Shown piece by piece: positions 1-27,643 of a DNA stretch of 27,643 nt. The stretch is from a virus, in IMG/VR virus record IMGVR_UViG_3300048999_000170, positions 1-27,643 of that record; one strand, given 5' to 3'. Position 1 is the first letter of the stretch. Every line of letters begins with the position of its first letter. The position numbers and the translations under genes are program-made. The notes under the pieces were generated by a model. The model had not been told where the DNA came from, searched no databases, and saw nothing but the letters and a program-made list of their open reading frames with translations.

Positions 1-74
1 CGGCCAGGCGCCCAGGCCTGGACCGGCTCGTCGTCGAAGACCTCGTAGAAGTCGTCACCCTCTTCGCTTTCCAT
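1..74 (-). CDS. partial acidic protein, cut by window edge
   Basis: An ATG at 74 opens a leftward frame that runs off the left edge, so only the first 24 residues are visible. They are very acidic (MESEEGDDFYEVFDDEP). The gene starts 7 bases after the stop of the small gene at 82-252 and continues the leftward late operon below terminase and portal. A scaffold, protease or capsid-related role would fit this position in a tailed phage, but nothing in the visible residues shows it. No strong ribosome binding site is seen, so translation may be coupled to the gene before it. Confidence 0.5.
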   Translation of the reverse strand, partial: MESEEGDDFYEVFDDEPVQAWAPG

Positions 75-81
75 GACGGAA

Positions 82-252
82 TCAGTGGGCGGTATTCGGG
101 TTACGCCCGACCATGCCGGGCGCCTCCTTCGGGTTCGCTCCACCCTGAGGGGTGGGCGAGGCGGGGCCGGCGATGCTCGGCACACCGGCCTGGTCGGGAT
201 CCTTCTCCGCGATGGGAAGCAGGTCGCCCTGGTGCAGCTGTCCGACGTTCAT
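82..252 (-). CDS. small Pro/Gly-rich late protein, function unknown
   Basis: This 56-residue protein starts at ATG 252, preceded by AGGAG at good spacing (reading leftward AAGGAGACCCGGC before the ATG). It begins MNVGQLHQGDLLPIAEKD and then becomes rich in Pro, Gly and Ala (residues 25-50), with no predicted membrane segment or known domain. It lies directly downstream of the portal gene in the leftward late operon. I do not recognise the family; small low-complexity proteins beside portals can be head-assembly accessories, but that is only inference. Confidence rests on the ribosome site and the tight spacing to both neighbours. Confidence 0.6.
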   Translation of the reverse strand: MNVGQLHQGDLLPIAEKDPDQAGVPSIAGPASPTPQGGANPKEAPGMVGRNPNTAH

Positions 253-314
253 GCCGGGTCTCCTTGTGTAGAGGTGGAAAGCCCCGCGAGTCCCTGAGGA
301 CCGCGGGGAGCAAA

Positions 315-2117
315 TCAGTTCACCGGCTTGCGCTTGCTGACCCCGAAGCTCAGCCTCGGGTCACCGGTCGGGCCGGTTCCGGCCAGGGCCATCAGGAGGT
401 TGGACGCTGGTCCACCTCCGACGGGTTGCTGGCCGGGAGGTCCCTGAGGGGGGCCGCCAGGTCCTGCCGGGCCTTCAGGTCCGGGTGGTGCTCCTCCGCC
501 GGCTGCCGGGTCTTGTCCTTGAACTGGTGCTTCCGGTGCGGGTGGAGGTGGTGCGGGAGGGAACGCCTTCTCTACGGCGTCCTCAACAGTGGCGCCCTTC
601 TGGAGGGCCTGGGCGTACGCGCCCAGCTTCATGACGATCTCGGTCGGGTCTCCGCCCTGCATCGCCATCCCGGGGATGGCCTGCGCGAGCGCGGCCATAC
701 TGGCGGCGATCGCGTCGCGGGTGTTCTCGACGTAGATCTTCTTCTGCTCCGCGGTGACATCCAGGTCGAACGGCATCTGCCGCTGGACGGTGTCCCGGGA
801 GAAGACGTTCGAGGTCAGCCCCTGGAGCAGGAACACCAGGGCCCGGTTCGGATCCAGGCCGGCGGTGAGGCCGTAAGACACCGAGCAGGTGTAGTTCCCG
901 GCGATGTCCTTCGACGGCTTGTACTTCATCTCGAAGGGCGCGCCGTCCTGTAGGCCGGCGATGCTCTTCTCGACGTTCGGCCAGAGCTTCTCGTCCATCT
1001 CGAAGCACATCTCGAGGACCATGGTCAGGCCGCTCGCGATCCTGCCCTGCAAGGTCTTGATGCGCCCGTCGCTGCCCGTGAGCAGCGCCTGGACGCCCTT
1101 GCCGGTGATGATGCTGGCGTCGCTCTGTCCGTCCTGCAGCTCGCTATGGCGAGCGCCGGTACGGAGTTCGGACTGGAGGTTCTGCAGCTCGATGAACGGA
1201 GTGTTCGGGACGTCCATCCGGACGCGCCCGATCTTCTCCGGCGAGTCGCTCTGCATCACGGCCTGGTTGCCGACCTCGAACTCGTTCACGTCGCGCGGCA
1301 CCGCCATCGGTGCGTTCGCGACGTCGTCGGCGATCTGCAGCGTCAGGTTGCTGAAGCGAGCGCGGGCGAGCTGGACCCAGATCACGTCGTCGTACGCGCC
1401 ACGGGGGATCTCGCCGGCCTTCGGCCGCTCGACGACCTGGGCGCGGCAGCGCCCGATGAGGTTCGGGACCCGGTCCAACTCGAGTCGGGCTTCCGGGACG
1501 AACAGGATGTCGCCGGTGGCGTCCATGTACCGGACGACCTCGACCTCGAGGGTCGCCTCACCGAGGATCCGAGCAAGCTGGAGAGCGTGCTCGGGGAACT
1601 CCCCCATCAGCTCCTGTACGGACCGACGGAAGCACCGGGCGAACCAGGTGGTCTTGCCCTTGCGGTCGTTCTGGTAGAGCGCACCCAGGGCACTCTCGAC
1701 GTAGATGCAGGGGATCTTCTCGGCGAAGTCAGGCTCGACGGTGTACACCGTGAAGCCGAAGCTCCCGAGATGGTCGCCGGCCAGGTTATTCTGGTCGGAA
1801 AGCTTGGAGCGCATGACGTAGTGGTTGGCGATCTTGGTCCGCTTGTCCGCGGCCTTCCGGGCAACGTCGGTCGCCATGTTCGGGTTAGCGCACGTGAACG
1901 TCGGAAGCGGTGCGATCTGCTCGGCGGCGGCCTGGGCCGCGACGTCGATGAAGTTCGCGATCATCGGCTCGGGGATCTCCTCAGGGAAGAACCCCGGAGC
2001 CACCTGATTCCACCGTCCTTCGCGGATCGCGAGGACGTCGCGGTTCTTCCGCCACCGCTCGGCGAACCTCTGCTTACCCAGCTCGACGGTCCTGAGCGCC
2101 TGCTCCATCGTCGTCAC
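315..2117 (-). CDS. phage portal protein
   Basis: This 600-residue protein would form the dodecameric ring at the capsid vertex through which DNA is packaged and ejected. The length, the mixed alpha/beta body, the long helical stretch after about residue 440 (dense in Ala/Gln/Glu) and the position directly after the large terminase all fit actinophage portal proteins. The C-terminal tail, about residues 520-575, is a low-complexity Pro/Gly/Gln run. The GTG start at 2117 has AGGAGA upstream and overlaps the terminase stop by four bases (GTGA), so the two are translationally coupled. Identity rests on family resemblance and synteny; no catalytic motif is expected in a portal. Confidence 0.85.
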   Translation of the reverse strand: MTTMEQALRTVELGKQRFAERWRKNRDVLAIREGRWNQVAPGFFPEEIPEPMIANFIDVAAQAAAEQIAPLPTFTCANPNMATDVARKAADKRTKIANHYVMRSKLSDQNNLAGDHLGSFGFTVYTVEPDFAEKIPCIYVESALGALYQNDRKGKTTWFARCFRRSVQELMGEFPEHALQLARILGEATLEVEVVRYMDATGDILFVPEARLELDRVPNLIGRCRAQVVERPKAGEIPRGAYDDVIWVQLARARFSNLTLQIADDVANAPMAVPRDVNEFEVGNQAVMQSDSPEKIGRVRMDVPNTPFIELQNLQSELRTGARHSELQDGQSDASIITGKGVQALLTGSDGRIKTLQGRIASGLTMVLEMCFEMDEKLWPNVEKSIAGLQDGAPFEMKYKPSKDIAGNYTCSVSYGLTAGLDPNRALVFLLQGLTSNVFSRDTVQRQMPFDLDVTAEQKKIYVENTRDAIAASMAALAQAIPGMAMQGGDPTEIVMKLGAYAQALQKGATVEDAVEKAFPPAPPPPAPEAPVQGQDPAAGGGAPPGPEGPAGPGGPPQGPPGQQPVGGGPASNLLMALAGTGPTGDPRLSFGVSKRKPVN

Positions 2118-4090
2118 GAGGTTCTCCTGTACTGCTGAAGGTCAACGACCGTGGCCCTCGCGCGGTCGCGCGGGGAGGCCATGCGGCTGTACTTGCGGGG
2201 CCGCTGAACGGCCTGGGTGCCCTTGACGTAGTCGCGGCACCCGATCTCGAAGAACCAAAGCGCCATCACCATGTCGATGGGGGTCTTCTTGGGGTCGGTG
2301 TCTGGTGTCCAGATGCCCAGCTGGGCAACGAGAGTCTGGATGTCGCCGTCGTGGCGAGGTAGTTCGAGCAGTGGGGGGAGGATCTCCTTCTGGAGTCCGT
2401 CCTCCTGGAGCTCGTAGATCCCGAACAGCGGGGACATACTGCCCACCCCGAAGCTGACGTCGTGCTTGTTCTTGCCGGTGTAGTGCCCGGTGAGCCGGAC
2501 ACCCCGGGAGGCGAGCCATTGGTTCAGCTCGAAGTCCTGCGTGAACATCGTCAGGAGGCCGGTCTTCTCGATCCGCCACTCCTGAACCGAGAACTCGTTC
2601 GTGATCGCCTTCAGCTGGTCCTTCAGCCCCTCGGGGGTCGGGTGCTTCACGTTCCAGGCGTCGTACAAGAACCGCTTGCCGGAGAACTTGTCCACGGCGC
2701 CGACGGTGAAGGCCGCGGCGCCGGTGGTCGCCGGGTCCAGAGACCCGATGACGTACAGGCCGGCCGGCACAGAGGCGAGACCGCCGTCCTTGCCGCGCCG
2801 GCGGGCCTTGTTCGTGGCGTTCGTCAGTGCGTGCTGAGGGAAGGCGGCGACGCCCTGGATGTCCAGCTGCATGTACGCCTGGGCCCAGACGTCGACGTCC
2901 GTACCTTCGCGCACCAGCGCGAGGTGTTTGCCGTCGAAACGGGGGAACGTCCCGTCTCCGTTCCCGTGCTCGCACTCGAAGGTGCCGCACGGACAGGGGT
3001 CGTCGAGCGTCCACCAGGAAGTGGTCGCTTCCGGCCACAACGTGACCCAGTTCTCTGGGTCCGGGTCATCCTCCAGGAGGACGGGCTGGGAGAGGTAGGT
3101 CCAGGGAGTTCTACCGCTCTGGAAGTTGTCGCCCTTCCGGAGCTGGGAGTACAGGTCACCGGGCGCGATGCGCGTCCCGATGACGATGATCCGGCCGGAC
3201 AGGCCGGGCCGGCTGGCGATATCCAGCGTCAGCCAGCGGAGTTGCTTCTTCCACTCCTGGGCGTTCTCGGTGTCGACGACGTCATCAGCCAGGACGAGGT
3301 CGAGGCGCTTGCCGTAGACGTGGCTACCGAGGCCGAGGGCCTGGATCGTCGGGTCCTTGTCGGCTGCGTCCCTGTCGGCCGCCGCCAGGCGGATCCGGCT
3401 CGAGGACCACTCGTCAGAGGTGGCCTCGAAGCCACCCTCCGGGGCGAAGTCCCGGATCAGGTCGATGTGGTCCGGGTGGGTCAGCTGGGACTTGACACCG
3501 GAGAGCATGTCCTTCGCCATGTCCGCACCCTTGGAGATCAGGGCGATCTTGATGGCTGGGTTCACGCAGATCCGGTAGGTCGCGTAGTCGATCGTCAGGG
3601 TCGTCGTCTTGCCGTGGTTTGGCGGGACGTTCACGACCAGACGGGTCGCGGAGTGCTTCTCGTACGTCTGCGCGGGGTGGAGATCCGAGGGGTCGCGCCC
3701 CTCTAGGATGTCGATCCACTGCTGCTGGTGGGGGTAGACCGGCCGGCCGAGGTACTTCATCCGCCAGGCCGCGAACCCCATGGCTCGAGCGGCGGTGCGG
3801 TTCTCATCCCGGCTCGTCGTGGAGACCTTTCGGGTCGCCATGACGGCGTCAGCCTTCCCGCGGAAGACCTCGTCGTTCTTGCGCCAGTACTCGTACGTCT
3901 TCCGGGACCGCTCGACGCGGTCGCACGCAGCGTCGATGTTGTAGCCCGAAGAGATGTAGTCGAGGAAGGCGAGCTTCGCCTGGACGGCGGTGAACTTCTT
4001 GCCGCCGGCGGACACCCCACCGCGGGACCGCGGGGGCTTCTTCGGGTTCGTCCCTGACCCTCCGGGGGCCGGGACGTAGCGCTTCACCAC
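2114..4090 (-). CDS. terL: terminase large subunit with N-terminal HTH-like segment
   Basis: This is the packaging motor: an ATPase that translocates DNA plus an RNase H-fold nuclease that cuts concatemers. The 658-residue protein shows a Walker A-type loop VPPNHGKTT (155-163), Walker B LDLVLADD (263-270), a coupling motif IGTR (304-307) and nuclease acidic residues at D452 (SLDPA), E508 and D607 (DMVMALWF). Residues 37-80 look like a helix-turn-helix segment (AFLDYISSGYNIDAACDRV), which could supply the DNA recognition normally given by a small terminase; no separate small subunit is seen. Two tandem GTG codons follow AGGAGG: the first (4090) is only about 4 bases away, the second (4087) is better spaced and may be the true start. 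Confidence 0.93.
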   Translation of the reverse strand: MVKRYVPAPGGSGTNPKKPPRSRGGVSAGGKKFTAVQAKLAFLDYISSGYNIDAACDRVERSRKTYEYWRKNDEVFRGKADAVMATRKVSTTSRDENRTAARAMGFAAWRMKYLGRPVYPHQQQWIDILEGRDPSDLHPAQTYEKHSATRLVVNVPPNHGKTTTLTIDYATYRICVNPAIKIALISKGADMAKDMLSGVKSQLTHPDHIDLIRDFAPEGGFEATSDEWSSSRIRLAAADRDAADKDPTIQALGLGSHVYGKRLDLVLADDVVDTENAQEWKKQLRWLTLDIASRPGLSGRIIVIGTRIAPGDLYSQLRKGDNFQSGRTPWTYLSQPVLLEDDPDPENWVTLWPEATTSWWTLDDPCPCGTFECEHGNGDGTFPRFDGKHLALVREGTDVDVWAQAYMQLDIQGVAAFPQHALTNATNKARRRGKDGGLASVPAGLYVIGSLDPATTGAAAFTVGAVDKFSGKRFLYDAWNVKHPTPEGLKDQLKAITNEFSVQEWRIEKTGLLTMFTQDFELNQWLASRGVRLTGHYTGKNKHDVSFGVGSMSPLFGIYELQEDGLQKEILPPLLELPRHDGDIQTLVAQLGIWTPDTDPKKTPIDMVMALWFFEIGCRDYVKGTQAVQRPRKYSRMASPRDRARATVVDLQQYRRTS

Positions 4091-4147
4091 GCGCCCTCCT
4101 GGGGGCCGAGTTCGGGGGTGGGTACCGGGACCCCATCAGGGGCTCCC

Positions 4148-4208
4148 GTTCAGGAATCAGGGCAGTTCAGGAATCCTGAGCGGATAGACAGCTCGGAATG
4201 AGCGGATA
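4148..4208. repeat. two pairs of short direct repeats upstream of terminase
   Basis: GTTCAGGAATC occurs at 4148-4158 and 4165-4175, and TGAGCGGATA at 4177-4186 and 4199-4208. Repeat starts are 17 and 22 bases apart. They lie 58-118 bases upstream of the terminase start, where a late-gene activator or terminase recognition complex could bind. No good -35/-10 pair was found on the leftward strand here, which would fit activator-dependent late transcription. This is direct sequence observation with an inferred role. Confidence 0.5.
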
Positions 4209-4218
4209 CCCCGCTCGT

Positions 4219-4343
4219 CGGAGAATTCGAAATTCTCCGGAAGGGTCTTCTATAAGGATTCGACCTCTAGGTCGAATCCACGGAGCCGGTTAGAACCGGC
4301 TCCTTAGTTCAGTGAAGGGAACGACCTAAAGTCGTTTCCCTTC
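4219..4343. other. array of four stem-loops (array 1)
   Basis: Four consecutive hairpins are packed into 125 bases. H1 is 4219-4239, 9-bp stem and 3-base loop CGA. H2 is 4256-4279, perfect 10-bp stem, loop TCTA. H3 is 4282-4303, perfect 9-bp stem, loop TAGA. H4 is 4314-4343, 12-bp stem with one bulged T, loop CTAAA. The stem sequences differ from each other, so this is not a repeat array; what is conserved is the shape. None is followed by a T-run on either strand, so they do not look like ordinary terminators. A structured RNA, RNA-processing sites or DNA cruciform sites are possible. A second array of the same style lies at 25422-25566. Confidence 0.6.
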
Positions 4344-4357
4344 AGGTTCTTGTCTGT

Positions 4358-4411
4358 CTCGCTCACTCAGCTCGCTCGGCCCTCGAGGGCCTCGCTCACT
4401 TCGTTCGCTCG
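4358..4411. repeat. imperfect direct repeats flanking a 14-bp palindrome
   Basis: CTCGCTCACT-type 21-base units at 4358-4378 and 4391-4411 (four mismatches) flank the perfect palindrome GGCCCTCGAGGGCC at 4378-4391. A related GC-rich stretch lies near 4990-5030. Such CGCTCACTTCGTTCGCTCG runs occur in non-coding DNA of high-GC genomes. The role is unknown: replication origin, packaging site or transcription terminator are all possible. Confidence 0.45.
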
Positions 4412-4440
4412 ACGCGCGAACGCGCTCTCACTTGTATAAG

Positions 4441-4599
4441 GGGGGTGATGGGGCACCCCCATTCCACGCCGGGACGCGGAATCAGGGTCCCGGCAGCAGT
4501 CAGAGCCACCTGATGTGGCCTCTGACCTGCAAGGTCTTCCAGATGTAACAACTTCATCACAGTATCCGTCAAGGGGTTGCTATCTCACCCCTTGGACGG
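4441..4599. other. further stem-loops in the terminase-early intergenic region
   Basis: Three more hairpins extend array 1. One is at 4441-4460 (GGGGGTG paired with CACCCCC, 6-base loop). One is at 4499-4526 (11-bp stem with one bulged C, loop CTGAT). One is at 4566-4599 (12-bp stem with one bulged G, 9-base loop). The third overlaps a promoter-like sequence whose -10 starts at its last base pair. A smaller hairpin, GCGCCCC-CTA-GGGGCGC, lies near 4670. None has a T-run. Confidence 0.5.
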
Positions 4600-4605
4600 T
4601 ATAAG
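4577..4605 (+). promoter_or_regulatory. weak rightward promoter candidate
   Basis: TTGCTA (4577-4582) and TATAAG (4600-4605) are separated by 17 bases, a plausible sigma-70-type promoter. The -35 lies within the loop of the 4566-4599 hairpin. Two other TATAAG boxes, at 4251 and 4435, have poorer -35 partners. No gene starts for over 900 bases downstream, so any transcript would begin as untranslated RNA. Confidence 0.3.
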
Positions 4606-5113
4606 TCCTACCCTTGCCGGGCCATTAGGGCCGGCGCTCAGACCCCGGAGGGGGCTGCCGGCCACTGCGCCCCCTAGGGGCGCTTCCCCCGTAGGACGAG
4701 CCTGGGGATTATCCAAATAATGCCGAGGTGAGTCAATGTGTTTCACGGCGGAGCCGTTAAACATCCGGGTCAAGCGCACGCGTGCGCGCGACCATTGCCC
4801 GCGCGTGCGTGAGCACGCGGGCGCGGTGAACTAGTGCACCTCCGGTGTGCGTGTTCACCCGAAATCAGCGGTGGCTGGGTGTGCTTGCACCCCACCACCA
4901 TGGGCTCGAGCCCCTGTATGTGCGTGCGTACGTGGACCGATGTACCACCAGGGACACGTACCCGGCTCGGCTCATGCCTCCCCCACTCCCTCCTAGTGGG
5001 GTCGCTCGCTGCGAGCGCTCCGCTCGCTCCCCCACCACTCCGGCACTGCTGTGCCACTGGGTGCTCTGGGGCACCGTGGCACGGATATGCCAAGACGAAC
5101 CCACGATCCGGTG

Positions 5114-5141
5114 TTGACACTGGAGATCTCCGGAGTAACGT
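5114..5141 (+). promoter_or_regulatory. early rightward promoter with embedded operator
   Basis: TTGACA (5114-5119) is a perfect -35 and TAACGT (5136-5141) an acceptable -10, with a 16-base spacer containing the palindrome GGAGATCTCC. TGACACTG at 5115-5122 overlaps the -35, and its inverted partner CGGTGTCA lies at 5145-5152, just past the -10. The stretch 5122-5142 recurs with two mismatches, on the other strand, at the leftward replication promoter (25334-25354). It is the best promoter for the early rightward genes from 5525, and the operator-like halves suggest control by the phage repressor. Confidence 0.65.
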
Positions 5142-5474
5142 TCTCGGTGTCAGGCCAGCCGGGAGGCAGTCCAGACAGGGAGGGTCCGGGGCTCGCAGTA
5201 CGAGCCAAGATCGGGCGTCCGGGGCGGAGCCCCGGGGGGCGCAGCGGATGCGGCCGGACCTTCCAGTCGGACAACCGAATAGCTCGACCTCGCTTGGACA
5301 CGAACTCAGCCGCCCTGATGGCCCTGAACCCCGATCAGCGAGTAGTCACCTAGGACATGGCGCGAGCGGCCCGGCAAGACGGGGCTGCGACGAGTGGGCA
5401 CAGGTAGGTGACCGTTCGCCCTACACGAGCACCTGAGTGCTCATGAGGGGCTAGAACCCTATGCAGTGCGATGG

Positions 5475-5505
5475 GGGACGGGCTGTCAGAGACCCCGTCC
5501 CTTTT
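5475..5505 (+). terminator. terminator-like hairpin (attenuator) in the early leader
   Basis: GGGACGGG (5475-5482) pairs with CCCGTCCC (5494-5501) and is followed by TTTT (5502-5505), a classical intrinsic terminator shape. It lies between the early promoter and the first early gene, whose start is 20 bases later. The gene's GGGGAG ribosome site follows immediately. Either it ends an upstream transcript or it is an attenuator that must be read through. Confidence 0.55.
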
Positions 5506-5524
5506 CGTCTGAGAGGGGAGCAAC

Positions 5525-5857
5525 ATGAGCAAGATTCAAGCTACGCCGGACTGGAACCTGTCATCCGAAGAGATGCTGACCCAGATCGATCTGAGCCGGT
5601 TCAACGGCGACACGATCTCGGATGGCGCAGCCGTCCGGGTCGCATCCTGGTACCAGTCCCCGGGCACCGTAGGGCACGTCCTGGCGAGCCTGGCCAGCGG
5701 CCAGCCGGTCGAGCGTGCCGAGCTGTTCGACGACCTCAGCCGGACGCTGGCCGAGGTCCGGGCGAACGTCCTGGAGAGTGACGCGGATCGCGTCTTCAAT
5801 CTGCAGGCTCTGCAGGCGTTGGTTCTCTGGGCGCTCGACGCGCCGGAGGTGGACTGA
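5525..5857 (+). CDS. early protein, unknown, first gene of the rightward operon
   Basis: This is a 110-residue acidic soluble protein, ATG at 5525 with GGGGAG upstream. It is mostly helical by appearance (residues 55-105 carry Leu/Ala heptad-like spacing), with no cysteine cluster, signal peptide or membrane segment. I do not recognise a family. It opens the early rightward operon behind a long leader and a terminator-like hairpin, and the next gene starts one base after its stop. First genes of phage early operons often act on the host, but nothing here proves that. Confidence 0.8.
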   Translation: MSKIQATPDWNLSSEEMLTQIDLSRFNGDTISDGAAVRVASWYQSPGTVGHVLASLASGQPVERAELFDDLSRTLAEVRANVLESDADRVFNLQALQALVLWALDAPEVD

Positions 5858-5858
5858 G

Positions 5859-5993
5859 ATGTTCACGTACGTCAGGTACGAACGACTCCACCGAGCCCGC
5901 TACCAGGCTTGCGCGGAGGGCAATTACGACAGGGCTACGGCCATCGGTTGCGCCATGTACCGCCTGGAGCAAGAAGCGGGGTGGGCGCTGTGA
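5859..5993 (+). CDS. small helical protein, unknown
   Basis: This 44-residue protein starts at ATG 5859, one base after the stop of the preceding gene, in a GAGATG context. It is rich in Arg, Tyr and Ala (RYERLHRARYQACAEGNYD) and looks like a short helical hairpin. It has two cysteines that do not form a metal-binding pattern. Its stop overlaps the next start by four bases (GTGA). Function unknown; tight coupling on both sides supports it being real. Confidence 0.65.
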   Translation: MFTYVRYERLHRARYQACAEGNYDRATAIGCAMYRLEQEAGWAL

Positions 5994-6082
5994 GCGGGGA
6001 GCTGATCGCCGCTCTGTCGGTGCTCTGGGGATCCCTCGTGATCCCGTTCACCGTGATCTGGATTGCCACCAAAGGAAGCTGA
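5990..6082 (+). CDS. 30-residue membrane peptide
   Basis: A GTG at 5990, overlapping the previous stop, opens a 30-residue frame with one clear membrane segment (LIAALSVLWGSLVIPFTVIW, residues 5-24) and a short polar tail ending TKGS. It is one of several tiny one-pass membrane peptides in this early region. It is followed by a strong hairpin at 6084-6113, so it may end a subunit of the operon. Function unknown. Confidence 0.6.
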   Translation: MSGELIAALSVLWGSLVIPFTVIWIATKGS

Positions 6083-6083
6083 G

Positions 6084-6130
6084 CACCGGGGGCCCTTGCG
6101 GGCCCCCTCGGTGTCTCTGGAGTCAGAGAC
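6084..6130 (+). terminator. two tandem hairpins after the first early gene cluster
   Basis: GGGGGCCC pairs with GGGCCCCC (6088-6095 and 6100-6107, loop TTGC), extended by CACC/GGTG beyond a two-base bulge. It is followed by GTCTCTG-GAGT-CAGAGAC (6113-6130). Neither has a T-run, so this may be a weak terminator, a pause site or an RNA-processing signal between gene clusters. Confidence 0.45.
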
Positions 6131-6167
6131 CAGCTCTGACCCTTGAGTATCCGAGGGGACAACCGAG

Positions 6168-6368
6168 ATGCGCGATTTCATCCGCAAGTTTCGATCCGCT
6201 AGCACCACTGCCCGCCTGTTCTCACTGGGCGGGAAGGTGCACATCACCAAGCTCCACATCTACGGCATCACGGCCGGGGGCTTGACCTTCCTGGACTTCT
6301 CGGAAGGACACCACTTGTACGGCACGTTGGTGTTCGTCCTGGCAGCCCTGGACATGCTCGACGACTGA
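6168..6368 (+). CDS. small protein with one hydrophobic segment, unknown
   Basis: This 66-residue protein starts at ATG 6168, with GAGGGG about 9 bases upstream. The N-terminus is basic (RDFIRKFRSASTTARLF) and residues about 47-62 are hydrophobic (LYGTLVFVLAALDML), so it may be a weakly anchored or amphipathic membrane protein. No known domain is recognised. It stands alone between the hairpins at 6084-6130 and the next gene at 6491. Confidence 0.6.
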   Translation: MRDFIRKFRSASTTARLFSLGGKVHITKLHIYGITAGGLTFLDFSEGHHLYGTLVFVLAALDMLDD

Positions 6369-6410
6369 GCCATGAGCACCATGTGACTCTGAGAACCTTG
6401 AGATCGCAGT

Positions 6411-6418
6411 CAGTGTCA
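6411..6418 (-). promoter_or_regulatory. operator-like motif TGACACTG
   Basis: CAGTGTCA on the plus strand (TGACACTG on the minus) lies in the gap between the genes at 6168-6368 and 6491-6595. It matches the octamer found at the early, replication, repressor and integrase promoters. It lacks the GGAGA extension, so it is a weaker candidate. Confidence 0.35.
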
Positions 6419-6441
6419 CGGCGCCCCGGGAAGGGGGCTCC

Positions 6442-6459
6442 GTGGCCCTGCTCGGCCAC
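6442..6459 (+). other. GGCC-stem hairpin before a start codon
   Basis: GTGGCC pairs with GGCCAC around a six-base loop. It lies 31 bases upstream of the ATG at 6491. Similar GGCC/GGCC hairpins precede the starts at 7074, 7757 and 8948 by 26-32 bases. Confidence 0.5.
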
Positions 6460-6490
6460 CTCAGGCCGCTAGTCGAAGGAGTGAGATCAG

Positions 6491-6595
6491 ATGACTCTGT
6501 TGGTGCAGTACTGGCCGCACCTGATTGTGGTCGGGACCCCGCTGGTCACCGGCGCGGTCTCCAGCCTCGTGCACTACCGCCGAGGCGACTTGTGA
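6491..6595 (+). CDS. 34-residue membrane peptide
   Basis: ATG 6491 follows AAGGAG at about 9 bases. The peptide is mostly one membrane segment (LIVVGTPLVTGAVSSLV, residues 11-27) with a basic tail (HYRRGDL), predicting an N-out, C-in one-pass topology. The stop overlaps the GTG of the next gene by three bases. I do not recognise a family; with the peptides at 5990 and 10687 it forms a set of tiny membrane proteins in the early operon. Confidence 0.6.
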   Translation: MTLLVQYWPHLIVVGTPLVTGAVSSLVHYRRGDL

Positions 6596-6819
6596 ACGCC
6601 GTGGGCGACACGATCACCGTGGAGCACCGCGACGGGAGCTTTCACGTCTCGGACGACAACGGTGCTCAGAGCATCCCGGACGGCGGGAACCCTGCTGGGT
6701 ACGCCCCGTCCGCCGCGATCTACCTCGGCCTGACGGCCCTGGACTTCCGCCGCGCGTACCGCGTCCTCGATTCGACGATGGAACCTCACCCGAGCCTGAC
6801 CTTCGGGCCCCGCTCATGA
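6592..6819 (+). CDS. small early protein, unknown
   Basis: This 75-residue protein starts at GTG 6592, overlapping the previous stop. The first 35 residues look like a small beta-sheet unit (GDTITVEHRDGSFHVSDDNG), followed by a helix with many Tyr/Ala/Arg residues (IYLGLTALDFRRAYRVLDS). No cysteines and no membrane segment. The stop overlaps the next ATG (ATGA). Family not recognised; coding character and coupling on both sides support it. Confidence 0.65.
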   Translation: MNAVGDTITVEHRDGSFHVSDDNGAQSIPDGGNPAGYAPSAAIYLGLTALDFRRAYRVLDSTMEPHPSLTFGPRS

Positions 6820-6992
6820 GCGCCCGAGTCCTCCCGCCGGTGTGGAACGAACACTGCCGGTCCGAAGCACTCGCTCGCATCGTCGAGCTCCTCGCGGTCG
6901 TCTCGTCCACTCACTGGTGGACGCCAGACCATCGCGCCGCCAAAGCCGAGATCGCCTCCCTGAGCGAGCGTCTCGGCCTACCTACCCACTGA
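6816..6992 (+). CDS. small early protein, unknown
   Basis: This 58-residue protein starts at ATG 6816 in an ATGA overlap with the preceding stop. It is helical by appearance, with a Trp pair (THWWTPDH) in the middle and a Leu-rich C-terminal helix (AKAEIASLSERLGLP). No recognised domain. It ends just before a strong hairpin (GGGCCCC-AC-GGGGCCC near 7012-7027), so it closes a four-base-coupled trio of small genes. Confidence 0.6.
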   Translation: MSARVLPPVWNEHCRSEALARIVELLAVVSSTHWWTPDHRAAKAEIASLSERLGLPTH

Positions 6993-7033
6993 TCCATGCC
7001 GCAGTCGAGCGGGCCCCACGGGGCCCGTTCTGT

Positions 7034-7047
7034 CGGCCGCATGGCCG
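7034..7047 (+). other. GGCC-stem hairpin before a start codon
   Basis: CGGCC-GCAT-GGCCG lies 26 bases upstream of the GTG at 7074, just after a stronger GGGCCCC/GGGGCCC hairpin (about 7012-7027). It belongs to the recurring hairpin plus ribosome-site layout of this early region. Confidence 0.45.
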
Positions 7048-7073
7048 CTAGAGAGCCTCGAAAGGGGGCTGAA

Positions 7074-7238
7074 GTGGAGACCTCCTTGATTCAGGAACTC
7101 CCGATGTACCCGGGAGGTGTCGCCGTTCTGTTCGGCGCGATCGCCCTTGTCCTGATCACGCACGCCGCACGAGTCCTCATCCAAGAGGCTCGCGCTCGGT
7201 TCGATTACATCGTCAAGCCCCTGAAGGGGGAAAAGTGA
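7074..7238 (+). CDS. 54-residue one-pass membrane protein
   Basis: GTG 7074 is chosen because AAGGGGG precedes it at good spacing; longer in-frame starts would read through the hairpins. The protein has a short N-terminus, one membrane segment (GGVAVLFGAIALVLITHAA, about residues 14-32) and a basic cytoplasmic helix (RVLIQEARARFDYIVKPLKGEK). The stop overlaps the next GTG. Function unknown; the architecture resembles small phage inner-membrane proteins. Confidence 0.65.
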   Translation: METSLIQELPMYPGGVAVLFGAIALVLITHAARVLIQEARARFDYIVKPLKGEK

Positions 7239-7633
7239 CCACCACGACAGACATCGGCAGTGAGGTGGAGGCCGCCGTCCGCATCAGCGGAGGCGCCACC
7301 CTCTCAACCGTCCCGGGAGTCTCGTCTCCCCGAGCGGGGTACATCGTGTCGCTCCCCGGGCACGAGTGCATCCTGCACTACCCCAGCACGGACGTCTCCA
7401 AGGCCGTCCGTGAGTTCTCCCTTGCGAACAAGGCCGTACTCGCCCAGCCGGGCAAGTACCTCGGCGCCTGGGTGGACAAGGACCTGTTGTACCTCGACGT
7501 CTCGCAGCACGTCGCCGAGCTCGGTACGGCGTACGAGCTCGGTCAGCGGTACCACCAGCTGGCGATCTACGACGTCTCGGCAGGCAAGGACATCCGCCTG
7601 GAGAACGTCCAGCCGTTCGACGTAGCGGCGTAG
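7235..7633 (+). CDS. early protein, unknown
   Basis: This 132-residue protein starts at GTG 7235, preceded by AAGGGGGAAAA. It looks like a soluble alpha/beta protein: strands in the first half (YIVSLPGHECILHYP), then helices. The segment GKYLGAWVDKDLLYLDVSQHV (residues 70-90) looks like a beta-hairpin followed by a helix. No catalytic motif that I recognise. Similar uncharacterised proteins are common in actinophage early regions, but I cannot name a family. Confidence 0.75.
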   Translation: MTTTTDIGSEVEAAVRISGGATLSTVPGVSSPRAGYIVSLPGHECILHYPSTDVSKAVREFSLANKAVLAQPGKYLGAWVDKDLLYLDVSQHVAELGTAYELGQRYHQLAIYDVSAGKDIRLENVQPFDVAA

Positions 7634-7706
7634 TACCCGGCAGTCCCGGGCCCTGGTCGGGTCCACGGGCGGAGTGATCTTTTGCCTCCCCGTCCGTGGG
7701 CCCCCT

Positions 7707-7724
7707 CAAGGCCGCCCGGCCTTG
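7707..7724 (+). other. GGCC-stem hairpin before a start codon
   Basis: CAAGGCC-GCCC-GGCCTTG lies 32 bases upstream of the ATG at 7757. The loop and closing pairs (GGCC-GCCC-GGCC) are identical to those of the hairpin at 8903-8920, though the outer stem differs. Just upstream, GGGTCCACGG and CCGTGGGCCC (about 7658-7702) may form a larger stem. Confidence 0.5.
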
Positions 7725-7756
7725 CCCGTTCACCGTTCCTGAAGGGGGACATCAGC

Positions 7757-8002
7757 ATGTCCAAGATTCGTCTCACCGCATTGCAGCGCAAGGCGCTCGT
7801 CGCAGCGCTCGACCATCGCGTCTCCGAGATCAACCCTCAGCACCCGCACCAAATCCCGAACGAATTCCCGGCCGTCACCCTGCGATCCCTGGAGGAGCGC
7901 GGGCTTCTCACGGGCTGGGGAGGGCCGAGGTACATGCCGCAGTACTTCCTGACCGACTCCGGCAGGAAGGTCGCCGAAGCCCTGAAAGGAGCTGACGTCT
8001 GA
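7757..8002 (+). CDS. small winged-helix-like protein
   Basis: ATG 7757 follows GAAGGGGG, giving 81 residues. The order helix (LTALQRKALVAALDHRV), helix (FPAVTLRSLEERGLL), turn and hairpin (YMPQYFLTDSGRKVAEAL) matches the pattern of winged-helix proteins such as MarR or PadR relatives, where L-TDSGRKVAE is the typical wing and final helix. A DNA-binding or regulatory role is therefore likely but unproven. The TGATG junction couples it to the next gene. Confidence 0.7.
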   Translation: MSKIRLTALQRKALVAALDHRVSEINPQHPHQIPNEFPAVTLRSLEERGLLTGWGGPRYMPQYFLTDSGRKVAEALKGADV

Positions 8003-8214
8003 TGGCGAACAACGGGAGTACGCGCGCAGCTGCACAGGCTGCGCTGGATGCCTACAAGGCTCAGCCCGGGATGGATTCCGAGCCGGACGACATCACGATC
8101 ATCGACTTGATCGTCGACCTCCTGCACCTGACGGACTCGATCGGCGGCAGCGGTGCAACAGCCGTCGAGTGGGCGAGGGACTACTACGAAGACGAGCGGG
8201 GAGCTGACGACTGA
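8002..8214 (+). CDS. small acidic helical protein, unknown
   Basis: This 70-residue acidic protein starts at ATG 8002 in a TGATG junction. It has two helices (TRAAAQAALDAYKA; ITIIDLIVDLLHLTDSI) and an acidic C-terminus (RDYYEDERGADD). No cysteine or membrane segment. The pattern resembles actinophage small helical proteins of unknown role. The one-base overlaps on both sides support expression with its neighbours. Confidence 0.7.
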   Translation: MANNGSTRAAAQAALDAYKAQPGMDSEPDDITIIDLIVDLLHLTDSIGGSGATAVEWARDYYEDERGADD

Positions 8215-8462
8215 TGACTCAATCAATCCGATCCATGAATCCGGAGACGCGAAGCGTCTACCTAGATTCCTTTTCTGGCAAGGCGGTTGACGTCGTCTAC
8301 GGCAAGGCGTACCAGCGCACGATCCGGTGCGTCGTGGTCGGTGTCGCTCCGTCCCTGTCCAGCTCGATCAGTGCCCAGCTGATCGTGCGGGCACGGTACG
8401 GCGACAAGCCGTTGTACGCGATCGCATCGGCGGAGATTCTCTCGATCGAGGAGATCGACTGA
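8214..8462 (+). CDS. small beta-rich protein, unknown
   Basis: This 82-residue protein starts at ATG 8214, overlapping the previous stop. It appears to be mainly beta strands (RSVYLDSF, AVDVVYGKAY, RTIRCVVVGVAP, SAQLIVRARYGDK, YAIASAEILSIEEID), like a small barrel or SH3-type fold. No known motif. It is followed by another TGATG junction. Function not known. Confidence 0.7.
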   Translation: MTQSIRSMNPETRSVYLDSFSGKAVDVVYGKAYQRTIRCVVVGVAPSLSSSISAQLIVRARYGDKPLYAIASAEILSIEEID

Positions 8463-8851
8463 TGGCTACCGTCACGGTCTACCGCGTCGAGGACGCGCAC
8501 GGCAACGGTCCGTACAACATGGACCACTGGCCAATGGCGTACGGCCGGGAGTGGGATCGATTCGAGAACCTGATGCGTGCAACCTGCCTCGGCGAGAGGC
8601 ATCCTCCGCCACCCAAGGACGGCATCGAGACCCACTCGGCGCAGTACGTCTGCGGCTTCGCCGACCTTTCCGCCTTGCACTCCTGGTTCACCCCGGAGGA
8701 CCTGGAGGGGATGGCGAGGTGGGGCTACCTGCCCACCGAGTACTCCGTCGACGATCGCGACATCCTCCACGGATGTCACCAACTAATGTTCGACCAGGAT
8801 CACGCCCAGCTCGTACGACGCTTCCAGCCTTCCGAGCTGGCAGCGGTGTGA
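8462..8851 (+). CDS. early protein, unknown, conserved-looking
   Basis: This 129-residue protein starts at ATG 8462 in a TGATG junction; a longer frame upstream is excluded by the overlap with the previous gene. It begins with a strand (ATVTVYRVEDAHGNGPYN), then has aromatic and His/Cys residues (CLGERHPPPPKDGI, YVCGFADLSALHSWF) and ends with strands and a helix. It resembles uncharacterised actinophage proteins with the pattern VYRVE..G.GPY and FxxLxxLxxWF, but I cannot assign a function. It closes a run of four coupled genes before two hairpins. Confidence 0.75.
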   Translation: MATVTVYRVEDAHGNGPYNMDHWPMAYGREWDRFENLMRATCLGERHPPPPKDGIETHSAQYVCGFADLSALHSWFTPEDLEGMARWGYLPTEYSVDDRDILHGCHQLMFDQDHAQLVRRFQPSELAAV

Positions 8852-8871
8852 CACCCATCCGGGCCGCAGTC

Positions 8872-8920
8872 GGCTAGCTCTCACTACTCCGGGAGCTAGC
8901 CCATCGGCCGCCCGGCCGAT
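8872..8920 (+). other. tandem hairpins between gene clusters
   Basis: GGCTAGCTC (8872-8880) pairs with GAGCTAGCC (8893-8901). It is directly followed by ATCGGCC-GCCC-GGCCGAT (8903-8920), which lies 27 bases upstream of the ATG at 8948. There is no T-run. The second hairpin shares its core with 7707-7724. Confidence 0.5.
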
Positions 8921-8947
8921 TTCCAATCCAAGGAAGGCATCACCAGC

Positions 8948-9253
8948 ATGTCCGAAACAAGCACAAGCACTGACGCAACCCCGGTCGCCGCCTGGCAGGT
9001 CGTGGATGACTCCAGCGACCTCGTCCACGGCGTCCGTTTCGTGGACAACGAAGGGTGGGAAACCCGCATCGCTTTCTACGCCGGTGTCGTCGCGACCATC
9101 GTCAACACCTCCCTCGGCACCGTCGGGCCCGTGGTGGTCGAGACGGAGCGGTTCGGCGGATACCCGGGAACCCCGGAGGGCCGGATCTCCTTCGGCGCCG
9201 AGTACGCCCGCCAGATGAAGGCTTTCATGGCCGAAGGCGGCCTGGAGGTCTGA
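8948..9253 (+). CDS. early protein, unknown
   Basis: This 101-residue protein starts at ATG 8948 with AAGGAAGG about 11 bases upstream. After a Ser/Thr-rich start (SETSTSTDATP) it has strands (AAWQVVDDSSD, VHGVRFVDNEGW) and a hydrophobic stretch (RIAFYAGVVATIVN) too polar at its ends to be called a membrane segment with confidence. No catalytic motif. A hairpin built from GACCCCAGA and TCTGGGGTC follows at about 9253-9289. Confidence 0.7.
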   Translation: MSETSTSTDATPVAAWQVVDDSSDLVHGVRFVDNEGWETRIAFYAGVVATIVNTSLGTVGPVVVETERFGGYPGTPEGRISFGAEYARQMKAFMAEGGLEV

Positions 9254-9289
9254 CCCCAGACCGGTCTTTGCCGGGTCTCTGGGGTCGCC
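9253..9289 (+). terminator. weak terminator-like hairpin
   Basis: GACCCCAGACC and GGTCTCTGGGGTC can pair, with one bulge, around a loop of about 11 bases just after the stop of the gene ending at 9253. No T-run follows on the plus strand. Confidence 0.4.
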
Positions 9290-9362
9290 TGAACGGGCTT
9301 CCCTCCGGCAGCGCGATCCGCTGGTCAGGGGCCCGGCAATGACCCCCAACAGGAGGTGTGCC

Positions 9363-9548
9363 GTGAGGCAGGTACGGATTCAACGACGTCGCACCGACCG
9401 CGCCGAGCGCACAGCTCGGCGGGTCGCCGACAGCAGTAAGTGCACCGAGTGTGCACACGAGGGACACCACGACAAGCCAGCCACGCATGGCCAGCTCTGT
9501 CTCAAGCACTTCCGCGTAGTCCTGACCAGAGCTGCCAAGCATGTCTAG
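9363..9548 (+). CDS. small zinc-finger-like protein
   Basis: GTG 9363 is chosen over an upstream ATG (9339) because AGGAGGTG lies exactly at ribosome-site distance. The 61-residue protein has a strongly basic N-terminus (RIQRRRTDRAERTARR) and a possible zinc site formed by CTEC, an HxxHH segment and LCLKH. Basic helix plus zinc knuckle suggests nucleic-acid binding. The last eight bases overlap the next gene. Confidence 0.65.
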   Translation: MRQVRIQRRRTDRAERTARRVADSSKCTECAHEGHHDKPATHGQLCLKHFRVVLTRAAKHV

Positions 9549-9774
9549 CGGGTTCGTCGTTGGAGATGTGATCCACGGGTTCGCGGGCGGTGCCTTCGGG
9601 CGCGACTCGTACGGATGCCGCACGGTCGAGGCCGTCGGCACCGACTGGGTTGTCACGCGGAACTCCGCAGGCGCGGCCGAGTTCGCTTCAGGGGACTCGC
9701 TCCACTGGGCACGGCTGAGCGCCGATGACCGCAGCTACTGCACGGTCTGGGGGTGCGATGCCGAGGAAGGCTGA
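9541..9774 (+). CDS. small beta-rich protein, unknown
   Basis: This 77-residue protein starts at ATG 9541, overlapping the previous gene by eight bases. The start VVGDVIHGFAGGAFGRDSYG and the later VEAVGTDWVVTRN look like an SH3-like beta barrel. Three cysteines are present, without a clear metal pattern. Family not recognised. It overlaps the next gene by 17 bases. Confidence 0.65.
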   Translation: MSSGFVVGDVIHGFAGGAFGRDSYGCRTVEAVGTDWVVTRNSAGAAEFASGDSLHWARLSADDRSYCTVWGCDAEEG

Positions 9775-10132
9775 CGTTCTCGCAGTGATGAAGCTCCTGG
9801 AGGAGCCCGCGGAGGACGCCGAGGACTTGGCAGAGCGGATCATCGAGGCGATGGACGCCGCCAGGCGCGACCGGACACGGTTCGCCCTGGCCGTCCAGGG
9901 CCTACCCGTCGCCTACCTCTACGGCGACTTCGAGAACAGAGAGGAGGCGATCAGGTGGGGCAAGCGAGTAGGACTCGACGTCGCCGGGCTCTCCGTGGGA
10001 GTCGTCCCCCTGTTCAACAGAGACATGGTCCTCGCCCGTCACCAAAAGATGACGGACGAGATCACCGAGAAGAACAAGCCGGAGCTCAAACCGGCTTCAA
10101 AGGGACGGCGCTCCAAGCCGGGCTCGACCTAG
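9758..10132 (+). CDS. early protein, unknown, possible -1 frameshift donor
   Basis: ATG 9758 has GGGGGTG just upstream and gives 124 residues: an acidic helical N-terminal half (LLEEPAEDAEDLAERIIEAM), a central strand/helix unit (YLYGDFENREEAIRWGKRV) and a basic tail (KGRRSKPGST). The domain is not recognised. Near its 3' end, 10099-10105 reads A AAG GGA in this frame, a possible -1 slippery heptamer. Slipping would join residue 116 to the zinc-ribbon frame that continues to 10476 and has no start of its own. CCGGCTT and AAGCCGG (10091-10097 and 10115-10121) can pair around the site. Confidence 0.7.
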   Translation: MPRKADVLAVMKLLEEPAEDAEDLAERIIEAMDAARRDRTRFALAVQGLPVAYLYGDFENREEAIRWGKRVGLDVAGLSVGVVPLFNRDMVLARHQKMTDEITEKNKPELKPASKGRRSKPGST

Positions 10133-10476
10133 TCTGTGTCGATTGCCGGCGGCCGGTTCCGTCAGGGACCGTCCGTCATCGCGAGTGCTACGAGAAGTCA
10201 TCTCAAGCCTCACGGTCCGGAGGGAACGGACCGGGACGCTATTCCCTCCTCGGTCTCTCGGAGGACATACTCGATGTCGTCGCGCTCGCCGAGCGCGGTG
10301 GCGTCGGCCCAGTAGGGCCGGAGTTCCAGCGGCTTTACTGGACCGGTGAGAGATGGACCCAAGAGAAACCGAGCGTCGAGTCCTCGACGCCGAGCGAGAC
10401 GTGCAACGAGACCTCGCTCACCACCGGCGTACGCGGTACTGGGGAAGTACGCCCACCGAGATCGGCAGGAACGTAG
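10105..10476 (+). CDS. zinc-ribbon frame without its own start codon
   Basis: This frame encodes LVCVDCRRPVPSGTVRHREC, a typical zinc ribbon (CxxC, HxxC), then a helix (LGLSEDILDVVALAERGG) and a Trp-rich segment (RLYWTGERWTQEKP). There is no ATG, GTG or TTG in frame between the preceding gene's tail and the zinc ribbon. The only in-frame candidate, GTG 9955, lies deep inside the preceding gene and would add a nonsense-looking Arg-rich peptide. Expression as a -1 frameshift extension of the gene at 9758 would give about 239 residues. Alternatives are a non-standard start, a sequencing error or a decayed gene. Its end overlaps the gene starting at 10353. Confidence 0.5.
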   Translation, partial: TALQAGLDLVCVDCRRPVPSGTVRHRECYEKSSQASRSGGNGPGRYSLLGLSEDILDVVALAERGGVGPVGPEFQRLYWTGERWTQEKPSVESSTPSETCNETSLTTGVRGTGEVRPPRSAGT

Positions 10477-10547
10477 GCGCCCATCTGGGCGTCCTTGTCT
10501 GCCTTCTGATTCCAGCATTTCTAATCCTGAAGGCGGTGATCAATTGA
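10353..10547 (+). CDS. small membrane-anchored protein
   Basis: ATG 10353 (GGTGAGAG upstream) gives 64 residues: a charged N-terminus (DPRETERRVLDAERDVQRD) and a C-terminal membrane segment (GVLVCLLIPAFLILKAVIN, 46-64). It is a tail-anchored arrangement with the charged part in the cytoplasm. It overlaps the zinc-ribbon frame by 124 bases, which is long but tolerable for phage genes; the membrane helix lies outside the overlap. The stop overlaps the next TTG start. Function unknown. Confidence 0.6.
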   Translation: MDPRETERRVLDAERDVQRDLAHHRRTRYWGSTPTEIGRNVGAHLGVLVCLLIPAFLILKAVIN

Positions 10548-10690
10548 TCTTCTATTGGATTCATCAGTGGCGATCTCACCGCCACTGGCGCCGGACTATC
10601 TGTCCGCACGGACGGATGTACGCCACCGAGAAATGCGACCAATGCCCGTACCCGCTGTACGGATACGGGAAGAAAGTCAAGGTGAAATGA
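10544..10690 (+). CDS. 48-residue zinc-ribbon protein with TTG start
   Basis: A TTG at 10544 in the overlap TTGA is the best start, with GAAGGCGGTGA upstream. The protein is aromatic and basic (IFYWIHQWRSHRHWRR), followed by CPHG and CDQC, which could form a four-ligand zinc site, and a basic tail (GYGKKVKVK). It looks like a nucleic-acid-binding micro-protein. The stop overlaps the next ATG (ATGA). A TTG start is unusual, hence the moderate confidence. Confidence 0.55.
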   Translation: MIFYWIHQWRSHRHWRRTICPHGRMYATEKCDQCPYPLYGYGKKVKVK

Positions 10691-10752
10691 GTGCAGTCTT
10701 CTTCCTGCTCATCCTGGCCGCTTTTGTCGTGTACGAAATGATTGTCGGCTAG
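10687..10752 (+). CDS. 21-residue membrane peptide
   Basis: ATG 10687, in an ATGA overlap, encodes only 21 residues, almost all membrane-spanning (AVFFLLILAAFVVYEMIVG), ended by TAG. GGTGAA precedes it. It is the third tiny one-pass peptide of the early region and the last gene before the intrinsic terminator at 10797. Such short frames can arise by chance, but the coupling and pure membrane character argue for a real micro-protein. Confidence 0.5.
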   Translation: MSAVFFLLILAAFVVYEMIVG

Positions 10753-10796
10753 CACAACAATACCCCACATAGACCGCGCCTCAGGGCGCAGAGTTA

Positions 10797-10831
10797 GGCA
10801 CCTTCTCGGACGGGGGAAGGTGCCTTTCTTT
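10797..10831 (+). terminator. intrinsic terminator
   Basis: GGCACCTTC (10797-10805) pairs perfectly with GAAGGTGCC (10816-10824), followed by TTTCTTTAT. This is a good rho-independent terminator between the gene ending at 10752 and the gene starting at 10869. Since no clear promoter lies between them, read-through or antitermination may feed the next block. Confidence 0.75.
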
Positions 10832-10868
10832 ATGCCCTGAACAGAAAGAAAGAAGGTGTTCCGCATAG

Positions 10869-11606
10869 ATGACCATTCAGTACCTAGAAGAGGAGTCCTG
10901 GGAGGACCTCGCTGAGCGTCCTCCTGAGCCTCCAGAACCCTCGGAGGTGCGACCACCCCCGGAGCCCGGGAAGATGCCTGAGATCGGCGTCTACGGCTTC
11001 TCAGACAAGGTTCTGAGGTCCCTGGACCTCCGCCCGTGCGCCGAGTGCGCCCAGCCGGTAGTAACCCGGTACGCGCACCAGCGTCTCCCTTTGGATACAA
11101 GGCGGAAGATGCACGACGCCGGGATCCGGCGGGCAGGAAGTCGCGGCCTTTGTGACGCCTGTTGGAGTCGCGCTAGCGCCGGTGGATATCTGGGTGAATA
11201 CCCGCAAACTGCGCGAGGCGTGAAGGCATTACCCCTTCGCGACCGATTCGACCTGAAAGCCGAATGGGAGAAAACGGTCGCCGATGGCGGCCACGTTCCC
11301 GACCTCGCGAAGAAACTGAATGTCACGCCCGAGGGATTACGTGCCGCCCTGAAGAAGATCGGAATTCACCCCGAAAGGAAACAAAGGGACGACGTTATCG
11401 AAAGGGATTACCTGATCGAGGAAGTCACATTTCTCGTCAGGTGTGGCCTGGGAGTCCATGAGATCGCGGAGAAGTTCTCGCTATCGGACGTCCAGCTCAT
11501 CGAGCGGTTCAGGCAGTTCCGCGGAGACGGTCTCACCAAGATCGACTTGCAGTTCAAAGACGCCTCGGGTTCCCAAGGCGTCACGGAAGAACGGAAAGCA
11601 GCATGA
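10869..11606 (+). CDS. zinc-ribbon and helix-turn-helix DNA-binding protein
   Basis: This 245-residue protein has an acidic Pro/Glu-rich N-terminus (residues 8-34), a four-cysteine zinc site (C57, C60, C95, C98) and two helix-turn-helix segments: about 141-166 (HVPDLAKKLNVTPEGLRAAL) and about 195-217 (VHEIAEKFSLSDVQLIERF). The second resembles the -35-binding helix pair of sigma and related regulators. A transcription regulator of phage or host genes is the likely role, but the family is not identified. GAAGGTG precedes the ATG by about 11 bases. The stop overlaps the next ATG. Confidence 0.75.
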   Translation: MTIQYLEEESWEDLAERPPEPPEPSEVRPPPEPGKMPEIGVYGFSDKVLRSLDLRPCAECAQPVVTRYAHQRLPLDTRRKMHDAGIRRAGSRGLCDACWSRASAGGYLGEYPQTARGVKALPLRDRFDLKAEWEKTVADGGHVPDLAKKLNVTPEGLRAALKKIGIHPERKQRDDVIERDYLIEEVTFLVRCGLGVHEIAEKFSLSDVQLIERFRQFRGDGLTKIDLQFKDASGSQGVTEERKAA

Positions 11607-12016
11607 GCGAGACAGTGCAGGACTGGCAACCGATCACCTCCGAGGAGGGCAAGATCCTGGGGGCTGCGGTCGGTGAGCTGACCGAGCGCCTCGGCATCGA
11701 CGACGAGGGCGGGGGCCCGTCAGTCGAGCCCGAACCGGAGCCCGAGTCACTCGCCGAAGGCGAGCAAGTGGGCGAAGAGCCCACGTTCCACGAGGTCTCG
11801 GATGCCGACTACCGGGCCATGGTCCAGAAGCAGAACGACCTGGTGATGTTCGGTTGGGCGATCCAGAACACGAAGGGGTCGTTCTATCAGGGAACCGTCC
11901 CGGCGCGCGTCAAGCGGCGCCGGAGGGCTGCCGGAAAGCTCGCACGAGCGGCGAGGAAGCTCGCCCGTCCGGCCAAGCGCCGGACCGGGGTCCCCCGAAC
12001 CAAGCACGCTCACTAA
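11603..12016 (+). CDS. acidic-basic bipolar protein, unknown
   Basis: This 137-residue protein has three parts: an acidic first half with a Glu/Pro run (VEPEPEPESLAEGEQVGEEP, residues 41-60), a central helix with aromatics (ADYRAMVQKQNDLVMFGWAI), and a very basic Lys/Arg/Ala tail (VKRRRRAAGKLARAARKLAR) like a histone H1 tail. The tail should bind nucleic acid. It is coupled to the regulator before it (ATGA) and followed two bases later by the WhiB-like gene. No family recognised. Confidence 0.7.
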   Translation: MSETVQDWQPITSEEGKILGAAVGELTERLGIDDEGGGPSVEPEPEPESLAEGEQVGEEPTFHEVSDADYRAMVQKQNDLVMFGWAIQNTKGSFYQGTVPARVKRRRRAAGKLARAARKLARPAKRRTGVPRTKHAH

Positions 12017-12018
12017 CC

Positions 12019-12378
12019 ATGGGCTCCCCTGGGGACAGATACACGGACGTGGGCGAGAACGATGACGGGTACTACCAGGGACATCTCCCCTGGGCGCACT
12101 CGGAGCCGTTCGAGATCCCTGCCGATCTCGGGATGCCGAAGATGTACATCCCTGGTCGGCCTGACACAGACACCGCCCTGCCGTGCACCGGCAGGTACGC
12201 CGAGTTCGCTGACACCGAGCTGGTGACAGCGGAGGTCGCAGCCGCGTGCGCCGGATGCCCAGCGAGGCAGTGGTGCCACGACTGGGCCATGGCAAATGAC
12301 GCCTGGGGTATCTGGGCGGGCGAGAACACAGAAGACAGAGCGGCGCTACGGCGCCAGAAGGAAAGGGCAGCAGTATGA
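12019..12378 (+). CDS. WhiB-like iron-sulfur transcription regulator
   Basis: This 119-residue protein carries the WhiB signature: four cysteines C56, C77, C80 and C86 (C-x20-C-x2-C-x5-C) that would hold a 4Fe-4S cluster, then AWGIWAG (95-101), the counterpart of the GVWGG turn, and a basic C-terminus (RAALRRQKERAAV). WhiB-like proteins are actinobacterial and bind sigma factor or DNA; actinophage members can act on host transcription. ATG 12019 has no clear ribosome site, so a later start is possible. A TGACACCG octamer at 12210-12217 lies within the gene. Confidence 0.88.
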   Translation: MGSPGDRYTDVGENDDGYYQGHLPWAHSEPFEIPADLGMPKMYIPGRPDTDTALPCTGRYAEFADTELVTAEVAAACAGCPARQWCHDWAMANDAWGIWAGENTEDRAALRRQKERAAV

Positions 12379-12701
12379 GCTTGAAGATCAGCGAGATCCT
12401 GGAGAAGGCAGCTGACGCGCTCGATGAGCGGGGCTGGATCCAGGGCGACTATGGCGTCTATGACCAGGATTGGACGACCTGCGCGATGTGCGCCTACGGC
12501 GCGCTGTACGCCGTCTCCAACGAGACCGGAAGCCCCTACCTCTCGACCTCCGAGGGCGACCTGGCGGGCGCCTGGCTATGGGACAGCGACCTTGTTCCCG
12601 CGGGTCTCGTCAACTTCAACGATGACGTCGCCAAGACGAAGGAAGAGGTCACCGGGCTCTTCCGGTCGGCCGCCGCGAAAGCCAAGGAGGAGAACCTGTG
12701 A
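12375..12701 (+). CDS. DUF6197-like protein, paralogue 1
   Basis: This 108-residue protein starts at ATG 12375 (ATGA overlap). It has the order helix with AADALDERGWIQGDYG, then a cysteine-containing CAMCAYGALYAV, and a C-terminal NFNDDVAKTKEEVTGLFRSA. The same order (GWxQGDY, C-GA, WND-x-x-x-T-x-EEV) occurs in the proteins at 13156 and 13449. I associate it from memory with DUF6197, a family in actinobacteria and their phages without known function. One unrelated gene (12698) separates it from the next paralogue. Confidence 0.75.
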   Translation: MSLKISEILEKAADALDERGWIQGDYGVYDQDWTTCAMCAYGALYAVSNETGSPYLSTSEGDLAGAWLWDSDLVPAGLVNFNDDVAKTKEEVTGLFRSAAAKAKEENL

Positions 12702-13159
12702 GCAAGTGGACGAAGGCAGAGCAGGCCGAGCACCGCGCCGAGCTGGTGGCGGACCTGCGTACCGAGGGGCTCCGGCAGGTGACCGGATCCCTCCGGTCGC
12801 CGGCGGGCATCCTGAACCCCTCCGAGGGGGACGGCTTCTGCTGCCTCGGGCGAGCCTGTGAGGTCGCGGCGAAGCAGGGAATCACCGAACGGGCGCCCAG
12901 TAACAGCAGCTGGTCCGGGTACTCCACACTGGTGCTGGACCCGGCCGGAAACGGCGAGGCGACGTACGACAACGGCTACCTCCCGAACGAGGTCCGGGAG
13001 TTCTACGGCTTCACGACCCGCAAGGGCCAACTGCGGACCAGGATCGAAACCGAGGACTTCGCCGCGACCACCCTTGCCGATCTGAACGACGGTCTCGGGT
13101 GGTCGTTTGCTCAGATCGCCGACCTCATCGAGGCCGACGGCGTGGAGCTCACGTCGTGA
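12698..13159 (+). CDS. conserved phage-type protein (CCLG / LND-FAQIAD pattern), unknown
   Basis: This 153-residue protein starts at GTG 12698, overlapping the previous stop. Two segments recall a widespread but uncharacterised phage protein type: GFCCLGRACEVA at residues 47-58, and LADLNDGLGWSFAQIADLIE at 126-145. The second segment ends like a domain that senses or binds small ligands, but no function is established to my knowledge. It is inserted between two DUF6197-like paralogues and coupled on both sides (GTGA). Confidence 0.75.
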   Translation: MSKWTKAEQAEHRAELVADLRTEGLRQVTGSLRSPAGILNPSEGDGFCCLGRACEVAAKQGITERAPSNSSWSGYSTLVLDPAGNGEATYDNGYLPNEVREFYGFTTRKGQLRTRIETEDFAATTLADLNDGLGWSFAQIADLIEADGVELTS

Positions 13160-13452
13160 GCGCTGAAGCAGCGCAGGTCCTCGAGGATGTCGCGCAGTAC
13201 ATCGACGACCACGGCTGGATCCAGAGGGAGTACTGCAGCGAGACCGGCGAGGTCTGCACGTACGGGGCATTCAACCGGGTGGCCTGGGCGGGATCCGGGC
13301 ACGAAGACGACCCGACCTTCGAAGCCCTGATGGCCCTCCGGGGACAGGTGGGCGACATCTACTCCTGGAACGACCGCTTCGGCCAGACGAAGGAGCAGGT
13401 CACGGAGACGCTGCGCAAGGTCGCAGCCGAGCTGAAGGAGGAAGGCAAGTGA
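13156..13452 (+). CDS. DUF6197-like protein, paralogue 2
   Basis: GTG 13156 overlaps the previous stop (GTGA) and gives 98 residues. The pattern VLEDVAQYIDDHGWIQREYC, then VCTYGAFNRVA, then YSWNDRFGQTKEQVTETLRK matches the paralogues at 12375 and 13449 in order and spacing, though overall identity is modest. Single cysteines in the GWxQ and C-GA segments might pair or bind metal. Function unknown. The stop overlaps the next start by four bases. Confidence 0.75.
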   Translation: MSAEAAQVLEDVAQYIDDHGWIQREYCSETGEVCTYGAFNRVAWAGSGHEDDPTFEALMALRGQVGDIYSWNDRFGQTKEQVTETLRKVAAELKEEGK

Positions 13453-13862
13453 ACGACACGAAGACTTCAGAGGCGTCCGAGGGTGCAACCACCCTGCGGA
13501 CTTCAGAGCTCCTCCGGAAGGCGGCGGACGAGATCCGCCGGCGGGGGTGGTGGCAAGGTGACTTCGCCCAGCCGTACGTCGGCTCCGGCGACGAGGGGGA
13601 CTGGTACCAGAACTGCCCGGTCTGCCTCTGGGGTGCGGTGAACGCCGCAGCCCAAGACGGAGACCCGTGGTGGCGGACGCGCGACGAACGGAGGGACCTT
13701 GGTCGGGCGGCTCAGCTGGTGGTGAAGGCGGGCGGCGGGGCTGCCGACGACGAGGGCGACTACCATGTCGCCTCGTGGAACGATACTGAGGGCCGCACCG
13801 TCGAGGAGGTCCTGGGCGCCTTCGAGAAGGCGGCGCAGGCTGCCGAAGCGGATGGCGACTGA
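13449..13862 (+). CDS. DUF6197-like protein, paralogue 3
   Basis: GTG 13449 in a GTGA overlap, with AAGGAGGAAGGCAA upstream, gives 137 residues, the longest of the three paralogues. After a Ser/Thr-rich start it shows LLRKAADEIRRRGWWQGDFA, CPVCLWGAVNAAAQ and ASWNDTEGRTVEEVLGAFEK, the last being the clearest match to the DUF6197 C-terminal pattern as I remember it. It contains an extra acidic segment (ADDEGDYH). Function unknown. Confidence 0.78.
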   Translation: MNDTKTSEASEGATTLRTSELLRKAADEIRRRGWWQGDFAQPYVGSGDEGDWYQNCPVCLWGAVNAAAQDGDPWWRTRDERRDLGRAAQLVVKAGGGAADDEGDYHVASWNDTEGRTVEEVLGAFEKAAQAAEADGD

Positions 13863-14023
13863 TGCACCGGGGGCGCGTCTTCAAGCACCCGGTTGGCCTA
13901 GGGTACGGCGACTTCAAATGGGTCGCCATGGCGCGCGGGAACCTGACGTGGCACCGGACCTGGGAGGACGCTCTCGAGGCCGCACATGCGCTCGTGCGCC
14001 TCTGCAATCCAGTAGTGCGCTAG
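13862..14023 (+). CDS. small basic protein, unknown
   Basis: This 53-residue protein starts at ATG 13862 in a TGATG junction. It is basic and aromatic (MHRGRVFKHPVGLGYGDFKW), followed by a helix (WEDALEAAHALVRLC). The pattern resembles a small beta-hairpin plus helix. No family recognised. It is followed by the last rightward gene at 14033. Confidence 0.6.
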   Translation: MHRGRVFKHPVGLGYGDFKWVAMARGNLTWHRTWEDALEAAHALVRLCNPVVR

Positions 14024-14032
14024 CCTTGTCGC

Positions 14033-14206
14033 GTGAGCGAGATCGGGAAGAGCCTGGAGAGGATTGCTGACGCCCTGGAGCGTCAGATCGTCGGGACGTG
14101 CAACACCCGGGACCAAGAGACCGGACAGTTGTGCGTCCTCGACCCGTTCCACGTCGGTGACCATGTGAACCGTGACGGCAGAGTCAGGTGGCTCGAAGAT
14201 GAGTGA
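14033..14206 (+). CDS. small Cys/His protein, last rightward gene
   Basis: GTG 14033 gives 57 residues: an amphipathic helix (IGKSLERIADALERQIV), then two cysteines and two histidines (C23, C34, H40, H44 by my count) that could form a zinc site. No ribosome site is evident before the GTG, so the start is uncertain. It ends just before the strong terminator at 14231-14268. Function unknown. Confidence 0.6.
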   Translation: MSEIGKSLERIADALERQIVGTCNTRDQETGQLCVLDPFHVGDHVNRDGRVRWLEDE

Positions 14207-14230
14207 GTGGTAGTCCAGAAGCACGAAAGC

Positions 14231-14268
14231 GCCCCGGCCCTCCGAGTGGAGGAGCCGGGGCTTTTTGT
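14231..14268 (+). terminator. strong intrinsic terminator, end of the rightward operon
   Basis: GCCCCGGC (14231-14238) pairs with GCCGGGGC (14254-14261). Inside it CCTCC pairs with GGAGG around GAGT, and TTTTTGTG follows. This is the clearest rho-independent terminator in the window. It lies between the converging rightward early operon and the leftward operon whose last stop is at 14339. Confidence 0.88.
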
Positions 14269-14338
14269 GTTCTACGGGCGCAAGCCCAACCTGCACCCAC
14301 GCGTCCAAAGAAGTGAGTACTGCATGGACGCTGGGATC

Positions 14339-14614
14339 TTACTTGACGTCGGGGTTCTCCGCCAGGAGGTTGTCGACCTCGCGGCTGAAAGCCCGCTCCG
14401 CGGACTTCTGAGCGACAGTGGCACCGCCGAGCTTGACGAGCGCCTTCAGGATGGAGAACCCTGCCGCACCGGCGGCGAGACCGCCAAGCGTTCGGTAGTC
14501 CAGAGTGAGTGCGTTCGGTACGGTTTGGTCGACACCGACGGCAGCGACGACCGCGCCGGCGGCCGAGGCCACCGCGCGCTCAGCGAGGTCGGCCCAGAAC
14601 TTCTTCGAGAACAT
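14339..14614 (-). CDS. holin, r1t-like
   Basis: ATG 14614 overlaps the stop of the lysozyme-like gene (ATGA) and gives 91 residues starting MFSKKFWADLAERAVASAAG. Two hydrophobic segments (about 13-29 and 45-60, LGGLAAGAAGFSILKAL) are followed by a charged C-terminal helix (AERAFSREVDNLLAENPDVK). The FxKKFWxDxAERA start is the hallmark I associate with r1t-type holins. It would oligomerise in the host membrane and time lysis by releasing the two muralytic enzymes encoded just upstream. Last gene of the leftward operon. Confidence 0.82.
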   Translation of the reverse strand: MFSKKFWADLAERAVASAAGAVVAAVGVDQTVPNALTLDYRTLGGLAAGAAGFSILKALVKLGGATVAQKSAERAFSREVDNLLAENPDVK

Positions 14615-15033
14615 CAGGCGTTCCACTTCTGTGCGTTCTTGTGGCCGGTCCGGAGCTCGAAGTCCAGACCCTTGAAGGGGAGGTAGGTCCCGTGGACGAA
14701 CGTGCTCCAGAGGGAGAAGTCCGTCCCGTGCTTGGAGATGATCCAAGCCGCGTCCGCGGAGAACTTCGGATCCCGGAGCTTGTCGGCGATCCGGAGCCGG
14801 TCCGCCGCGTTCCCCGAGTTCGGGTCACGGAGCGTCCGGATCTGGAAGTCCCCTACCGAGGGGCCCCACTTGGTGTCGATCTTGTCGAGGTCGCCTACGG
14901 CGTCCGAGTACGCGCTCCGGACTCCGAACTGAGCGGTGGCTGCAGGGCCATCCGCTTCGGCGTACTGGATCCCCAGCGCGATCGCCAGGGACTCGCCGGT
15001 GAACCCTGCGGCCGACAGGACGTCGGACGCCAT
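14614..15033 (-). CDS. lysozyme/transglycosylase-like endolysin subunit
   Basis: ATG 15033 overlaps the amidase stop and gives 139 residues. The segment IQYAEADGPAATAQ carries the position of the catalytic Glu of soluble lytic transglycosylase-like enzymes (AESGG in others). KWGPSVGDFQIRTLRDPNSG matches the G-x-FQI-R conserved core, and WIISKHGTDFSLWSTFVHGT the typical C-terminal lobe. It would cleave the glycan strand of peptidoglycan while the neighbouring amidase cuts the peptide link. The SGG core is altered to ADG, a departure from most relatives. Confidence 0.8.
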   Translation of the reverse strand: MASDVLSAAGFTGESLAIALGIQYAEADGPAATAQFGVRSAYSDAVGDLDKIDTKWGPSVGDFQIRTLRDPNSGNAADRLRIADKLRDPKFSADAAWIISKHGTDFSLWSTFVHGTYLPFKGLDFELRTGHKNAQKWNA

Positions 15034-15989
15034 CAGGCTTTTGGGGGCACCACCACCGGCGGGGTTACCACCGGCGGTACCGTCGGGTCCGACGGACCCT
15101 GGAGGGTTGCGATCAGGTCGTCGAGCTTCTCGACGAGAACCGTCTGACGCTCGGTCGCCTTCGTCTGCGACCACGTCGTGATCGCCGTCTTCAGGTCGGC
15201 GTACCGGCCGCCGGCGACATCCGTGCTCTCGCGGGAGCCGATGGCAGCGATGACCTCGTCGAACTTCGCGAGCACCTGCGCCTGACGCTCGTTGTCGCGG
15301 GCCTCAGCCCACTCCGTGATCGCCTTCTTGAGGTCCTCGTAGCGGTTGCCCTCGGTGGTCTTGATCAGCTCGGTGACGGCTGCGATAACGCGGTCGGCCT
15401 CAGCCACAGTGAAATCTCCTGTTCCAGGAACTGGCGGGGTCGGGGTACTTCCCGTACCCCCGGTGATGATGGCGACCTCAGCGGCCACCATCGGGATGAA
15501 CTGGGACCACGGGAAGTACGGCCCGGGGTCCGTGTGTGAGCTCTGGTGGAACGCGTTCGTGACATCGACGTGGCCGCAGATGCCGGCCTCGTTCGCCTTC
15601 ACCTGAGCGACGGTCAGGTGGCGAACCGGGATCGAGTACTTCACTGCGTCCCGGGCGACCTCCTTGGCTAGGAGTCGGAGCATCGCCTGATGCGACGCCA
15701 GGGCCCAGTGGCCCTTGCCGCCGTTGCTCAGCGAGCAGGCGAGCTCGTAGCCCTTGGAGTGCGGGTTCGGAGGAGCGTGCCAGCAGACGACGTCGTCGTA
15801 CGCGCAGATGATGACCTCTTTCGGGTCGATCACCTCGTGCGCGCTGCCGGTGGCAGCAGAGGACGCGAAGTACCTCGCTGTCCCCCTCGCTCCCTTGGCG
15901 TCCGCGCCGGCGGTGCAGTGCACCACCAGCCGGCGGATCGGGAGGTTCCCGTGCCCACTGTCGTGGGCGACGGGTCCTAGGTACGTCAT
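15033..15989 (-). CDS. N-acetylmuramoyl-L-alanine amidase endolysin with helical repeats
   Basis: This 318-residue endolysin has an Amidase_2/PGRP domain at residues about 15-170. Zinc-ligand candidates are H24 (LVVHCTAG), H140 (CGHVDV) and the H152/D154 segment (SHTDPGPYFPW), the last being typical of the family. It cuts the MurNAc-L-Ala bond. After a Pro/Gly linker (178-192), residues about 193-298 contain two copies of a roughly 46-residue helical unit (RYEDLKKAITEWAEARDNER and RYADLKTAITTWSQTKATER), ending in a Pro/Val tail. The repeats may bind the wall or oligomerise the enzyme. The ATG has GGAAGGGA upstream. Confidence 0.92.
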   Translation of the reverse strand: MTYLGPVAHDSGHGNLPIRRLVVHCTAGADAKGARGTARYFASSAATGSAHEVIDPKEVIICAYDDVVCWHAPPNPHSKGYELACSLSNGGKGHWALASHQAMLRLLAKEVARDAVKYSIPVRHLTVAQVKANEAGICGHVDVTNAFHQSSHTDPGPYFPWSQFIPMVAAEVAIITGGTGSTPTPPVPGTGDFTVAEADRVIAAVTELIKTTEGNRYEDLKKAITEWAEARDNERQAQVLAKFDEVIAAIGSRESTDVAGGRYADLKTAITTWSQTKATERQTVLVEKLDDLIATLQGPSDPTVPPVVTPPVVVPPKA

Positions 15990-16225
15990 TGAGTCCCTTC
16001 CAGGAGTACGGCCATGCCGGCGCGGAGAACCGCGACCCTGGCCTCGTTCTCATCGGATCGCTCCATGGCCTGCCATAGGCTCGCCTGAAGCTCGGAGACT
16101 TCGTCGGGGCTCAGTTGGAGCCACGTCGTGTCATCGGCGGTACGGGCGAGGAGATCCAAGAGGACCTCCTGCACGACGGCTGTCGCGCCGTCGTGCTCCT
16201 CCGCCACCACGTCCTGATCGCTCAT
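15986..16225 (-). CDS. small acidic helical protein, unknown
   Basis: ATG 16225 gives 79 residues, very acidic and helical (VVQEVLLDLLARTADDTTWL, SPDEVSELQASLWQAM). The stop overlaps the amidase ATG, and the start overlaps the sigma-like gene's stop. GGGAG lies upstream. Position between the sigma-like factor and the lysis genes is suggestive of a regulatory or lysis-accessory role, but nothing shows it. Confidence 0.7.
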   Translation of the reverse strand: MSDQDVVAEEHDGATAVVQEVLLDLLARTADDTTWLQLSPDEVSELQASLWQAMERSDENEARVAVLRAGMAVLLEGTQ

Positions 16226-16995
16226 TCGCTGTAGCTCCCGTCCGTGATCGCTCGAGCGGATGCGTTCGAGATCGCGTGCCGCCGGCCTACGATCTCGGCG
16301 TCCCATCCCGGCTCCGACGGGTCCTTCCGCGGCTTCGGGCCGCCGAGGATCTGCTGGACCTTCTTGATCGCACGGTCCATCCGGCGCATCACCGTCTGGG
16401 CGGACACCGGGGGGTCGCAGAGCTCCCCGATCTCCTCGTACGTCTTCCCGTGCTGGTAGTGCCACTCGATCAGGCCCTGGTCCGCCGGCGGAATCAGGGA
16501 CACCGCCCGGCTGACGTCCGCCAGGGTCGTCAGCCAGTTCCCGCCTTCAGCCGGGTCCGGCTTGCTGGACCTGCCAGGACTCCCGCCCTCAGGGAGGTTG
16601 TTCTCCGGGTACATCCAGGACGCGTCGTCGTAGATGTGGTGGAGGAGACCGCGCCCGTCACCGGCCGCCGTGGTCCCCTTGAGGACCCCGATCTGGTACC
16701 AGACGTCGTCGGAGACGTCGCCCTTGTTCTCGTACGCCCGCTGGCGCCGTGCGTACTCCCGGGCGTAGTTCCTCATTGCCCTTGAGAGCTTCCGGGAGCA
16801 CTCCATGGGGTCTTCTAGCTCCAGGGCTTCCTGGAGCCTCTCGGGATGCTTCACGGCCCAGACAAGGGCCTCCTGGGACAGGTCGTCTTTCTCCACCATC
16901 GGGAACCACGAGTGGACCTGGCGAGCGACGATCTCCGCCAGCTCTGCGAGGTACTCGTACGTCTCGACCGACCAGTCTTGTGCTGCCTGGGTCAT
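16222..16995 (-). CDS. sigma-70-like transcription factor
   Basis: ATG 16995 overlaps the previous stop and gives 257 residues. Residues about 17-85 resemble sigma region 2 (EIVARQVHSWFPMVEKDDLS and the following Arg-rich helices, RAMRNYAREYARRQR). Residues about 163-215 resemble region 4, with a clear helix-turn-helix (GKTYEEIGELCDPPVSAQTV then MRRMDRAIKKVQQIL). Similar proteins are annotated as sigma factors in actinophages. Lying just before the lysis genes, it might direct late transcription. A 14-base upstream ATG (17010) is a less likely start. Confidence 0.75.
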   Translation of the reverse strand: MTQAAQDWSVETYEYLAELAEIVARQVHSWFPMVEKDDLSQEALVWAVKHPERLQEALELEDPMECSRKLSRAMRNYAREYARRQRAYENKGDVSDDVWYQIGVLKGTTAAGDGRGLLHHIYDDASWMYPENNLPEGGSPGRSSKPDPAEGGNWLTTLADVSRAVSLIPPADQGLIEWHYQHGKTYEEIGELCDPPVSAQTVMRRMDRAIKKVQQILGGPKPRKDPSEPGWDAEIVGRRHAISNASARAITDGSYSE

Positions 16996-17168
16996 ACGGC
17001 AGCACCGCATCCCAAGCACGCCATACCCTCGACCAGGTACATCTCGTGCCTCGGGTTGTCGCACCGCTCCTCGATCACTCCGAGGTGGCCTGCGGCTGCG
17101 ATCGCGGCCGGGTAGTAGATCCCGGTGCGACCTGGTGTCCACTCGGCAGTGGGCTCTGGGGTGATCAC
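16992..17168 (-). CDS. small Cys-rich protein, unknown
   Basis: GTG 17168, preceded by GGGAGGTGGC, gives 58 residues. The C-terminal half carries RCDNPRHEMYLVEGMACLGC, a possible zinc site from C37, H41, C53 and C56. The first half (GRTGIYYPAAIAAAGHLGVI) is hydrophobic but interrupted. It overlaps both neighbours by four bases, between the exonuclease and the sigma-like gene. Function unknown; a zinc-knuckle adaptor is a guess. Confidence 0.65.
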   Translation of the reverse strand: MITPEPTAEWTPGRTGIYYPAAIAAAGHLGVIEERCDNPRHEMYLVEGMACLGCGAAV

Positions 17169-17908
17169 GCCACCTCCCGGAGGTCCACCGCGGCAACCCT
17201 GGTTCCCCCGCGGAACCACTTGCCGCACTTCGGCGAACTGCAGAGGTACCGCTGGAACTGCCCGAGCTTCGTGAACGCGTACCCCTGACGAGTGAAGTCC
17301 TCGGACCCGCACGCCGGGCAGGCGTGCTCGTCGGTGTCCCCGTAGAGCGCCGGGTTCGGCGTGCTGATCCACGGCCGAAGCTGGAGGTACAACGGCTCGA
17401 GGAGGTCGACGTCCTGCTTGTTGTACGTCCGCATCTTCGCCCACGCTTTCGCGTCGCCGGCGAGGCAGTCGATCCAGAGCTGGTGTCCGCTGTGGGACAC
17501 CTTGCCTTCGTACCCGAGAATCGTGCTGACGTACTGCAGCTTGTTGCTCGGGAACTTGAAGACCTTCCGGACCTCCAGAAGGAGATCGACCTGCTTGAAC
17601 GGCGACGGGGGTTGCATCCCCGCCAGCAGGAACTCACGGTTCAGGTGCTTGACGTCGAACGCCTTCGAGTTCCAGCCGACGACGACGTCCGCTTCGTTCA
17701 GGTAGTTCCAAGCGGCCTGGACCATCTGCTCCTTGCCGTCGTGGAAGGTGCTGAAGAACTGAGTCTTCTTCCCATCCAGCCATTTCGCTGCGAACGAGAA
17801 CATCTCGGTTGCTTCGAGAAGCTGGTTCAGCCCGACGTTCTGGTTCCAGAGGCCCCAGACGTGCGCGAGGTTCGGCGTCGTCTCGATGTCGATCAGGAGG
17901 ACCTTCAC
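17165..17908 (-). CDS. DEDD-type 3'-5' exonuclease with zinc ribbon
   Basis: GTG 17908 with AGGAGG upstream gives 247 residues. Exo motif I is LLIDIETTP (D7, E9), motif II GWNSKAFDVKHLN (D85) and motif III YNKQDVDLLEPLY (Y162 or nearby, D166), matching the RNase H-fold exonucleases related to the proofreading domain of family B polymerases. C197, C200, C223 and C228 form a C-terminal zinc ribbon. It probably trims DNA 3' ends during replication, recombination or host DNA breakdown. No DNA polymerase is encoded in this window. Confidence 0.88.
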   Translation of the reverse strand: MKVLLIDIETTPNLAHVWGLWNQNVGLNQLLEATEMFSFAAKWLDGKKTQFFSTFHDGKEQMVQAAWNYLNEADVVVGWNSKAFDVKHLNREFLLAGMQPPSPFKQVDLLLEVRKVFKFPSNKLQYVSTILGYEGKVSHSGHQLWIDCLAGDAKAWAKMRTYNKQDVDLLEPLYLQLRPWISTPNPALYGDTDEHACPACGSEDFTRQGYAFTKLGQFQRYLCSSPKCGKWFRGGTRVAAVDLREVA

Positions 17909-18453
17909 AGATCCGCCTCCTTGCAGGCCAGGCAACCCGCGCCGCGAGTATGCCGCGTCCCAGAGATCTTCCGCGTCTCCAGTGTCACGTTCTGGGCAGC
18001 GCTCTGCTGCTTGAACTTCACGAACTCGGCCTCCTGGATGTTGAAGAACACCGCAGCCGCGTGGTCCTCGTCGGTCTCGCCGAGGTACCACTGCATGAAG
18101 TGGCGGAACGCGGACTCCTTGGCGCGCGCCAGCTCGGGCGCGCCGGCGGCCTTCTCCCAGTTCCGGTCCCCGTACTTCTCCGCTCCCCGAGCCATCAGCT
18201 CGGCGACCCTGGTGAACAGCTGGTCCTTGTACGGCACCCCTTCGGGGAGGACGAGGTCGAACCGCGGCTTCCCCTGGTTGGTGTCCCGGACCATCCCCGA
18301 GTCGTACTGCTCGCGGGCTCCGGAATCCTTGGTAGTAAACCCAGGCTTCGGAGTCACCCGTACCACCGCCCCAAGGTCACATGTCTCACCTTCGATGTGC
18401 GTCCAACCCACCCCATCCCTATGGGTGTGATTCCAGCTCCTGGGCATCGTCAC
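17905..18453 (-). CDS. dATP/dGTP diphosphohydrolase-like nucleotide enzyme
   Basis: GTG 18453 overlaps the previous stop by four bases and is preferred over ATG 18447. The 182-residue protein contains DSGMVRDTNQGKPRFDLVLP, then RVAELMARGAEKYGDRNWEK, then SAFRHFMQWYLGETDEDHAA. This is the pattern I know from the N-terminal domain of dATP/dGTP diphosphohydrolases and MazG-related pyrophosphatases, with the E-x-x-E/D helices that bind Mg and dNTP. It would shape the dNTP pool for phage replication. The codons at 17976-17988 contain the GTGACACTGGAGA motif discussed in findings. Confidence 0.8.
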   Translation of the reverse strand: MTMPRSWNHTHRDGVGWTHIEGETCDLGAVVRVTPKPGFTTKDSGAREQYDSGMVRDTNQGKPRFDLVLPEGVPYKDQLFTRVAELMARGAEKYGDRNWEKAAGAPELARAKESAFRHFMQWYLGETDEDHAAAVFFNIQEAEFVKFKQQSAAQNVTLETRKISGTRHTRGAGCLACKEADL

Positions 18454-19034
18454 GGTAGCCAGCTCTCCTCTTCTGAGTGTCGACCGCGATCGTCCACGTA
18501 CAGGGCGAACAGCGGCTTGCCGCATTGGATCTGGTGCCACGGGATCTGGTAGTGGTTCAACCAGGTCTCGATGGCTTCGTAGTCGGTCCACGGCCGGCTG
18601 GTGTGGATCACGATCTTGTAGCCGGCCTCGGTCAGCTCGACGAGCTTGCCGAGGTTACTCCAGATCGGGACTCCGATCTCGGACGTCGGATTCTCCGGAG
18701 TCCACAGGGGCTCGGCGATCGTTCCGTCGAGGTCGACGCCGACCCACAGGAGGGTCGACCGTGGAGCAATCTTCGGGGGTTCGCGGTCCGCGGTGAGGTA
18801 GGGCGGTGACGTCAACTGGTAACCGGCCTGCTCCGGCTTCCTGTGCTTCGGGACGTACACCTCGTCCGGGTCAGGGAACTCTGCCTCGAGGGCCTCCTGG
18901 TCGACCCATCCGGGGTCACCAGGGTGCTGGAGGTAGCACTCGTACGCGGCGCCGGGGTGACTCCATCCCGGGCCGCCGTGGAAGTAAGGCCGATCACCCC
19001 CGTCGTGCCTGTACATCGGGATGTCGTGCGCCAT
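18450..19034 (-). CDS. HAD-family phosphatase
   Basis: This 194-residue protein has an N-terminal extension of about 95 residues with many His/Pro/Tyr (function unclear), then a HAD domain. Motif I is GVDLDGTIAEPLW (D101, D103), motif II VIHTSRP (T145/S146), motif III lysine K173 and motif IV YVDDRG (D181, D182). The closest type appears to be small phosphatases related to polynucleotide 3'-phosphatases or nucleotidases. The substrate cannot be told; DNA ends or nucleotides are likely from its neighbours. ATG 19034 overlaps the primase stop by one base. Confidence 0.82.
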   Translation of the reverse strand: MAHDIPMYRHDGGDRPYFHGGPGWSHPGAAYECYLQHPGDPGWVDQEALEAEFPDPDEVYVPKHRKPEQAGYQLTSPPYLTADREPPKIAPRSTLLWVGVDLDGTIAEPLWTPENPTSEIGVPIWSNLGKLVELTEAGYKIVIHTSRPWTDYEAIETWLNHYQIPWHQIQCGKPLFALYVDDRGRHSEEESWLP

Positions 19035-19684
19035 CAGTCAAGTCCCATCTTCTCGAGCACCCAGGGTGCCCCGTGCTTGATTACGGTGTCGTTCACGTCC
19101 GCCGGTAGCTCGATGACGATCGGGTTCTCTACCCGTCGTGCGATATCCGCCTGGATCTTGCGACCCGCTTTGTCCGGGTCGACGCAGATGAACACCGTGT
19201 CGTAGTCCTGGAGAAGACGCGCCCACGTGGAACCGTTGACGCCCCAGTGGTCGACGCCGGGGATCCCGATAGCCGGGACTCCCACGACCGCTGACATCAC
19301 CATCGTGTCGAGTTCTCCTTCACAGACAGCGATCCACGGCTCCGACTTGTGCAGGTCCAGGACGTTGTACAACCCCGTCCGGACCGCCTTCTCCTGCGAG
19401 TACTTCTCGTCGTCGTCCTCAGTGAGCACGAGCTTCCGGAACCGCATCCCGACCACACCAGCAGGGGTGAGGTACGGGATCGCTAGCCTGCCGGCGAAGC
19501 GCTCGTGCCCCTCGATCGGATCCGCGCAGTACCCGAGCTGGAAGCTCGCCGCGGTGCGTTCACTGATGGCCCGCCCCGCGAGATACTCATCAGCCGGCGA
19601 GCCCGGGAACGCTCCGGCGTACCGCTCAGTCGCCTGCGCCAGAAGGGCGCGCCGCTGAGCAGACAAGCGAGGAAGTTCCGCCAT
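19034..19684 (-). CDS. DnaG-type primase catalytic (TOPRIM) protein
   Basis: This 216-residue protein matches the central part of DnaG. The N-terminal segment has ADEYLAGRAISERTAASFQL, then GRLAIPYLTPAGVVGMRFRKL. The TOPRIM domain has VCEGELDTMVMSAVVGVPAI (Glu122) and FICVDPDKAGRK (D169, D171), which bind Mg for primer synthesis. The zinc-binding domain normally at the N-terminus is encoded separately at 19795-20139, with a 37-residue gene between. ATG 19684 directly follows the stop of that small gene. Confidence 0.9.
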   Translation of the reverse strand: MAELPRLSAQRRALLAQATERYAGAFPGSPADEYLAGRAISERTAASFQLGYCADPIEGHERFAGRLAIPYLTPAGVVGMRFRKLVLTEDDDEKYSQEKAVRTGLYNVLDLHKSEPWIAVCEGELDTMVMSAVVGVPAIGIPGVDHWGVNGSTWARLLQDYDTVFICVDPDKAGRKIQADIARRVENPIVIELPADVNDTVIKHGAPWVLEKMGLD

Positions 19685-19798
19685 CTAGTCATCCTCACTC
19701 TCACAGATCTCGCAGATCTCCGTGGTGCACTCGATCTTCCGGAGCTGGCTCAGCTGGGCTCCGGTGAGCCCTCCTACCGTCGGCTCCTGGAACTTCAC
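19685..19798 (-). CDS. 37-residue Cys-containing protein between the primase halves
   Basis: GTG 19798 overlaps the stop of the primase zinc-domain gene by four bases and opens a 37-residue frame ending TAG right before the primase ATG. It has a helix (GLTGAQLSQLRKIEC) and a C-terminal CTTEICEIC with acidic ending. It could be a zinc knuckle or an acidic hinge peptide holding the split primase parts together, which is inference only. The exact fit between neighbours makes it likely to be translated. Confidence 0.55.
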   Translation of the reverse strand: MKFQEPTVGGLTGAQLSQLRKIECTTEICEICESEDD

Positions 19799-20139
19799 AG
19801 CCAGGGAGGCTTCCAGGGCTTCTTGTCCCGCTTCACGCGCTTCCGCGGGTTCGGGTTCATTGCCGTCGGCTCCGGGTCTTCCTCTGGTTCCCATCCGAAC
19901 CTCTCGATCGCTATCTGCTTCTGCTCAAGGAACTCGTCGACGTGCTCACGGATCCCGATCAGGTCGAAGACGTCGCCCCGGCCGCAGCCGGCGTAACACC
20001 GCCACTTCCCGAGCTCGACGTTCACGGACGCGGACGGCCGGCGCTCAGAGTGCGCCGCGCACCGGACCTTGACCCATCCCTCATGGGGAGGGATCTCGTC
20101 ACCCGAGTACTCCAGCCAAGCTCGCTCCAGTGGCGTCAT
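19795..20139 (-). CDS. DnaG-type primase zinc-binding (CHC2) protein
   Basis: This 114-residue protein carries the CHC2 zinc ribbon of bacterial primases: VKVRCAAHSERRPSASV (C27, H30), then KWRCYAGCGRGDVFDLI (C48, C52). This domain recognises the template start site. A basic C-terminal tail follows (NPRKRVKRDKKPWKPPW, residues 96-112). It works with the TOPRIM protein at 19034. The ATG follows a GGGGGAG site. It overlaps the upstream gene by 41 bases. Confidence 0.88.
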   Translation of the reverse strand: MTPLERAWLEYSGDEIPPHEGWVKVRCAAHSERRPSASVNVELGKWRCYAGCGRGDVFDLIGIREHVDEFLEQKQIAIERFGWEPEEDPEPTAMNPNPRKRVKRDKKPWKPPWL

Positions 20140-20338
20140 CTAGCACCAGCTCCCCCGTCCTGATCTTGTCCTTGCAGACCGGACAGATCGGCATGTGCGA
20201 GTACTCGTAGACGTAGTCCTTCAGGTCCGTCATCTCCGGGTCGCTCTTGAGGAACTGCCCGATCAGCTCGAGGCGCCAGACCCCACACCCGCACCAGCGG
20301 ATGGGGTCCGGGCCGCGGATGCCTTCGACGAACGGCAC
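20099..20338 (-). CDS. small zinc-ribbon protein, unknown
   Basis: GTG 20338 gives 79 residues with RWCGCGVWRLELIG (residues 14-27) and ICPVCKDKIRTGE (residues 51-63), a likely four-cysteine zinc site. Between them lies an acidic/aromatic helix (LKDYVYEYSHMP). It follows the ClpP-like gene by two bases and overlaps the primase zinc-domain gene by 41 bases. The role is unknown; nucleic-acid or protein contact through the zinc ribbon is likely. Confidence 0.65.
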   Translation of the reverse strand: MPFVEGIRGPDPIRWCGCGVWRLELIGQFLKSDPEMTDLKDYVYEYSHMPICPVCKDKIRTGELVLDDATGASLAGVLG

Positions 20339-20340
20339 CG

Positions 20341-21060
20341 CTAGAACGTCCCGTCCATGAAGCCCTCTTCGACGGCCTCGTCAGCCGAGAGCCACCAGTC
20401 CTTACGTCCGCCGTGGACCTTCTCGAACAGCGCGTCCGTGTCCCACTTGTCGGAGCGCTCGGCGTAACTGGCCATGCACTTCCGGGTCAGCCGGCGGACG
20501 AACTCGTCGACGTCCGAGATCTCGAAGGACTTCCCGATCGCGAACGATGCTGTCGTGTGCAGCATCAGTTCGGAGTTCTTGCCGATCAGGCGCTTGGTCG
20601 CCGTCTGGGCGATCACGCCTGCCATGCTGGCAGCCATCCCGGTGACCTTCACGGTCACGGGGTTCCCGCCCTCGACAGCCTCGCGGATGGCGTCCTGGGC
20701 GACGAACCCGGAGAACACCGAACCGCCCGGGGAGTTCAGGTAGACAGTCAGCTCCTGGCCGGGGAACCGCAACCGGCGGTCCTCGAGCCAGTCGACGAAG
20801 TTATCGACCGTCCCGTCGTTGATCTCGGCGTTGAACCCGTACACGAGCTTCTGGGATTCGAGGAGCTTCTTCCGCTCCTCCTCCTTGCGGATGGTCACGA
20901 GAGAGATCCCACGGGCCTCCGCCTGCAGTTCGGCTTCCAGGGCGTCAGCCGTGGTCTTCCGCAGCTCCGCGCGCTTGAGTTCCAGCTCAGCGCGCCTGAC
21001 CTCGATGTCGATGCTCTGGCGCTCGAGCTTCAGGGCTTCCTTGGTAGCTACCTCGGTCAT
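20341..21060 (-). CDS. ClpP-like serine protease with N-terminal coiled coil
   Basis: This 239-residue protein has a Clp protease (S14) domain from about residue 75. It shows YLNSPGGSVFSG (108-119), catalytic Ser145 in TGMAASMAG, His168 in LMLHTTAS and Asp221 in KDWWLSADEA, which aligns with the position of E. coli ClpP Asp171. The triad is complete, so it should be active. Residues 1-72 are a charged coiled-coil (RRAELELKRAELRKTTADAL) not present in ClpP. Phage ClpP-like proteases usually process capsids near structural genes, but this one lies inside the replication operon. Confidence 0.9.
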   Translation of the reverse strand: MTEVATKEALKLERQSIDIEVRRAELELKRAELRKTTADALEAELQAEARGISLVTIRKEEERKKLLESQKLVYGFNAEINDGTVDNFVDWLEDRRLRFPGQELTVYLNSPGGSVFSGFVAQDAIREAVEGGNPVTVKVTGMAASMAGVIAQTATKRLIGKNSELMLHTTASFAIGKSFEISDVDEFVRRLTRKCMASYAERSDKWDTDALFEKVHGGRKDWWLSADEAVEEGFMDGTF

Positions 21061-21488
21061 CTACGTCGCTTCTTCCTCTTGGTCTTCTTGGGTCTTCCAG
21101 GGGCTATGACTGGGCCTCCAAGGGCCCTTGTAGCGGGTGGATCGCGGAGGTAGTCCGCCAGTGCCTGTGCGGTCTCCCAGGACCGCAGACGGCCGATCAG
21201 CCGTGTGTTCGCGTACGCCGTGACGACCCCGCGGACGATCCCGGTGGTGTGGTCGTGGTCGACGTGGACCAACTGCGTCCCCTCCTCTGGGAAGAGGGGT
21301 CTCTTCGTGATCGGACAGAGCCCACCCTGGGCTTCGACGATCTGGTCGAACTGCTCGACCGTCAGCCCGTACAGCTTCATCAGGTGCTCGGCGCGCTTCC
21401 GCTTGGTGACGCACTCCGGGTCCGCGCAGAACTTCAGCTGCCTACCCTCGAGCGGGTTGCCACAGGCGAGGCAGACCCGCCCGTTCAT
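21057..21488 (-). CDS. recombination endonuclease VII-like (His-Me finger) nuclease
   Basis: This 143-residue protein matches the endonuclease VII family. It has a four-cysteine zinc site (VCLACGNPLEG and FCADPEC), YGLTVEQFDQIVEAQGGLCP, and then VHVDHDHTTGIVRGVVTAYA with the catalytic His residues of the treble-clef His-Me nuclease fold, followed by a helix and a very basic tail (PKKTKRKKRRR). It would resolve branched DNA before packaging or act as an HNH-type endonuclease. Start ATG 21488, overlapping the next stop. Confidence 0.88.
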   Translation of the reverse strand: MNGRVCLACGNPLEGRQLKFCADPECVTKRKRAEHLMKLYGLTVEQFDQIVEAQGGLCPITKRPLFPEEGTQLVHVDHDHTTGIVRGVVTAYANTRLIGRLRSWETAQALADYLRDPPATRALGGPVIAPGRPKKTKRKKRRR

Positions 21489-21823
21489 GCAGCCCTGCGG
21501 TCGATGTCCTGAACCCAGCCGGCACAGACCGCGGCCACCTGGATCAGCTCCGCGCGGAGTGCTGCCGGGTCCGACTCAGCGAGGGCCTCGTTGAACTCCT
21601 CGCAGAGAATGTCCCGCCAGGTCAAACTGCCATCCACTGCAGCGTCTTCGCAGGCCGCTCGGGCGGCATCCGCTTTGTCTGCATCACCCCACAGGCCAGT
21701 TCCATCCGGGTGGGTCTGCTCTGGACCCCACTTCTCGTCCTGCGCCAGACGCTCGTTGAAGATCGCCTCGACCGCCCGGCGGATCGGCCGGCGGTCGTGC
21801 CCCGCGATCTCTACCGCGTTCAC
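21485..21823 (-). CDS. MazG-like NTP pyrophosphohydrolase
   Basis: GTG 21823 overlaps the previous stop and gives 112 residues. It contains FNERLAQDEKWGPEQTHPDG (residues 23-42), TWRDILCEEFNEALAESDPA, and ELIQVAAVCAGWVQDIDRR. This is the all-alpha NTP pyrophosphatase pattern common in Streptomyces and phages, with metal-binding Glu residues in EEFNEA and a second acidic helix. It would hydrolyse (d)NTPs to clean the pool or lower alarmone-type signals. The family assignment is by pattern only. Confidence 0.78.
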   Translation of the reverse strand: MNAVEIAGHDRRPIRRAVEAIFNERLAQDEKWGPEQTHPDGTGLWGDADKADAARAACEDAAVDGSLTWRDILCEEFNEALAESDPAALRAELIQVAAVCAGWVQDIDRRAA

Positions 21824-22023
21824 GCTGCACCGTCCGGGATGAGGTCGAAGTACTCGACCTCGAGGAAGTGCTTCTGCTGCTTCAGGTCGAACCCGAGCCG
21901 GTAGGCGACGAACTCGAACTGCTCGGACGCCTGGAGTTTCTGCAGGGCGTCGATGGCGTTCTCCGCGGCCTCCGCTTCCGTGTCGTGGTAGGACACCCAC
22001 GACTGAGCCAACGGCCGGCTCAC
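21820..22023 (-). CDS. small early protein, unknown
   Basis: GTG 22023, preceded by GGACGGAGACCT, gives 67 residues. It has an N-terminal helix rich in Ala/Glu (TEAEAAENAIDALQKLQASE) and then strands (FEFVAYRLGFDLKQQ, HFLEVEYFDLIPD). No cysteine. Coupled by GTGA to both neighbours. Function unknown. Confidence 0.65.
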   Translation of the reverse strand: MSRPLAQSWVSYHDTEAEAAENAIDALQKLQASEQFEFVAYRLGFDLKQQKHFLEVEYFDLIPDGAA

Positions 22024-22247
22024 AGGTCTCCGTCCTTTCGGAGGACCTCGTTGATGAAGGTCCGCAGATTCCGGAGGTCGTTCCGGTGTATCAGCACCGT
22101 CGCGCCCTTGCGGTTCACCTGGAGCTTGGCGATCGCCGGGCCTTCGTCGTCTCCCCAGTCCTGGAATTCGTCGTACGGCAGGGACGTCAGAGCGAACTCG
22201 TCATTCACGTCCTGCACTATCAGCTCTCGCGCTACATGCACGCTCAC
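22020..22247 (-). CDS. small early protein, unknown
   Basis: GTG 22247, preceded by AGGAGCGGCAGC, gives 75 residues: strands in the first half (SVHVARELIVQDVNDEF), a central acidic loop (YDEFQDWGDDEGPA), and strands plus helix at the end (ATVLIHRNDLRNLRTFINEV). It lies right after the helicase gene and could be an accessory of replication, but there is no recognised motif. Confidence 0.65.
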   Translation of the reverse strand: MSVHVARELIVQDVNDEFALTSLPYDEFQDWGDDEGPAIAKLQVNRKGATVLIHRNDLRNLRTFINEVLRKDGDL

Positions 22248-23089
22248 GCTGCCGCTCCTAACTTCTCGTTCTGCATGCTGAAGAACTGCATCCGGTCGAA
22301 GTCCGCGCGGAGCTGGATGAACAGCTCCCCTGACTCGTCCTTGTCGCCGTCGCGGTTCTTGACGACCGCGAGCTGGAAGATCCCTCCGTCGATCCGGGCG
22401 GTGAGGATCAGCTCGCCCTTCTGAGCGACCTTCCCCGTGATCTCGGCACGGGCCGGCGGGTGGTAGACCTTCTTGACCTGACCATCCCGGCCCCGCTGGG
22501 GAGCCGGCTCGTTGCAGTGGTGCAACGTGACCAGACAGGAGTCCGTTGCCCTTGCCAATCGCTTGAAAGCCTTCGTGTGGTCCCGCATCCCGCCGTACTC
22601 GTCCTCGTTCTCGCCGACGACATCCATCAGGTTGTCGACGACGACGACGTCCGGGTACTCACCCCAGAGTTCGAAGAACGCCGCCACCTCCTCCTGGAGG
22701 TGGGTGTACGTCGGGTCTGTCTCGAAGGAGAAGCTCAGCCGGCCCTTCAGCCGGGCGAGCGCGGCCGAGACTAGGACGTCAGCAGTCCCGGCCTTCACCA
22801 TCTGCTCGACGCTCGATTGCGGTTGCCCCGTGACGATCGCAGCCGAACGCTTCCAGGTGGTCCACTCGTCGGTGTCCGCCGAGAAGTACAGGACCTTGTA
22901 GCCCAGCCGGGCGTACATGACGCTCAGCCAGAGGGCGACCGCGGACTTACCGTTGTTCGGGTAAGCCGCGATCATCGTGCTCTGACCCCGACGAAAGAAC
23001 GCACCGAAGGACTTCCCCAGACCGAGCAGGTCCGGGAGCGGCTCCCGGGCCGCCAGGTCCCGGACACTGATCCTCTGGAGACGTTGCAT
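22244..23089 (-). CDS. RecA/DnaB-type replicative ATPase (helicase)
   Basis: This 281-residue protein consists only of a RecA-like ATPase core. Walker A is MIAAYPNNGKSAVALWL (K48), Walker B YPDVVVVDNLMDVVG (D147-D152), and the sensor region LVTLHHCNE (186-194). The order matches the C-terminal domain of DnaB/Gp4-type helicases; the N-terminal DnaB domain is missing. It would unwind DNA together with the split primase downstream in the same operon. ATG 23089 overlaps the previous stop (TGATG). Confidence 0.85.
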   Translation of the reverse strand: MQRLQRISVRDLAAREPLPDLLGLGKSFGAFFRRGQSTMIAAYPNNGKSAVALWLSVMYARLGYKVLYFSADTDEWTTWKRSAAIVTGQPQSSVEQMVKAGTADVLVSAALARLKGRLSFSFETDPTYTHLQEEVAAFFELWGEYPDVVVVDNLMDVVGENEDEYGGMRDHTKAFKRLARATDSCLVTLHHCNEPAPQRGRDGQVKKVYHPPARAEITGKVAQKGELILTARIDGGIFQLAVVKNRDGDKDESGELFIQLRADFDRMQFFSMQNEKLGAAA

Positions 23090-23301
23090 CAGGCCTGCCG
23101 AGCCAGGGCGGCGTTCGCCCAGAACATGACCTCTTCGAGCTTCGTGATCGCGAGAGCCTTCTCGCGCCCCTCAGGGAGCTGCTCGTTCAGGTCGTCGGCC
23201 AGGCGACGGGCGCCCTGTCGGACGCTGGTGTGCGCGTCCCGCTTCTCATCGGTGGTTGCGGCGTGGAAGTTGAAACGGTTCTCGATGTCGCCGGCGTCCA
23301 T
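23089..23301 (-). CDS. Acb2/Tad1-hairpin-like cyclic-nucleotide sponge (putative anti-CBASS)
   Basis: This 70-residue protein has NRFNFHAATTDEKRDAHTSV (residues 8-27), then PEGREKALAITKLEEVMFWA (43-62) and NAALAR. This is the signature I know from the Acb2/Tad1 hairpin family (T4 Vs.4, Pseudomonas phage Acb2): F-x-Y/F-H, K-x-x-x-H, then REK-LA-TKLEE-x-M-x-WANAA-AR. Those proteins form helical-hairpin hexamers that bind cyclic oligonucleotide signals and stop CBASS or Thoeris effectors. It lies between the zinc-ribbon gene and the helicase, coupled by TGATG and by one base. Assigned from memory of the family; no structure or search was run. Confidence 0.82.
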   Translation of the reverse strand: MDAGDIENRFNFHAATTDEKRDAHTSVRQGARRLADDLNEQLPEGREKALAITKLEEVMFWANAALARQA

Positions 23302-23735
23302 CAGATGAACTCGCTGTGGTGGCCGTCACCCTTGGCGGACTGGTTCGGGCAGGACCAGAGCTTGTAGGTCTTCCCGGCCTTGGTCTTGATCTCCTTGTAG
23401 ACCACGGCCTCCGAGCACTTGTCGCACTTCTTGCCCTCGGGGTGGTACTTCACCCCGGAGTCACTCGTACTACCACTGGATCCGCCGGACTGGCTCGCAG
23501 CGCCGGCCGGGCGAGTCGCGGCTTCCGCGGCCTGCAGCTCCTTCTCGACGGCGATGATCGTCGGTACCAGCTCGGTCAGCTGGACCTCGATCAGGCGCTC
23601 CTTCAACTGCTCCGCGTCCATGGCGCGGATCGTCAGCATCCCGGAGTCGTAGTTCGCGCTGGTCTTCAGATTCACCGTGTACGCCGCCTCGACGTCCTCG
23701 GGCACCAGCACGGTCTCGTTCGCTTGCTCGCTCAC
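23301..23735 (-). CDS. zinc-ribbon protein of the replication operon, unknown
   Basis: GTG 23735, preceded by GGAAGGTAGCAA, gives 144 residues. The N-terminal half (residues 15-70) looks like strands plus a helix (LIEVQLTELVPTIIAVEKEL). A Ser/Gly linker (81-94) leads to a zinc ribbon: KKCDKCSEAVVYKEIK and YKLWSCPNQSAKGDGHH (C103, C106, a third cysteine near 128 and a His/Cys ligand). The layout of a folded domain, flexible linker and zinc ribbon suits a DNA-binding replication accessory next to the Cas4-like nuclease. Family not recognised. Confidence 0.7.
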   Translation of the reverse strand: MSEQANETVLVPEDVEAAYTVNLKTSANYDSGMLTIRAMDAEQLKERLIEVQLTELVPTIIAVEKELQAAEAATRPAGAASQSGGSSGSTSDSGVKYHPEGKKCDKCSEAVVYKEIKTKAGKTYKLWSCPNQSAKGDGHHSEFI

Positions 23736-24649
23736 TTGCTACCTTCCTTGTAGTTCGGGTCGCTCGGGTCCCAGAGGGCGCTGTTGGCGCCGTCCTGGGC
23801 GTAGCAGGCACCCGCTACCGGACAGGTCCGGCAGGCGTCGCCTACGTTCGGGATGAACGCCTGGTTCTCGAGGACCGATTCGAGCTGTGCTCGGAAGCCG
23901 GTAAACCTCTGCTCCAGGTACGGGAGGGTGTACTTGTCCAGCGGCCGGAGGGGCGTGTGCTCCCCGGTCTTCGTCTTCACGAACGTCCCGAACGCCGGCC
24001 TCTGGTGGCCGGACATCTCGATGACGCTGGCGTACAGCCCCTGCTGCAGCAGCTCCTCGGGGGTGCTGGCGCCGGACTTCAGGTCCGTCACCACTAGGTC
24101 TCCGTCGGGGAGCGTGAAGACCCGGTCAGGGATCGCGATCAACGGGCGCTGTTCGCCGTTGATCTCCAGTGTCACATGGAAGTCACACTCGATCGCCGGG
24201 AACTCGACCAGGCCGAGCCCCGGAAGGTCGTCGTAGAACGTCGCGAACTTCCAGCCGGTCCTCGCGCGCCACTGCAGGTAATTGCTTACCTGCTTGGGCG
24301 CGTTCTCTTTCCACCAGTCGTAGTTCTGGCCCTTGCCGTTCCCGGCGGAGAACCACTGGTCGTGTGGGACACCGGAGCGCTCGACCTCTCGGGCGGTCAG
24401 CTCATCGAGCTTTCCCAGGGTGAGCTCTTCGATCTCCAGTGTCACGTCCTGGTCAGCCGGAGACACAGAGAACTCCACCGACCGCTTATCCAGGTCCTCG
24501 GTGACCTCGTGGATGGTAGAACCGCCCACGAGCCACCACGCCGGCACCTTCGGCGCCCGCTGGATCCTCTTCAGCTGGAACTGCTTCTGGCACCGCAGCC
24601 AGTCCCCAAGCTGGCTGTGTGAGACGTGCTCGTAGTCGAGCCCGGTCAC
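23732..24649 (-). CDS. Cas4/RecB-like PD-(D/E)XK exonuclease with Fe-S cysteines
   Basis: This 305-residue nuclease has an N-terminal cysteine C20 in WLRCQKQFQLKR and a C-terminal triad C273, C276, C282 (CRTCPVAGAC), the pattern that holds the 4Fe-4S cluster of Cas4/AddB-type nucleases. Catalytic residues are H47/E48 (STIHEV), D175 (IPDRV), D189 and K191 (VTDLKSG) and Q203/Y206 (QQGLY). It would resect DNA during replication or recombination. No CRISPR array or other cas gene is present. Two exact copies of GATCTCCAGTGTCAC lie inside it at 24161-24175 and 24431-24445. Confidence 0.88.
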   Translation of the reverse strand: MTGLDYEHVSHSQLGDWLRCQKQFQLKRIQRAPKVPAWWLVGGSTIHEVTEDLDKRSVEFSVSPADQDVTLEIEELTLGKLDELTAREVERSGVPHDQWFSAGNGKGQNYDWWKENAPKQVSNYLQWRARTGWKFATFYDDLPGLGLVEFPAIECDFHVTLEINGEQRPLIAIPDRVFTLPDGDLVVTDLKSGASTPEELLQQGLYASVIEMSGHQRPAFGTFVKTKTGEHTPLRPLDKYTLPYLEQRFTGFRAQLESVLENQAFIPNVGDACRTCPVAGACYAQDGANSALWDPSDPNYKEGSK

Positions 24650-24969
24650 GGGTTCTTCAGCTTGCAGTAGAAGTCCTTGTCGATCTGAACGTCGACGTAG
24701 TGCATCCTCGGGTCATCCAACTGCCACCCCGAGGGCTCACTGATCTCGTTCGCGATCTCGCGACGCTGCTCATCGAGCAGCTGCTGAGCGGCCTTCGCCG
24801 CGGCGTCAGCAGCGATAGAGAGCAGGTTCCATTCGGTGGTCGCCATGCCCTGACGGACCAGGGGCGTGTCGCCGTCCTCGAAGACGGCGGCGATCATCGC
24901 ACTCAGGAGAACTTCCCTCAACTCGCGAGGCTCTGTGGGCGCCTCTGCGCGCCCCGGAGGCAGATCCAT
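24646..24969 (-). CDS. helical early protein, unknown
   Basis: ATG 24969 gives 107 residues. After a Pro/Glu-rich start, it is helical (LREVLLSAMIAAVFEDGD; IAADAAAKAAQQLLDEQRRE) and ends with strands (MHYVDVQIDKDFYCKLKNP). It overlaps the upstream gene by 52 bases; an internal ATG at 24897 would remove the overlap but has no better ribosome site. GTGA couples it to the nuclease gene. Function unknown. Confidence 0.65.
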   Translation of the reverse strand: MDLPPGRAEAPTEPRELREVLLSAMIAAVFEDGDTPLVRQGMATTEWNLLSIAADAAAKAAQQLLDEQRREIANEISEPSGWQLDDPRMHYVDVQIDKDFYCKLKNP

Positions 24970-25154
24970 TCCGTCGGTACCTCACCTTCCTGTTCGGGCG
25001 TCCAGTCGACGCTGACGCCGTCCCAGGTCCAATCCTGGGCCATCCTCTTCGTGACTCTGGAGATCTCCTCGATGTCGGTTACGTTCACGATGACGCCGAC
25101 ACCCTCCAGGTCGTACCACTCAAAGTCTTCTGATCCCCGCACGACTCTCCCCAC
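24918..25154 (-). CDS. first gene of the leftward replication operon, unknown
   Basis: This protein of up to 78 residues starts at GTG 25154 or at GTG 25142, which has GGGGAG closer upstream. Its core is FEWYDLEGVGVIVNVTDIEE (residues 11-30), then QDWTWDGVSVDWTPEQ and VPTEWICLRG, a beta-rich small domain with three Trp residues. It is the first gene behind promoters at 25221-25250 and 25335-25364. Function unknown. Confidence 0.6.
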   Translation of the reverse strand: MGRVVRGSEDFEWYDLEGVGVIVNVTDIEEISRVTKRMAQDWTWDGVSVDWTPEQEGEVPTEWICLRGAQRRPQSLAS

Positions 25155-25220
25155 CCGTAAGGTCCGCGGCCGGGGAGTTGCCCAGGGTAACTGTGCCCCC
25201 AGGCCGACGCGGATGTTCGA

Positions 25221-25250
25221 AAGTTAAAACGCACTCTCTGTAGCCGTCAA
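25221..25250 (-). promoter_or_regulatory. leftward promoter of the replication operon (proximal)
   Basis: On the leftward strand TTGACG (25250-25245) and TAACTT (25226-25221) are 18 bases apart, a reasonable sigma-70 promoter, giving a start near 25213 and a leader of about 60 bases before the first gene. No operator octamer overlaps it. Confidence 0.5.
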
Positions 25251-25334
25251 GCACTCAGCTGGTTGGTTCCTGCAACGATCAGGTAACGCCGTGAAGTAAG
25301 TCCTTGCCGGGACCCGATCAGCCCCTCATGTGTA

Positions 25335-25364
25335 ACGTTACTCTGGAGATCCCCTGGGTGGCAA
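25335..25364 (-). promoter_or_regulatory. leftward promoter of the replication operon (distal, with shared element)
   Basis: Leftward TTGCCA (25364-25359) and TAACGT (25340-25335) are 18 bases apart. The segment 25334-25354 equals the spacer and -10 of the early rightward promoter (5122-5142) except for two bases. An operator-like TGACACTG lies just upstream at 25384-25377. This suggests the two early operons share one regulator. Confidence 0.55.
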
Positions 25365-25376
25365 GTTTGCCATCCC

Positions 25377-25407
25377 CAGTGTCACCGTGGTACGCTAAAG
25401 CTATAAT
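25377..25407 (+). promoter_or_regulatory. rightward promoter candidates facing the stem-loop array
   Basis: A consensus TATAAT lies at 25402-25407 with GTGTCA at 25379-25384, 17 bases upstream. A second possible pair is TTGCCA (25367-25372) with TACGCT (25391-25396), 18 bases apart. Either would start transcription just before the hairpins at 25422. TGGCAAGTTTGCCA (25359-25372) is a perfect inverted repeat joining the two divergent -35 boxes. Confidence 0.5.
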
Positions 25408-25421
25408 CGTCTTTCCCTATA

Positions 25422-25566
25422 GGAGCGCCTTTAGGCGCTCCAGTCGAAGAGCTGAAGGGCTTGAGGCCCTCAGCTCTGAGATAGAGGTGTCGTCTAGAGA
25501 CGACACAAGGGAGCTTCTCGAGAAGCTCCAATAGGAGAGGGCCCGAGCCGCTAGGCGGTCGGGCCC
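25422..25566. other. array of five stem-loops (array 2)
   Basis: Five consecutive hairpins fill 145 bases. They are 25422-25441 (8 bp, loop TTTA), 25448-25477 (12 bp with a bulged A, loop TTGAG or TTGA), 25487-25506 (8 bp, loop TAGA), 25510-25529 (8 bp, loop TCGA, a perfect 20-base palindrome) and 25539-25566 (12 bp with a bulged G, loop TAG). Stems are unrelated in sequence but the loops fit UNNA or a near variant. The array lies between a rightward TATAAT promoter and the 3' end of the repressor gene. It could be a small structured RNA of about 150 bases. No T-run follows. Confidence 0.6.
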
Positions 25567-25572
25567 ATCGTC

Positions 25573-25594
25573 GTACTACGGACTACGGAACTAC
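25573..25594. repeat. short tandem repeat ACTACGG at the 3' end of the repressor gene
   Basis: Three near-tandem copies of ACTACGG lie between array 2 and the repressor stop at 25591; the last overlaps that stop codon. No known role. Confidence 0.4.
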
Positions 25595-26046
25595 GGGCGC
25601 CTGATGATGGCGCCGTGCTCGCGATCCTCGCTCAGCGGTGGACCGTCAGAGTCCAGCCGCTGGAAGAACGGGAAGACGTCCTCCTCGTGGAGTGCGTCCG
25701 GGACGTACCCGATCACGACGTCCTGCTCGGCCAGCCGGTCGAGCCAGCCATCGACCCAGACCTCTATCCGAGGTGGGTTCGGCAGGCCCTTCCGCCGGCG
25801 GGCGATCTTACGCAGGAGCGTCGCCATGGTCAGCTCCAGGTGCTCGGTCTTCACGACCCACGGGATCATCTCGTCATGGCGTTCTCGCAGGGGTGCGAAC
25901 CCCCACTTCTTCATCGCGTTCGAGATCGCCGACGGGCTCACCTGATGGCCCGTCGACTCGTGGATCTTCTCGACGATCTGCTTCCTGTTCAGCCCCTCGG
26001 CTAACCAACGCCGGAGGGGCTCTTTCTCGATCACTCGCTCCGCCAT
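25591..26046 (-). CDS. helix-turn-helix DNA-binding protein, candidate immunity repressor
   Basis: ATG 26046, with AAGGGGG about 9 bases upstream, gives 151 residues; a longer frame upstream is non-coding in character. Residues about 8-43 form a helix-turn-helix (LRRWLAEGLNRKQIVEKIHE, VSPSAISNAMKKWGF), followed by a basic helix (ATLLRKIARRRKGLPNPP) and a C-terminal domain. It is the only leftward gene between the divergent integrase and replication operon, with operator-like TGACACCG in its own promoter spacer. This is the classical setting of a phage repressor. A role as an activator or Cro-like protein is also possible. Confidence 0.72.
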   Translation of the reverse strand: MAERVIEKEPLRRWLAEGLNRKQIVEKIHESTGHQVSPSAISNAMKKWGFAPLRERHDEMIPWVVKTEHLELTMATLLRKIARRRKGLPNPPRIEVWVDGWLDRLAEQDVVIGYVPDALHEEDVFPFFQRLDSDGPPLSEDREHGAIIRRP

Positions 26047-26081
26047 CAGGGCGGACCCCCTTGTACTCGACCCATGTACAC

Positions 26082-26111
26082 ACTGTAGACGTGACACCGA
26101 CATTCCGTCAA
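26082..26111 (-). promoter_or_regulatory. promoter of the repressor candidate with operator in its spacer
   Basis: Leftward TTGACG (26111-26106) and TACAGT (26087-26082), 18 bases apart, with CGGTGTCA (26099-26092) inside the spacer. This would let the repressor control its own gene. Transcription would start about 30 bases before the ATG at 26046. Confidence 0.55.
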
Positions 26112-26168
26112 AGCTCGAGCCCCCGCGACCCTTGCTTCTGACAGTAGACGCGCCTGGTGGCCGATCGG

Positions 26169-26197
26169 TTGACACCGAATGAACTCGGTGTCACAGT
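26169..26197 (+). promoter_or_regulatory. operator inverted repeat with overlapping rightward promoter
   Basis: TGACACCGA (26170-26178) and TCGGTGTCA (26185-26193) are perfect 9-base inverted arms separated by six bases, the most symmetrical site of this motif. TTGACA (26169-26174) and CACAGT (26192-26197), 17 bases apart, form a moderate rightward promoter over it. Confidence 0.55.
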
Positions 26198-26281
26198 AAT
26201 TCAGCCGAGCTGCGAGGCTCGAAACCGCCAGGTCGGGACCGTGATGCGTGTTCGTACAGAACGCCCGTAAGAGAGTATCTC

Positions 26282-26309
26282 TTGTGTCACTGCAGGTCCG
26301 TGTTACTAT
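26282..26309 (+). promoter_or_regulatory. integrase promoter candidate
   Basis: TTGTGT (26282-26287) and TACTAT (26304-26309), 16 bases apart, lie just upstream of the integrase. TGTCAC overlaps the -35. AAGATCTCAGGTGTAAC (26311-26327) downstream resembles the AGATCTCCAGTGTCAA element of the early promoter. Confidence 0.45.
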
Positions 26310-26344
26310 GAAGATCTCAGGTGTAACCATGCAGCGGAGGGGCT

Positions 26345-27412
26345 ATGAAGCAAAAGCTGTCGCCGGCGATCGACGACTACATTCTTCACCGGCGATCGCT
26401 CGGCAAAGCTGCCGAGACGATCCGGTCGAACGTCAGCATCCTCGGCAGGTTCCTCGAGATCACGGGGAACCTGTACGTCGAGAACATCGGCGAGGAGCAC
26501 ATCGACACGTACTTCCGGACGCTGACTGACTCTGGGAAGCGCTCAGCGGCTTCCCAGGGCGTCGACACGGCGACCCTGAAGGGATTCTTCAAGTGGGCTC
26601 TCCGGACCCGCAGGACGCGGAACAACCCGATCGCCGACCGGGAGGCACCGCGCGCCCCGAAGCGCACCTGGCGCGGGATCCCCGTCAGCAAGGTCCCGGC
26701 CCTCCTGGATGCCGCCAAGCATCCGCGTGACCGGATGCTCTTGGCGCTCGGGTGCTACCTGATCGGTCGAGGCGTGGAGTTCGCGCTCTTGCGCGTCGAC
26801 GACATCGACCTGGATTCCGGGATGATCCGCTACACCATCCCGAAGACCTACAAGACGGACAGCATGCCGATCTCGACAGAGCTGGACGAAGAGCTTCGAC
26901 GGTGGCTGACGTGGTACACGGAGGCATGCGGCCCCTTGGATCCGCATTGGTACCTGGTCCCGGCGAAGAACCCCCCGCGCCTGGGCGCTGATCGAAAGGT
27001 CATCCCAGGCACGGGGCGGCCTATCCCGAACAAGCCGATCTCGACGCCGAAGCGAAAGGGGACCCAGCAGAGGATCGCGCACGCCGCGCTGAACGCGGTG
27101 GGCTTCCCGACTCGTGACGAGAACGGCAAGGCCCTCGGCGAGGGGATGCACACCCTCCGCCGGAGCATCGCCCGCGGACTGTACTTCCAGCTCCTGGATG
27201 AGGGCGAGCCGAACGCCATCGAGGTCGTCAGGGCCATGGGGAACTGGTCGACCGAGAAGCAGGTCCGGGACTACATCGGACTGCCGGCGGGGCATGAGGT
27301 CAGGAACGCGCGGATCCGGGGTAAACGGATGTTCCCCGGGCTTGTCAGTAGTAATGTCGCCTCCCTAGGGGAGGCCAGAGAGAGGGCTGAGCTGAGGAGT
27401 TCCAGTGGCTGA
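26345..27412 (+). CDS. int: tyrosine recombinase integrase
   Basis: This 355-residue protein has an N-terminal core-binding domain (about 5-95) and a C-terminal catalytic domain. Catalytic positions are Arg142 (LIGRGVEFALLR), a Lys near 167-170 (IPKTYKTDSMPI), H269 and R272 (HTLRRS), W301 in the H/W position (MGNWSTEKQ) and the nucleophile Y310 (VRDYIGL). The set is complete, so the enzyme should integrate the phage at attB. GGAGGGGCT precedes the ATG. It is divergent from the repressor gene. The attP core was not identified. Confidence 0.93.
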   Translation: MKQKLSPAIDDYILHRRSLGKAAETIRSNVSILGRFLEITGNLYVENIGEEHIDTYFRTLTDSGKRSAASQGVDTATLKGFFKWALRTRRTRNNPIADREAPRAPKRTWRGIPVSKVPALLDAAKHPRDRMLLALGCYLIGRGVEFALLRVDDIDLDSGMIRYTIPKTYKTDSMPISTELDEELRRWLTWYTEACGPLDPHWYLVPAKNPPRLGADRKVIPGTGRPIPNKPISTPKRKGTQQRIAHAALNAVGFPTRDENGKALGEGMHTLRRSIARGLYFQLLDEGEPNAIEVVRAMGNWSTEKQVRDYIGLPAGHEVRNARIRGKRMFPGLVSSNVASLGEARERAELRSSSG

Positions 27413-27643
27413 GAGGGTGATCCTCGTGTGCAACATGGAGCCGTGTCCGACACCCGAGGATGACGTCAAGAGGGTTTCGATCACAGTCGACAGGTCGAGC
27501 ACGGAAACCGACTTGTGCCGGTTCCACCGGGAACCGGTCGACGAAATCAGGAGGCGTGCGAACCGAAAGCGTGGAAGGGGCCGGCAGATCGAGGTGAAGG
27601 TGAAGAATCCGGAGGATATCCAGCGTCGGTCGCCGCGACGCAC
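27405..27643 (+). CDS. partial small Cys/His protein after integrase
   Basis: GTG 27405, with GAGGAG upstream, overlaps the end of integrase by eight bases and runs off the right edge. The visible 79 residues begin MAERVILVCNMEPCPTPEDD, followed by strands (VKRVSITVDRSS), a LCRFH segment and a basic helix (EIRRRANRKRGRGRQIEVKV). C9, C14, a third Cys and a His could hold zinc. The pattern recalls small Streptomyces proteins with a V-x-F-x-LDG-x-DLC motif, some fused to Lsr2-type DNA binding. It might be an excisionase or accessory, but that is a guess. Confidence 0.6.
   Translation, partial: MAERVILVCNMEPCPTPEDDVKRVSITVDRSSTETDLCRFHREPVDEIRRRANRKRGRGRQIEVKVKNPEDIQRRSPRR

Follow-up and report, generated by a model that had tools for sequence, protein, structure and literature searches.

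Five clustered hairpins behind a phage repressor gene: a possible two-way terminator with recurring loops

The phage, the repressor border and array 2

The window, by which we mean the whole 27,643-nt stretch of DNA analysed, is a viral record of 27.6 kb with 65% G+C. It carries genes for a terminase, a portal, a Cas4-like exonuclease, a DnaB-like helicase, an L5 gp49-like protein, an integrase and a repressor (PHROG 3929), a gene content that puts it with the actinobacterial siphophages. The nearest named phages infect Streptomyces, namely Beephvirinae by terminase (37%) and Arquatrovirinae by repressor (∼30–35%); closer relatives are metagenome contigs with terminase identities of 60–68%. 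Three relatives (G001, G002 and G004) are near-whole and carry the repressor, exonuclease and integrase together. No relatives of the terminase were found in bacterial genomes and plasmids, and the window holds no tRNA genes. The protein encoded at 16222–17004 (minus strand) gives a weak match to sigma-70 region 4 and is a candidate phage sigma-like regulator. The features referred to below are as follows.

2114–4090, minus strand: terminase large subunit gene (PHROG 38, E = 1.6e-54), downstream of array 1
4219–4344, minus strand: array 1, four hairpins, ∼130–255 nt upstream of the terminase start
24646–25154, minus strand: small genes at the head of the leftward early operon, preceding the Cas4-like exonuclease gene (23732–24649)
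25334–25351, minus strand: box GATCTCCAGAGTAACGTT, with a near-exact twin at 5125–5142 (plus strand)
25379–25407, plus strand: P+, a putative sigma-70-like promoter (GTGTCA-17-TATAAT) scored by its consensus match (10/12), reading into array 2
25422–25441, plus strand: hairpin 1, 8 bp, loop TTTA
25448–25477, plus strand: hairpin 2, 13 pairs, bulged A at 25456 (5′ arm on the plus strand), loop TGA closed by U-G
25487–25506, plus strand: hairpin 3, 8 bp, loop TAGA
25510–25529, plus strand: hairpin 4, 8 bp, loop TCGA, a perfect 20-nt palindrome
25539–25566, plus strand: hairpin 5, 12 pairs, bulged G at 25547, loop TAG, separated from the repressor stop codon by 24 nt
25591–26046, minus strand: immunity repressor gene (PHROG 3929, E = 6e-16; 32–34% identity to Arquatrovirinae repressors)
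26345–27412, plus strand: tyrosine integrase gene, lying right of the repressor gene, an order kept in G004, G001 and G002

Alignment to Streptomyces phage repressors indicates that the likely repressor start is the ATG at 26046. Read on the minus strand, the repressor gene (26046–25591) is followed by array 2, a 267-nt gap and the early operon with the exonuclease, and this order recurs in Pablito, Hank144, TagePhighter, Thestral and Salutena. Array 2 itself lies 24 nt behind the repressor gene, which runs opposite to P+.

The preliminary description had reported five stem-loops with unrelated stems lying almost end to end, and folding, a hairpin scan and shuffling all bore this out. The five lie within 145 nt (25422–25566). 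A scan for stems of eight perfect pairs, or 11 with one bulge, counted five hairpins in 160 nt, while the biggest cluster in 300 shuffles had two. Fold z-scores were −7.0 on the plus strand (25400–25600) and −7.7 on the minus strand (25414–25590), and a sliding fold of the whole window put array 2 and array 1 above every other stretch on either strand, with array 2 at the top. Array 2 is thus clearly non-random. The single bulged bases after eight pairs were found as described (A25456 and G25547). The five stems are unrelated, unlike the copies of a repeat array, and array 2 does not fit a copied repeat. The claim of U-N-N-A loops closed by C-G holds exactly for TTTA, TAGA and TCGA (3 of 5 loops); hairpin 2 has a UGA triloop closed by U-G, which reads TTGA on one count, and hairpin 5 a UAG triloop. 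The loops say nothing about the strand in use, because UNNA is its own reverse complement.

The TATAAT said to precede the array is present at 25402–25407, with a fair −35 element, GTGTCA, 17 nt upstream (10/12 together). By this consensus match array 2 would have a promoter of its own in its own direction, as expected of a small RNA gene. Between the leftward early region and P+ lies an inverted repeat, CTGGGTGGCAAGTTTGCCATCCCCAG (25354–25379), possibly a regulator site. The box GATCTCCRGAGTAACGTT occurs at 5125–5142 (plus strand), at 25334–25351 (minus strand) and, with three mismatches, at 26313–26330 (plus strand); in all, two exact and three weaker copies were counted compared with 0.04 expected. 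Since these sites precede the rightward genes, the early operon and the integrase, the GATCTCCRGAGTAACGTT/GATCTCCAGAGTAACGTT box may be a repressor operator with an early promoter, or else an early promoter element.

Searches of Rfam covariance models with array 2 returned no match at the gathering thresholds and none at E up to 5, and on six related loci tRNAs only. Array 2 and its neighbourhood had no DNA similarity among 50,697 phage records. Among viral contigs, hairpin 1 had one exact match, near an insertion element of an unrelated contig, which we judged to be chance.

Repressor borders in relatives and the strand question

The preliminary description had argued against terminators from the missing U-tracts. 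Three observations leave this argument unsupported. First, most (∼40) of ∼54 repressor relatives have a single strong hairpin without a T-run 11–29 nt past the repressor stop codon, which makes the position of array 2 that of a repressor terminator; here five stable GC-rich hairpins follow the stop codon, the first at 24 nt. Second, in Streptomyces clavuligerus structured transcript ends lacking U are the majority class (353/535), while structured ends with at least three U in eight bases are classed as intrinsic terminators (PMC8269248). Third, hairpin clusters without U-tracts have been reported to act as terminators (Gupta and Pal 2021, PMC8355165).

The tails of the hairpins differ between the strands. 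Read in the repressor sense, the eight bases after each of the five hairpins contain 4, 4, 4, 2 and 2 T; on the plus strand the mean is 1.2, and the background mean is 1.46. Tails with at least three U in eight follow 3/5 hairpins in the repressor sense and 1/5 on the plus strand. The reported lack of a T-run therefore stands for the plus strand and not for the minus strand, and the U-rich tails on the minus strand speak for termination of the repressor transcript. In contrast, exact matches of 11–14 nt across array contexts (AGGGCTTGAGGCCC, CGAACGAAGTGAG and AACGAAGTGAG) lie on the same strand, that is, post-repressor arrays read from P+ match pre-terminase arrays read in the terminase sense; the one strand exception is a CG-alternating 11-mer. 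AGGGCTTGAGGCCC, the apical part of hairpin 2, is identical in the pre-terminase array of contig L150. As the tails point to the minus strand and the cross-array matches to the plus strand, use of both strands would be the simplest reading. A bulge on the 5′ arm was considered as a strand marker and dropped, since the single bulge of Beephvirinae hairpins occurs on either arm.

Among the near-whole relatives, G001 and G002 have one hairpin past the repressor and no array. The more distant G004 (terminase 51%) has six hairpins there (19277–19546), with terminator-like sites facing both ways and GGCGGCCC common to three neighbouring hairpins. No sequence homologue of array 2 was found, and the G004 array resembles it by layout only. 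In G004 a promoter-like box, TTGACA-16-TATCAT (11/12), is oriented toward the array and repressor, while a second one diverges toward the early operon. Within this array (19383–19458; locus L172) we also noted an AT-rich stretch in which TAGTAACTA-like words recur, together with a palindrome of alternating CG, ACGCGCGCACGCGC. Promoter-like boxes of at least 10/12 directed against the repressor occur in the window and in G004 and in 0/54 other repressor relatives, a comparison in which the relatives are not independent samples and both positives were known beforehand; G001, G002 and Pablito have no such antisense promoter even at 9/12. For these reasons, the co-occurrence of antisense promoter and array may serve as a lead, not as proof.

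These observations bear on the simplest alternative, an ordinary single repressor terminator accompanied by chance or decayed hairpins without function. Its stems would be expected to be unrelated, as they are, and one hairpin suffices in relatives; however, shuffles never exceed two hairpins, and G004 carries an array at the same place. We regard this as the least probable of the readings considered here.

Hairpin arrays upstream of terminase genes

Array 1 consists of hairpins at 4219–4239, 4256–4279, 4282–4303 and 4313–4344, whose loops read CGA/TTCGAA, TCTA, TAGA and CTAAA on the plus strand. Five related contigs (L005, L007, L150, L153 and L155) have three to five hairpins at a similar distance upstream of the terminase, with unrelated stems and the loops TCGA, TAGA, CTCTAA, CTGATA, TGA and others; in several of them a TATA-type box, e.g. 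CCCCTTATACATAATGGGAACCCC, lies ahead of the array. In Beephvirinae, at least one strong hairpin, and usually two, occurs in 29/29 leaders between the region of a TATATATATAATGGGG-like box and the terminase start. Their stems vary widely, and their loops are mostly CTGA, CTTA, CTAAA, CTCAA, CTGAA and TCA. A fixed loop pattern was present in 27/43 Beephvirinae leader hairpins compared with 10/102 hairpins within terminase genes, and in 8/18 array hairpins of the window's relatives compared with 1/26 controls. The earlier claim that loops rather than stems recur thus gained support from these arrays with UNNA-like loops. Such loops were also considered as a general mark of terminators; this was rejected, as they are mostly absent from the repressor hairpins of Arquatrovirinae and from the other intergenic hairpins of phage FlowerPower.

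In a 16-sequence alignment of Beephvirinae terminase leaders, which was not fitted to structure and has some rows misaligned by one base, 20 cells of the helices were changed on both sides compared with a mean of 11.2, above all 500 shuffles. The covariation score also exceeded that of slid versions of the helices; further pair types were not above shuffles, and some G-U pairs are tolerated. This covariation belongs to the Beephvirinae terminase leader, not to array 2 itself.

Other elements were noted around these leaders. A short conserved reading frame (..PSYLGIIPPTKG..) lies ∼100 nt upstream of the terminase in L178, L180, L184, L181, L188 and L191; in the Beephvirinae leader its DNA includes the invariant TCGGGATC, its product, which has a Pro-Pro stretch, resembles a leader peptide, and it may overlap part of leader hairpin B. 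The window has a 1.4 kb non-coding divergent region before the terminase (4090–5525) with many more palindromes, possibly a cos region, and a TGCAGGTCAGRGGCC-like box in it is common to L003, L005, L007 and L008. In L005, L007, L008 and L153, GTTGCC-N3-GGCAAC inverted repeats stand in series 600–700 nt upstream of the terminase and are possibly terminase or cos binding sites.

The recurrence of loops across both contexts is also in keeping with a dedicated small structured RNA. On this account P+ would give a stable ∼150-nt RNA that binds a protein or another RNA through its UNNA loops, and related RNAs would come from array 1 and the terminase leaders. A promoter-like box followed by an array in both contexts, constrained loops on free stems, and the same-strand matches AGGGCTTGAGGCCC, CGAACGAAGTGAG and AACGAAGTGAG between post-repressor and pre-terminase arrays all agree with it, whereas the U-rich tails on the opposite strand, the repressors of G001 and G002 without an array, the absent Rfam match and a bulge side that is not kept in Beephvirinae argue the other way. 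A protein-binding small RNA competes seriously with the terminator reading, although we hold the small-RNA reading as a whole to be doubtful. The proposal of a small structured RNA in the preliminary description accordingly keeps its footing in the recurring loops and in the promoter-like box of both array-bearing phages, with the terminator reading standing beside it; the roles it had suggested for such an RNA, protein binding or a decoy for an RNase or defence sensor, found no support.

Alternatively, the arrays might be cis-acting antitermination RNAs of the HK022 put/Tn916 canT type, with array 1 following the late promoter and array 2 following P+ in the direction of the integrase. Phage HK022 and Tn916 provide precedents for antiterminators made of RNA alone (PMC11658703), the arrays are promoter-proximal in two units, and the stretch from the TATATATATAATGGGG box to the terminase in Beephvirinae is a covarying leader of two hairpins, many of them with a single bulge. 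The path from P+ to the integrase, however, crosses the repressor in antisense, and the number of hairpins ranges from two to six, which leaves this explanation unlikely.

We also considered that the hairpins act as DNA, whether as cruciforms or as hairpins of single strands, during replication, packaging or recombination. An argument for the stability of such DNA hairpins, based on the T-A pair that closes TNNA loops, was not settled by the literature. The stems are nearly all Watson-Crick paired, the loops are symmetric, DNA folding of array 2 is equally far from chance (z −8.7), and array 1 is near a region matching the left end of Beephvirinae genomes. Array 2, however, is distant from the terminase, the U-rich tails and promoter-like boxes suggest transcription, and the G-U pairs of the leader helices are also at odds with a role as DNA; a DNA role is improbable.

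A proposed two-way terminator and its known counterparts

Our favoured explanation, for which we put the chances close to even, is that array 2 acts as a densely packed two-way terminator (attenuator) cluster within the region that controls lysis and lysogeny. From the right, it would end the repressor mRNA; from the left, it would stop transcription from P+ before antisense passage through the repressor, so that P+ would give rise to no more than a short RNA of ∼150 nt, rich in hairpins. We infer from several observations that P+ is active, that transcription stops at the hairpins and that both directions count. Array 2 occupies the place of the relatives' single hairpin, three of its hairpins have four T in eight in the repressor sense, and the UNNA pattern is retained on the opposite strand. 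The six hairpins of G004 are accompanied by terminator-like sites in either orientation and by a promoter-like box that is convergent with the repressor, an antisense promoter-like box of at least 10/12 occurs among the phages compared only in the two with arrays, and U-tract-less clusters are reported to terminate (PMC8355165).

Three points weigh against a two-way terminator alone. Five hairpins are superfluous for ending the repressor mRNA, because relatives with the same gene order manage with one. Conserved loops on free stems count against a pure terminator, because termination does not predict conserved loops, and the reading is further weakened because other FlowerPower intergenic hairpins mostly lack them. 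Before the terminase, where the arrays stand between a TATA box and the gene, plain terminators would shut the gene off unless an antiterminator acts; none was identified for the pre-terminase arrays. If one factor reads the loops, these arrays could be attenuators or antitermination sites of the late operon. The shared loop type leads us to conjecture that all these hairpins are the target of a single factor, be it RNA polymerase, Rho, an RNase or a phage antiterminator. On balance, array 2 is most likely a dense variant of the hairpin-cluster terminator; termination alone does not account for the loop constraint that array 2 has in common with the conserved terminase leader. More tentatively, the arrays could belong to one class of RNA elements in actinophages. 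Such elements would be promoter-proximal, with two to six hairpins that keep UNNA or CUNA(A) loops while their stems drift, and would control both the late (terminase) leader and the border of the repressor through a common loop-reading factor, conjecturally a phage antiterminator or a new host RNA-binding protein.

How transcription ends in high-GC actinobacteria, whose U-tracts are weak, is little understood. Hairpin clusters that keep their loops while their stems are free, found at a lysogeny switch and in a late leader of the same phages, would allow a direct test of the role of loops in U-poor termination or antitermination. Array 2 would bring a further level of control to the immunity region of Streptomyces-type phages, and its significance would be greater if a loop-reading factor exists.

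Little was found in the literature on mycobacteriophage small RNAs. The nearest counterparts are compared here. Like the clusters of PMC8355165 and the transcript ends of PMC8269248, array 2 comprises adjacent GC-rich hairpins that all lie within ∼170 nt of a stop codon, with no more than 80 nt between that codon and the nearest hairpin, without a strong U-tract on one strand and in an actinobacterial setting. It differs from them in having five hairpins nearly end to end with one loop type, a convergent promoter-like box behind it and a related array before another gene. Array 1, unlike array 2, recalls the staphylococcal cabRNA (PMC10686824), a phage-made hairpin RNA from the terminase region, although the array 1 RNA is putative, cabRNA arises inside terS-terL while array 1 lies upstream of the terminase, and array 1 has no link to a cyclase or to defence; a defence decoy role would be an analogy with this RNA only. 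With HK022 put and Tn916 canT the arrays share promoter-proximal stem-loops in mobile elements, a likeness of layout, and they differ in hairpin number and spacing. The repressor hairpin of Arquatrovirinae (Pablito, Hank144, Thestral and Salutena) matches array 2 in its place and in the order of repressor, gap, small gene and exonuclease; there, one long stem carries a loop of ∼7 nt, whereas array 2 has five short stems with loops of 3–4 nt.
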